Below, piece by piece: positions 1 through 49,008 of a stretch of DNA of 49,008 bases. The translations under genes and the position numbers were made by a program. Numbering within the stretch: the stretch's first letter is position 1; every line of letters starts with the position of its first letter. Source of the DNA: Bacteroidota bacterium (lineage in GTDB: Bacteria > Bacteroidota > Bacteroidia > B-17B0 > Aurantibacillaceae); the NCBI GenBank assembly GCA_021323535.1, contig JAJONO010000047.1, positions 1-49,008 of the forward strand. The letters are read 5' to 3'. Below the pieces are notes generated by a model. The model did not search any database and had not been told where the DNA came from. It saw nothing but the letters and a program-made list of their open reading frames with translations.

Positions 1-165
1 CAGAAAAAGCAGAGTACGCAGAAGATCAGTTTAAACATTTTAAGGTCAGCAATTTTTTGTTTTTTGGCTCTCACTTGGTTCTCGCAGACGTGCGCAGAAG
101 AAGCAGAGTACGCAGAAGATGATCAGTTTAAACTTATTTCAATACCAGTGGTTTTTTGTTTTTGT
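1..165. repeat. Imperfect direct repeat, two copies, in a gene-free stretch
   Basis: Copy 1 begins at position 1 and copy 2 at position 95. Both carry CAGA(A/G)(G/A)AAGCAGAG-like sequence followed by TACGCAGAAGAT, CAGTTTAAAC and, after a more divergent part, a TTTTTTGTTTTT run. Copy 2 has an extra GAT. No coding potential is evident in 1-205. The first copy may continue left of the window. Confidence 0.6.
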
Positions 166-173
166 TTATTTGC

Positions 174-202
174 GATTCGACTGCGCTCAGCCTGACGGGC
201 AA
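174..202. repeat. Intergenic TTCGACTGCGCTCAG repeat
   Basis: The 15-mer TTCGACTGCGCTCAG lies at 176-190, just after the thioesterase stop codon. Its exact reverse complement recurs at 42375-42389, after batE. Both copies lie in short intergenic stretches, as expected of a dispersed small repeat. Confidence 0.6.
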
Positions 203-205
203 TTA

Positions 206-634
206 TTACTTAGTCTTCGGAACTACCATGGCGGTAAAACGGCTCACGCAGCATAATTCATTCTGATCGTTATAAATTTTTATTTCCCAGATATGAGTTT
301 TGCCTCCGATTTTTATTGGCGAACAGATTGCAGTTACGCTCCCCGAAGTGACTGCCTTTACATGACTGGCATTGATCTCCACTCCTACTCCCATAAATAA
401 CTCACGATTCACGAGGCACCAGCTTGCTACACTGCCAATGGTTTCGGCCAACGCTACAGAAGCGCCTCCATGTAATAATCCGAATGGTTGTTTGACTTTG
501 TTCGTCACCGGCATTTTTGCTTTCAGATAATCAGGGCCTACTTCAATAAAATCAATCTCAAAAAATTCACCGAGAGTGTTTTTGTTAAGGTCATTTAAAA
601 CTATTGTCGTTATTTCCCCGTTCCAGATACTCAT
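206..634 (-). CDS. Hotdog-fold acyl-CoA thioesterase, YdiI/MenI-like
   Basis: This 142-residue protein has the single hotdog-domain length of the PaaI/YdiI thioesterases. The family signature is clear: LLHGGASVALAETIGS at about residues 53-68, with His55-Gly-Gly and Glu64 where YdiI-type enzymes have their catalytic glutamate. Relatives hydrolyse aromatic or fatty acyl-CoAs, and MenI acts on dihydroxynaphthoyl-CoA in menaquinone synthesis. The exact substrate here is unknown. Its ATG overlaps the stop codon of the upstream deacetylase-like gene by 4 nt (ATGA), so it is the last cistron of the minus-strand glycan operon. That position may reflect convenience of transcription rather than a glycan role. 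Confidence 0.85.
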   Translation of the reverse strand: MSIWNGEITTIVLNDLNKNTLGEFFEIDFIEVGPDYLKAKMPVTNKVKQPFGLLHGGASVALAETIGSVASWCLVNRELFMGVGVEINASHVKAVTSGSVTAICSPIKIGGKTHIWEIKIYNDQNELCCVSRFTAMVVPKTK

Positions 635-1437
635 GCTTCCAATTCTCTTATTGCATTGTTGTAATTGATGAATTCGATCTTATTCTGTTTCAGATATTCT
701 ACAAGCCACATGTACCAGTTGAGCCAGGTTTTATATGAGTGCGAAAAATAACGATCATGAAAATCCACACCAAGGTATTTCAGATTTTCTTTGTCCGCTT
801 TATCAATTATCCTTCTTGTACTTTCCTTCGCCTGTTCAAGATTTACAGATTGCCAGCTTTTACCATTTTCAATGATCCAGCCATCCATGATCTGGAAAGG
901 AAATTCCCACATGCCGTCTATCTTATACGGGTTTTTAAAACTATGTTCTGTGCTGTCGTATTTGTAACCTGAAGAAGCCAGGAGTTGAAATGTTTCTTTA
1001 GTGTTTCGAACATAATGCATTCTTATACCAAAGTTGTTTAGTTTTGTTAGTGAAGCAAAAAGATCATGCTCTCGCTTGATAAGTACAGGGTCATTAAACT
1101 CAATTCCATGAATTCCGATCTCGCAGTTTCTTGATTGCATCTGCTCTATCCAGATCAAAGCAGAATCGTTTGTGTAATTAAGCCCTATGCCTTTATTAAC
1201 CGCTACAAAAAAAGAAGAAGGTACATTGTTGATGTTGTTGAATGTGATCAGTTCATCAATATTCTGCCATTTATTTTTGAAGAAATCGGACCAGCGCAGA
1301 ATATATTCCCTTGGAGAAATTTTTCCGCTAACCAATTCTACATGCATCCTGGCCATGTATTTCGGAACGATAACATCTCTGAATAAATGTTCTGAAACTT
1401 TAATGTGGTCAATGTCGTGGGAAATAATAGCTTTCAT
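631..1437 (-). CDS. Polysaccharide deacetylase-like (NodB-fold) protein
   Basis: The 268-residue protein starts with the metal-binding type motif SHDIDH (residues 6-11). It has a second histidine motif, EIGIHGIEF, and a late VDFHDRYF segment, all in the order expected of a divergent carbohydrate esterase 4/NodB fold. It lacks the classical TFDDGY form found in the second deacetylase at 15297-16262, so it belongs to a different subgroup. There is no signal peptide, so it is probably cytoplasmic and may modify a sugar precursor or a lipid-linked intermediate. It lies 6 nt after the methyltransferase-like gene and overlaps the thioesterase by 4 nt. The fold call is fairly secure, the substrate unknown. 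Confidence 0.7.
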   Translation of the reverse strand: MKAIISHDIDHIKVSEHLFRDVIVPKYMARMHVELVSGKISPREYILRWSDFFKNKWQNIDELITFNNINNVPSSFFVAVNKGIGLNYTNDSALIWIEQMQSRNCEIGIHGIEFNDPVLIKREHDLFASLTKLNNFGIRMHYVRNTKETFQLLASSGYKYDSTEHSFKNPYKIDGMWEFPFQIMDGWIIENGKSWQSVNLEQAKESTRRIIDKADKENLKYLGVDFHDRYFSHSYKTWLNWYMWLVEYLKQNKIEFINYNNAIRELEA

Positions 1438-1443
1438 AAACCG

Positions 1444-2094
1444 TCACGCTTTCTTTTTAAAATGCAGCACGAGATAATATGTCAGCGTGCGTTGCCTGTA
1501 ATGGGACCAGGTTATTGAATAATTATTTTTTTCGGCTATGTCACCGTATATTTTCAGCATTTGTTCAAGCGTTACATTTTCAGGATTTCCTGTTTTGTAA
1601 AACGCTTCGCGTCGCCCCAGATGTTCTTTGTTGAACAATGTATCGTATCTTTTTCTCCATTCTTCTGATGCATATGGAATCACATTGAGGTTCACTACGC
1701 ATTCATCCTTCATAACGCGGAACATCAGGGGAAAGAACTCGAAGTTTTCGCAATACGCGCCAAATAAACCCTGATGTGTATCAACATTAATAAAATCAAA
1801 TTTTTTGTCACACTTCATTATTTCTTCGAATGAATTTGTGATCCTGATTTTTGCGCGCGGAAGGTTTTTTTTAAGGTATGGCTCGCACCACTCATTGATT
1901 TCCCATGCTTCGTGATAAGATGGATACTGTCGATAGGCTCTTGCCTGCCAGGCACCCGTGTGCGCAAAAGCTTCAAGCGCGCTGCAGCCTTTTAAAGGAA
2001 AACGCTTATTGATCTCCTTTAATACATCATAGATCGGATATAATCCGAACGCGTGAAAAACACTTTGCTTTATGTTACTTAATATCTGTTTCAA
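1444..2094 (-). CDS. Class I SAM-methyltransferase-like protein
   Basis: This 216-residue protein has a glycine-containing motif I-like segment, ALEAFAHTGAWQ, at about residues 39-50. An acidic EINEW follows at the end of the next strand, and then FDFINVDTHQG, which resembles motif IV. These fit a Rossmann-fold SAM-binding protein, but the first motif deviates from the usual D/E-x-G-x-G pattern, so catalytic activity is not assured. It is the fifth gene of the minus-strand operon that runs from 5891 to 206, with 2 nt to the FemAB-like gene upstream. Methylation or another modification of the polysaccharide is the most likely role, by context only. Confidence 0.55.
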   Translation of the reverse strand: MKQILSNIKQSVFHAFGLYPIYDVLKEINKRFPLKGCSALEAFAHTGAWQARAYRQYPSYHEAWEINEWCEPYLKKNLPRAKIRITNSFEEIMKCDKKFDFINVDTHQGLFGAYCENFEFFPLMFRVMKDECVVNLNVIPYASEEWRKRYDTLFNKEHLGRREAFYKTGNPENVTLEQMLKIYGDIAEKNNYSITWSHYRQRTLTYYLVLHFKKKA

Positions 2095-2096
2095 GA

Positions 2097-3074
2097 TTAG
2101 ATTGGATTATTATGTTTTTTTAAAGCGAGAAAAGTTTTAAGGACCGGTTTTATCTTGTGAACACTGAGGTACGCAATGAGCTCTCCGCCAAATTCTCTGA
2201 AGTAACGTTCAATTTTAGGATCCATAGATCCCTCAAAATCAAAATGCTTTAATCCGAGTTCTTTCGCTTTTAAAATGCTTTGCCACATGCATGATACTCC
2301 AGCCCCATGGTGTTTATTGTCTGAATCGAATCCACCAAAAAGATAAACCGCTTCGGTTTTATCAATGAGACAAAAAGTAACGCCGATAGGTTTATCGTTA
2401 TGGTAAGCGACAAAAGCGAACGAATTCCTTTTACTCGCGAATTCAAATAAAATATTCTTTATGATGATTTTATTTTTCGCCACATCATTTCTTTCCAGCG
2501 ATTTTATGACAAGAGAATAAATAAGTTCCGGGTCATGCGTTTCTTTAATCACCAATCCGTCCTTCTCAGCTTTATTCACGCTTTTTCTTTTTTCGGAAGA
2601 AAGATTTTCCCATAGTTTTTCTTTTGAAAGAGATAAATCAATAAGGTACGAGTATCTTGTCTTGGATGTATAACCCTTCCAGATAAAAGGTTGTGTGTCG
2701 ATGATGGCAGCGGGCAGATTAATATTGATGTATGGAACATTTAACGCTTCGAAATAATTAGCTATTGCTTCAAGAACATCTTTGTTGAATGAATTTTTTC
2801 CTACAACAGATTCAGCAGGATTCACAAAAAACAAATCGATATCGGGAGAATAAGGTGCTGAAATGATGAATTTAAAAACTGATTTTTTAAACTGAAAATA
2901 AGTAAAACAGCCAATTACATCGTTGTTGTTGTTAAGAATAACACACTGAATAATTCCTCTCTCCGGATAATTTTTGAGCCACTCCTCCGAGTTAAAAAGA
3001 AGATCATGCTTCGAAATAAATTTCTGGAGCGCAGGGTATGATGTTGAATTGCTATTTATCTTTTCTACCTTCAA
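2097..3074 (-). CDS. FemAB/BioF2-type GNAT acyltransferase-like protein, copy 2
   Basis: The protein has 325 residues and the layout of the FemAB-like double-GNAT family. The C-terminal half carries a GNAT signature: FAFVAYHNDKPIGVTFCLID, then YLFGGFDSDNKHHGAG, LKHFDFEGSMDPKIERYFREFGG. FemAB proteins transfer amino acids from aminoacyl-tRNA to peptidoglycan precursors; BioF2-like relatives in glycan loci probably acylate or aminoacylate sugars. It is a tandem paralogue of the preceding gene: both share DFEGSM, (Y/F)FR(E/S)FG and the GKNSF/SANSF region. The ATG overlaps the upstream stop by 4 nt. The fold is well supported, the acceptor unknown. Confidence 0.7.
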   Translation of the reverse strand: MKVEKINSNSTSYPALQKFISKHDLLFNSEEWLKNYPERGIIQCVILNNNNDVIGCFTYFQFKKSVFKFIISAPYSPDIDLFFVNPAESVVGKNSFNKDVLEAIANYFEALNVPYININLPAAIIDTQPFIWKGYTSKTRYSYLIDLSLSKEKLWENLSSEKRKSVNKAEKDGLVIKETHDPELIYSLVIKSLERNDVAKNKIIIKNILFEFASKRNSFAFVAYHNDKPIGVTFCLIDKTEAVYLFGGFDSDNKHHGAGVSCMWQSILKAKELGLKHFDFEGSMDPKIERYFREFGGELIAYLSVHKIKPVLKTFLALKKHNNPI

Positions 3075-4033
3075 AACAATTCGCGCTTTTTAAATTTAAG
3101 GAGCAATTCTATTGGTAGTTTTCCTTTATTGACGGTGTAATACGGAACCAGTTCCGGACCAAAACTCCTGAAGAATTTTTCTACGCCTTTAAGCATAGAA
3201 CCTTCAAAGTCAAATGTGTTGCACCCAAGTTCCCTGGCCTGTTCAATACTTCTCTGCACAAGAAGATTATTTACTCCCTGTATACCGGAAGATTTATTTA
3301 CACCGCCCAACAGATAATAACAATTGTTCTTGTCATAAGCACAGAAAACAACACCAAGCAACTCGCCGTTCTTTCTTGCTTCTACGCTAAATGAGTTTGA
3401 AGTATCCGAAAATTTCAGGAAGACGTTCCTGAGTTCGTTTTCGTAAATATTGGCTCCGGTTGTACTCAGGGAATTCATAAAAAAAGAAAGCAGTTCTTTT
3501 TTCTCTAACCTGTTTAATTCAAGTTGTACTTCCTCCTTGATTGCTTTGTTGATCACATTTCTGTTCTTAGAATCAAAATTTGCCTTGATGTCTTCAATAG
3601 AACGAAGCAGTGAAATACGGTACGTATAATTAGGCACCACTTTGTATTTGCTCCAGATAAACGGCTGCAGATCGATAATATTACTTGGAAAGGCCAGAAC
3701 GGTTAGAGCGCTTTTCTGTGAAGAAATATAATTACATACTTCGGTGATCACTTCTTTTGAAAAACTATTCGCTGACGATTTATTTTTACTATCGGAGATA
3801 AAGAACAAGCCGCAATGTGGTGTATATGGTGGTAATTTCAGAAAAGTGAAACCATATTTTTTTGTCTTCATAAAATAGAAGCCACCTATCAATTGATTTT
3901 CGTCTTTATAAATTCCAATCAATGATAATTTATTTCCGTAGGTTGATAACCATGCCTTACTTCCGAAGACACCAACGGCGGTCTCGGCGTGTTTAGAGAA
4001 TAAATCAATATCACTTATCGGTTTAAGAATCAC
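3071..4033 (-). CDS. FemAB/BioF2-type GNAT acyltransferase-like protein, copy 1
   Basis: This 320-residue protein matches its downstream neighbour in length and in landmark segments, for instance YLLGGVNKSSGIQGVNNLL and TFDFEGSMLKGVEKFFRSFG near the C terminus. The PFIW segment also occurs in both, followed by a Y-rich strand. The two genes therefore arose by tandem duplication and have diverged substantially. It is expected to be cytoplasmic and to transfer an acyl or aminoacyl group onto a glycan precursor. It overlaps the GT4 gene upstream and the second copy downstream by 4 nt each, which suggests tightly coupled expression of the pair. Confidence 0.7.
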   Translation of the reverse strand: MILKPISDIDLFSKHAETAVGVFGSKAWLSTYGNKLSLIGIYKDENQLIGGFYFMKTKKYGFTFLKLPPYTPHCGLFFISDSKNKSSANSFSKEVITEVCNYISSQKSALTVLAFPSNIIDLQPFIWSKYKVVPNYTYRISLLRSIEDIKANFDSKNRNVINKAIKEEVQLELNRLEKKELLSFFMNSLSTTGANIYENELRNVFLKFSDTSNSFSVEARKNGELLGVVFCAYDKNNCYYLLGGVNKSSGIQGVNNLLVQRSIEQARELGCNTFDFEGSMLKGVEKFFRSFGPELVPYYTVNKGKLPIELLLKFKKRELF

Positions 4034-5133
4034 TTTTTACTTACGGTTGAATTATAGATATCAATCATCTGCTGGAGGTTTCCGTTCCAGTCATAACGGT
4101 CGAGAACACTTTTTCTTGCCTTCAATCCAAGTTCTCTTGCTTCCTCCTGGTTATTCACCAGTTTATCAATTGCATCTGCCATTGCTACAGAATTTTTTTT
4201 CGGAATAACAATACCAAACTTTCCATGATCAACCACTTCCATTAAACCTCCCACGTCGGTTACAATAACAGGACGTTCGCATGACATAGCCTCTACCGTG
4301 GCAACACCAAAGCTCTCGCTGTCGTCGATAGACACATTAAGAAAAATGTCGAGGAGATTATGATAATTACTGATCTCCGAAAACGGGATGCGTCCGGTTA
4401 CTACAAAATGGTCTTCAAGTTCTTTTTCTTTGATCATTTTTCTGTAACCATCCAGATCGCTGCCACTTCCAATGAGATAGAATTTAAATTTTTTTTCAGG
4501 ATTGCGCTCAATTACAAGCTTTGCCGCGTCAATAATGTAAATAATTCCGTACTTCTCTTCAATAGGTTTAATTGTTCCAATATGGGTTACACTTTTATCC
4601 TTTCCTTCAAAATCCCTCTTCGAAAATTTTTGCACATCAACACCAAATGGCGTTACAACCACTTCTTTAGAAGTATACTTTCTCACTTCCTCTTTCATGA
4701 TATGACTTGTGGAAAGGATCACATTGGCTTTTTTGAGATTATACTGAAAAACCTTTTTGTGAAGTTTTGATCTCGAAGGAAAATCATACACATCAGCTCC
4801 CCACACGGATAAAATAAAAGGGTGGAAACCGGACAATGCTCCAATCAAACCGTAACTGGTGGCGTAATGCGCATGAAGAATATCAGGTTTAAAATGTTTG
4901 ATTATTCTCTTGAGAATGGTAACATATTTGAGATAAGAAAGTTTTGTAAAAGTGCTCTCGGCATTAATATTCGTTTCAGGTTCAAAAAACACTGTAATGT
5001 TTTTGTGAGTGTACCACTCGTAAGACGCTTTGTTGAAACTGAAAATTCCGATCTGCACACCTTTGTCTGCAAGTCCGAGCGCCCACTTTTCCGTATGCTC
5101 GCTGAATGTATCTGATAACAAAAGAACTTTCAT
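4030..5133 (-). CDS. Glycosyltransferase family 4 (GT-B fold)
   Basis: The 367-residue protein opens with MKVLLLSDTFSEHTEKWA, typical of the GT4 acceptor-binding domain. The donor domain carries the EX7E motif, Glu273-SFGVATV-Glu281, followed by PVIVTDVGGLMEVV. HAHYATSYG near residue 90 and GADVYDFPS are also family features. It should transfer a nucleotide-activated sugar with retention of configuration, on the cytoplasmic side of the membrane. Its start codon shares one base with the stop of the upstream GT2 gene, and its stop overlaps the first FemAB-like gene by 4 nt. Sugar specificity cannot be read from the sequence. Confidence 0.88.
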   Translation of the reverse strand: MKVLLLSDTFSEHTEKWALGLADKGVQIGIFSFNKASYEWYTHKNITVFFEPETNINAESTFTKLSYLKYVTILKRIIKHFKPDILHAHYATSYGLIGALSGFHPFILSVWGADVYDFPSRSKLHKKVFQYNLKKANVILSTSHIMKEEVRKYTSKEVVVTPFGVDVQKFSKRDFEGKDKSVTHIGTIKPIEEKYGIIYIIDAAKLVIERNPEKKFKFYLIGSGSDLDGYRKMIKEKELEDHFVVTGRIPFSEISNYHNLLDIFLNVSIDDSESFGVATVEAMSCERPVIVTDVGGLMEVVDHGKFGIVIPKKNSVAMADAIDKLVNNQEEARELGLKARKSVLDRYDWNGNLQQMIDIYNSTVSKK

Positions 5134-5891
5134 TAGCGAGGGAATAGTTTATGTTTAATTAATCTTAGTTTCGAGAACCAGCTCAGGAAATTCCAAGGTT
5201 TCCTGCCATACTCTTTACTAATAACAAGTTGTTCCTTTATAAATACAGGAGTGAGACTACCTGTTTTTGAAATATTATGCTGCCTGAAATTGGCCACTTT
5301 AAAATCACAGACGTACATGGTTGCGTCATTGAAAAGACAACGGAGAACATATTCGTAATCGAAACAGCAGTTGAACGTTTTAAGCAGGCCGATCTTATCT
5401 GTAAAAGATTTCTTAAAGAAAGATCCCTGCTGAAAAATGCCCGGCACTTTTTTTACCAGGGTTTCCTTATCAATTTTATATGCGGGGAAGGATCTCATGT
5501 ATTTACCATTCTCATCAATGTAATCAATAGCCCCGTAAATGTAATCGATCTGAGGCCGGTTCTTTACTATTTCCATCAACTTAAGAACACCTTCCGTATC
5601 CAGAGTATCATCGGTATTGAGCCATGTCCAATAATCTCCTGTAGATCTTAGTATTCCTTTATTGATAGCATCATATTGTCCCTTATCCTTCTCAACTTCT
5701 ACATGATCAAGTTCATTCTGATACCGGGAAATAATTGTCTGCACCTGCTCATTGGATTTACTATCGAAGAGAAGTATCTCGACCTGATGTCCTTTTGAAC
5801 CCGCAAGATGTTTTATTTCGAGTGCGTTTTTAATTGTTTCCTCAATATACAAATGTTGGTTATATGAAGGTATAATGATGGAAAATTTCAT
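5133..5891 (-). CDS. Glycosyltransferase family 2 (GT-A fold)
   Basis: The 252-residue protein begins with the family 2 strand MKFSIIIPSYNQHLYIEETI. It has an acidic donor-binding region, YWTWLNTDDTLD, around residue 90, with the DXD-type NTDD motif, after DKGQYDAINKG. GT2 enzymes of this sort add single sugars during polysaccharide or O-antigen assembly in the cytoplasm. It is followed directly by the GT4 gene (1-nt overlap). A 40-bp gap separates it from the unknown protein upstream; nothing notable was seen in that gap. Confidence 0.88.
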   Translation of the reverse strand: MKFSIIIPSYNQHLYIEETIKNALEIKHLAGSKGHQVEILLFDSKSNEQVQTIISRYQNELDHVEVEKDKGQYDAINKGILRSTGDYWTWLNTDDTLDTEGVLKLMEIVKNRPQIDYIYGAIDYIDENGKYMRSFPAYKIDKETLVKKVPGIFQQGSFFKKSFTDKIGLLKTFNCCFDYEYVLRCLFNDATMYVCDFKVANFRQHNISKTGSLTPVFIKEQLVISKEYGRKPWNFLSWFSKLRLIKHKLFPR

Positions 5892-5931
5892 TTTTTACTA
5901 TGAATAAGTGTCCCGGCGAAAGCTTATAAAA

Positions 5932-6663
5932 TTAATAAAAAAATGCGGGAATGCCGAGGATATTGTAAAAAAAGCGTTCTACGTTCCGGGTCATTACCCT
6001 TAACTTATTTCGTTTAAGCGAAATTCCGTAAGAGCCCGTAGTACCGGAGGTTAGAGGGGTTCTCTTAAAAAGAGAGCAAGATGAAAAAAGGTTTTTGTTT
6101 TTTATTTTCTGATAAACAACATGCTCAATGTGCCTGCCCTGCTCATCATTAACGTTCTTATACTCGCCTTTAATATTTTCCAGGTAAAAATCAGTTGTAA
6201 ACCATAGAAGATATGTCTGCGCGTATTGTTGCCGCTTATTAAGATCGACAATCAGACCCTTGCATTTTCCTCTGGTAATCCTGGAAATATTTTCGACAAT
6301 GTATCTTCCTGTAATTTTAATGAAAGAAGAATATTTTTCTTTTAGAATATCAACTGCCTTATCCACCATTTCAAATTCCTGATATCCTTTTCCTTCATTA
6401 AATTTGTCGGATTTTGGAAACCGTATGACTTCAAAATAATTTTCGCGTCGCAGATCCTGAAATGCCTCATCTCCGTTAAGGTCGAATTCAGAATTTTCAA
6501 TGAAATAAATATCATCGTTTGGGAATCTCGACCTGTAAAATTTTATTGCTTTGATATAATCTGCAAGGCGGGTTTGGGGATTGTTGTAATTTGTAAAAAT
6601 ACTATTGGGCACAATGGTCCCCGTTAAAAGGATTGCGCGTTTATTTAGTATATTTGAAGCCAT
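5932..6663 (-). CDS. Unrecognised protein, possible sugar transferase
   Basis: The family of this 243-residue protein was not recognised. It starts like a nucleotide-sugar enzyme (RAILLTGTIVPNS) and contains FPNDDIYFIENSEFDLNG and FIKITGRYIVEN. Such segments recall GT-A-like proteins encoded in capsule loci, but no certain DXD site was assigned. There is no signal peptide or membrane span. It is the first gene of the minus-strand operon that ends at 206, and a -7-like box (TAAATTTG on the minus strand, 6681-6674) sits only about 11 nt before its ATG. A glycan role is inferred from position only. Confidence 0.45.
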   Translation of the reverse strand: MASNILNKRAILLTGTIVPNSIFTNYNNPQTRLADYIKAIKFYRSRFPNDDIYFIENSEFDLNGDEAFQDLRRENYFEVIRFPKSDKFNEGKGYQEFEMVDKAVDILKEKYSSFIKITGRYIVENISRITRGKCKGLIVDLNKRQQYAQTYLLWFTTDFYLENIKGEYKNVNDEQGRHIEHVVYQKIKNKNLFSSCSLFKRTPLTSGTTGSYGISLKRNKLRVMTRNVERFFYNILGIPAFFY

Positions 6664-6673
6664 TCAACGGTAT

Positions 6674-6681
6674 CAAATTTA
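6674..6681 (-). promoter_or_regulatory. Candidate -7 box for the 6663-206 operon
   Basis: On the minus strand the sequence reads TAAATTTG, an exact match to the Bacteroidota TAnnTTTG element. No TTTG lies 20 bp upstream of it, so the -33 element is poor. Transcription would start almost at the ATG (6663), which would give a very short or absent leader. Confidence 0.45.
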
Positions 6682-6716
6682 ATATTATTGTTTGAATTTC
6701 TTTATAGAACCTGCTT

Positions 6717-7847
6717 CTGAAAAAACCTGAATTTGCATATTTATCTGCTGAAGATCCCCGGAACAAAAGAGTTTGGTCGGGAACCCTGTTTGGAATATAC
6801 AGGAGCCTGAGCTCTATTGGAAACGTTGATATTCTTGGTCCTTATAAGCCCCCAGTGCGTACCTTTTTTGGTAAAATGCTGAACCAGCTCAGCCTGAAGC
6901 TATTTAAAAAGCGCATCAGTTACAGGCACAGTAGCCTCGTTGCAAAAGGACATGGAAATTATTTTTCACAAAAACTGAAACAAAAACATTACGATTACAT
7001 CATTGCACCTGCTGCTTCGGGTGAGATTGCCTACCTGCAAACCGATATTCCTATTATTTACATTACAGACGGAACCTTTGCAAGTTGCCTCAATTATCAC
7101 GAAAGTCTGAGTAACCTTACAGAAAAATCTATTGACGAAGGAAATCTTATTGAGCAAAGGGCCATTGATAAAAGTAAACTCGTTATCGTGTCATCGCAAT
7201 GGGCAGCTGAATCGGTAAAAAAAGATTATAAAGCTTCGTCTCAAAAAATAAAGATACTTCCCTACGGCGCCAATTTCGAAATTTTACCATCAGAAAATGA
7301 ACTTCGTTTTGAAGAACCAAAAGAATGGAAATTACTTTTTGTCGGTGTTTATTGGGAAAACAAAGGAGGAGATATTGCACTCAAGGCGCATAACCTTCTT
7401 CGAGAAAAAGGATTTCCTGTTCGTTTAACTATTCTTGGATGCGTTCCTCCAATGGACATAAAAGATGAATATGTAAGAGTGATTCCCTTCATTGATAAAA
7501 ACGATTCTGATGGTCAGAAAAAATTATCTGAGATCTATAGAGAACATCATCTGCTTATTCTTCCTACACGGTTTGACTGCACACCAATTGTAATTAACGA
7601 AGCCAGTGCATTTGGTATGCCTTGTCTGATTGCAGATACCGGAGGTGTTAGAGGACACCTGGAAAATAATGTGAATGGTTTTTTAATAGATTACAATGAT
7701 AAAGGTGTGGGCTACGCCATGAGAATTGAAGAACTTATAAAATCACCTGCAGCTTATGTTGAACTCAGAAAAACTACGCGTCATAAATATGTAACAGAAT
7801 TGAACTGGGAACATTGGACAAAAGAATTTCAGAAACTTTTAAAATAA
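6717..7847 (+). CDS. Glycosyltransferase family 4, probably CTG-initiated
   Basis: The protein carries GT4 features: LPYGANFEILP, KLLFVGVYWENKGGD, and near the C terminus FDCTPIVINEASAFGMPCLIADTGG, with an E/D-X7-E-type site. The first ATG or GTG in frame is GTG 6855, but that would leave a 330-residue protein without the usual N-terminal strand. The frame stays open upstream to a TAG at 6705 and encodes KKPEFAYLSAEDPRNKRVWS and GTLFGIYRSLSSIG, which look like a normal GT4 N terminus. The best start is CTG 6717, giving 376 residues; no ATG, GTG or TTG is available there. It is the only plus-strand gene in this locus and its end overlaps the convergent GT2-GT4 fusion by 9 nt. Confidence 0.75.
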   Translation: MKKPEFAYLSAEDPRNKRVWSGTLFGIYRSLSSIGNVDILGPYKPPVRTFFGKMLNQLSLKLFKKRISYRHSSLVAKGHGNYFSQKLKQKHYDYIIAPAASGEIAYLQTDIPIIYITDGTFASCLNYHESLSNLTEKSIDEGNLIEQRAIDKSKLVIVSSQWAAESVKKDYKASSQKIKILPYGANFEILPSENELRFEEPKEWKLLFVGVYWENKGGDIALKAHNLLREKGFPVRLTILGCVPPMDIKDEYVRVIPFIDKNDSDGQKKLSEIYREHHLLILPTRFDCTPIVINEASAFGMPCLIADTGGVRGHLENNVNGFLIDYNDKGVGYAMRIEELIKSPAAYVELRKTTRHKYVTELNWEHWTKEFQKLLK

Positions 7848-9791
7848 CCCAAGATACTCTTTCCTGAACCTCTCTAATGAATAATGTGATTTCGCGTAAT
7901 TGTAGCAGTTAAGACTCATTTGTTCAATAGGTCTTCTGTTCTCCGTTAGATTGAGGAGAATTTTTACCGCATTATTTACAACAGCATCTTCAGAATCATT
8001 TGATAATAAAATTCCCCGGTCGGAATTTAAATGCAGCGGAATATCTCCCACAGGGGTACAAACCGGAACCACTCCATGTGCCATTGCCTCCATCACCACC
8101 ATTGGAAAACCTTCACGTTCGGAGGTAAGGAGAAGAATATCATTTTCTTTCCAGATCTGTTCCATAATTTTAATATCGTAAACAATACCATAAAACTTAG
8201 TTCCTTTCATGTTCCTCTCTTCAAAATCGCCAACAAAAGAAAACCCAATTTTTTTTGTCTGCTTCACACATTCCGAAATGATCCTGTAAACCAGGTGTGG
8301 CCTTTTCTCTGGTGAATTTCTTCCTACAAAAACAATTCTGAGTTTTTCACTCAAAGGTTTTACCGGTTTTTCCGCAGGAACAGAAGTACAATTAACGATC
8401 CATTTCAGATGTTGTTTTTTCTCCTCTGGAAAACCAAAAAAGTCGTAAAGTTTTTCCGCCTGTAGTTTTGCACGATTACTTACAAAAACCCTGTATTTCA
8501 TATTAAGCAGAACGTAAATGTTCTCGATCGTCCATGCTTCCGTGTTATCAAATGTGTAATCGTGGATCAATTCAGAAACCTCATGCGTTAAAGAGAATTT
8601 TTTTGCCAGATCATAAAAATATTCCGCATTACATCCAAGGATCTTCCCGGTTCTATTACCGGCAATATGATCTTCTATTAATTTACGCGATCGCTTTTGA
8701 GTGAGAAAATAATTTATCGCTAATCCAACATTGACAACTGTACTTTCACTGTTCTTAAAATTCTTAATATAAAGTGTTTCTTTATGAATACCCGCGAAAA
8801 TCACAAAAGGTTTTTTTTCTTTCAGAACATTTGTAATATCCGCATGTACTCTTTCCGCTCCACCCACATGAGAATATGGCCAGATGAGATATAATTTCGT
8901 TTGAGCCCCCGAAAGTTTTTGCTTTAAGTCGTTATACTGACGTAAGGCTTTAAAGGGATTGATAGTGAAGAGTCTTTTGAGAAACCGAAACAGCGAAGCG
9001 AGATGATATACTTTTAAAATTCTTAATCGCGTTCGAATGTTCGCGTAAACCGATCGCCACAATGTTCCGCCTAATTTACCTTCACTGAAACTTCTTGAAA
9101 TGAATTTTTTCCTAAGGATAAGAACTTTCTCTTCTGTCCTTATTTGTCTGTTTTCTTTTTGTGAAATCGAACCGGTGTGATAACGGTAGTGGAGGAGCAC
9201 CTCCTTTGTTTTAGAAAATTTACATTTCGCGTTCGCCAGTCTTAACCATAAATCCCAATCTTCGCTTCCTTTTTGTCGCGGATCGTATTTGTGCTTTTTA
9301 AGAATTTCCGATCGGATCATTACACTAGGATGAGCGATACAATTTTCCTTTGGCAACCATTTTGCGATCTGAGGCCCACTGACTTCATTCATGTTCCATT
9401 CAGCCACCACTTCGTTTTTAGCGTTTACAAAACTTATTCCTGTACATACGAGATCCGCTTTTTCCTTCTCAAAATACTTTAACTGAGTTTCGAATCTCAT
9501 TGGAAGAGAAATATCATCGTGGTCCATTCTGGCGATGTATTTTCCTTTTGCAAGTTCTACTCCTTTATTTAATGTTGCTATTAATCCAAGGTTACTTTCA
9601 TTTTTAATGTAACGGATGCGTTCGTCATTAAATGACAGAATAATTTCTTCGCTATTATCATCGGAACCATCATTGATGATAAGAAATTCGAAATTGCGAT
9701 ACGACTGGTTCAAAATACTTTCTATAGCGCTCTTCAAAAAGCGTGAACCATTATATACCGGAAGCAAAACTGATATTTCGGGAATGATCAT
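7839..9791 (-). CDS. Bifunctional GT2-GT4 glycosyltransferase fusion
   Basis: This 650-residue protein joins two transferase domains. Residues 1 to about 260 form a GT2 domain, with ISVLLPVYNGSRFL at the start and the donor-binding MDHDD at 89-93. Residues from about 300 to 650 form a GT4 domain, with YSHVGGAERVHADI, RIVFVGRNSPEKRPHLV and EGFPMVVMEAMAHGVVP, the last being the EX7E motif. Fusions of this kind can add two successive sugars or couple two linkages. It overlaps the GT14 gene by 4 nt upstream and the convergent plus-strand GT4 gene by 9 nt downstream, and so closes the long minus-strand operon that starts at 21887. Confidence 0.88.
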   Translation of the reverse strand: MIIPEISVLLPVYNGSRFLKSAIESILNQSYRNFEFLIINDGSDDNSEEIILSFNDERIRYIKNESNLGLIATLNKGVELAKGKYIARMDHDDISLPMRFETQLKYFEKEKADLVCTGISFVNAKNEVVAEWNMNEVSGPQIAKWLPKENCIAHPSVMIRSEILKKHKYDPRQKGSEDWDLWLRLANAKCKFSKTKEVLLHYRYHTGSISQKENRQIRTEEKVLILRKKFISRSFSEGKLGGTLWRSVYANIRTRLRILKVYHLASLFRFLKRLFTINPFKALRQYNDLKQKLSGAQTKLYLIWPYSHVGGAERVHADITNVLKEKKPFVIFAGIHKETLYIKNFKNSESTVVNVGLAINYFLTQKRSRKLIEDHIAGNRTGKILGCNAEYFYDLAKKFSLTHEVSELIHDYTFDNTEAWTIENIYVLLNMKYRVFVSNRAKLQAEKLYDFFGFPEEKKQHLKWIVNCTSVPAEKPVKPLSEKLRIVFVGRNSPEKRPHLVYRIISECVKQTKKIGFSFVGDFEERNMKGTKFYGIVYDIKIMEQIWKENDILLLTSEREGFPMVVMEAMAHGVVPVCTPVGDIPLHLNSDRGILLSNDSEDAVVNNAVKILLNLTENRRPIEQMSLNCYNYAKSHYSLERFRKEYLGLF

Positions 9792-10660
9792 TTAGGCGAA
9801 ATGTACGAATAGATTTTGTCAATAATGGCATTATCGATATTCTCATCGAATTTCCTTGCAAAAAAACCGGAACTGTTCGTGAGTCTGTTATAATCCTCCA
9901 TTCTAAATGTACGAGGATACTCGGGCCCGGTTTTCCAATCCACTTCTCTAAGACTATTATTTTCAACTGATGAAGCAAGAGGCGAACTCATTAAAATTGT
10001 TTGCAAAATAATTTCATCGGCGCAACGTGTATTTCTGAAGCGCAGATAAAAAGAATTATTCTTTGTAATAAAATCATCGGCATATTCGGCAGCTCTTCTG
10101 CTTATGGTAAACCAATTTGCTCCTCCATATAATTGAACATTCACCGAACGGTAGAAACGAAACGCGTTTTGCAGAGCATGAAGAAAAACGTTCCATTTAG
10201 CATAGAACCATTTCTGATTTTCATTAAAATCTGTGACCCAATATAAACGATAACGATCGAGTCCACCCTTATCTTCAAATCCAGCGTTTGGTAATTTAGA
10301 GAATGTAAAATATTCTTTGTTTGTTTTAGAAAGAAATTCTTTAAGCTCAGACATTGGTTTAACAGGAAGATCCTGTCCACTTATAAGACTTAGGTAATCA
10401 ACATCTGAATGAAGCAATGCCTTTTTAAGAAGAAAAAAAGTTGCCTCAATCTGATTGAAGCTTCCCCAATAAACGGGATATTCAGCATAAATTTCAAGAT
10501 CCTTTTTGCTTTTATTGCTGGTAATGAAATCCGAAAATCCCATCGATGATTTTTTATCAATGTGAATAAAAACGCGGCATCCTTCGCTTAAAAGATAATC
10601 CGTTAGTTTTTGTAACTGTTTCGGATTTTTATGGGCCAGTATGAGGAAAGCCAGTTTCAT
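9788..10660 (-). CDS. GT14 family (core-2/I-branching type) glycosyltransferase
   Basis: The start at 10660 was chosen because its ATG shares one base with the fucosyltransferase stop and because MKLAFLILAHKNPKQLQKL is a normal N terminus for the family; an earlier start would lie inside the upstream gene. The protein then has 290 residues. The segments FIHIDKKS, YWGSFNQIEATFFLL and DYLSLISGQDLPVK are hallmarks of the core-2/I-branching beta-1,6-GlcNAc transferase family. Bacterial members are cytoplasmic and may use UDP-GlcNAc or UDP-xylose. It ends with a 4-nt overlap into the GT2-GT4 fusion gene. The substrate is uncertain. Confidence 0.85.
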   Translation of the reverse strand: MKLAFLILAHKNPKQLQKLTDYLLSEGCRVFIHIDKKSSMGFSDFITSNKSKKDLEIYAEYPVYWGSFNQIEATFFLLKKALLHSDVDYLSLISGQDLPVKPMSELKEFLSKTNKEYFTFSKLPNAGFEDKGGLDRYRLYWVTDFNENQKWFYAKWNVFLHALQNAFRFYRSVNVQLYGGANWFTISRRAAEYADDFITKNNSFYLRFRNTRCADEIILQTILMSSPLASSVENNSLREVDWKTGPEYPRTFRMEDYNRLTNSSGFFARKFDENIDNAIIDKIYSYISPK

Positions 10661-11514
10661 TAAAGCAGTATGTATTCTTTTGGGAGTATATCTTTTGAAT
10701 CGTTGGCAGAGGCAAACCAATTTTTTGGGGCAATAACCATTTTAGTTTCATTAGTATTCAACCAGCCCGACCACCAACTATAGCTGCTATTGGCAATGAT
10801 ATTGTGTTTACACATGCTCATGAGAAAAAGCTCTGCAGACGATTGTCCGCTTTTGCTTTGAACCACTTTTACGCCGGGTATGTGTTTAAAGTTTTCTTTG
10901 CACCAATCGGGGTCATCACTAAAAATAAAAAATACAGGGGACTTTGTTTGTTCTTTTATTAATGAAATGGCTTTGCTGTAATAGTCCATTCCACATACGC
11001 CATGAAATTCATTAGCGCTTTTCAGGTTCACATAATCCCCCCGCCTGACATGTACTCCAACAGAGTTACTGTCATTTATTCCCGAGATAATTTCCTTGTC
11101 ACCATTTCGTAAATCGTAAGCAGGAGAAAATTCTTTCAGTAAAATATGTCTTATGTTCTTAAAATAGTTTTCCGACTGCCAGTAACCATCGAGATATGTA
11201 TCCGGTCCTGATTTTTCAAATTGCGGATCATAATTTCCTGAAGGAGAAAAATATTTTCCTTTATAACCTAAGTTGAAAATCCTCGACAATCGCCTTCTGT
11301 TTTTAAATTGTGCCGTTATTTCTTCCGTTGCAAACTGTGCCTGAATAGTTAACTGATCTAATTCATAGTCGCGTTTTGTATAATCCGAAGCTGGTAAATC
11401 CAGGAATGAGCGATCGAGATATAAAGGAACGTTATGTTTAACGGACAATGATCTACCCGCCGCATACTGGAACATCTGGTTCCCTAAACCTCCCATTAAT
11501 TTAACAACGATCAT
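10660..11514 (-). CDS. Alpha-1,2-fucosyltransferase (GT11)
   Basis: The 284-residue protein shows the GT11 pattern: MGGLGNQMFQYAAG at residues 7-20, the GDP-fucose-binding HVRRGDY at 155-161, and NSSYSWWSGWLN near the C terminus. GT11 enzymes move fucose from GDP-fucose to the O-2 of galactose or a related sugar. No GDP-fucose synthesis genes (gmd, fcl) are in the window, so the donor must be made elsewhere. The ATG lies 1 nt after a stop codon at 11516-11518 that appears to be the original end of the broken GT2 gene upstream, which matches the tight spacing of this operon. Confidence 0.92.
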   Translation of the reverse strand: MIVVKLMGGLGNQMFQYAAGRSLSVKHNVPLYLDRSFLDLPASDYTKRDYELDQLTIQAQFATEEITAQFKNRRRLSRIFNLGYKGKYFSPSGNYDPQFEKSGPDTYLDGYWQSENYFKNIRHILLKEFSPAYDLRNGDKEIISGINDSNSVGVHVRRGDYVNLKSANEFHGVCGMDYYSKAISLIKEQTKSPVFFIFSDDPDWCKENFKHIPGVKVVQSKSGQSSAELFLMSMCKHNIIANSSYSWWSGWLNTNETKMVIAPKNWFASANDSKDILPKEYILL

Positions 11515-11515
11515 C

Positions 11516-12379
11516 TTAAATCTTACTTAGCAAAATTAAAAATTTAAAGTACCATTCAGGTAAGGGCGCTTCGCATCCGAGTTGTACAATTTCATTATAA
11601 GCTTTTATTTTATGAGAACGGAAAATTCTGATAAAAACTTATTGTAGAGATACGAATGTTCGCAAACCTGGGTTTTCTTATCCATCGAAGAAGCAGTTAC
11701 CTGGGCCTCATGATTACTGATATTCACAATCAGCGCCTTTGGAATATAAGCAAAGTGAGGATTCATCTTAATCATTGAATAATAAAAATCAAAGTCGACA
11801 AGAAATTTCATTCGTTCATCAAATCTTAATTCTGTTTTACGAAACATAACTGCTGTTGGAGAACTCAAATCTTAATTCTGTTTTACGAAACATAACTGCT
11901 GTTGGAGAACCAATCCTATTCTCCGTAAAGAGAATACCCGGATCAGATTCCAGTTCCTTTAAAAAATCAGGAGAAGGAACATTATAAGAAATAGTGTCTT
12001 CTCTCACATTAAGTATTTCCGAATCACAAAAGGCGAAGTCACACTTCTTGTCTCTGAATACTTTTTCGAATTCCTCCAATGAAGTTGGAGATGACAACCA
12101 ATCGTCGTGATGAATTATCTTTATCAAATCTCCTTTTGCCAGATCGAGCGCCTTGTTCCAGTTTTTTGGGGAACCAAGTGAAACAGGATTTTTATGGAAA
12201 TGAATATTTAATTTTTGCTCATATTCTCTCACGAGTTTTTCAACATCGTTTGTAGTTGAATCGTCACTTATAATAACCTCAAAATTTTTGTACGTTTGAA
12301 CGCATAAAGATTCCATTGCTCTTCTTAGAAAGTCAACCTGGTTATAGGTGGGAATACATATACTTATCAAACTATTCAA
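11516..12379 (-). pseudogene. GT2 glycosyltransferase broken by two frameshifts
   Basis: The 5' part (12379 to about 11865) encodes a GT2 domain: SLISICIPTYNQVDFLRRAM, then IIHHDDWLSS. The frame is lost at an exact 46-bp tandem duplication (11819-11910) and ends after ELRFEFSNSSYVS. Removing one copy rejoins ELRF to DERMKFLVDFDFYYSM and keeps the frame to a TAA at 11605. That stop is itself suspicious. In another frame, 11516-11620 reads RSHKIKAYNEIVQLGC and then EAPLPEWYFKFLILLSKI-stop, a credible GT2 C terminus that ends 1 nt before the fucosyltransferase start. A one-base loss in the A5 (11633-11637) or A4 (11622-11625) run would explain the second shift. The repaired protein would have about 272 residues. 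Confidence 0.8.
11819..11910. repeat. 46-bp exact tandem duplication inside a GT2 gene
   Basis: Positions 11819-11864 and 11865-11910 are identical; each copy starts TCAAATCTTAATTCTG and ends GTTGGAGAAC. The unit is not a multiple of three, so it shifts the GT2 reading frame. No divergence between the copies suggests a recent event or an assembly artefact. Confidence 0.9.
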
Positions 12380-12380
12380 A

Positions 12381-13307
12381 TTATTTATTCAATTTTAATC
12401 CAAGACGTAGCCAGAAGGATGGATTTTCTTTTTTTGTAATGTATTTTAAAAGGCCGACGCGTTTTAGTTCATTAAACCTTTCATTAAACAGAGAAGAAGG
12501 ACTTTGTGACAAAGTTGTTTTAATTGCTGATATATGTCCGTTCACTCTTTCCCTCCACTCTTTCTCAAGTCCGAATGATTTTATTTTTTCGCCATTTGCC
12601 TCAAGAACCTTTAATCCAAAAATCTGCATTTTAAAAACATCTTTGCTCAGACTTGTTTTATGAATTCTCACTAAGGCTTTTGATTCAGAAGCATCGTGAT
12701 ATTGCAATTTCTTGTTGGCCAGTAAAAATCGCATCCAGAGTTCCCAATCCTCATTGGCCAATAACTCCTCATTAAACAATCCACATTCTTTCAGGAGTGA
12801 ACTTCTGAAAACAGGAGAACAGATCACCATAATGTTTCCACCGAGAATTGTTTTTACCAGTTCTTTTCCCTGGCCGGAAATATATTTCATCCATGGTTTT
12901 CCATTTGGTTCACAATGGTATTCGTAAAATAATTCGTTCTTGTTTCCGGATTTAAAATAACGCATATCAGAATAAACAATATCTACGTCCGGATTTTGCT
13001 CAAGGAATTCTACGGAAGTTTCCAGCTTTCTTTTTTCAATAAGATCGTCTGCATCAAGAAAAAGGATGTACTCACCTTTCGCCATTCTTAACGCTGTATT
13101 ACGCGCATGAGAAACGCCATGATTTTCCTGCTTCACACAAATAATTCTTTTATCGTTGTATTTCTTCAGGACAGTTTGTGTTTCGTCCGTAGATCCGTTA
13201 TCTACAATGATAATTTCAAAGTCAGTGTATGTCTGAGCCAGAAGCGAATCAATTGTCTCGGCAATGAAGTGACCATAGTTATATGCTGGAATAATTACCG
13301 AAACCAT
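12381..13307 (-). CDS. Glycosyltransferase family 2
   Basis: The 308-residue protein opens with MVSVIIPAYNYGHFIAETID and has the donor-site segment YILFLDADDLIEKRKL at about residues 80-95, with DADD as the metal and nucleotide ligand. ARNTALRMAKG precedes it as usual. NEDWELWMRFLL in the middle of the protein is a frequent GT2 element for the catalytic base region (ED motif). It overlaps the GT2 gene upstream by 13 nt and is followed, after 1 nt, by the broken GT2 gene. Its role is a single sugar transfer in the cytoplasm; specificity is not determinable. Confidence 0.9.
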   Translation of the reverse strand: MVSVIIPAYNYGHFIAETIDSLLAQTYTDFEIIIVDNGSTDETQTVLKKYNDKRIICVKQENHGVSHARNTALRMAKGEYILFLDADDLIEKRKLETSVEFLEQNPDVDIVYSDMRYFKSGNKNELFYEYHCEPNGKPWMKYISGQGKELVKTILGGNIMVICSPVFRSSLLKECGLFNEELLANEDWELWMRFLLANKKLQYHDASESKALVRIHKTSLSKDVFKMQIFGLKVLEANGEKIKSFGLEKEWRERVNGHISAIKTTLSQSPSSLFNERFNELKRVGLLKYITKKENPSFWLRLGLKLNK

Positions 13308-14029
13308 TTTGTAAAAAAGTTTGTTTTTTTCTCAGGTGTTTTTGCCTTTTTAATTTCTTCCTCGGAAATATACTTTCTTTGGATTTTGTCTTTCTCCTCT
13401 TTTATAATTGGCGCGTTTTTCAGATCAGAGCTTAGTCCATTCAATTCAAAAACGGCTATAAAGTGATTAATATGTTTGGTTGTGACTTTATTGGCAATAA
13501 CAGTCTTGAAGAAAAAATCGTAATCGCCACATATCTTATAAATTGTTTCGTAGAGTCCGAAACGCTCAAATAAATCTTTCCTGATAAATGAAACAGGGTG
13601 CCACAATGTATCACGCACCATGTGTTCAAGCGTTAATTCGTCGGGCATAAAACCTTCGGTGATAGTTCCTTTATCGGAGATTTTAAGATTGCCATAAACG
13701 ATTTCGGTTCCGGTTAAAAAGGGAACAACTTTTTCAATCGTATTCCTTTCCGCCAAAGTATCGCCCGAGTTCAGAAACAAAAGATAATCGCCGGTGGCTT
13801 TTTGAATACCCTTGTTCATCGCGTCATAGATACCATTGTCTTTCTCAGAAACAGAATAGGTGATTTTAGAAACATTTTCTTCAATTGTATTTTTACTACC
13901 GTCCGTTGAGCCCCCATCAATAACAATATATTCAATGTTTGAATACGTTTGATTCAGAACCGACTCAATGGTTCTGTTTAGTCCATCTTTATTGTTGAAA
14001 TTTATGCTTATGACAGAAACTTTCATCAT
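13295..14029 (-). CDS. Glycosyltransferase family 2 (WcaA/PssE-like)
   Basis: The 244-residue protein begins MMKVSVISINFNNKDGLNRT, with two possible adjacent ATGs. It has DNGIYDAMNKGIQKATGDYLLFLNSGD, written here as neighbouring segments: the NSGD replaces a classic DXD. This variant is common in GT2 enzymes of colanic-acid and capsule loci (residues about 80-107). IYKICGDYDFFFKT supplies the downstream acidic site. The C terminus is lysine-rich. It starts 2 nt after the GT4 stop codon upstream and overlaps the next GT2 by 13 nt. Function: sugar addition during repeat-unit assembly. Confidence 0.88.
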   Translation of the reverse strand: MMKVSVISINFNNKDGLNRTIESVLNQTYSNIEYIVIDGGSTDGSKNTIEENVSKITYSVSEKDNGIYDAMNKGIQKATGDYLLFLNSGDTLAERNTIEKVVPFLTGTEIVYGNLKISDKGTITEGFMPDELTLEHMVRDTLWHPVSFIRKDLFERFGLYETIYKICGDYDFFFKTVIANKVTTKHINHFIAVFELNGLSSDLKNAPIIKEEKDKIQRKYISEEEIKKAKTPEKKTNFFTKWFR

Positions 14030-14031
14030 TC

Positions 14032-15300
14032 TTAATGGAGGAGTCCTTTATAAAGTTCAATATGTTTGTTTACTATTAAATCTTTTGAATACTTTTTCTT
14101 AGCGTCTTCTTTTATTTTCTCAGCTGAAAAATTGTTTTTATTCTCAAGTATTTTTTGAATCGATGTTTTTAATTCATTTCTGTTTCCTTTCTGAAACAAA
14201 ACGCCGTTAGAGGAATTGATCTGTTCCGGAACCCCCCCAACATTGCTGGCTGCAACCGGAAGTCCCGAAAACAAGGCCTCTATAATCGTGTTAGGGAAAT
14301 TTTCGGCATGAGATGGTAGTACAAAGACATTGGCCGCGGAATATATTTTTGCCATCTGTTGCTCCGAATTTACAAATCCGAACTGACTGATGTTTTTATT
14401 GATACCTTCTTCCTTTATTTTATTTCCTACGGTACAAATGAACAGATTTTCATTTTCCATAGAATTGATTGCGTCTATTAACTCTGTAATTCCTTTTCTT
14501 TTATTAGTGACATCATTTGCCACAAACAAAACAACATCGGCATTTTCAGGAACATTCAGTTCTTTTCTTGCAGAAAGCCTTTCAGCTTTACCAAACACTT
14601 CTGAAGGAATAATATTCGGAATTACTTTCCGGTTAAATCTTTCCATGACTTTACTTTTTGCCGCAAGCTCCCCAAGCCAGAAAGAAGGTGTAACGATACT
14701 GAATTTTTCTTCGTCAATCTCCTTCAAAGCATTCTCTTTTATCTTCAGATTCTTTGCTGCAAGACTTTCATCTTTAGTTCCTTTAATTTGTATACACACA
14801 GAACAATCGTTCATAAAGCCAGTACTTTCATCGGCATGGTGACAGCCTCCTGTGAACGGGTTCATATCGTGTAAAGTCCATACGATTGGCTTTTTTACTT
14901 TTTTGAAGAATTTTTTATAGTCCAGCATTCCATCAGACACCCAATGAAGGTGAATAATGTCAGCACTTTTAATCAATTCATTTTCTTCAAGGGAAATATC
15001 CGAATCAGGAAAACTGAAATGATCGTATGTTTTTGGTTTTGATTTATAAAACTCTTCCCGCTCATTTTTGAACAATGAGGGCATTCTATATCGTACTGAA
15101 TTTTTTACCCGACTCTTTAACTTTTCGAGGCTTCCTTTTTCCTGATCGAGAATTACCGAATGATTTTTTGTTTCGCCTCCAAGACGAAACAGTGTCAGAA
15201 AATGAGAATCCACTCCGTTTTCCAACAAAGCAAGATGCAGGCGCTTTGCCGCTATACCTGCTCCTCCCATATCGCTGGTACTTACCTGCACTACTTTCAT
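14032..15300 (-). CDS. Glycosyltransferase family 4
   Basis: At 422 residues this is a full-length GT-B enzyme of the WcaC/GT4 group. The N terminus, MKVVQVSTSDMGGAGIAAKRLH, has the glycine-rich nucleotide-fold loop. IIHLHWVSDGMLDYKKF and IVWTLHDMNPFTGGCHH are strongly characteristic of GT4 proteins related to colanic-acid WcaC. The C-terminal domain has HAENFPNTIIEALFSGLPVAASNVGGVPE, in which E-X7-E is present. A CHHADE...CSVC cluster (residues about 160-180) could bind a metal. It overlaps the deacetylase gene by 4 nt. Confidence 0.9.
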   Translation of the reverse strand: MKVVQVSTSDMGGAGIAAKRLHLALLENGVDSHFLTLFRLGGETKNHSVILDQEKGSLEKLKSRVKNSVRYRMPSLFKNEREEFYKSKPKTYDHFSFPDSDISLEENELIKSADIIHLHWVSDGMLDYKKFFKKVKKPIVWTLHDMNPFTGGCHHADESTGFMNDCSVCIQIKGTKDESLAAKNLKIKENALKEIDEEKFSIVTPSFWLGELAAKSKVMERFNRKVIPNIIPSEVFGKAERLSARKELNVPENADVVLFVANDVTNKRKGITELIDAINSMENENLFICTVGNKIKEEGINKNISQFGFVNSEQQMAKIYSAANVFVLPSHAENFPNTIIEALFSGLPVAASNVGGVPEQINSSNGVLFQKGNRNELKTSIQKILENKNNFSAEKIKEDAKKKYSKDLIVNKHIELYKGLLH

Positions 15301-16262
15301 GAGGCCAGCTGTTTTAGTTTATCTCTCAATACATCGACAGAATCATTTCTTACAACAACACGCGGAAACGAATAAATATCATCAGATGGTTTCACATAAT
15401 AATAATAATTCGCAGCAGCGCTTTGCAATTTAAGTTCTTTACAGACATTTATTGTAGTGTCGCTATAGTGCTTTTTCTCTCCGTAGGGAAAAGAAAAATG
15501 CGTGATCTTTTTATTTAGTATCTCTGAAAGAATCTTCAGAGATTCGGTTATTTCAAATCGCTGATCTTTTTCAGAAAGACAACCTAGGGCCAGATGATTG
15601 ATGGTATGTCCACCTATCACAGCGTTCTTTGAAGCTGACAGTTTTTTTAATTGTTCCAGTGAAAGCGATTTGTAATCCGGCAATAAATTTTTGGGAAGCT
15701 TTGTGAAATTTCGCAAGTCACTCAACAAATCATTTCTTCTTTCCAATGAAGTAGCCATTTTACAGGCCTCCAGATAAAACCCATAAAAAGATTTTTTGTC
15801 GGACTGATTGTATTTTTTTGCAAGATCATTTAACCCTGCTGAATTTTCTTCTGAATTAAAAACGAGATCCACTTCATCCCACCAGAACAGAGAATCGGTA
15901 TTTATTGTTTTGGTGGCGATATAAAAAACAGATTGCAGATCCAATGCTTCAAGAACCGGTAATGCGTTTTCATAGTTATCGGCATAACCATCATCGAAAG
16001 TGATCAGTAAAGAATTTTTTGGAAATTTTTTCCTATTCGTAATAATATCACAGAATTCGTCGATACTTAAAAAAGCATGATCTTTTTTCAGAGAAGAAAG
16101 TTGTTGCTGGAAGCGATGAGTACCAACGCACAACTGCTGGGGATCGCTTTTCAGGTCCTTTACACGATGGTACAGCAGCACATTGCAATAACCGTTTCTT
16201 TCACGATCCATGTACCTTTTGAGGGCCTCTTTCTTATGATATAAAAAAACTTTCAGGTTCAT
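15297..16262 (-). CDS. NodB-domain polysaccharide deacetylase (CE4)
   Basis: The 321-residue protein has the classic carbohydrate esterase 4 motifs: TFDDGY at 88-93 (catalytic base and metal ligand), GGHTINH at 217-223 with the HxxxH metal ligands, and FSFPYGEKKHYSD. NVLLYHRV at 27-34 is typical of the capsule-locus subgroup. Such enzymes remove N-acetyl groups from GlcNAc-like residues. No signal peptide is visible, so a cytoplasmic substrate is likely. Translationally coupled on both sides (4-nt overlaps with the methyltransferase upstream and the GT4 downstream). Confidence 0.9.
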   Translation of the reverse strand: MNLKVFLYHKKEALKRYMDRERNGYCNVLLYHRVKDLKSDPQQLCVGTHRFQQQLSSLKKDHAFLSIDEFCDIITNRKKFPKNSLLITFDDGYADNYENALPVLEALDLQSVFYIATKTINTDSLFWWDEVDLVFNSEENSAGLNDLAKKYNQSDKKSFYGFYLEACKMATSLERRNDLLSDLRNFTKLPKNLLPDYKSLSLEQLKKLSASKNAVIGGHTINHLALGCLSEKDQRFEITESLKILSEILNKKITHFSFPYGEKKHYSDTTINVCKELKLQSAAANYYYYVKPSDDIYSFPRVVVRNDSVDVLRDKLKQLAS

Positions 16263-16915
16263 TTCACCGCTTTTATTCCGATTATGAGTGGAAATAATTC
16301 GTCATTGATATCCAGCTCTGTTTCTCCGACAAGATCTTCCTGCGCGTATCCTTTCATGAATAACGATGCTGCAGCTGAATTACCCATTGGGAGAATTTCG
16401 ATTTTATCCGTACCAAATATTTCGCCGAATAATTTAGTACAGGACTGAGGTGTAAATCTCCAGTAATCGCCCCAGCGATCAGCATCGTATTTCGAAATGG
16501 GCGACATGCAAGCTACTGTTGCAAGAAGTGCCCCTCCAGGTTTCAGCAAATAATGTGCGCCTTTAACCGCATCGTAATAATTGTATATGAAATTGAAGGT
16601 TTGCGTGCAGATAAAACAATCCACGCTGTTTTCCGGTAATGTTGAAGTATTACACAAATCTCCTACGATGTCGGCGGAGTTATTGGAATTATCGGCGTGT
16701 AGAATTCTTGATGTGTGTCCGTTCGCTCCGAATTTTTTCGTGTAGGTGCTCTCCGCGATTTCTAAAACATCTCCTTTTATCAATGAAGAATTTTTCTTCA
16801 GGAATTTTTCAATATAATATCTGTCGATGGGTTGTCCACGATCAAATCCAAATTTATCAGAAACCGGTTTTGGATTCAGAATATCTTTCAGTTTTATTTT
16901 CGAGAACAATCCCAT
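16259..16915 (-). CDS. Class I SAM-dependent methyltransferase
   Basis: In this 218-residue protein GDVLEIAESTYTKKFG (about 48-63) is the SAM-binding strand and loop, although the usual glycines of motif I are absent. SADIVGDLCN and ENSVDCFICTQTFNFIYNY resemble the adenine-binding acidic loop and motif IV, and HYLLKPGGALLATVAC is a good motif VI (LKPGG). It is a member of the methyltransferase 11/23 group found in many polysaccharide loci and may methylate or cap the chain. The ATG is 3 nt from the CgeB-like gene upstream, and its stop overlaps the deacetylase by 4 nt. Confidence 0.75.
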   Translation of the reverse strand: MGLFSKIKLKDILNPKPVSDKFGFDRGQPIDRYYIEKFLKKNSSLIKGDVLEIAESTYTKKFGANGHTSRILHADNSNNSADIVGDLCNTSTLPENSVDCFICTQTFNFIYNYYDAVKGAHYLLKPGGALLATVACMSPISKYDADRWGDYWRFTPQSCTKLFGEIFGTDKIEILPMGNSAAASLFMKGYAQEDLVGETELDINDELFPLIIGIKAVK

Positions 16916-16918
16916 TTA

Positions 16919-18070
16919 TTATAAGTAATTATACAAAAAATCTGCTAATTCAACCATTCTTTGCCTGTAGGAATAATCCCTGAAGGTTCGTTCCTGTCCT
17001 TTCTTCGCAATCTTCGCGCGAAGTGTTTCATCTTTGAGTAACATTTTTATTTTATCCACAGCTTCCGCGGTCGATTTATACGCCACCACTTCCTCATCAG
17101 GTACAAATAGCTGATGAAGGTTTTCTTTCCAATCGGTGAGCAACAGACTTCCTACACCGGTTGCTTCCGTCATTCTCATATTGGCAGCAGTTTTGATCGA
17201 ATTATCGCCGTGTGTATTAAAAACGATCTTTGAATTGTAAAGCACGTTGAACATATCGAGTCCGAATACTTCACCTTTATTTCTTGTACCAACACGATGC
17301 AGGTCAAAATTAAAACGGTAATCCCCACCCTTAACCATTTCCTTAAAACGGCTCCATTCATACAGGCTTGAGTTGACCGGCAGGGAACTTGCCCAGATAT
17401 TAAGATCCACTTTACGGCTTAGTTCCGATACTAATTTCAATCTTCCCAGATGATAATTCTTTGATAGCACAAGCGATCCCGTAAAACTTACATTGTAGGG
17501 CTTCGGAAGTTTTGTCAAACGATCCAGCACCGTTGTTTCAAAACCAAACTTATGATAATAACTTTTTTTACCTTTTGATTGATAGAATTCAGCAGTTTCA
17601 GGAACACAGGTCAGAATGATATCTACATCCGTATACGTTTCAGGTTTGTGCCAGAGGATACCATCCCAGCCCAAAATCAATTTAATAGAAGGTACTTCTT
17701 TACGTATGTTTTTCGCCAGACTGTTATCGCTATACAAATCAACAATGAATAATACATCAGGTTTGTAAAATTTTATTTGCTCTAACAGAATTTCATTAGC
17801 CCAGTTTGTTTCATCGTATTTAACCGAATGTTCTTTTGCCCATTTCTTCTGAAGCAATTCAACATTATCAATGATCTCAGTGCATTCAAATTTCCCTGTG
17901 GCTTCAAGATTTATTTTCCAGAAATCGGCCCATGCATTACAATCTTCAAGATATTTCTTAAGAGCGTCTTTATAAGAAAGCGTTTCCATTTCAGGATGTT
18001 TCCTCATGAACGCCGAAATGTAATTCGGATAGTTGCTTGTGGTTTTAAGAAAACGAATTTTGCCTGACAT
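16919..18070 (-). CDS. CgeB-like glycosyltransferase (GT-B)
   Basis: The 383-residue protein resembles the CgeB/DUF3880 group. It has KLILGWDGILWHKPETYTDVD in the first domain, VSFTGSLVLSKNYHLGRL at the start of the second, and the closing segment MRMTEATGVGSLLLTDWKENL with the final YSYRQRMVEL. The first-domain segment precedes a conserved CVPETAEFYQSKGKKSYYH. These are features of the glycosyl transferases group 1 C-terminal domain. It should act in the cytoplasm on an unknown nucleotide sugar. It sits between the GT-C-like membrane protein (11-nt gap) and the methyltransferase. Confidence 0.8.
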   Translation of the reverse strand: MSGKIRFLKTTSNYPNYISAFMRKHPEMETLSYKDALKKYLEDCNAWADFWKINLEATGKFECTEIIDNVELLQKKWAKEHSVKYDETNWANEILLEQIKFYKPDVLFIVDLYSDNSLAKNIRKEVPSIKLILGWDGILWHKPETYTDVDIILTCVPETAEFYQSKGKKSYYHKFGFETTVLDRLTKLPKPYNVSFTGSLVLSKNYHLGRLKLVSELSRKVDLNIWASSLPVNSSLYEWSRFKEMVKGGDYRFNFDLHRVGTRNKGEVFGLDMFNVLYNSKIVFNTHGDNSIKTAANMRMTEATGVGSLLLTDWKENLHQLFVPDEEVVAYKSTAEAVDKIKMLLKDETLRAKIAKKGQERTFRDYSYRQRMVELADFLYNYL

Positions 18071-18081
18071 AGTTTAGTCTC

Positions 18082-19818
18082 TTATTCTTCCCGCTTTTTA
18101 TAGAAACAAAGTGTGTCGGAATTTGACGCACATCTGTAGCTGTATTCGAGCTTATAATTGTCTTTAAAATTAACATTAAATTTTCTGAAAAGGTTTATGA
18201 ATTTTTCGTGATCCGCCAGTCTTTTTGGCATAACTAACAGTTTTACTTCATTGGAGAATTTCCCTTTTTTGAGAATAAATTCACAGGAAGCAACATGATC
18301 CGGACTATCTGAAACCCAGGTAGCGGGTTGTAAAGGTGCTTCAGCAATTTGTGAAATACCCATGGTGGTGGCAAAAGAAAAGAAAGGTTCTTTAGAAGGA
18401 TTTAACTTCTTCATGATTTCATGAATTGAAACATAATCTGAAAAAACAGGATAACTCTCATAAATATTCTGAGCAAGTCCGTAACTGAATCTGTATTTCT
18501 TTTCCGTAAGATCAGCCTGGCGATATGGTGTTTTTACAGCCCCGTTCCAGAGAGAAATTGTAATTCCTACGCAGAGAAACAAACTCAGAACAGATAAAAT
18601 AAGTGTTGGATCTTTCTTATTCGGCAGGATCAATAAAACCATAGCTCCTACGAAAAAAATAAAAAAGTGCGATGCTGTATAATAGAAGGGATTATTAGTG
18701 CCGAACATGCAAAAGAAGGGCATCACGAAAAGAAGACCCGTGAGAATTACGAATGGCCTTTTCATTTTAAAAATATCAGGTCCTTTTGCCTGCCTCACGT
18801 AAATAATATAATAAAACGTGTTAAGAATAAAAATCATCTCCATAAGAAAATCGTTTGGCAAGCCAACGCTGTTTCCTTTTACAAATTTTGAAGCGGCAAT
18901 AAAATTCAGAACAATCAAGCCAAAAAACATTGATAAGGAAAGATTTGAATTTCTAAAAATCTTCTGAAGATAAAAAGCAGAGAGTAAAACAAACAGCTGT
19001 ACCCCGATGAGGAGCCATCCTCCCAACGCGTTCCGGATGTCATTAAAATCGTTCGCGTACGAATGCCCCGACATATGTTTTATTCCGAAGATAGCATCAT
19101 AGTAATTAGAACAAATGAGTTTAAAAAGCCCCGTATCATTTACAAAAAACACATACCCTAATGCTATTCCACCAATAACTCCTAGAGAACGCAGCAGGAA
19201 TTTTTGCCTGATGATAAAAACATGAATCACAAAAAATAAAAACAGAAAAATAAACAGGTTTGGGAATTTGGAAAGGAACGCGGCGAAACAAATAATTCCG
19301 AAGAAAACGGACGACATGATCATTTTAAATTTATCCGTCATTCCAAAGTCCATCAGCAATACTCCGAAAGCCAGGAGCGACAATACCAGCGACCATGAAT
19401 TGTAAGATAAGGTCATTGGCAGATAATCGTAATTGATAAAAACACTTATGACCAAAAGTAATGCGACAAGAACATACGTGCTCCGGCTTTGCTTTATTCC
19501 CGAATTAAGAAGAAAACTTCTCAGGCCAAAAAAGAAAAATAAAGCTGCTGCAATCTGTAATAAAAGTTTTGCGGTCCTTAAATGAATAAGTGTAGGACTT
19601 CCAAAACAAATCATGTTATTGAGGATCCCAAAATTTGTATGAAGGAATTCGTACTTTGGTGTGTAATCCGAAAAATAAACGTAAAATGCTTCATCCGATA
19701 ACTCAAATCCTTTGTCCGAAAAATACCAGGCGGCAAAGAAAAGCGTAAGTAATGTACACACGGAAACAAGAAGGGAAAATCCGGTGAAGATATTTTTTAA
19801 TTTCAGCTGAGCGACCAT
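18082..19818 (-). CDS. Polytopic membrane protein, GT-C glycosyltransferase-like
   Basis: The 578-residue protein has about ten or more hydrophobic spans, beginning with FSLLVSVCTLLTLFFAAWYF. The first large periplasmic loop has an acidic pair in FELSDEAFYVYFS (about 38-50), as in GT39/GT83 dolichyl- or undecaprenyl-phosphate-sugar-dependent enzymes, where Asp-Glu forms the active site. The C-terminal 130 residues are soluble. It would transfer a lipid-linked sugar in the periplasm, onto the polysaccharide or lipid A. It overlaps the ABC ATPase gene by 16 nt. The GT-C assignment is inferred from topology and the acidic motif rather than a full family match. Confidence 0.65.
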   Translation of the reverse strand: MVAQLKLKNIFTGFSLLVSVCTLLTLFFAAWYFSDKGFELSDEAFYVYFSDYTPKYEFLHTNFGILNNMICFGSPTLIHLRTAKLLLQIAAALFFFFGLRSFLLNSGIKQSRSTYVLVALLLVISVFINYDYLPMTLSYNSWSLVLSLLAFGVLLMDFGMTDKFKMIMSSVFFGIICFAAFLSKFPNLFIFLFLFFVIHVFIIRQKFLLRSLGVIGGIALGYVFFVNDTGLFKLICSNYYDAIFGIKHMSGHSYANDFNDIRNALGGWLLIGVQLFVLLSAFYLQKIFRNSNLSLSMFFGLIVLNFIAASKFVKGNSVGLPNDFLMEMIFILNTFYYIIYVRQAKGPDIFKMKRPFVILTGLLFVMPFFCMFGTNNPFYYTASHFFIFFVGAMVLLILPNKKDPTLILSVLSLFLCVGITISLWNGAVKTPYRQADLTEKKYRFSYGLAQNIYESYPVFSDYVSIHEIMKKLNPSKEPFFSFATTMGISQIAEAPLQPATWVSDSPDHVASCEFILKKGKFSNEVKLLVMPKRLADHEKFINLFRKFNVNFKDNYKLEYSYRCASNSDTLCFYKKREE

Positions 19819-21056
19819 TTATTCTCCACTAAAAAACATTCTTTATGATCCTGTGGAAGCGCCCTGCCTGTACCATAAAAATCGCCTTCCTCAACATTTA
19901 ACAAAAGTGCCTCCTGGAGATAGTCTTGTATGATTCCATCTTTATAAGCAATGAGATTACAGATATAACTTCCGTCAGCTAAAGGAAATTTCTTCACCTT
20001 GCATTGAAGCACATTGTTTCCTGAAAGCACATCAATGCTATAACCGCTAATGGCATTCGACAAAGTGAACATTTCTTTTCCTTCATCTGTGTAAACGGTC
20101 ATGGCCATAGAGAAATTTGTGAGCTGCTCCTTCGTTAGTTTAAAATGAAATTCAAACGTTACATCCATTCCACATTGCGCCGAATGCATTACTGCACCTG
20201 CTGCGTCCTTCATGATCACATTTGTAAAACGAAACATGCCCTCACCCATTCTATCCGAGCGATCGCTGATAGCAGTGCGTGAAATGTTAACCACTTCGCT
20301 GAGATAATGCTTTATACAAGAAGAGGTATCTGATAAAGGAAAGCCGATCGTTCCTTTGTTAAGCACAAAAGCTTTGTTACATAAATTCTGGATCGCCGCT
20401 AAATTATGACTTACAAACAAAATTGTTTTTCCCTGGGAGCGACTGATCTCGTTCATTTTACCGAGACATTTTTTCTGGAAAGCTGAATCTCCTACGGCGA
20501 GAACTTCGTCTACAATCAAAATTTCAGGATTTAAATGCGCCGCTACTGCAAAAGCCAAACGAACATACATTCCGGAAGAATACCGTTTCACGGGTGTATC
20601 CAGAAACTGTTCCACTTCACTGAAAGCAACGATCTCGTCGAACTGTGAATCGATCTCTTTTTTGCTCATCCCAAGAATAGAACCGTTGAGATAAATATTT
20701 TCACGTCCGGTTAAATCACCATGAAATCCTGTGCCTACTTCAAGTAAGCTCGCCATTCTTCCGTAATACTCGATTCGGCCGCTGCTTGGTTTTACGATAC
20801 GGCTCAGAATTTTCAAGAGTGTGGATTTTCCCGCTCCATTTCTTCCAATGATGCCAACACGATCGCCATGATTAACTTCAAAACTGATATCACGAAGCGC
20901 CCAGAACTCTTCTTCTGTTTGTCCGCCTTCTGCTTTGAACATGTTTTTTAATCCGCCCGCAAAAGCTGAAAGCAAAGAGTCGTTGGAGTTCTTCTGTTTG
21001 TGAAGAATTCTATACTTCTTACTTATTTTTTCAACTTTAATAGCGACCTGGCTCAT
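19803..21056 (-). CDS. ABC transporter ATPase for polysaccharide export, Wzt-type
   Basis: The 417-residue protein has an N-terminal ABC ATPase: Walker A GRNGAGKST (71-79), the signature YSSGM (159-163) and Walker B ILIVDE (179-184) followed by AVGD. The remaining 160 residues form a beta-rich domain (VTFEFHFKL, GNNVLQCKVKKFPLADGSY) like the Wzt C-terminal domain. In O-antigen systems that domain recognises the modified end of the chain. With the permease it forms the exporter that moves finished polysaccharide across the inner membrane. It follows the permease by 3 nt. Confidence 0.93.
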   Translation of the reverse strand: MSQVAIKVEKISKKYRILHKQKNSNDSLLSAFAGGLKNMFKAEGGQTEEEFWALRDISFEVNHGDRVGIIGRNGAGKSTLLKILSRIVKPSSGRIEYYGRMASLLEVGTGFHGDLTGRENIYLNGSILGMSKKEIDSQFDEIVAFSEVEQFLDTPVKRYSSGMYVRLAFAVAAHLNPEILIVDEVLAVGDSAFQKKCLGKMNEISRSQGKTILFVSHNLAAIQNLCNKAFVLNKGTIGFPLSDTSSCIKHYLSEVVNISRTAISDRSDRMGEGMFRFTNVIMKDAAGAVMHSAQCGMDVTFEFHFKLTKEQLTNFSMAMTVYTDEGKEMFTLSNAISGYSIDVLSGNNVLQCKVKKFPLADGSYICNLIAYKDGIIQDYLQEALLLNVEEGDFYGTGRALPQDHKECFLVENKWSLS

Positions 21057-21059
21057 AAA

Positions 21060-21887
21060 TTAAATATAATCGGCAAAGGATTTTTCGAAATTGAAAAAGT
21101 ATTTTATTGAAATAAAAAGCATCACCAAAGTAAACACAACAGAACTTGCTGCGTATACCATATTAAAACTTTCGAACGTACCGGTAAAACAATATTTAAA
21201 AGCATTGAGAATAAACACAAGAGGATTTGCCTGGTAAATAACTTTAAACCACTCAGGCATATTTAATCCCAGAACAAAATCTGAACTCAGGAAAACCGGG
21301 GACGCATAAAACAAAATCTGAATGAGAAAAGGAAGAATGAATTTAATATCGCGGTATTTAACAGAAGCCGTTGCTGAAATTAATCCGAGACTAAAACAAA
21401 ACACCAATCCATAAATAATAACAAGGGGAAGAAACACAATCTGCCACGGTGGCATTCCTTTGAAGATAAGAAACAGGACGAAGAAGATGACGAAGGCGAT
21501 AAGAAAATCAACAAGGCAAACAAGTATACCTGACAAAGGAAGAAGCAGTTTTGGAAAATATACTTTTGTAAGAATATTTGAATTTGCCGACAGGGAATTG
21601 CTCACATCGGTAATAGTAGTTGACAAAAGTTGCCAGAAAACAATTCCTGTAGAAACAAGAATGAAACTATCTATGAAACTATTCGATTTCTCAACCAAAA
21701 AACGAAGTGCCCCGAAAATTAGAATGTTTACAACCGGACGAACAATGCTCCATGCAAATCCCATGCGGGTTTGTTTGTAGCGAACAAAAACATCACGAAG
21801 CGAGAGGTACCTGAAAAGACTTCCGTATCGTTTCAACTCTCCAAAATTTATGAAGGATTTGTCGGAGCTGGTTATTACGGTCTTCAT
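21060..21887 (-). CDS. ABC-2 permease for polysaccharide export, Wzm-type
   Basis: The 275-residue protein has six hydrophobic spans. It contains the family segment LRDVFVRYKQTRMGFAWSIVRPVV before the first span, which is the conserved interfacial helix of Wzm/TagG/RfbA permeases. FWQLLSTTITDVSNSLSANSN and KYRDIKFILPFLIQILFYASPV are also typical. It pairs with the ATPase downstream, so the locus uses ABC-dependent export, not the Wzy pathway; indeed no Wzx or Wzy was found. It is the first gene of the operon; a -7-like box (21956-21949) lies about 60 nt upstream. Confidence 0.93.
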   Translation of the reverse strand: MKTVITSSDKSFINFGELKRYGSLFRYLSLRDVFVRYKQTRMGFAWSIVRPVVNILIFGALRFLVEKSNSFIDSFILVSTGIVFWQLLSTTITDVSNSLSANSNILTKVYFPKLLLPLSGILVCLVDFLIAFVIFFVLFLIFKGMPPWQIVFLPLVIIYGLVFCFSLGLISATASVKYRDIKFILPFLIQILFYASPVFLSSDFVLGLNMPEWFKVIYQANPLVFILNAFKYCFTGTFESFNMVYAASSVVFTLVMLFISIKYFFNFEKSFADYI

Positions 21888-21948
21888 CAGATTTAATTGA
21901 AGGGAAACCTTTCTCGCGAGCGGTTCCTGGCCTGTTTTTTTAAGATAA

Positions 21949-21956
21949 CAAATATA
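21949..21956 (-). promoter_or_regulatory. Candidate -7 box of the polysaccharide export operon
   Basis: The minus strand reads TATATTTG, which matches TAnnTTTG, about 60 nt before the permease ATG. The upstream -33 element is poor: a T-rich run and no exact TTTG at 20 bp. The 202-bp divergent region 21888-22089 otherwise shows only A/T runs. Confidence 0.45.
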
Positions 21957-22077
21957 CTGAATAAAAAAAAAATATTTGAACCATTACGGCAGTTTTATAA
22001 ACATTGAAACGGTAAAAAAGAGCGTCGGAAAGCCCGTGTTTTACGATATTTTCTCTTTTAAATCGTGTTTTATGCCT

Positions 22078-22085
22078 TAATTTTG
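22078..22085 (+). promoter_or_regulatory. Candidate -7 box abutting a start codon
   Basis: TAATTTTG matches TAnnTTTG exactly and lies only 4 nt before the ATG at 22090. If used, the mRNA would be leaderless or would start inside the gene. The -33 region is T-rich (TTTT 22056-22059). Confidence 0.4.
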
Positions 22086-22089
22086 TAAC

Positions 22090-22659
22090 ATGCACACCAT
22101 AGAACCTTTCTATAACTGGCGACACCTCTACATTGCTTCGGAAGATGTAGAATCGCCTTTCTATGGTCGTGAATACAGCGAGTTTGAATACAGCAACACC
22201 ATTTACAACTATTATCTGCATCCTCAATGGGACGATATTGGCAGCGATACCATGTACATCAAGATTCTTTTTGTGGACTACACCGAAAAGTACGCCATCA
22301 TTGAACTGATTGGTGAATGGAACGATGCCATTAATAACGATATCATGTTACTTAAACGCGATATTATTGATGAATTAAATCTTCTCGGGATCAATAAATA
22401 CATTCTCATTGGAGAAAACGTACTCAATTTTCATTATAGCGATGACAGTTATTATGAAGAATGGTTCGACGACAATGGCGAAGAAGGCTGGATGGTTTTA
22501 CTGAATTTCAGGGAACACGTTCTTAAGGAATTTAAACACGCCCATCTCGATTATTATTTCGTTTACGGAGGAGAACTTGATGAGTTTGACTGGAGGAAAT
22601 TTTCACCCGGGCAGGTTTTTGGCAATGTGAGTAAGGTGATAAGAAAACGATTGGAATAA
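22090..22659 (+). CDS. Unrecognised acidic cytoplasmic protein
   Basis: This 189-residue protein is rich in Asp, Glu, Tyr and Trp. It has no signal peptide, membrane span or known catalytic motif. Tyrosine-rich segments such as FYGREYSEFEYSNTIYNYY near residue 30 and the end (FDWRKFSPGQVFGNVSKV) give it a clear coding character. The gene diverges from the polysaccharide operon and converges with the potassium channel gene, so it is probably monocistronic. Proteins of this type appear to be conserved in the phylum, but this could not be checked here. No function is proposed. Confidence 0.7.
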   Translation: MHTIEPFYNWRHLYIASEDVESPFYGREYSEFEYSNTIYNYYLHPQWDDIGSDTMYIKILFVDYTEKYAIIELIGEWNDAINNDIMLLKRDIIDELNLLGINKYILIGENVLNFHYSDDSYYEEWFDDNGEEGWMVLLNFREHVLKEFKHAHLDYYFVYGGELDEFDWRKFSPGQVFGNVSKVIRKRLE

Positions 22660-22662
22660 CTC

Positions 22663-22739
22663 CTTGAATTCAAAAGTTACAAAGTCAAAATTCAAAAGGG
22701 CCAAGTCACCATTTTACATTCCCATTTCAACATTTTACA
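22663..22739. repeat. Intergenic repetitive stretch (TTACAAAGTCAAAA, CATTTTACA)
   Basis: The convergent gap contains the modules AGTTACAAAGTCAAAATTC and CCAAGTCACC, then CATTTTACA twice (22710-22718 and 22731-22739, the second overlapping the channel gene's stop). They look like degenerate short repeats, and no terminator hairpin with a T-run was found. Confidence 0.4.
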
Positions 22740-23676
22740 CTTCCTGAACAGCATCGTATTCATGAATATCTCCAACTGAAATCACTATTCTTCCATTTCT
22801 GGTCGCTTCCTGTTTCAACGGCTTGAATTTAGCTTTCTCTATCATTTCATCCGCCTTGTAAGAATAACGTGAATAAACTGTTTGAGAAAACGTGTCGTTG
22901 ATGGCTTTCATGAGAATGATCATTTCCATATCTCTGTCTTCCATATCCTTTAAAGTCCAGCCTTTGATCGGACTCTCATCATCGATCGGGTGAACGATGG
23001 TCCAGCTCAGAGTTAAAAAATTAATTTTACTGATCTCGAGTTTCAACTGGTCAAATTCTCTTTTTTTCGTTTCAGGATCGTTATACGAAATGGTAACGCT
23101 TGCCTCACATTCAATTAATTCGTATTGCATTTTATTTGTGATCCTGAACATTAATCCTGTAATTCCCATGTACGGAGCCATCAGTGCATTTTTGCTGTAA
23201 AGAAGATCGGCTTTTGGTCTTGAAAAACGCCCATATAATATGCCGGTTGCCAGGGCAAACCCAAGTAAACCAGTCAGTGATTCAATGGCCGAAACCGAAC
23301 TGGCAGCTATTCCTGTAGGATAAACATGTCCGTATCCCACCGTTGTTAAAGTTTGTGCGCTGAAAAAAAACAATGACATGAATTTGGTCATCTCCGTCTG
23401 CATTTCAAGTCCCCCGAAATTTTCACATCCTATAAGGTAATAGGTTCCGGCAAATAAAAAGTTCATAACGGTATAACCTAAAATGATAACAAGGATCAGT
23501 TTGGGTAGTGATATGGTAATGAACCAATGGTAAATATCAAGATTACCAAGCCTTCCAAGGCCGGTACGTTTTACGTTGATGCGGCCATCCTGGTTAATGA
23601 ACCGAACGTTCTTATTGTAATTTTTATTTCCGAAACCTAATTCGGGGGATGATTTTTTATTGTTAAAAATTGACAT
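22735..23676 (-). CDS. Inward-rectifier potassium channel, KirBac-type
   Basis: The 313-residue protein has two membrane spans (about 57-82 and 126-146) flanking a pore helix and the selectivity filter TTVGYG (111-116). That is followed by a long beta-rich cytoplasmic domain, as in Kir channels: EASVTISYNDPETKKREFDQL, WTIVHPIDDESPIKGWTL and a region that ends with a VLVxG-like RIVISVGDIHEYD. KirBac proteins form tetrameric inner-membrane potassium channels gated by the cytoplasmic domain and by lipid. The start lies close to the divergent SCO1 gene, with a shared 35-bp region between the chosen starts. Confidence 0.92.
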   Translation of the reverse strand: MSIFNNKKSSPELGFGNKNYNKNVRFINQDGRINVKRTGLGRLGNLDIYHWFITISLPKLILVIILGYTVMNFLFAGTYYLIGCENFGGLEMQTEMTKFMSLFFFSAQTLTTVGYGHVYPTGIAASSVSAIESLTGLLGFALATGILYGRFSRPKADLLYSKNALMAPYMGITGLMFRITNKMQYELIECEASVTISYNDPETKKREFDQLKLEISKINFLTLSWTIVHPIDDESPIKGWTLKDMEDRDMEMIILMKAINDTFSQTVYSRYSYKADEMIEKAKFKPLKQEATRNGRIVISVGDIHEYDAVQEV

Positions 23677-23695
23677 TGATTAAATGGTTTGTGAC

Positions 23696-23703
23696 TACCT
23701 TTG
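23696..23703 (+). promoter_or_regulatory. -7 box for the SCO1/thioredoxin operon
   Basis: TACCTTTG matches TAnnTTTG, with TTG at 23670-23672 as a weak -33 element (23-bp spacing). It supports the ATG at 23712 as the SCO1 start, since the longer TTG-initiated frame (23670) would contain this promoter. The leader would be only a few nt long. Confidence 0.5.
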
Positions 23704-23711
23704 TAACAATT

Positions 23712-24380
23712 ATGAATGGTAAATTTAATTATTATTGGCTGCTAATTCTAATCCCTGTTGGTTTTATTGTGTGGTTTTTAACGTCTAAGAAAGAAGAAGC
23801 GCCTGTAAATTACCTGGCTTACTTCGGACCAAAGAATTACCAGAATGCAAGTGACACTGTTTATCATCTTGTTCCTGATTTTGAGTTTACAGATCAGGAT
23901 GGAAAAAAAGTAAACAAGGAAAGAATCAAAGCTAAAATTTATGTAACGGAATATTTTTTTACTACCTGCCAAAGTATTTGTCCGGTTATGAATGATCATC
24001 TTGTTACTGTTTATAAGGAATTCAAAGATCAGCCCGATCTTCTGCTTCTCTCTCATACCGTGGATCCTGAGACTGATAGTGTTCATGTTCTGAAAGACTA
24101 CGCTAATGCCCATGGCGTAAATGATGGCCGCTGGTTATTTGTAACAGGAGATAAAAAACAACTGTATCATCTTGCCAGGAAAGGTTATCTGCTAAGTGTT
24201 GATGAAGGCGATGGCGGCGAAGAAGATTTTGTTCATACACAGAATTTTGCTTTGGTTGACAAGGAAAGTCACATCCGCGGATTTTATGATGGCACCGACA
24301 GTCTTGAAATTGTGAGGTTAAAACAAGACATCCGTAAATTATTGAAAGAATATGAATACAAGAGTAAACATCTTAATTAG
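23712..24380 (+). CDS. SCO1/SenC/PrrC-family copper-binding thioredoxin-like protein
   Basis: The start at 23712 is preferred over TTG 23670, which overlaps the divergent channel gene. The resulting protein has 222 residues. One N-terminal membrane anchor (about 9-23) is followed by a periplasmic thioredoxin fold with the SCO copper-binding motif TCQSICP (Cys86, Cys90) and the conserved histidine in FVHTQNFALVD. SCO proteins deliver copper to the CuA site of cytochrome oxidase or handle redox. The 3' end overlaps the next thioredoxin gene by 29 nt, so both are co-transcribed. No oxidase genes are nearby. Confidence 0.92.
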   Translation: MNGKFNYYWLLILIPVGFIVWFLTSKKEEAPVNYLAYFGPKNYQNASDTVYHLVPDFEFTDQDGKKVNKERIKAKIYVTEYFFTTCQSICPVMNDHLVTVYKEFKDQPDLLLLSHTVDPETDSVHVLKDYANAHGVNDGRWLFVTGDKKQLYHLARKGYLLSVDEGDGGEEDFVHTQNFALVDKESHIRGFYDGTDSLEIVRLKQDIRKLLKEYEYKSKHLN

Positions 24381-24828
24381 TTGCCTGTTCTTTGTTTTTG
24401 TAGCGAAATCACAAAGTGTTGTGAGCGTTTATAAAATAGGCGATCTTTTAAAACGTATCGACACCAGCAAAACAACTCTGGTCATTAACTTCTGGGCCAC
24501 CTGGTGTGGTCCTTGCGTGAAAGAACTTCCAGCCTTTGACAGCCTCAGCGACCTTCACCAGAATTATAAAGTGTTATTGGTTTCTCTTGATTTTAAAGAG
24601 GACATGAAAACGAAGGTTGATCCTTTCCTCAAAAAAAACAAAATACTAAGTGAATGTGTATTACTCGATGAAATTAACGGCAACGATTACATCAATAAGA
24701 TCTCAACTGATTGGAGCGGCGCCATTCCGGGAACGCTTTTCAAAAATAACCGGGAACGTTTCTTTGTTCAGAAAAAAATGACACTGGAGGAGATCAAAAA
24801 ACATCTGGCTCACCTCGAAAGAAAATAA
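24352..24828 (+). CDS. Exported TlpA/ResA-like thioredoxin
   Basis: The 158-residue protein has an N-terminal signal peptide (RVNILISCLFFVFVAKSQS). A thioredoxin fold follows with the active site NFWATWCGPCVKELP (Cys52, Cys55) and the cis-Pro region SGAIPGTLFK. It should be a periplasmic reductase, for instance for copper-site or cytochrome c cysteines. Overlap by 29 nt with the SCO1 gene implies a joint role in respiratory cofactor assembly; that link is inference. Confidence 0.88.
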   Translation: MNTRVNILISCLFFVFVAKSQSVVSVYKIGDLLKRIDTSKTTLVINFWATWCGPCVKELPAFDSLSDLHQNYKVLLVSLDFKEDMKTKVDPFLKKNKILSECVLLDEINGNDYINKISTDWSGAIPGTLFKNNRERFFVQKKMTLEEIKKHLAHLERK

Positions 24829-24868
24829 AAAGAAAAATTTAAGATTAAAAATCTATAGAAGATATAAC

Positions 24869-24913
24869 TGCCGATTTGTGGAATCAGCGAAATTCGTGTC
24901 CCTGGTTTGACAC
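24869..24913. repeat. Intergenic repeat GATTTGTGGAATCAGCGAAATTCGTGTC
   Basis: This convergent gap holds a sequence of the form GATTTGTGG-AATCAGCGAAATTCGTG (24873-24899), a type of small dispersed repeat often seen between genes in this phylum (from memory, not searched). Its end, GTGTC-8 nt-GACAC (24896-24913), can form a short hairpin after the STAS stop codon but lacks a T-run. Confidence 0.45.
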
Positions 24914-24914
24914 C

Positions 24915-25262
24915 CTACACGTCGAGTAATTTCAAGGCATCTTCTTTTGAATTAGCAACTTTAAACAGCGTATGAAGTTTGGTGATAAGGATCAGTTCAT
25001 TGATCTTCTTGTTCATGCTGTAAAGCACGGCTTCACCGCCCGCTACTCTTGCTTTGGTAAGTAACTGTATAAGTGTATTAAGGCCGCTACTGTTCATGTA
25101 CTTGAGTTGCTCAAGGTCAATGGCCCACTTGTTGCAGTTCTCTTTTACAAGCCCCTCCGTATTTTCGAGAAGACCAAAAGCCTGTCCTTTTTCAATTAAC
25201 TCGCCTGATAAATGTATTACAGCGTAATTATTTTGCTTGTTGATGTTGAATTCGAAAACCAT
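24915..25262 (-). CDS. STAS-domain protein, anti-sigma factor antagonist-like
   Basis: At 115 residues this is a single STAS domain. It starts VFEFNINKQNNYAVIHLSGEL, with the phosphoacceptor-type loop KYMNSSGLNTLI (Ser58/Ser59 before Gly60), as in SpoIIAA/RsbV. Such proteins bind a serine-kinase anti-sigma factor when unphosphorylated. No RsbW-like kinase or sigma factor gene is nearby, so the partner is elsewhere. It follows the Fur-family gene by 2 nt and must be co-transcribed with it, an unusual pairing that could link metal or peroxide sensing to partner switching. Confidence 0.88.
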   Translation of the reverse strand: MVFEFNINKQNNYAVIHLSGELIEKGQAFGLLENTEGLVKENCNKWAIDLEQLKYMNSSGLNTLIQLLTKARVAGGEAVLYSMNKKINELILITKLHTLFKVANSKEDALKLLDV

Positions 25263-25264
25263 AA

Positions 25265-25735
25265 TTAATTTTTTTTATGCTCACACACACCTTTGTTTTT
25301 TAAATTGGTGCATTTTGCAAAGAAGTTGAGTGAATGATGAATGACATTAAAATTGAGCATGCTTTCTGCGGTGCGTTGTATCTGCATGATTCGCGGATCA
25401 CAGAATTCGAACACCTTTTCACAATCTGTACAGATAAGATGGTCGTGTTGTTTGTATTTGTAGGCTTTCTCGAACTGGGCCATGTTCTTCCCAAACTGGT
25501 GTTTGATCACCAGACCGGCATCCATAAGGATTTCAATATTGTTATATAATGTTGCCCTGCTCACCCTGTATTTTTTATTTTTCATCATCAGATACAACTG
25601 CTCAATATCAAAGTGCCCGTCGTGAGAATATATTTCGTTCAAAATGGCAAAGCGTTCTGATGTCTTCCTGTGCTTGTTTTTCTCCAGATATTCCGTCAGA
25701 ATCTTATTTACCGCGTCTTTAGTGTCCTGATTCAT
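25265..25735 (-). CDS. Fur-family metalloregulator
   Basis: The 156-residue protein has the Fur layout. A winged helix (about 25-90) contains the recognition segment [21 protein letters not shown]. The dimerisation domain has HDHLICTDC (Cys102, Cys105) and a second cysteine pair (Cys142, Cys151), which suits a structural zinc site. It could be Fur, Zur or PerR. The promoter ahead of it overlaps an A/T-rich imperfect palindrome, so autoregulation is plausible. It is the first gene of a two-gene operon with the STAS protein. Confidence 0.9.
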
Positions 25736-25745
25736 TTACAGCAAC

Positions 25746-25777
25746 TAAATTTAGGCATAATTTAATTTTATCGCAAA
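25746..25777 (-). promoter_or_regulatory. Promoter and candidate operator of the Fur-STAS operon
   Basis: On the minus strand TTTG (25777-25774), 20 bp and TAAATTTA (25753-25746) match the Bacteroidota promoter well. Between the boxes lies ATAATTTAATTTTAT (25757-25771), an imperfect A/T palindrome that may be the regulator's own binding site. The ATG follows about 11 nt after the -7 box. Confidence 0.6.
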
Positions 25778-25875
25778 TAAAAAAGGGGTATTTTATCTCC
25801 CAAAACACTCAATGATAACAGATCAGGCAACTGGTTCAGGATTTGTACTACCGGGATTACAGCAACCTTATTAAA

Positions 25876-25892
25876 CTGTTATCGTTTAACAG
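25876..25892. promoter_or_regulatory. Inverted repeat CTGTTA-TCGTT-TAACAG
   Basis: This perfect 6-bp inverted repeat lies 38 nt before the NlpC/P60 start, nested with TTAAAC/GTTTAA (25871-25889). It could be an operator or a small hairpin. No T-run follows, so it is not a terminator. The gap 25736-25929 contains nothing else evident apart from the Fur promoter. Confidence 0.35.
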
Positions 25893-25929
25893 GTAGCAAA
25901 ATTCATACAATTTTGTATTTTTACGCCTC

Positions 25930-26709
25930 ATGCAACACGGCATTTGTTTATTAAGCGTGGTTCCCTGCAGGAAAGAACCTGCCAACACATCCGAAATGGT
26001 GACCCAGCTTTTGTTTGGTGAACACTACACGGTTCTTGAAATCACCGAAGGATGGGCGAAGATCAAAATAGCCTGCGACAATTACGAATGCTGGGTCAAC
26101 ATTAAACAGCATCATCGTATTCCTGAAACAATCTTCAACCAGCTTCAGAAGCATGCGCCCATCTACAGCTCGGAGCTCATACAGGTAATAACCAATAAAA
26201 CTACCGGCAACAGTTTTCCTGTTACAATAGGATCAAGACTTCCCTTTTTCAGTTCATCAAAAATGAGTTTCGATAATCTTGAATTTATTTTTGAAGGACA
26301 AACCTGCGACGGCTCTGAAAAACGAACGGCAAAACCTATTATTTCAACCGCTTTTCTATTCTTAAGCGCACCGTATCTCTGGGGAGGAAAAAACCCTTTG
26401 GGTATTGATTGCAGTGGCTTTACACAACTCGTATATAAACTCAACGGACATCAGCTTCCGCGCGACGCGGCCCAACAAGTGGAACTGGGTTCCCCTCTCA
26501 ATTTTGTGGAAGAAGCAGAAGCAGGAGATCTTGCATTTTTTGATAATGAAGAAGGTAAAATCGTTCACGTTGGCATTCTTCTTGATCATGAACGCATCAT
26601 TCACGCAAGTGGATCGGTTCGTATTGATAAGTTTGACCATTACGGCATTTTTAACACCGATACCAAAAAATATTCACATACTTTAAGGGTTATTAAGCGC
26701 CTTCTGTAA
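25930..26709 (+). CDS. NlpC/P60 peptidoglycan hydrolase with SH3-like N terminus
   Basis: The 259-residue protein has an N-terminal SH3b-like region (about 1-65, with GWAKIKIACDNYECWV), a second less clear segment and a C-terminal NlpC/P60 domain. In that domain LGIDCSGFTQLVY places the catalytic cysteine at 161, and IVHVGILLD the histidine at 213. The usual order and the LWGGKN motif ahead of the cysteine are present. The family cleaves D-Glu-gamma-diamino acid bonds in peptidoglycan stem peptides. No signal peptide is obvious, so it may be cytoplasmic and recycle muropeptides (YkfC-like). Confidence 0.9.
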   Translation: MQHGICLLSVVPCRKEPANTSEMVTQLLFGEHYTVLEITEGWAKIKIACDNYECWVNIKQHHRIPETIFNQLQKHAPIYSSELIQVITNKTTGNSFPVTIGSRLPFFSSSKMSFDNLEFIFEGQTCDGSEKRTAKPIISTAFLFLSAPYLWGGKNPLGIDCSGFTQLVYKLNGHQLPRDAAQQVELGSPLNFVEEAEAGDLAFFDNEEGKIVHVGILLDHERIIHASGSVRIDKFDHYGIFNTDTKKYSHTLRVIKRLL

Positions 26710-26711
26710 CA

Positions 26712-26743
26712 TTTGCAGAATGGTATGGTTTTTGCTAACTTTA
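26712..26743 (+). promoter_or_regulatory. Promoter of the type IX cargo gene
   Basis: TTTG (26712-26715), a 20-bp spacer and TAACTTTA (26736-26743) fit the phylum consensus. It begins just after the NlpC stop codon, and the ATG at 26757 is 13 nt downstream of the -7 box. Confidence 0.6.
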
Positions 26744-26756
26744 AGTAAGAAAAGTC

Positions 26757-27563
26757 ATGAAATATACCTTTATCAAACCATTCGTTTTTGCTTTGCTTTT
26801 AACTGTTGTTAATACTCTAACAGCGCAATTATCAGTTTCCAAAAACACTGCCTATGCCACTATTTGTGGTTGCCCCGGCGCTGTATGGGACCTTACCACG
26901 CAATACATGCCAACGGTTAGCTTTTCGGTAACAGGCGATTCAAAGCGTGTTATGTTCAACGATTATAAATTCAATATTCCCGCAAACGCTGTTGTGGACG
27001 GCATTAAAGTTAATTTTGTTTATGCTATGAATAATACTCCGGCAAACACACTTAAAGAGGCCCTTGTAACTATTATGAGTCCTAGTATTATGCCAATCCA
27101 GGACAAAGCGCCTTCGCCCGGAAATTTTATTCCTGCAGGCTCCGGGATACTTACCTATGGCGGACCTACCGATACCTGGGGGGCGTACTGGACCGCCAAT
27201 GAAATTAACTCGCCTGCCTTCGGATTTAATTTTAAGCTCAATGCTTCCGCAGCTCCATCCGATTTTACTTTCCAGAACGGCGCAACCATTACAGTTTATT
27301 ACACTCTTGCCAATGGCATTAAAGAATCACAGAGCTCTTCATCAGGAATCCATGCTTATGTGAACAATAAAAAGCTAATGGTGGAAACCAACGACAATGC
27401 GACAGTAGAAATTTTTGCTTTAACAGGCAGAAAAGTATTGTCCGTAAACCTTGAACATAATGCTGACAAAAACGTGAATTTATCTGAACTTCCAAAAGGT
27501 GTTTACCTTTATAACATTAAGACCGAAAACGGGACAAAAACGGCGAAGTTCTTACTGGACTAA
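26757..27563 (+). CDS. Secreted protein with type IX sorting domain
   Basis: The 268-residue protein has a signal peptide (FVFALLLTVVNTLTAQ) and a middle domain of about 160 residues with a beta-rich appearance (VDGIKVNFVYAMNN, TITVYYTL), of unknown function. The C-terminal 70 residues are typical of a type IX secretion sorting domain: VEIFALTGRKVLSVN, then LSELPKGVYLYNIKTENG and a terminal TAKFLLD. It should cross the outer membrane and be anchored or released. A CGCPG motif sits near residue 38. Its end overlaps the convergent recQ gene by 12 nt. Confidence 0.85.
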   Translation: MKYTFIKPFVFALLLTVVNTLTAQLSVSKNTAYATICGCPGAVWDLTTQYMPTVSFSVTGDSKRVMFNDYKFNIPANAVVDGIKVNFVYAMNNTPANTLKEALVTIMSPSIMPIQDKAPSPGNFIPAGSGILTYGGPTDTWGAYWTANEINSPAFGFNFKLNASAAPSDFTFQNGATITVYYTLANGIKESQSSSSGIHAYVNNKKLMVETNDNATVEIFALTGRKVLSVNLEHNADKNVNLSELPKGVYLYNIKTENGTKTAKFLLD

Positions 27564-29456
27564 ATAAAAAATTCCTTCTTCTTCTTTCAGATTCCCATCA
27601 TCCACCAATTCATTAAAGGCTTTTACCCAGACTTCATCATTGGTACTTTTCATTTCTTCTTTCAGATCCAGTAATGACATTGGTTTGTTTTTGACAACAT
27701 CTTTAATTTTCTTCTTAACCTTTTCAAAGCCTTTGGGTTTTTTGGAGAGACAAACATCACAGTATCCGCAATCGGAATAGTTATGCTCGTTGAAATACAT
27801 TAAAAGCTGAACCTGTCTGCAAAGCTTGTCGTTATTGGTGTAATCGATAACAGCATTTATTTTTTCGAGATATAACTCTTTAAGCTTGTGATAATTTTCA
27901 GGATTGAACTCCAGGAATTTCGCATCGACTCTATCCTGTAAAAAAATTAATTTCGGTAAAGTGCTTTGAGGAACATACGTGATGAGTTTCTGTTTATCCA
28001 GGAACTGTAAATACTCGATAATGGTAGGCGTATTCGTTTTTACCCTGTAGGCAAGATCTTTTTCATTGACGAAAACATAATTTTCATAAAGTCCGCCATA
28101 ACTCCGAAGTAGTGTTTTTATCAGAGGTTCGTATTTTGAATTCCTTACCTGAAACTCATAAACATCTTCCTTTGAAGCCAGCATCATTACTTTCGCGGGC
28201 TCGAAACCTGTATCAAGCAGCGACAGGTAATTATCTTTCTCCAGAAATTTAATACTGTTGTAAACCAGTACCGGCTGAAGATTATAACTATTGCTCACTT
28301 TATCAATGTCAAAATCAAAACTCCATCCTTGCCCTGAACTCACCGCCACCTGGTAGTAATTACTGATAGCCTGGTATGTTCGTTTGATATATTCAATTTC
28401 AGGAAAAGCATATTTGAAATTATCGAGTAGCCGTTGCTGATCAGCCTTCGAGAAGAAAACCGCGGCGTAAGCTGTTTTTCCATCACGTCCGCCCCTGCCC
28501 GCTTCCTGGAAATAAGCTTCGAGTGTTTCGGGAAGATCGAGATGAACCACCCATCGCACATCAGGTTTATCAATGCCCATTCCGAAGGCGTTCGTAGCAC
28601 AGATAACCTGTACCTTATTATCAATCCATTGTTGCTGAATGTTCTGACGGTCGTCGTACTTCAAACCCGCATGATACGATAAAGCAGAAATTTTATTCTG
28701 ACGTAAAAGCTTCGCCACTTCCTCCGTTTTCTTCCTGTTTCTAACGTACACCACCCCCGATCCGCCAATGTTCCCAATCAATTTGAACAAACGTTCCAGT
28801 TTATTTTCTTCAAGTTGTACAACGTATCGCAGATTTTTTCTTGCAAAGGATTGCCTGAACACGTTCGCATCCTTAAACTCCAGTCGCACCTGTATATCTT
28901 CAATCACGGGCTTTGTAGCGCTTGCAGTCAAAGCAATGATGGAGACTTTATTAAAATAAGAACGCAGCTCAGCGATCTTCATATAACTCGGCCTGAAATC
29001 ATATCCCCATTGCGATATACAATGTGCCTCATCCACGGCAATCATAGTTACGGGCAGGTAACTCAACTTCTTTTTAAAATCTTCGTTCTGCAACCGTTCA
29101 GGAGAAACATATAAAAACTGAACATGCCCTAGAGCCGCGTTGCTCAGAGCAATTTCAATCTCACGGAAATTCATGGCAGAGGTAATAGCCACCGCCGAAA
29201 TACCTCTCTTTTTGAGATTCTGAACCTGATCGTTCATAAGCGCCACCAAAGGCGAAATAACGAGGCATGTACCACCCAGCACTAATCCCGGAACCTGAAA
29301 GCAGAGCGATTTTCCGCCACCCGTTGGAAGAAGAGCCAATGTGTCTTTTCCAGCAAGAACTGACGTAATAATATCTTCCTGGAGCGGACGAAATGAATCG
29401 TATCCCCAATACTTTTTTAAGATCTGATGAATATCTTCTTTTATATTTGTGGCCAA
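27552..29456 (-). CDS. recQ: RecQ-family ATP-dependent DNA helicase
   Basis: The 634-residue protein has the full superfamily 2 helicase core: LLPTGGGKS (Walker A, 42-50), DEAH (142-145) followed by CISQWGYDFRPSY, and QEAGRGGRDGK (motif VI). It has the RecQ zinc-binding domain (a first cysteine in LCRQVQLLMYF, then DCGYCDVC) and a winged-helix end (MSLLDLKEEMKS). No HRDC domain is evident. It unwinds branched DNA from 3' to 5' in recombination and repair. The start is TTG 29456; no upstream ATG is in a sensible position. The end overlaps the type IX cargo gene by 12 nt. Confidence 0.95.
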   Translation of the reverse strand: MATNIKEDIHQILKKYWGYDSFRPLQEDIITSVLAGKDTLALLPTGGGKSLCFQVPGLVLGGTCLVISPLVALMNDQVQNLKKRGISAVAITSAMNFREIEIALSNAALGHVQFLYVSPERLQNEDFKKKLSYLPVTMIAVDEAHCISQWGYDFRPSYMKIAELRSYFNKVSIIALTASATKPVIEDIQVRLEFKDANVFRQSFARKNLRYVVQLEENKLERLFKLIGNIGGSGVVYVRNRKKTEEVAKLLRQNKISALSYHAGLKYDDRQNIQQQWIDNKVQVICATNAFGMGIDKPDVRWVVHLDLPETLEAYFQEAGRGGRDGKTAYAAVFFSKADQQRLLDNFKYAFPEIEYIKRTYQAISNYYQVAVSSGQGWSFDFDIDKVSNSYNLQPVLVYNSIKFLEKDNYLSLLDTGFEPAKVMMLASKEDVYEFQVRNSKYEPLIKTLLRSYGGLYENYVFVNEKDLAYRVKTNTPTIIEYLQFLDKQKLITYVPQSTLPKLIFLQDRVDAKFLEFNPENYHKLKELYLEKINAVIDYTNNDKLCRQVQLLMYFNEHNYSDCGYCDVCLSKKPKGFEKVKKKIKDVVKNKPMSLLDLKEEMKSTNDEVWVKAFNELVDDGNLKEEEGIFYLVQ

Positions 29457-29490
29457 GGGTTCACTAAAGTACTAATTTATTGATTTTGGG

Positions 29491-31389
29491 GTGAGACAAA
29501 CTTATTTATACCAGTTAAAAATTTTAGCAAAACGCTTGTCCATTCTGTATTTGCTGTATTTTATCTGTCGGCTTTTATTCTGGTTCTGCAACCGCGACAT
29601 GTTTTCTGAAGTTACTTTCGGAAGTTTTTTAAGCGATTGCTTTTTCGGTCTTCGCTTTGATACGTTCGCGATCTGTGCTGTAAATGTATTATTCATCATC
29701 TTCTCTCTTCTTCCTGTAAAACAATTTTACGGAAAGGCTTATCAGAAATTTCTGAAATATCTGTTCATTATTCTTAATTCTGTTTTTCTTTTGCCGAATT
29801 GTGTCGACTTCGCTTATTTTCCTTTTATTAAGAAACGCTCCGGCGCCGATCTGTTTAACCAGGTGGGCGGACAAACCGACATAGGCAAACTCTTACCACA
29901 ATACATCCGCGACTTCTGGTGGGTGCTTGCAATTTATATTTTATTAGTTATACTTTTAATCTGGCTCTATAAAAGAATTAAAGTCGAAAGCCCACCTGCC
30001 CTTTTAACTTCCTTAAAATCAAAACTGACTATTGCCGGAATTTTTATCCTCGCCTGCGGACTCACATTCTTAGGAATACGTGGGGGATTTGGACGTAACC
30101 CCATTGATATTATCGACGCCGGAATTTATGCCGCGCCTTCAGAAGTGCCGTTGGTTCTGAATACAACTTTTACATTGGTAAAATCGCTCGACAAAAAAGA
30201 ACTGAAAGAGTATAAATTCTTTAACGACACCGAACTGCGGGCATTGTACAACCCGGTATACAAAAAGAGGGACACACTTCCCTTCGCGAAAAAAAATGTG
30301 GTGATTCTTATTCTGGAAAGTTATGCCAAAGAATACACCGCCGGAGGAAAAGCCGGGGTGAGCTACACCCCCTTTCTCGACAGCCTTGCAAAACATTGTT
30401 TTGTTTTCAGTAATTCTTTCGCCAACGGATCAAAGTCCATTGAAGGGATCCCGGCCATCCTTTCAGGGCTTCCGCATTTAATGGAGAATCCCTACATCAA
30501 CTCTTCCTATTCAGGCAACGTACAATCTTCTTTAGCTTCTATTCTTGGAAAGGAAGGATACAGCACAGCGTTTTTTCACGGCGGAATTAACGGCACCATG
30601 AATTTTGATTCGTATGCAAGAATGGCCGGTTATCAGAATTATTTTGGAAGAAACGAATATAACAACGACGACGACTTCGATGGCTTCTGGGGTATCTGGG
30701 ACGAACCTTATCTTCAGTACACAGTAAAAAAAATGAGCGAGTTAAAAGAACCTTTTCATTCATCTATCTTCACCTTAAGCTCACATCATCCGTATTTTGT
30801 TCCTGACAAATACAAAGGCAAATTCCCAAAAGGCACCTTAGAGAACTCCGCTTCTATTGCCTACACCGATCTTTCACTTAGAAAATTCTTTGAATCGGCA
30901 CAAAAAACGCCGTGGTATAAAAATACGCTGTTCGTTCTTGTAGCCGATCATACGAGTCTTTCTGACCATCCATTTTATAAGAACATAGCAGGACAACAAT
31001 GTATTCCCATCTTTTTTTATTCACCTTCCGATTCTTTAACAGGAGAAGACCAGCGTTCGTTCTCGCAGATTGACATTGTGCCAAGCGTGCTTGATTATCT
31101 CCATTACAACAAATCGTTTTTCGCGTTCGGACAAAGTTACATGCGTAAACAAAACAACAACTGTTATTATTATATCAACGGTAATCTCATGCTTGTGGCC
31201 GACAGTTTATTGCTCTCTTTTAATAACAACGAAATACGTTCGGTTCATAATTTTAAACGCGACAGCGTGCTCGGGAAAAACCTAATGGGTAAGTATCCTC
31301 AGCTGGAAACGAAGCTTAGCAGGCAATTCAAGGCATTTATACAGACGCATAATGCGGCTGTTGTCAATAACAAAATGAGTTTAAAATAA
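29491..31389 (+). CDS. LtaS-like sulfatase-fold membrane enzyme
   Basis: The 632-residue protein has five hydrophobic spans in its first 195 residues and a large extracytoplasmic domain of the alkaline-phosphatase/sulfatase superfamily. Metal-ligand segments are visible: VVILILESYAKEY (Glu276), the nucleophile region FANGSKSIEGIPAIL (Ser316 in the usual Thr position), FHGGINGTMNFDSYARM and LFVLVADHTSLSD. Relatives transfer phosphoglycerol (LtaS, OpgB) or phosphoethanolamine. In this Gram-negative group a role in lipid or glycan decoration is likely. The start is GTG 29491, close to a weak -7 box. The next gene (a receptor) follows by about 50 nt. Confidence 0.88.
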   Translation: MRQTYLYQLKILAKRLSILYLLYFICRLLFWFCNRDMFSEVTFGSFLSDCFFGLRFDTFAICAVNVLFIIFSLLPVKQFYGKAYQKFLKYLFIILNSVFLLPNCVDFAYFPFIKKRSGADLFNQVGGQTDIGKLLPQYIRDFWWVLAIYILLVILLIWLYKRIKVESPPALLTSLKSKLTIAGIFILACGLTFLGIRGGFGRNPIDIIDAGIYAAPSEVPLVLNTTFTLVKSLDKKELKEYKFFNDTELRALYNPVYKKRDTLPFAKKNVVILILESYAKEYTAGGKAGVSYTPFLDSLAKHCFVFSNSFANGSKSIEGIPAILSGLPHLMENPYINSSYSGNVQSSLASILGKEGYSTAFFHGGINGTMNFDSYARMAGYQNYFGRNEYNNDDDFDGFWGIWDEPYLQYTVKKMSELKEPFHSSIFTLSSHHPYFVPDKYKGKFPKGTLENSASIAYTDLSLRKFFESAQKTPWYKNTLFVLVADHTSLSDHPFYKNIAGQQCIPIFFYSPSDSLTGEDQRSFSQIDIVPSVLDYLHYNKSFFAFGQSYMRKQNNNCYYYINGNLMLVADSLLLSFNNNEIRSVHNFKRDSVLGKNLMGKYPQLETKLSRQFKAFIQTHNAAVVNNKMSLK

Positions 31390-31438
31390 TTCCTTTTTCA
31401 GGTAATAATATCTCAGTATATTCGTTATCTGTTTAACT

Positions 31439-33937
31439 CTGAAAACACCTTTCAAATATTTTCTCCTCCTGCTATTATTGGGTTCATTTGCTGCCATTTC
31501 GCAAACAGCAACGGTTTCAGGGGTTGTGAGAGGAATTGACAACGATCCTGTTCCGGATGTAACCATCGGCGTAAAAGAAAATCCCACTTACATGACTAAT
31601 ACCGATGTGAATGGCGCATATTCAATTGTTATTGATGCAGGAAAACCTCAGACACTTATTTTCTTTAATAGTAGCTTTGAACAACTTATTTATACTGTTA
31701 ATGCTAAACCCGGTCAGGCGCTCACGTTCTCACCGAAAATGAAATTTAAAAATGCTTTGGATGAAGTCGTCTTTATTGACAGAAATCCCGATCCAATCAC
31801 TCCACTGGATCCTAAAGTATATACGCAGCTCCCTTCTCCAACAGGTAATATTGAAGATCTATTAAAAACGACAGGTATCGGTGTTAGCAGTAACAACGAG
31901 TTAAGCAGCGGCTACAGTGTGCGTGGAGGAAATTTTGATGAGAACCTTGTTTATGTGAACGACATTGAAGTGTATCGTCCGTTCCTGGTTCGTAGCGGGC
32001 AACAGGAAGGTTTCAGCTTCGCGAATCCAAGTATGGTTCAAAGTATCAATTTTTCCGCGGGAGGATTTGAAGCTAAGTACGGAGATAAACTCAGCAGCGT
32101 ACTTGACATTACGTATCGGAAACCTATGAAATTTGAAGGAAGTGCTTCGGCAAGTTTCCTTGGAGGGAATGTTCAGGTAGAAGGAATTTCAAAGAACCGT
32201 CTTCTTGCGTGGAGCATAGGAACCCGCTATCGCAGTAATGTTTACCTGTTGAAGAGCCTGGATACAAAAGGTGAATACCGCCCGAGCGCACTCGATGTTC
32301 AAACCTTTCTCACCTTTGATATAAACGCGAAATGGAAAGTGGAATTTCTTGGGAACATTGCTAATAATAAATACCTCGTTATTCCAACCAACCGTGAAAC
32401 AAATTTCGGAACAGTGAACAACGCGTTAAGATTCAGAGTTTATTTCGACGGACAGGAACTCATGCAGTACACCACATTCATGGGTGGCTTATCTACCACA
32501 TTTAAACCCGATGCAAAAACAAAACTCAAATTAATTACTTCAGCTTATCGTGCCAATGAAGAAGAAATTTACACGATACAAGGTCAATATTACATTGATC
32601 AGTTAGAAGCAGATCTTGGAAAACCAAACTTCGGGCAGGTGGCGTTTAACCGCGGTATCGGAACCTTCATCAACAACGGAAGAAATTATTTAACGGCCAA
32701 TGTTTACAACATCGAACATAAAGGAATACGAATTATTCACGAAGGTAGCGACTTTAAATGGGGCGCGCGTTACCAGATGGAGCAGATTGAAGACAAACTC
32801 AGCGAGTGGAAAGCTATTGACTCCGCAGGATACTTTGTACCATGGAGCGCCGATAAAATTGAACTTAACGACGTTTACAAAACAAAGATCAGTTTACCGA
32901 GCTCAAGAATTCAGGGCTACGCTCAGTACAGTATTGATAAGCTTTTAAGAGACTCCTCTGATCTTAGTTTCACTGCCGGCATACGTGGAAATTACTGGAC
33001 CGTGAATCAGCAATTCGTTTTTTCTCCACGTGTCACTATTGCTTACAGACCAAACTGGAAAACCGACTGGCTCTTCAAGCTCAGTGGCGGATTATATTAC
33101 CAGCCACCGTTTTATCGCGAATTGAGGGGTATTGATGGCCAGATCAACAAGAATGTAAAAGCACAACGTTCCATTCATATAGTATTTTCGGGGGATTATA
33201 TCTTTAAAATGTGGAATCGTCCGTTTAAACTTATTATGGCCGGGTATTACAAACACCTGAACGATCTTGTGACCTATGAAGTAGATAACGTGAGGATACG
33301 TTATTTCGCAAATAACAATTCTGATGGTTATGCCGCAGGAACCGACATCCGCATCAATGGCGAATTCGTAAAAGGGGTTGAAAGCTGGGCCAGTATTGGC
33401 TTTCTGAGAACGTATGAATATTCGAAGGACAACATTCATTACGTTTATTATAACAAGGACCAGGAAGAGATCATTAAAGGGTACACATTTGACCAGGTGA
33501 AAACCGACAGTGTTCAGGTTGATCCGGGACACATTCCGCGTCCAACTGACCAGCTCGTTACTTTCGGTTTATTTTTCCAGGATTACCTGCCAAAAAAACC
33601 ACAATTTAAATTCAACCTCAATCTTCAGTTCGGAAGCGGATTACCATTCGGGCCACCAACTCACCTTCGTTGGCAACAGCTTTTAAGAATGCCTCCGTAC
33701 AGAAGAGTTGACGCGGGTTTTGCTTATAATGCTATTAAAGAAAACAGGGAAATTAAAACAAAAAATTTTTTCAGTAATATTCGTGAAATGTGGATATTCC
33801 TTGAAGTATTTAACCTGCTACAGATACAAAATACTGTGTCTTATACGTGGATACAGGATGTGACGGGCAATCGTTACGCAATTCCGAATTATCTCACTAA
33901 CCGCCAGCTCAATCTAAGACTACAGATAAAATTCTGA
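31439..33937 (+). CDS. TonB-dependent receptor with carboxypeptidase-regulatory-like domain
   Basis: The common start candidate TTG 31478 cuts into the signal peptide. Read upstream in frame, CTG 31439 begins KTPFKYFLLLLLLGSFAAIS-Q, a good exported N terminus, so the gene probably starts there (832 residues). An N-terminal CarboxypepD_reg-like domain (VSGVVRGIDNDPVPDVTIGV) precedes the plug with GNIEDLLKTTGIGVSSNNELSSGYSVRGG and a long beta-barrel. The barrel ends with RQLNLRLQIKF and an aromatic C-terminal residue. These receptors import siderophores, cobalamin or glycans across the outer membrane with TonB; no SusD-like partner is present. Confidence 0.9.
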   Translation: MKTPFKYFLLLLLLGSFAAISQTATVSGVVRGIDNDPVPDVTIGVKENPTYMTNTDVNGAYSIVIDAGKPQTLIFFNSSFEQLIYTVNAKPGQALTFSPKMKFKNALDEVVFIDRNPDPITPLDPKVYTQLPSPTGNIEDLLKTTGIGVSSNNELSSGYSVRGGNFDENLVYVNDIEVYRPFLVRSGQQEGFSFANPSMVQSINFSAGGFEAKYGDKLSSVLDITYRKPMKFEGSASASFLGGNVQVEGISKNRLLAWSIGTRYRSNVYLLKSLDTKGEYRPSALDVQTFLTFDINAKWKVEFLGNIANNKYLVIPTNRETNFGTVNNALRFRVYFDGQELMQYTTFMGGLSTTFKPDAKTKLKLITSAYRANEEEIYTIQGQYYIDQLEADLGKPNFGQVAFNRGIGTFINNGRNYLTANVYNIEHKGIRIIHEGSDFKWGARYQMEQIEDKLSEWKAIDSAGYFVPWSADKIELNDVYKTKISLPSSRIQGYAQYSIDKLLRDSSDLSFTAGIRGNYWTVNQQFVFSPRVTIAYRPNWKTDWLFKLSGGLYYQPPFYRELRGIDGQINKNVKAQRSIHIVFSGDYIFKMWNRPFKLIMAGYYKHLNDLVTYEVDNVRIRYFANNNSDGYAAGTDIRINGEFVKGVESWASIGFLRTYEYSKDNIHYVYYNKDQEEIIKGYTFDQVKTDSVQVDPGHIPRPTDQLVTFGLFFQDYLPKKPQFKFNLNLQFGSGLPFGPPTHLRWQQLLRMPPYRRVDAGFAYNAIKENREIKTKNFFSNIREMWIFLEVFNLLQIQNTVSYTWIQDVTGNRYAIPNYLTNRQLNLRLQIKF

Positions 33938-33942
33938 AGTTT

Positions 33943-33970
33943 TTGTAAAAAATTGTACAACTTTTTTATT
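33943..33970 (+). terminator. Weak intrinsic terminator after the receptor gene
   Basis: A short stem TTGTA (33943-33947) with TACAA (33956-33960) is followed by CTTTTTTATTGTTTTATT. The stem is only 5 bp and A/T-rich, so the call is tentative. Confidence 0.35.
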
Positions 33971-33999
33971 GTTTTATTAAGTCTTTTTAAGGCTTTCCC

Positions 34000-34024
34000 T
34001 TAACAAATTTTAACTACTTGTTAA
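34000..34024. promoter_or_regulatory. Inverted repeat TTAACAA-N11-TTGTTAA upstream of the Bat locus
   Basis: Two perfect 7-bp arms lie 24 bp before a -7-like box TATCTTTA (34048-34055) and 56 bp before the moxR ATG. The position suits an operator that controls the operon, but no known factor is assigned. Confidence 0.4.
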
Positions 34025-34079
34025 AGTCCTAAAACCCTCGCCGTCACTATCTTTACCGCTATTCTTTCAAAAAATTCTT

Positions 34080-35069
34080 ATGGTAGATATTAAAGAAATT
34101 AACGAACGTATTCAACGTGAAAGTGCCTTTGTTGACATGCTCACTGTTGAAATGGACAAAGTGATTGTTGGTCAGAAAACGATGGTGGAGCGCCTGTTGA
34201 TAGGGCTTCTCAGTAATGGGCACATTCTCCTGGAAGGTGTTCCAGGACTCGCAAAAACCTTAGCGATCAATACACTCGCTAAGTGCGTTGACGGACAATT
34301 CAGCCGCGTTCAGTTTACCCCCGATCTTTTACCTGCCGACGTTATAGGAACACAGATCTATAACCAGAAACAGGAACAATTCTCGATCCGTAAAGGACCT
34401 ATTTTCGCCAACTTTGTATTAGCTGACGAGATTAACCGTGCCCCGGCAAAAGTTCAGTCGGCACTTCTTGAAGCCATGCAGGAAAAACAAGTTACCATTG
34501 GCGACCAAACATTCAAATTACCAAATCCATTTCTTGTTCTCGCTACCCAAAATCCGGTTGAACAGGAAGGAACATATCCGCTGCCGGAAGCGCAGATGGA
34601 CCGTTTCATGCTTAAGGTCGTGATCGGTTATCCAACGAAAGAAGATGAACGCAAGATCATCACATCAAACATTGGTCCGAATGGAATGCCAACTCCAAAC
34701 AGTATTCTTAAGCCAGATGATATCGTGAAAGCAAGAGCTGTTGTGAAAGATGTTTACATGGACGAAAAAATCGAACGTTACATTGTTGACATTGTATTCG
34801 CTTCACGTTTTCCGAAAGAACACAAGCTGCAGAAATTTGAAGGCTTGATTTCTTATGGCGGGTCGCCTCGCGCAAGTATTAACCTGGCTTTAGCTGCAAA
34901 GGCTTACGCGTTCATCAAACGTCGGGGCTATGTAATTCCTGAAGATGTCCGCGCTATTTGTCTTGACGTTATGAGACATCGTGTTGGTTTAACCTACGAA
35001 GCTGAAGCTGAGAATATCACTTCGGAACATATCGTTACTGAAATTTTAAATACTGTTGAAGTACCATAA
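34080..35069 (+). CDS. moxR: MoxR-family AAA+ ATPase of the Bat locus
   Basis: The 329-residue protein is a complete MoxR ATPase: LEGVPGLAKT (51-60, Walker A), VLADEINRAPAKVQSALLEAMQEK (Walker B and sensor region) and FLVLATQNPVEQEGTYPLPEAQMDRF. MoxR proteins are chaperones or remodellers that work with VWA-domain partners, and those partners (BatA, BatB) are encoded just downstream. It is the first gene of the operon; 79 bp of intergenic sequence with A/T-rich repeats separate it from the DUF58 gene. Confidence 0.95.
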   Translation: MVDIKEINERIQRESAFVDMLTVEMDKVIVGQKTMVERLLIGLLSNGHILLEGVPGLAKTLAINTLAKCVDGQFSRVQFTPDLLPADVIGTQIYNQKQEQFSIRKGPIFANFVLADEINRAPAKVQSALLEAMQEKQVTIGDQTFKLPNPFLVLATQNPVEQEGTYPLPEAQMDRFMLKVVIGYPTKEDERKIITSNIGPNGMPTPNSILKPDDIVKARAVVKDVYMDEKIERYIVDIVFASRFPKEHKLQKFEGLISYGGSPRASINLALAAKAYAFIKRRGYVIPEDVRAICLDVMRHRVGLTYEAEAENITSEHIVTEILNTVEVP

Positions 35070-35073
35070 CAGT

Positions 35074-35143
35074 GATTAGTGTTTAATTATTAGTTTTTAA
35101 TAATTGTATTACTTAAAACTAAACACTCATAACTAAAAACTAA
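35074..35143. repeat. A/T-rich interleaved repeats between moxR and the DUF58 gene
   Basis: The gap contains GATTAGTGTTTA, TTAGTTTTTA and, in inverted form, ACTAAACACTCATAACTAAAAACTAA (split as ACTAAACACTC and ATAACTAAAAACTAA). The TTAGTTTTTA and AGTGTTTA modules pair with their complements, so the RNA could fold. Such elements recall the small dispersed repeats seen elsewhere in the window. Confidence 0.45.
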
Positions 35144-35148
35144 CCTAA

Positions 35149-36015
35149 GTGGAAACCTCTGAGCTATTAAAAAAAGTTCGCAAGATCGAAATTAAGACAC
35201 GTGGCTTAAGCAGCCAGATCTTTTCGGGCGAGTACCATAGCGCCTTCAAGGGCCGTGGCATGGCTTTTTCTGAGGTACGCGAATATACACCAGGTGATGA
35301 TGTACGAACCATTGACTGGAACGTAACAGCCAGATTTAATTCTCCGTTCGTAAAAGTTTTTGAAGAAGAACGTGAACTAAGCGTAGTTCTTCTGGTTGAT
35401 GTAAGCGCGAGTGGTTTGTTCGGAACGCATTCGCAATTCAAGCAAGACCTGGTGACAGAACTTTGTGCCGTAGTTGCTTTCTCAGCTTCTCAGAATAACG
35501 ACAAGATCGGTGTGATCTTTTTCAGTGATAAGATCGAAAAATTTATTCCGCCTAAAAAAGGAAAATCTCACATTCTGAGAATTATCCGCGAGCTTATTGA
35601 ATTCAAACCTGACAATAAACAAACCAACCTTGAAGTTGCACTCAAATACATGACCAACGTTATTAAAAAACGAAGCGTTGTATTTTTAATCAGTGACTTT
35701 TATGCCGATACTAATTATCGCGACGCTCTTAAGATAGCGAATAAAAAACATGATGTTGTTGCATTAAGGATAATTGACAAGACCGAACACGAACTTCCGG
35801 ATGTTGGCCTTATTAAATTACGCGATAACGAAACCGGCAAAATGATATGGGTAAACACCAGCGATAAATCTTTCCGGAAACAGTTTGCTGTTAATCACCT
35901 TAAATTTGAAGATGAGCTAAAAGATATTTTTAATCGCAGCGGAATTGACGCTACAAAAATTCTTACACACGAAAGTTACATCAAACCTTTAATGAACTTA
36001 TTCAAGAACCGTTAA
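35149..36015 (+). CDS. DUF58-domain protein of the Bat locus
   Basis: The 288-residue protein starts at GTG 35149 and has the DUF58 signature GRGMAFSEVREYTPGDDVRTIDW around residues 36-56. It then has FEEERELSVVLLVDVSASG, a VWA-like metal site (DVSAS) in this family. It lacks membrane spans. DUF58 proteins are regularly encoded right after moxR and probably form part of the MoxR-VWA assembly. It ends 1 nt before the TTG start of the next gene. Confidence 0.9.
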   Translation: METSELLKKVRKIEIKTRGLSSQIFSGEYHSAFKGRGMAFSEVREYTPGDDVRTIDWNVTARFNSPFVKVFEEERELSVVLLVDVSASGLFGTHSQFKQDLVTELCAVVAFSASQNNDKIGVIFFSDKIEKFIPPKKGKSHILRIIRELIEFKPDNKQTNLEVALKYMTNVIKKRSVVFLISDFYADTNYRDALKIANKKHDVVALRIIDKTEHELPDVGLIKLRDNETGKMIWVNTSDKSFRKQFAVNHLKFEDELKDIFNRSGIDATKILTHESYIKPLMNLFKNR

Positions 36016-36016
36016 T

Positions 36017-37009
36017 TTGAAGCATCTCCGCTACATATCCTTCCTCATTATTTTATTTTTCGCGAAATCTTTTTTTTCGCAGGAGATAAGAGTCAACGCT
36101 GTTCTGGACACATCAAAGATTCGCATTGGCGAGCAGGTAAAACTGGATCTTTACCTGAATTACAACGGCAACCAGAAAGACTTTAAAATCGACTGGCCAA
36201 ATATTGCCGATACTATCACCGGAAAAGTCGAGGTTATTTCGAAAAGCGCCATCGATACAACTATTCCCGATAAAAATGTTCCATCGGGAATTCAGTACCA
36301 TCAACAGGTTTTTATCAGCGCCTATGATAGTGGGTATTTTGCTATTCCAGGATTTAAGTTCACAGTGAATAACGACACCAACAATATTCTTTCAACCCAA
36401 ACGCTCATTCTTGAGGTTCACACCGTTCCAACCGATACGAGCATTACAAAAACAAAAGACATTAAACCCATCTTCAATGAGCCTTTCAACTGGAAATGGT
36501 ATCTCACCGAAATTTATATTGGAAGCGGAATCATCGTTGCCATTCTCGCCATTATTCTCATTACACGTTATTTCACAAAACGGAACATGAACAAAGTGAT
36601 GGAGCCCGAGAAACCAAAAATTCCTGCACATATCACCGCTCTTGCTTCTCTTGAAAAAATTAAGGCCGATGCCGTCTGGAAGGAAGGGAAAATTAAAGAA
36701 TATTATTCATCCATCTCTGACACCATTCGTTTATACATTGAAGAACGTTACAGCGTAATGGCTCTTGAAAGTACAACTGATGAGATCATGACTGCTTTCA
36801 GAACACAGGTAGTTGATCCTGAAAGTAAAAATAAATTACAACAATTGTTACAGTTATCCGATCTTGTAAAATTCGCGAAAATGATGCCTATTGAGAGTGA
36901 AAACATATTCACACTTCAGAACGCTTTTGATTTTGTGAATGGAACCAAACGCGAAGAAGTTGTAACTCTTCCTGAAACCGAAACCGATAAAACCAATCCT
37001 CCTGCATAA
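36017..37009 (+). CDS. Exported membrane protein of the Bat locus (DUF4381/BatD-like)
   Basis: The protein starts at TTG 36017 and has 330 residues. A signal peptide (YISFLIILFFAKSFFSQ) is followed by a periplasmic beta-rich domain (IRIGEQVKLDLYLNYNG) of about 140 residues. A membrane span near 172-192 (IYIGSGIIVAILAIILITRYF) and a cytoplasmic helical tail follow. The domain recalls a shortened BatD. In other Bacteroidota loci a protein of this shape sits between the DUF58 gene and batA. It ends with a 1-nt overlap into batA. Identity is by context and topology. Confidence 0.65.
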   Translation: MKHLRYISFLIILFFAKSFFSQEIRVNAVLDTSKIRIGEQVKLDLYLNYNGNQKDFKIDWPNIADTITGKVEVISKSAIDTTIPDKNVPSGIQYHQQVFISAYDSGYFAIPGFKFTVNNDTNNILSTQTLILEVHTVPTDTSITKTKDIKPIFNEPFNWKWYLTEIYIGSGIIVAILAIILITRYFTKRNMNKVMEPEKPKIPAHITALASLEKIKADAVWKEGKIKEYYSSISDTIRLYIEERYSVMALESTTDEIMTAFRTQVVDPESKNKLQQLLQLSDLVKFAKMMPIESENIFTLQNAFDFVNGTKREEVVTLPETETDKTNPPA

Positions 37010-38019
37010 TGTTAGATTACTTTGAAGACATACAGTTTGCCGAAAAGCATTGGTTCTGGTTGATGCTGGTTCTTCCGGTAATGATTGGCTGGTACATCTG
37101 GCGCGTAAAAAAACTGGAAGGTGAAGTGAATTTCTCATCTTTCACTTTATTTAAAGGAATTAAAACGTCGATGAGGGCAAAATTCCGCCACAGTTTATTT
37201 GTTCTTCGTATTCTCGCCTTCGCGTTTATGATCGCCGCTCTTGCCCGTCCGCAATCACGCAGCAGCTGGAAAGACAGTAAAACAGAAGGTATTGATATTG
37301 TGGTAAGCCTGGACTTATCGCTTTCCATGCTTGCAAAAGATTTTAAGCCTAACCGTATGGAAGTTGCGAAAAAAGTAGTTCAGGATTTTATTGATGCCCG
37401 CCCTAACGATCGCATAGGTCTCGTAACCTTTGGCGGCGTAGCTTTTACCCAATGCCCTCTTACCAGCGACCATAAAGTATTAAAGAACATGTTCCCACAG
37501 ATCAAAGCCGGATCGCTTGACCAGGGAACTGCCATCGGACTTGGATTAGCAACTGCGGTGGCGCGTATCAAAGAAAGTAAAGCTAAAAGCAAAGTTGTTA
37601 TTTTAATTTCCGATGGTGTTAACAATGCCGGTGAAATTGCGCCAATGACCGCCGGAGAACTTGCAAAAACATTCGATGTCCGTGTGTATTGTATTGGAAC
37701 AGGTTCTAGAGGAAAAGCGTTACAGCCTGTTGCGATATACGCGCAGGGCGAATACGAATACGATTACGTGGATGTGGAAATCGATGAGAAAGTAATGACA
37801 GACATTGCGGATATGACAGGCGGAAAATATTTCAGGGCTACCAATACCGAAAGTTTAAAAAACATCTGTAAAGAAATCGACAAGCTGGAAAAAACTATTA
37901 TCAGTGAAAAAAGCTTCACTAATAAAGCAGAACATTTTTTACCACTGGCGATTACCGCCGCTATTTTATTATTACTTGAATTTGTTTTACGTTTCACTGT
38001 TTTCAGAGCTGTGCCATAA
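37009..38019 (+). CDS. batA: BatA, VWA-domain membrane protein
   Basis: The 336-residue protein has two N-terminal spans (about 15-31 and 62-80), a VWA domain with a complete MIDAS start DLSLS (Asp102, Ser104, Ser106), and a C-terminal span (LPLAITAAILLLLEFVLRF). The order two spans, VWA, one span is the BatA/BatB layout. Bat proteins were named for Bacteroides aerotolerance; their molecular role is not settled. It overlaps its neighbours on both sides by 1 nt, so the locus is tightly coupled. Confidence 0.93.
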   Translation: MLDYFEDIQFAEKHWFWLMLVLPVMIGWYIWRVKKLEGEVNFSSFTLFKGIKTSMRAKFRHSLFVLRILAFAFMIAALARPQSRSSWKDSKTEGIDIVVSLDLSLSMLAKDFKPNRMEVAKKVVQDFIDARPNDRIGLVTFGGVAFTQCPLTSDHKVLKNMFPQIKAGSLDQGTAIGLGLATAVARIKESKAKSKVVILISDGVNNAGEIAPMTAGELAKTFDVRVYCIGTGSRGKALQPVAIYAQGEYEYDYVDVEIDEKVMTDIADMTGGKYFRATNTESLKNICKEIDKLEKTIISEKSFTNKAEHFLPLAITAAILLLLEFVLRFTVFRAVP

Positions 38020-39059
38020 TGTTTAAGTTCGAACATCATATTTATTTTTACGCGTTCTGCGCTTTGCCGCTGATGATGGTGCTTGTGCTTTTATATTTCT
38101 ACAGTAGAAAAAAGAAACTGAAGAAACTTGGGAACCCTGAACTCATTAAACAACTCACGCCCTACTCCGCCAAACGTAAAAGAATTATTAAGGTCATTAT
38201 TTTCTCTGTGGCTTTTTCAAGCCTAATACTTGCCTTGTGTAATTTACAAACCGGGAGTAAACTTACGGAAGTAAAACGCGAAGGCGCCGACATCATTGTT
38301 TGTATCGACGTAAGTAATTCTATGCTGGCGAAAGACCTCGAGCCTAATCGTCTTACTGCTGCCAAACTCGCGTTGGAAAAAATGATCAATAGTCTTGAAG
38401 GCGATCGTCTTGGACTTATCATTTTCGCTGGTGAAGCTTATGTGCAATTACCCATCACCACCGATTACGGCGCTGCTAAAATATTCCTTGAATCCATTCA
38501 AACAGGAATGGTTCCTGTTCAGGGAACAAATATTGAAGCCGCTATTAATAAAGCAAGTGAATCGTTCAGTAACGACCTTGGAAAAAACAAAGCCATCATC
38601 CTGATTACAGATGGTGAAAATCATGAATCAGAAGCTGTGGAAGCTGCCGAAATTGCCGGTAAAAAAGGTATCATGATCAACACTATCGGTATTGGTTCTG
38701 AACAGGGAGTTCCTATTCCTCTTATTGAAAATGGCGTGGATAAAGGTTACCGAAAAGACAAGAACGGGCAAACTGTCATAACAAAATTAAATTCCGATCT
38801 CCTCAAAACCATTGCAGGAAAAGCCAATGGCGTTTATGTACAGGCAAGCAAAGCCGATGTTGGTTTAGGAGCAGTATTAAATAAGATCAATCAACTGGAT
38901 AAAGCACAGCTCGAAGAAAAAATGTATACTGATTACGAGGATCAGTTCCAATGGTTCATTGGCTTGGCGCTCGTACTTTTCTTCATCGAGTTTTTAATCA
39001 GCGAGCGTTTGAGTGAGTGGTATAAAAAATTAAACCTGTTTAACAATGACGCTAAATAA
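38019..39059 (+). CDS. batB: BatB, VWA-domain membrane protein
   Basis: The 346-residue protein shows the same layout as BatA: N-terminal spans (about 9-27, 57-75), a VWA domain with IDVSNS (Asp97, Ser99, Ser101) and a C-terminal span near 312-330. The two are diverged paralogues, sharing (S/N)SMLAKD(F/L)(K/E)PNR after the metal site. It would sit in the inner membrane and interact with BatA and MoxR. It overlaps BatC by 14 nt. Confidence 0.93.
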   Translation: MFKFEHHIYFYAFCALPLMMVLVLLYFYSRKKKLKKLGNPELIKQLTPYSAKRKRIIKVIIFSVAFSSLILALCNLQTGSKLTEVKREGADIIVCIDVSNSMLAKDLEPNRLTAAKLALEKMINSLEGDRLGLIIFAGEAYVQLPITTDYGAAKIFLESIQTGMVPVQGTNIEAAINKASESFSNDLGKNKAIILITDGENHESEAVEAAEIAGKKGIMINTIGIGSEQGVPIPLIENGVDKGYRKDKNGQTVITKLNSDLLKTIAGKANGVYVQASKADVGLGAVLNKINQLDKAQLEEKMYTDYEDQFQWFIGLALVLFFIEFLISERLSEWYKKLNLFNNDAK

Positions 39060-39759
39060 ATTATATTTTTTCTTTGCCTTCTTTATTGCAGCGTTTGGTT
39101 TAAAAGCGCAGGAAGACGCTGAGAACATCTACGACGGGAACAAATATTATCATAGCGGGAAAGTTCCTCAATCGGCCGAATATTACAGGAACGCGTTAAA
39201 GAAAAATCCATCTAACGCGAAAGCGCATTTTAATCTTGGAAACTCTATTTATAAAAGTGCCTTTGAAGTACGCAACAGCAAAGAGAATTTTATCCAGGGA
39301 GGAAAAAAAGTAACCCCTGATTCGCTTGCCAATTTAATGTTCGGAGAAGCCGCTCAGAGTTTTGCCCAGGTTGCCAATTCTGTTTCAAATAAAGACACTC
39401 TCCATCAGGCATGGCACAACATTGGCAATTGCTACATGCAACAAAAAGAATGGCAGAATGCTGTTGATGCTTATAAAAAATCGCTTAAGTTCAATCCTAA
39501 GGACGAAGAAACACGATACAATTTAGCCTACGCGTTAAAACATATTCCAAAAGATAAAAAAGGTGGTGGAGGCAGCAGCAACCCTAAAGAAGAAGACAAA
39601 AAAGATAAGGATAAAAACTCCGGAAAGAAAAGTGACATGAACAAAGATCAGGCGGAACAAATGCTAAAGGCCCTGATGCACGATGAAAAAAAATTACAGG
39701 AGCGCCGTAAACAAAAACAGGACGATCCATCCAATACAACAGTTGAGAAGGACTGGTAA
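39046..39759 (+). CDS. batC: BatC, exported TPR protein
   Basis: The 237-residue protein has a signal peptide (KLYFFFAFFIAAFGLKAQ) and two or three TPR motifs (YYRNALKKNPSNAKAHFNLGNSIY, and AWHNIGNCYMQQKEWQNAVDAYKKSLKFNP at about 125-155, given here as landmarks). The C-terminal 60 residues are extremely rich in Lys, Asp and Ser (PKEEDKKDKDKNSGKKSD). That matches the BatC pattern. It overlaps batB by 14 nt, and a 60-bp gap without visible features follows before batD. Confidence 0.88.
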   Translation: MTLNKLYFFFAFFIAAFGLKAQEDAENIYDGNKYYHSGKVPQSAEYYRNALKKNPSNAKAHFNLGNSIYKSAFEVRNSKENFIQGGKKVTPDSLANLMFGEAAQSFAQVANSVSNKDTLHQAWHNIGNCYMQQKEWQNAVDAYKKSLKFNPKDEETRYNLAYALKHIPKDKKGGGGSSNPKEEDKKDKDKNSGKKSDMNKDQAEQMLKALMHDEKKLQERRKQKQDDPSNTTVEKDW

Positions 39760-39819
39760 GCGTTAAAAAAATCAAAAAAGAAATTCATCGCTCAAAATTT
39801 AACTAACTTAAATCCATAA

Positions 39820-41601
39820 ATGAAAACACGATCAAATAGAATATTACTCTCGATAGTATTTGTTCTATTGGCTGGTTTTTATTTCGCGCAGGAAGTTTAC
39901 ACACAAGTAAGCTCCAAAAAAGTTCAGGTAGGCGTTCCTTTCGAATTTGTTCTTGTAATAAAAGTCAATGCTAATTCTTATACGCCTCCAAACTTTAAAG
40001 ATTTCGAAGGCTCTGGTCCTTTCCAGAGCAGCATGAGCCAGAACATCAACGGGGTAGTGACTTCACAGATTAATCTATCCTGGAGCCTCGCTGCACGTAA
40101 AGAAGGGAAGTACACTATTGGTCCTGCCGTGGTTATGGCTGGTAACCAGAAATACGAAACAGCTCCAATTACCATTGAGGTTACCAAAGGTGCGCCTTCA
40201 CAACAAAGTGGATCATCGGGATCAGACATGAACACTGATGTGAAAGTAACAGACGGAGAAATCTTCATTAAAACAGTTCCTACAAAAACAAAATTATACG
40301 TTGGCGAACAACTTGTTATTACTCACAAATTATTCAGCCGTCTTAGCCTGGTGGGCATGAAAAAATATGACGCTCCGGTATTCGATGGATTCTGGACAAA
40401 AAAATTAGATGTTCCAAATACGGCAGTACAAGAGAACATTGATGGCGTTGCATATCTTACAGCAGAAATCGAAAAACATTTGCTTTATGCCAACTCTCCC
40501 GGAAAAAAAACAATTAAAGTAATTGCGCCTACTTATGTAGTTAGAAAAGTTTCCAATAAAAAACCCAGAAGCTTCTGGGAACAGTTTTTAGGTGGTCAGC
40601 AATACGAAGACATTGAAGTGAAAGCAAAAAGCAGCGCTCTCACCGTTGAAGTCCTTCCTTTACCTGAAGAAGGAAAGCCTGCTAACTTTAACGGCGCCGT
40701 TGGTAAATTAAATTACAAGATTGAAACCAACACGCAGACATTAAAAGCGAACGAAGCCCTCAATTTAAAAATTACCATTTCGGGAAACGGCAACTTCCCA
40801 CTCATTGATGCCCCGAAATTAAATTTACCTGAGGGATTTGAAACTTACGATCCTAAAGTGAATGAAGGTAACGGCTCAAAATCGTTCGATTATCTTATTA
40901 TTCCAAGACAGGAAGGAGAATTTATTTTAAAGGATCTTGACTTTAGCTATTTTAACAGCGAGACAAAAAAATATTCTACTATTCCCTCGCCGGAAATGAA
41001 GATCACTGTGCTTCCTCCCGATCCAAACAGTACCGGCGCACAGGTTTACACACCACAGAATACAGTGAAAGAAACCGAGAACGACATTCGTTACATTAAA
41101 AAAGGAAACTTCGAACTTCAGAAATCAGAAACAGAATTTTTTAATTCTTTCGGACATATAGCTTTAATGGCAGGTTCGGTTTTGATGTTGATCGCCGCTT
41201 TGATCCTAAGGAGGAATTATATTAAAAACAACAGCGATCTTGGAATGGTTCTTGAGCGCAAGGCGGCAAAAGTGGCTAAAAAACAATTGGCTCATGCCGA
41301 AAAATTAATGCAGCAGAATAAAAAAGATGAATTCTATACGGAGATCCTGAATGCGATTAACAGTTACCTTGGGCATAAACTTCATATTCCTGTTGCCGAT
41401 CTTTCGAGAGAAACCATTCAAAAGACTTTATTAGCAAAACATGTTGACGGAAATTACATTCTGAAAGTATTATCAACCATTGAAACGAGTGAGTACGCCA
41501 AATACGCGCCTGGAGCAGTAAGCGGCGATCTTAAAACGGTTTACAATGACACCATTGGTTTAGTAACCGGATTAGAAGGGCAATTAAATAAGAAGGCATA
41601 A
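39820..41601 (+). CDS. batD: BatD, oxygen-tolerance membrane protein
   Basis: The 593-residue protein has a signal peptide (LLSIVFVLLAGFYFAQE) and a long periplasmic region made of repeated beta-rich domains, for instance FEFVLVIKVNANSYTPPNFKDF and a repeat at about 160-260. One span near 446-465 (IALMAGSVLMLIAALILRR) and a helical cytoplasmic tail follow. This is the BatD layout (PF13584-type oxygen tolerance). BatD is the usual fourth Bat protein and ends 1 nt before batE. Confidence 0.9.
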   Translation: MKTRSNRILLSIVFVLLAGFYFAQEVYTQVSSKKVQVGVPFEFVLVIKVNANSYTPPNFKDFEGSGPFQSSMSQNINGVVTSQINLSWSLAARKEGKYTIGPAVVMAGNQKYETAPITIEVTKGAPSQQSGSSGSDMNTDVKVTDGEIFIKTVPTKTKLYVGEQLVITHKLFSRLSLVGMKKYDAPVFDGFWTKKLDVPNTAVQENIDGVAYLTAEIEKHLLYANSPGKKTIKVIAPTYVVRKVSNKKPRSFWEQFLGGQQYEDIEVKAKSSALTVEVLPLPEEGKPANFNGAVGKLNYKIETNTQTLKANEALNLKITISGNGNFPLIDAPKLNLPEGFETYDPKVNEGNGSKSFDYLIIPRQEGEFILKDLDFSYFNSETKKYSTIPSPEMKITVLPPDPNSTGAQVYTPQNTVKETENDIRYIKKGNFELQKSETEFFNSFGHIALMAGSVLMLIAALILRRNYIKNNSDLGMVLERKAAKVAKKQLAHAEKLMQQNKKDEFYTEILNAINSYLGHKLHIPVADLSRETIQKTLLAKHVDGNYILKVLSTIETSEYAKYAPGAVSGDLKTVYNDTIGLVTGLEGQLNKKA

Positions 41602-41602
41602 A

Positions 41603-42352
41603 ATGAAAAAGTATTCTTACATATTGTTTTTTGCTTTGATCTTTACCACAAAGATCTTTGGTAACGACCTTTTACAGAAAGCTGAAAAGGCTTACGATTC
41701 TAAAAAATACAAAGAGGCGATTACACAATATGAACAACTCTTAAAAGACGGATTCAAATCGTATGAGTTGTATTTTAATCTGGGTAATTCTTATTTCCGC
41801 GATAAGCAGTTAGGTAAGGCTATTTACAACTACGAACTTGCGAGGAAATTAAATCCGAATGATGAAGATGTACGTATCAATCTTGGTATTGCAACTTCAA
41901 AGACCATTGATAAAATTGACTCGAAAGAAAATTTCTTTATAAGTGCTGTAAAATCCAATCTTTTGTCGTCGTTCACAACTACCGGCTGGGCCTGGATCAG
42001 TATTTCCTGTGTGATTGTTCTCTGCTTATTCATTTATCTTTTCGTCAGCACCGGAAACATGATCTTTAAACGTATTTCGTTCTTAATGATCTTAGCTTTG
42101 GTGATCGGATCGATCTCAACATATTTTCTTGGTTACTCTGCTTTAAAATCAAAATACGATAACAAGTTCGCCATTATCACTGTAAAAGAAACTAAGATCA
42201 TGAACGAGCCCACTGCAACTGCCTCTTCAAAATTCTCACTTCACGAAGGCACCAAGATCCGCATTGTTGATAATAACGGCGACTGGGTACTTATTAAGTT
42301 AGATAATGGTAACGAAGGCTGGGTGAAGTTACCTGATCTGGGGATTATATAA
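41603..42352 (+). CDS. batE: BatE, TPR and SH3 protein
   Basis: The 249-residue protein has a signal peptide (YSYILFFALIFTTKIFGN) and N-terminal TPRs (YELYFNLGNSYFRDKQLGKAIYNYELARKLNP as adjacent segments). Two membrane spans (about 127-150 and 155-177) and a C-terminal SH3b-type domain (FSLHEGTKIRIVDNNGDWVLIKL) complete the usual BatE order. It ends the operon: no gene follows for 173 bp on this strand. Confidence 0.9.
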   Translation: MKKYSYILFFALIFTTKIFGNDLLQKAEKAYDSKKYKEAITQYEQLLKDGFKSYELYFNLGNSYFRDKQLGKAIYNYELARKLNPNDEDVRINLGIATSKTIDKIDSKENFFISAVKSNLLSSFTTTGWAWISISCVIVLCLFIYLFVSTGNMIFKRISFLMILALVIGSISTYFLGYSALKSKYDNKFAIITVKETKIMNEPTATASSKFSLHEGTKIRIVDNNGDWVLIKLDNGNEGWVKLPDLGII

Positions 42353-42364
42353 ACTCTTACCTAT

Positions 42365-42389
42365 CAGGGCCACCCTGAGCGCAGTCGAA
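42365..42389. repeat. CAGGG-CCA-CCCTG hairpin and CTGAGCGCAGTCGAA repeat
   Basis: Just after batE, CAGGG (42365-42369) and CCCTG (42373-42377) form a small hairpin, and CTGAGCGCAGTCGAA (42375-42389) is the exact complement of the element at 176-190. The rest of 42353-42525 shows no gene and no clear T-run terminator. Confidence 0.55.
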
Positions 42390-42525
42390 GGGGCGATTTT
42401 CAATTCTATTTACCGCTGAGAAATCTGAAAAGCAGAATAATTAAAATATATGGACGTGGGAATAATAGGAGAAATAATTGGCGAGATAATCGTCAGATTC
42501 TGTCATACTCTTATTTAATAACACC

Positions 42526-43014
42526 CTATCTTTTTCCCGCAGACCACTTCGGTTCCATCAACGTAACCATTTTTACTTTGGAATATTTTACCTCGCAATG
42601 TAATTGGTAGGCTGGTAAATGCCATTTTACCCAACCTGTCTGGTTGTTTGCACTGTATCCCATTCCTGTTTCATTGGGCTTTCCATATGCTTTTATTGCG
42701 GCATTAATATCAGAATCCGCTTTCAGAATTTTGTCTACCTGATAAGGAAAAACATCTCCTTCTCTTGTAGTATATAACACCCACATCGTTTTAAGCGTAT
42801 CGTTCTTGAATGAAAACTGGAGGCCATTATTATACCCTGAATAATAACCTTCTGTTTTTGTCGGAGCAACCTTAATTCCCCAATTTTTAAGATGACCAAA
42901 TACCTCTGTTTTCGTTTTTCCCATCAATATCTTAAGATCAATTTGTTTCTGAGTGAAAGAAGTAGCAATGCAAAACTGCATCAGCACAATAAAGATTTGA
43001 AATATTCTTTTCAT
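42526..43014 (-). CDS. Small exported protein of unknown function
   Basis: The 162-residue protein has a signal peptide (IFQIFIVLMQFCIATSFTQ) and a soluble domain of about 140 residues with KTKTEVFGHLKNWGIKVAP and many Lys, Trp and Tyr residues. No known motif or lipobox is clear. It stands alone on the minus strand between batE and the terminator of dnaJ, so it needs its own promoter. The family was not recognised. Confidence 0.6.
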   Translation of the reverse strand: MKRIFQIFIVLMQFCIATSFTQKQIDLKILMGKTKTEVFGHLKNWGIKVAPTKTEGYYSGYNNGLQFSFKNDTLKTMWVLYTTREGDVFPYQVDKILKADSDINAAIKAYGKPNETGMGYSANNQTGWVKWHLPAYQLHCEVKYSKVKMVTLMEPKWSAGKR

Positions 43015-43030
43015 AGGGGCTAATATAAAA

Positions 43031-43063
43031 AATAAGGGCTTAAATTTCTTTAAACCCCTTATT
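43031..43063 (-). terminator. Intrinsic terminator of the grpE-dnaJ operon
   Basis: On the minus strand AATAAGGGGTTTAAA, a short loop and TTTAAGCCCTTATT form a long stem with one mismatch, followed by TTTTTTATATT. It lies 11 nt after the second stop codon following dnaJ and closes that transcript. Confidence 0.8.
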
Positions 43064-43124
43064 CATTTATGATTTATTTCTCTGCGAACTCAGCTTCCTT
43101 TTCGTCTGCGAAAACGTGTTCAGA

Positions 43125-44270
43125 TTACTCAAAATATTCCTTCATCCTGTCAAAGAAACCTTTTTCCTTTCTGTTCGGATTCGGTTCAAAGTTTTTAGAA
43201 GTCTTGAGTTGCTCAATTATTTTTTTCTCTTCGCTGCTTAAATTGGTTGGTGTATAAACGCTGATCTCCACCAAAAGGTCGCCACGACCATAACCATTCA
43301 CGTCCGGCAATCCTTTGCCTTTTAAACGCAAAACTTTTCCGGCCTGGGTTCCTGGATCAATTTTAATTTTGACTTTATTATCCACTGTAGGAATTTCTAC
43401 CTGCGTTCCTAAAGCTGCATTCGGAAAACTGATGCTTAACGAATAGATCAGGTGATTTCCTTCGCGTTTTAATTCCGCGTGCTCTTCTTCTTCAATGGCA
43501 ATTAAAAGATCGCCGTTAATTCCTCCTCTTGGAGCAGCGTTACCTTTTCCCTGCATGCTCAATTGCATTCCTTCAGCAACACCGGCCGGGATATTAATGC
43601 TGATCACCTCTTCATCGCGAACAATTCCATCGCCATGACAGGTATTACATTTATCTTTTATAATTCTTCCTTCACCGGCACATGCGCTACAGGTGGTTTG
43701 CGTTTGCATAGCGCCTAAAATGGTTTGTTGTACACGTGTGTGAACACCGGTACCATGACACACTTTACAGGTATCGTACTGCCCGCTTTTAGCGCCGCTT
43801 CCTGAACATGTTTTACAGGCAACGTATTTGTTGACTTTGATTTTTTTCTCAACACCATGAGCAATTTCATGGAGATTCAATCTCACTTTTACACGAAGAT
43901 TGCTTCCACGATTAACACGACGTCCACCGCCGCTTCTTCCACCAAATCCTCCTCCGAAAGCGCCACCGAAAATGTCGCCGAACTGGCTGAAGATATCATC
44001 CATGTTCATTCCACCTTGTCCATAACCTCCGCCGCTTGCGCCGCCGTTTACACCTGCATGCCCGAACTGATTGTAACGCTGACGTTTATCTGCATTGCTG
44101 AGTACTTCGTAGGCTTCGGCAGCTTCCTTGAATTTTTCTTCGGCTTGTTTATCGTCGGGGTTTTTATCGGGGTGATATTTAATAGCAAGCTTGCGATAAG
44201 CTTTTTTAATCTCATCATCGCTTGCACCTTTTGCAATTCCTAATATTTCGTAATAATCTCTCTTTGCCAT
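43125..44270 (-). CDS. dnaJ: DnaJ, Hsp40 co-chaperone
   Basis: The start at 44270 ([10 protein letters not shown]) is preferred to 44285, which would overlap grpE. The 381-residue protein has a J domain with [10 protein letters not shown] (HPD), a Gly/Phe-rich linker and four CxxCxGxG zinc modules ([32 protein letters not shown]). Two substrate-binding beta domains follow. It stimulates DnaK. It is 4 nt after grpE and the mRNA ends at the terminator 43063-43031. After the TAA, 16 further codons are open in the same frame (43124-43077), ending at a second TAA. Confidence 0.95.
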
Positions 44271-44274
44271 AACG

Positions 44275-44850
44275 TTATTGTGCAATTACAACTTTTGCGA
44301 AGCGAATTACTTTGTCTCCTAATTTATATCCTTTTTCCACTTCGTCTATCACTTTTCCTTTCTGACTTTCATCAACCGCAGGAATGTGTGTAATGGCTTC
44401 CATCGTATCAGAATCAAAGGCGGTCCCAATAGTTTCAAAAGCGGTTAAGCCTCTGCTTTGAACGTTGCCTTTAAGTTTGTTGTAAATAAGTTGTATCCCT
44501 TCCTTGATCGCATTTACATCGTCAATTTTTTCGTTCGCTTTCATAGCTCTTTCAAAATCATCGATCACTGGAAGAAGCGCTTTAAAAATATCTTCTCCCG
44601 CCGATTTAATGATATCCGATTTTTCCTTGATAGTACGCTTACGGTAATTATCAAATTCGGAGTATAAACGAAGGTATTTATCGTTAAGATCGTTTACTTT
44701 TTGCTCAAGATCGGTAGTTTTACTGCCGCTTCCTTTATTTTCTGCGTTTTCGGCAGTAGTTTCAGGCGTTTCCGACGTATTGTCAGCTCCATCCTGGTTC
44801 ACTTTATTCTCAGAATTCTCTTCTTTCACGCTGTTATCCTTGTCAGTCAT
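44275..44850 (-). CDS. grpE: GrpE, nucleotide exchange factor
   Basis: The 191-residue protein has an acidic, disordered N terminus of about 45 residues, a coiled-coil helix ([26 protein letters not shown]) and a C-terminal beta domain with [38 protein letters not shown], broken here into landmark motifs [13 protein letters not shown] and HIPAVD. It releases ADP from DnaK. dnaK is not in the window. A -7-type box (TAGCTTTG) lies at 44886-44879 on the minus strand, about 29 nt upstream of the ATG. Confidence 0.93.
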
Positions 44851-44878
44851 GGTAATAGGTCTTTTTATAACTTTTGTA

Positions 44879-44886
44879 CAAAGCTA
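44879..44886 (-). promoter_or_regulatory. -7 box of the grpE-dnaJ operon
   Basis: The minus strand reads TAGCTTTG, an exact match to TAnnTTTG, about 29 nt before the grpE ATG. The -33 region at 20 bp is TTTT rather than TTTG. No CIRCE-like inverted repeat was seen. Confidence 0.5.
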
Positions 44887-44927
44887 TAAATCAATTATTC
44901 TGCCATAAAATTTTGTGGGAAATTTTG

Positions 44928-46163
44928 TCAGCTTTTATACACGAGAAATTCCACCCTGCGGTTTTGTTTATGATCGTCCTCAGTACAATCTGCCGGTGTT
45001 TTACAGGCCTTACGGGGCTGCGAGCGCCCTTTGGAAATAAGTTTCAACCTGGAAGTCGTAATACCTTTTTTAACAAAATAATTCTTAATGGTAGCGCACT
45101 GTTTTGTGGTTAAATCCATGGCTGTTTTATCATCAAATTTGGTATCGGTATGAGTAGTTATTTCAACACTTAATGATTTGTTTTTTGAGAGGATGAGGAA
45201 TATGGAATTAAGCTCTTTTTCGTCTTTTGGTGTCAGCTCCGCGCCGTTATTTTTAAAGATAAGGTCTTTGATTACGTTTACCTGGCCAATGCCCCCGCCA
45301 AGCGTATGCTCTTCGCTGTTTTCGGTTAATTTAAAACTGGTGTTGGAAGGAATATAGAATACAAATCCGCCTTCCATAGTTTTTCCCTCGAGAATTTTTT
45401 CTCCTTTAGAAGTATAAAGAGCGAGAGGGTCAGAGGTGACAATATCGGTTCCGTTATCTACTTTCAGAATAAAATCCTGGTTAAGTTTAATATCGCTGAA
45501 CGTAAAGGCTCCGTTATTATTGGTAGTTGTTTTTGAAACGGAATCTCCATAAGCGTCGAAGAGAAATAATTTTCCGAATTTGAGCAGATCGGCCGGATCC
45601 GAAGACATGGCGAGTGTTCCGATCACATCTTTTTTTATTGGCTGAAAATTTTTACGTTCATCCAGCATATCTTCAATATCCCTGATACGCGGATTAATTG
45701 CAATGATGGTTCCTGTTTCGTCAATGAGAATGTCGTGAGGAACAGAACCCACTCCGAATTTTTTACAGATCTCATCGTTGTACCCACGATTGGCAATTCC
45801 ATTGATAAAATTGCTAAGCGAATCGTTTCTTACGGTTTCATCCCAGGCTCTTCTGTCGCTCTGAACAGCAATAGCAATGATTTCAAAACCATCGGCATTA
45901 CGGTAAAGCGCGTTTTTATATCGCCCGGCTAAACGGTTCAGGTACTTATTGTAAGCTTTTGATTTGCTCACGGTACTGCTCCAGAAATGGATGAGAAGAA
46001 TACGGTTGAGATAGGGCATCGCAAAACTCTGAATACTGTTTTGCTGAACCTGTAGTACGAACGGAGGCGCTTTATCTCCAGCCTTTAAAGAGCCAGTGGT
46101 CACCGTCTGCGAAAATAATTTCACGGCAAGAATAAAAAATATGAGGGAGAGTTTTATTTTCAT
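44928..46163 (-). CDS. Thioredoxin-like domain fused to an OmpA peptidoglycan-binding domain
   Basis: The 411-residue protein has a signal peptide (LIFFILAVKLFSQ) and a TlpA-like thioredoxin domain (about 26-170). The active-site region reads IHFWSSTVSKSK: Val65 and Ser68 replace the two cysteines of FWxxWCxxC. A middle beta-rich region (GAFTFSDIKLNQDFILKV) precedes an OmpA C-terminal domain with DTKFDDKTAMDLT, ISKGRSQPRKAC and NRRVEFLV, the arginine and aspartate being peptidoglycan-binding positions. It should be an outer-membrane or periplasmic protein without redox activity. It overlaps tlpA by 4 nt, so it is co-expressed with murA and DUF4290. Confidence 0.75.
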   Translation of the reverse strand: MKIKLSLIFFILAVKLFSQTVTTGSLKAGDKAPPFVLQVQQNSIQSFAMPYLNRILLIHFWSSTVSKSKAYNKYLNRLAGRYKNALYRNADGFEIIAIAVQSDRRAWDETVRNDSLSNFINGIANRGYNDEICKKFGVGSVPHDILIDETGTIIAINPRIRDIEDMLDERKNFQPIKKDVIGTLAMSSDPADLLKFGKLFLFDAYGDSVSKTTTNNNGAFTFSDIKLNQDFILKVDNGTDIVTSDPLALYTSKGEKILEGKTMEGGFVFYIPSNTSFKLTENSEEHTLGGGIGQVNVIKDLIFKNNGAELTPKDEKELNSIFLILSKNKSLSVEITTHTDTKFDDKTAMDLTTKQCATIKNYFVKKGITTSRLKLISKGRSQPRKACKTPADCTEDDHKQNRRVEFLVYKS

Positions 46164-46729
46164 TCTTTAACGAGCTGTTTTTCTAATGCCTCGGTTAACG
46201 CTTCTTCTCTAAGATCTTTAGCAATGATAACACCCTTTCCATTAATAAGAACATTTGTTGGTATACCAATGATATTATACACCGGCACCACTTCGCTACT
46301 CCACATTTTAAGATCGCTTACATGATAGGGCCACACTAATCCGTCTCTCTCAACCGCCTGTTTCCAGCGATTCTTATCAACATCAAGCGACACACTGTAA
46401 ACAGTGAAGCCATTTCCATTTTTAAACTTTTTGTCCTTGTAGCTATTGTAAGCTTTCACAACATTAGGGTTTTCATGCCTGCATGGTCCGCACCACGACG
46501 CCCAGAAATCAACCAACACTAGTTTTCCCGTTACCGAAGAAAGTTTTATAACACTATCCTTACTGTTTTTGAGCGTAATTTCGGGCGCTTTGTTTCCGAG
46601 GTTTAATCCAACCGCAGGTTCTACCACTACAGATTCTGCAACGGCAACGGCTTTGGTTTCCTTTTTGCTTTTACAGAAGGAGAGCGAAACAACAAGTGCA
46701 ATTAAACAACTATATCTCAGGACCGTCAT
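46160..46729 (-). CDS. TlpA-family thioredoxin, possibly a lipoprotein
   Basis: The 189-residue protein has an N-terminal hydrophobic segment ending in LSFC (Cys19), which may be a degenerate lipobox. A thioredoxin fold with VLVDFWASWCGPCRHENP (Cys80, Cys83) and the cis-Pro region NIIGIPTNVLI follows. It should reduce periplasmic disulfides. Its ATG shares a base with the murA stop codon and its end overlaps the cysteine-less thioredoxin-OmpA gene by 4 nt, so the two thioredoxin-like proteins sit in one envelope operon. Confidence 0.88.
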   Translation of the reverse strand: MTVLRYSCLIALVVSLSFCKSKKETKAVAVAESVVVEPAVGLNLGNKAPEITLKNSKDSVIKLSSVTGKLVLVDFWASWCGPCRHENPNVVKAYNSYKDKKFKNGNGFTVYSVSLDVDKNRWKQAVERDGLVWPYHVSDLKMWSSEVVPVYNIIGIPTNVLINGKGVIIAKDLREEALTEALEKQLVKE

Positions 46730-48036
46730 TATACTTTACGAATGATCTGTGCGCCGATCGCGTTTAAACGTGTATCAATGTTTTGGTAGCCACGATCAAT
46801 CTGGTTAATATTAAAGATCACAGATTTACCTTTCGCGCTCATAGCAGCGATAAGAAGTGCTACACCGGCACGTATATCAGGACTAGCCATCTGGATCGCT
46901 TTGAGTTGTACTTTCCTGTCGAGGCCCATTACATTGGCGCGATGCGGGTCACAGAGAATAATTTTTGCACCCATATCAATGAGTTTATCCACGAAGAATA
47001 AACGACTCTCGAACATTTTCTGATGAATGAGAACATTGCCTCTCGCCTGAATTGCTGTTACCAAAGCAATACTGATAAGATCGGGTGTAAACCCAGGCCA
47101 GATAGCGTCGCTCACAGTAAGAATAGAGCCATCAATGAATGTATCAATTTCATAATGCTCCTGTTCAGGAATAAAAATATCGTCGCCTCTTCTTTCCATT
47201 TGTATTCCTAATCTTCCGAAAATAGTTGGAATAATTCCGAGGTTATCGTAGCTAACGTTTTTTATAGTGATTTCTGATTGAGTAACAGCCGCCATTCCAA
47301 TGAACGAACCAATTTCGATCATATCCGGAAGCATTCGGTGTGTTGTTCCTTTCAGTTCCTTCACACCTTCAATGGTGAGTAAATTAGAACCAACGCCTGT
47401 AATTTTCGCTCCCATTCTGTTGAGCATTTTACAGAGTTGCTGCAAATATGGTTCGCAGGCAGCGTTGTAAATTGTTGTGATCCCTTCTGCAAGAGATGCG
47501 GCCATCACGATGTTAGCGGTTCCTGTTACAGAAGCTTCGTCAAGCAACATGTAAGCACCGCGAAGATTTTTTCCTTCTACTTCAAAAATTTCTGAATCAG
47601 AATTGTAATTGAATTTTGCTCCAAGCGCTTCAAAGCCCATGAAATGCGTATCTACTCTGCGTCTTCCGATTTTATCTCCACCAGGCTTTGGCATATACGC
47701 TTTACCGAAGCGTGTGAGCATAGGCCCCACGATCATCATACTACCTCGGAGGCTTCCACCTTTCTTTTTAAATTCTGGAGAAACGAGATAATCAACGTTT
47801 ACATCATCGGCCTGAAAAGTATATTCTTCGTGACCGGTTTTTTCAACTTTCACCCCAAGATCTGAGAGTAACTCAATAAGTTTGTTGATATCAACAATGT
47901 TCGGAATATTTCCGATCACCACTTTTTCTTTTGTGAGAAGAACAGCACAAAGAATTTGTAAAGCTTCGTTCTTGGCGCCTTGCGGAATGATGTCGCCTTT
48001 TAGTTTGTGTCCGCCATGTACTTCAAAAACTGCCAT
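46729..48036 (-). CDS. murA: MurA, UDP-GlcNAc 1-carboxyvinyltransferase
   Basis: The 435-residue protein matches MurA in length and motifs: QGAKNEALQILCAVLL near 19-34, SLRGSMMIVGPML, then KPGGDKIGRRRVDTHFMGFEALGA, and AMSAKGKSVIFNINQIDRGY near the end. It transfers enolpyruvate from PEP to UDP-GlcNAc, the first committed step of peptidoglycan synthesis. In the catalytic loop, Asp121 stands where Cys115 of E. coli MurA is attacked by fosfomycin. It follows the DUF4290 gene by 8 nt. Confidence 0.96.
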   Translation of the reverse strand: MAVFEVHGGHKLKGDIIPQGAKNEALQILCAVLLTKEKVVIGNIPNIVDINKLIELLSDLGVKVEKTGHEEYTFQADDVNVDYLVSPEFKKKGGSLRGSMMIVGPMLTRFGKAYMPKPGGDKIGRRRVDTHFMGFEALGAKFNYNSDSEIFEVEGKNLRGAYMLLDEASVTGTANIVMAASLAEGITTIYNAACEPYLQQLCKMLNRMGAKITGVGSNLLTIEGVKELKGTTHRMLPDMIEIGSFIGMAAVTQSEITIKNVSYDNLGIIPTIFGRLGIQMERRGDDIFIPEQEHYEIDTFIDGSILTVSDAIWPGFTPDLISIALVTAIQARGNVLIHQKMFESRLFFVDKLIDMGAKIILCDPHRANVMGLDRKVQLKAIQMASPDIRAGVALLIAAMSAKGKSVIFNINQIDRGYQNIDTRLNAIGAQIIRKV

Positions 48037-48044
48037 AGATACGA

Positions 48045-48680
48045 TTAGTATTTTCTGTTGTTATTTTTGTGCTTGTGTTTATGTTTGTTGTTCTTATGAA
48101 AGAATTTCTTATTGTTGTTATTATTTCCGCCACGTAATTCCTGGTGCGAGCTCAATGATGCATTTTCATCGAGTTTTAATTCACCGTTAGAAAGCTCTGC
48201 AAGATTTTTAAGGATTACATCATCACCAATCGAATCTTTGTTCCAGTTGTTGTACGATTTTTTAAGATGATTAGCGATCTGCCGTGTGAGTTCACTTTTT
48301 TCTGTTCCTGCAGGAAGTTCTTTTGCTTTTTTGATAATATCCTCAATGGTTTTTCCGTAATGTTTATAGCGGATTTTTCCTTTAGGATACTCAAGCGTTT
48401 TAGGTTTTTCTTTAAAAGTTTCAGGTTTAGGAATCGGGTAAGGACTATCAACATCCAATTTAAATTGCGAGATGATGAACAAATGATCCCAGAGTTTATG
48501 CGTAAAATCTGAAACGTCTCGTAAATGCGGGTTTAATTGTCCCATTACCTGTATGATAGCGCGGGCGCAAAGATTTCTTTCAGCTCTGTCTTTAATTGTA
48601 CAACAATACTCTATCATTCCCTGGATATTCCTGCCGTATTCGGGGATTATCAATCTGTCTAACTGCGTGTTATATTCCAT
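48045..48680 (-). CDS. DUF4290 protein
   Basis: The 211-residue protein begins MEYNTQLDRLIIPEYGRNIQGM and has HLRDVSDFTHKLWDHLFIIS and YPIPKPETFKEKP, which are features of DUF4290. It has no signal peptide. The last 25 residues are a low-complexity Asn/Lys/His tail (NNNNKKFFHKNNKHKHKHKN). The gene is next to murA in many Bacteroidota, so a link with envelope growth is likely, but no function is known. It starts the operon; a -7-like TATCTTTA lies on the minus strand at 48700-48693. Confidence 0.85.
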   Translation of the reverse strand: MEYNTQLDRLIIPEYGRNIQGMIEYCCTIKDRAERNLCARAIIQVMGQLNPHLRDVSDFTHKLWDHLFIISQFKLDVDSPYPIPKPETFKEKPKTLEYPKGKIRYKHYGKTIEDIIKKAKELPAGTEKSELTRQIANHLKKSYNNWNKDSIGDDVILKNLAELSNGELKLDENASLSSHQELRGGNNNNNKKFFHKNNKHKHKHKNNNRKY

Positions 48681-48692
48681 ATCTTCAAAGGA

Positions 48693-48700
48693 TAAAGATA
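48693..48700 (-). promoter_or_regulatory. Candidate -7 box of the DUF4290-murA operon
   Basis: The minus strand reads TATCTTTA, which fits TAnnTTT(G/A), 12 nt before the ATG at 48680. A TTG occurs 26 bp upstream, so the -33 match is weak. Confidence 0.35.
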
Positions 48701-48896
48701 CTTAAAATAGAAGCCGGATGCCTGTTCAATTTATTTTTAATCTACAGCGTATTGTTAGTAACACCGTGTTTTAGAGATTTGATGCTGAAATTGCAACAGA
48801 CCTTAGTGGTTGAATAATTTTTTTTCATAAAATAGGCTTGATCGTCTGCGTTTTACGAGCTTTTGACGAGAATTCTGAACAAATCGCAAAAAAATA

Positions 48897-48928
48897 TTTG
48901 GAGAATGACAAAAGAGTATGTAATTTTG
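48897..48928 (+). promoter_or_regulatory. Strong Bacteroidota promoter at the window end
   Basis: TTTG (48897-48900), a 20-bp spacer and TAATTTTG (48921-48928) match the consensus exactly. No gene is visible downstream within the window; the transcript runs off the end. The remainder of 48681-48896 shows no gene or RNA that could be recognised. Confidence 0.65.
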
Positions 48929-48932
48929 CAGC

Positions 48933-48974
48933 CCGTTTCGGAAGAAGAGTTTGAAGAATGAGAATGAGAAACGG
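48933..48974 (+). ncRNA. Leader RNA segment with a CCGTTTC/GAAACGG stem
   Basis: Just after the promoter, CCGTTTC (48933-48939) can pair with GAAACGG (48968-48974) in the transcript, enclosing a purine-rich loop of 28 nt. The rest (to 49008) is A-rich, without start codons in a plausible context. It may be the 5' leader of an RNA operon or of a protein gene beyond the window. Confidence 0.3.
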
Positions 48975-49008
48975 CTGAAAGTATTGAAATCAAAGGATAA
49001 TTTAAAAT

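Follow-up and report, generated by a model that had tools for sequence, protein, structure and literature searches.

In the window analysed here—a stretch of 49,008 nucleotides from a Bacteroidota genome—a GT2-family glycosyltransferase gene of a Wzm/Wzt-type surface-glycan cluster has likely been inactivated in the recent past by a tandem duplication of 46 bp; a separate deletion of 40 bp, judged against the closest homologues, lies further along. Most likely these changes are a matter of ordinary decay, or of diversification, among the genes of a glycan cluster; passive reversion is possible, and an evolved switch is not supported.

The exact tandem duplication that the initial annotation of this DNA had placed at 11819-11910 was recovered both by Tandem Repeats Finder (period 46, 2.0 copies, 100% match) and by direct comparison of the two copies, which are identical and stand head to tail on the minus strand (11819-11864, the first in plus-strand order, and 11865-11910). 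The match run was exactly 46, the same as the period; microhomology at the junction was looked for and none was found, the homology ending with the 46-bp unit. When the surrounding 3 kb was subjected to 200 single-base shuffles, exact tandem units (10-100 bp searched) reached 11 bp at most, and a duplication of 46 bp is far beyond chance. Searching the genome of origin with 331 bp around the duplication returned a single place only.

As had been claimed, the affected gene, read from the minus strand, changes frame at the duplication, with ELRF and DERMKFL as the two sides of the shift. The gene opens with a TTG codon at 12379, which may be its natural start, and the open frame ends at 11837, giving an N-terminal piece (11837-12379) of 180 amino acids, the final nine of which are out of frame. 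This piece scores 79.2 bits against the Pfam profile PF00535 (E 4.4e-22; curated cut-off 23.3), so that the GT-A half passes, and it is 54% identical to an intact homologue. A middle piece of 85 codons in a shifted frame (11608-11862, with its stop at 11605-11607) matches the same homologue ORF; its first 14 codons lie within the repeat and are also read in the N-terminal piece, and on its own it had no Pfam match. The last part is a C-terminal tail of 40 codons (frame coordinates 11516-11638, stop at 11516-11518), and its codons at 11519-11638 can be read in no other frame than that of the N-terminal piece. The start and the tail of the gene share one frame, the middle is read in another, and about 65 codons are out of frame. 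As a result of the frame being lost in the duplication, the PF00535 catalytic domain is not complete in any one frame, and 7 of 42 conserved columns—including those of a VD..Y motif—lie beyond the end of the ORF, which supports the further claim that the duplication disables the gene. On these grounds the inactivation of the gene is well supported, and a loss of enzyme activity would be expected from it.

To place the broken gene among its relatives, we used 19 loci (L003-L021) and a set of 80 further loci (L105-L184), the latter being the best 80 of 564 confirmed relatives obtained by a protein search of genome contigs with alignment; a first protein search of the contigs had returned no relative. 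Some members of the two groups appear to be the same genes, e.g., L140 and L003, L105 and L004, or L106 and L005. A single ORF matches both the N-terminal and the middle piece in 16 of the 19 loci and in all 80 of the larger set, with the middle piece matched at E < 0.01 in 79 homologues and at 0.012 in the remaining one. Because both pieces match one ORF in the homologues, it follows that in the window gene the duplication puts the latter half of the catalytic domain into the wrong frame. A comparison with related genomes had been proposed as a check, and it bore the duplication out as a departure from the homologues: all 80 read through in one ORF, and an exact tandem repeat (unit of 15-300 bp), in the gene or within 50 bp of it, was found in none of them. 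A conserved switch is not indicated, because the repeat is absent from every member of this set; as judged from these sequences, it does not appear to persist at this position among relatives, as the repeat tract of a contingency locus would.

We further asked how well the gene has kept its conserved positions, defined as the 42 columns retained in at least 90% of 25 homologues hand-picked from the 80. Thirty-five of these columns precede the duplication and seven, including the VD..Y motif, follow it, with none in the C-terminal tail. The window gene retains the conserved residue at 30 of the 35 columns before the duplication and at all seven between the two lesions. Because the copies are identical, the outer pieces of the gene are both open and these residues have been retained, constraint on the gene probably lasted until recent times, and the duplication itself is probably recent. 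A genus-wide DNA search of 40 genomes, including the genome of origin and with at most 12 candidates scored per genome, found no strain of the same species, in genome collections that have one genome per species; besides the window itself, it returned only G009, at 71-77% over two short pieces.

The second lesion lies about 190 bp further into the gene than the duplication and was omitted from the initial annotation. Nucleotide alignment with the three closest homologues (L003, L004 and L005) revealed a gap of 40 columns near 11626, at an approximate site of 11620-11640 on the minus strand, where the window gene is without 40 bp that all three homologues have. Past the middle-frame stop at 11605-11607, L003 and L005 continue for about 50 residues, and the tail codons of the window gene match the C-termini of L106 (E 2e-7), L005 (E 1.7e-6) and L003 (E 0.008), while the other readable stretch in the tail region had no match of note. 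The tail is short and variable, only 8 of the 80 ORFs matching it at E < 1, and the evidence for it comes from the closest homologues. The beginning and the end of the gene are in the same frame because the gain of 46 bp and the loss of 40 bp cancel. A single event giving rise to both changes was considered as well, and nothing was found to tie the two together.

The spacing of the neighbouring genes agrees with this placement of the tail. Between its stop codon and the start of the next gene there is 1 bp, and the stop of the middle frame leaves 90 bp. At 11 of the 12 junctions of consecutive minus-strand ORFs from 21887 to 7839 the gaps range from -61 to +11 bp (with ORF starts as mechanically listed), and the junction after the broken GT2 ORF, at 322 bp, is the outlier among the 12. 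Given a gap of 1 bp, the stop of the tail frame fits the other junctions of the cluster.

The 40-bp gap also bears on what the loss of one copy could achieve. According to the initial annotation, one copy fewer would restore the frame, with one or four copies in frame and two or three out of it. This arithmetic stands for the stretch adjacent to the repeat and for the catalytic part, but it fails for the gene as a whole: one copy gives no frame of normal length, because a further shift occurs at the 40-bp gap. With one copy, translation would run for 242 amino acids to the stop at 11605-11607 and give a product shorter than each of the best 80 of 564 homologues (258-343 amino acids, counted from the position matching the start of the window gene). 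The shortest length in this range is that of L105, a close homologue representing the same gene as L004, which ends at 258 amino acids at an in-frame stop around 3774 with the usual tail readable behind it. Tail loss may have happened more than once in this GT2 subfamily, as L105 suggests. The 40-bp gap may not be lethal to the enzyme—the tail has no conserved column, L105 ends at 258 amino acids and SpsA (1qg8), a solved GT2 enzyme, has 238 residues—in which case the duplication may be the sole inactivating lesion.

From a structural perspective, the loss of frame and the tail were located in a model of the intact homologue L106, which had a mean pLDDT of 94.5. The model shares the GT-A fold of GT2 enzymes, its Foldseek matches (best chain) including SpsA (1qg8, E 2.1e-14), TarP (6h1j, E 6.9e-15) and WrtF (9omn, E 8.9e-15); these enzymes are only 16-21% identical to the modelled protein, and the window gene, unlike them, is broken. 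In the numbering of the model, the frame is lost between the strand at 165-168 and the helix at 183-194 of the GT-A domain. The tail corresponds to three helices (245-257, 264-268 and 277-291) predicted with high confidence except for the last few residues, and all three are missing from the 242-residue frame of a one-copy allele.

The broken gene sits between two intact-looking minus-strand neighbours in a Wzm/Wzt-type glycan cluster with further glycosyltransferases: the preceding GT2-family gene at 12381-13307 (PF00535, E 3.1e-40) and the next gene at 10660-11514, a GT11-family, fucosyltransferase-like gene (PF01531, E 1.4e-40). Another intact-looking GT2 gene, at 13295-14029 on the same strand, completes a conserved order of four genes, as supported by Pfam matches and by synteny with L140. 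This locus, from a metagenome-assembled genome of a Sphingobacteriaceae bacterium, has the same order GT2-GT2-GT2-GT11 with the third gene intact, and its four genes are 52%, 47%, 54% and 47% identical to those of the window. L140 and L003 appear to be the same record, and the window genome and that from which L003 comes are counted in one genus. The transporter pair of the cluster (19803-21887, minus strand; PF00005, PF14524 and PF01061) comprises a Wzt-type ATPase with a Wzt_C domain (19803-21056) and an ABC-2 permease (21060-21887). The description of the surroundings as an intact-looking operon accordingly holds up, the cluster being tightly packed. The G+C content is 37.1% for the cluster (206-21887), 34.2% for the GT2 gene and 39.2% for the genome of origin (80 stretches). 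Two further ORFs of the window deserve mention in their own right: a 650-residue two-domain glycosyltransferase (7839-9791), whose N-terminal domain is of the GT2 type and whose C-terminal domain belongs to glycosyl transferases group 1, and a plus-strand ORF of 330 amino acids (6855-7847), glycosyltransferase-like by eye, that runs opposite to the otherwise minus-strand cluster.

Drawing from these observations, the following course of events can be proposed. Replication slippage, or template switching without homology at the junction, would have copied 46 bp of the gene's own coding sequence in tandem. The duplication throws the rest of the catalytic domain, its second half, into another frame, with translation stopping 322 bp before the next gene, and a separate 40-bp deletion relative to the closest homologues shifts the frame back and takes the C-terminal tail out of the one-copy frame. 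One sugar linkage of the glycan would be expected to be lost as a consequence, and the downstream genes might be translated more weakly. Passive loss of one copy could occur, and it would yield a 242-residue protein without the C-terminal helices and of uncertain activity.

A different reading of the same repeat is reversible phase variation, in which gain and loss of 46 bp at appreciable frequency would turn a shortened but still active GT2 enzyme of 242 residues on with one copy and off with two, and thereby change the surface glycan. The repeat is exact, has the right frame arithmetic and shifts the frame inside a surface-glycan ORF; the retention of all seven conserved columns between the lesions, the lack of conservation in the tail and the existence of homologues of 258 amino acids would all suit such a switch. 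Spontaneous loss of one copy is, however, expected of exact tandem repeats in general and is no evidence for a dedicated switch. The absence of any exact tandem repeat from the best 80 of 564 homologues argues against phase variation, as do the failure of one-copy loss to give a full-length frame and the lack, in that frame, of the tail helices of the L106 model; in sequence terms, the second lesion makes reversible switching less likely. The precedent of spontaneous, reversible duplications in pneumococcal capsule genes, described in PMC4243769 and PMC4022640, speaks for it, and on balance we regard phase variation as unlikely. The stronger proposal, that the tail-less 242-residue enzyme would be active and the repeat gained and lost often enough, in the natural population of an uncultured Bacteroidota lineage, to act as an on/off switch of one glycan linkage, e.g., under phage pressure, is harder still to credit and seems quite improbable. 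Least credible of all is programmed recoding, by which ribosomes would shift frame at both junctions and so produce a nearly full-length protein. The gene's start frame is indeed its tail frame, but many stop codons lie between the N-terminal piece and the tail in the two-copy frame, the first two parts share a single frame in all 80 homologues, and the ribosomes would have to change frame twice, in opposite directions. Recent inactivation by the duplication, in a gene that also bears a separate deletion and still retains the conserved residues between the two, remains the reading that we prefer.

The duplication could also be an artefact of assembly, with the second copy arising from contig ends that overlap by 46 bases (k-mer 47) or from strain mixing in a metagenome assembly. 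A match run equal to the period, with no homology at the junction, would be consistent with this, and many assemblies of the relatives are metagenomic. We therefore weigh such an origin against a scan for exact arrays of period 20-400 in the genome of origin, covering 1,825,115 bases without counting N, or about 34% of 5,312,254 (with 2,000 bases taken twice). Seven exact arrays were found, with periods of 46, 57, 23, 22, 21 and 21 plus a 7-bp array seen at period 21. A fixed-overlap contig join was rejected as a candidate, no other exact 46-bp duplication being present in the window and 100 stretches of its genome; such an artefact is not supported, because it should recur at one length. The existence of further exact two-copy duplications in this genome, those of 22 and 23 bp being not divisible by three and overlapping open stretches, can be counted in favour of an artefact; against it, same-genus control genomes carry such a duplication as well, and an artefact leaves the second lesion of the gene unexplained. 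In those controls (40 stretches of three genomes, 800,000 bases), five arrays were found, four of them in one repetitive stretch and the fifth a 67-bp unit present twice that touches an open stretch at its end. A second control, the 80 named loci (485,176 bases), yielded two exact arrays. Arrays not divisible by three and overlapping open stretches of 100 codons or more numbered three of the seven in the genome of origin (46, 22 and 23 bp) and one in both controls together, and these numbers are too small to tell a difference. This genome shares with others the presence of exact two-copy duplications, whose lengths vary; taken together, the evidence makes an assembly artefact improbable.

Several of the other arrays in this genome are of interest in themselves. 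An exact 22-bp tandem duplication (L083, G000:C65, 462-506) falls within the final codons of an open stretch on the minus strand (429-1400) that resembles a sensor histidine kinase by eye; past the repeat, a plausible kinase C-terminus can be made out by eye in another frame, and this is likely a second frame-shifting duplication of the genome. A 23-bp exact tandem duplication (L222, G000:C85, stretch 40001-60000, at 5180-5226) overlaps an open stretch on the minus strand (4439-5215) at its upstream end. In a 341-codon minus-strand open stretch (L038, G000:C17, 2144-2258), 57 bp occur twice and exactly—a multiple of three, with the frame kept. Finally, eight copies of the 7-bp unit TAGTGTT stand between two open stretches (L023, G000:C2, 14536-14591), possibly as a length-variable tract beside a gene.

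If the duplication is real and recent, the window would add one more case of a glycan gene lost by a short tandem duplication and revertible for a while. It also illustrates why a candidate switch of this kind should be compared with intact relatives: the arithmetic of copy number by itself pointed to full repair, and the homologues contradict it. Spontaneous tandem sequence duplications were reportedly found by Waite et al. (2001, 2003) in the pneumococcal genes cap3A (serotype 3), cap8E and tts (serotypes 8 and 37), with reversion and phase variation. Other sources give further context. Sequence duplication in pneumococcal capsule genes is described as spontaneous and reversible (PMC4243769), and the link between cap3A and tandem duplication is repeated elsewhere (PMC2995930). 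In one nontypeable invasive pneumococcus, wchA has a short tandem duplication, alongside many inactivating mutations of other kinds described there, and the reversion frequency expected for insertions of nine bp at longest is at most about 1 in 100,000 (PMC4022640). Other surface-glycan loci are described as varying by different means: reversible homopolymer and IS changes, not duplications, in an E. coli capsule locus (PMC13410964); one extra C shifting the frame of an acetyltransferase-related gene, along with homopolymer frameshifts in surface-glycan genes (PMC3090145); and homopolymer frameshifts in surface-glycan genes together with whole-gene tandem duplications (PMC6892558). Together with PMC10333322, the last two sources make up two papers on Bacteroides and one on H. 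pylori. The passages considered from PMC10333322 contain no case of a frame-shifting tandem duplication like that of the window, and those from PMC11868660 and PMC10333322, like the reference entries of PMC11272040 and PMC2600794, add nothing on mechanism. No precedent in Bacteroidota was found by a literature search whose coverage mostly excludes subscription journals.

The duplications in pneumococcal capsule genes are the closest precedent found. As in cap3A, cap8E and tts, a tandem duplication inside a glycan-biosynthesis ORF would inactivate the window gene and be reversible in principle by copy loss; reversion and phase variation are reported for the pneumococcal genes, whereas the case of the window is one of sequence only. 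The hosts are unrelated, and the window gene additionally carries a second, frame-changing deletion. The wchA case resembles it in that a short tandem duplication lies in the glycosyltransferase gene of a single isolate; according to PMC4022640, wchA was compared with reference loci of the same serotype, whereas the window gene was compared with homologues of about 50% identity.
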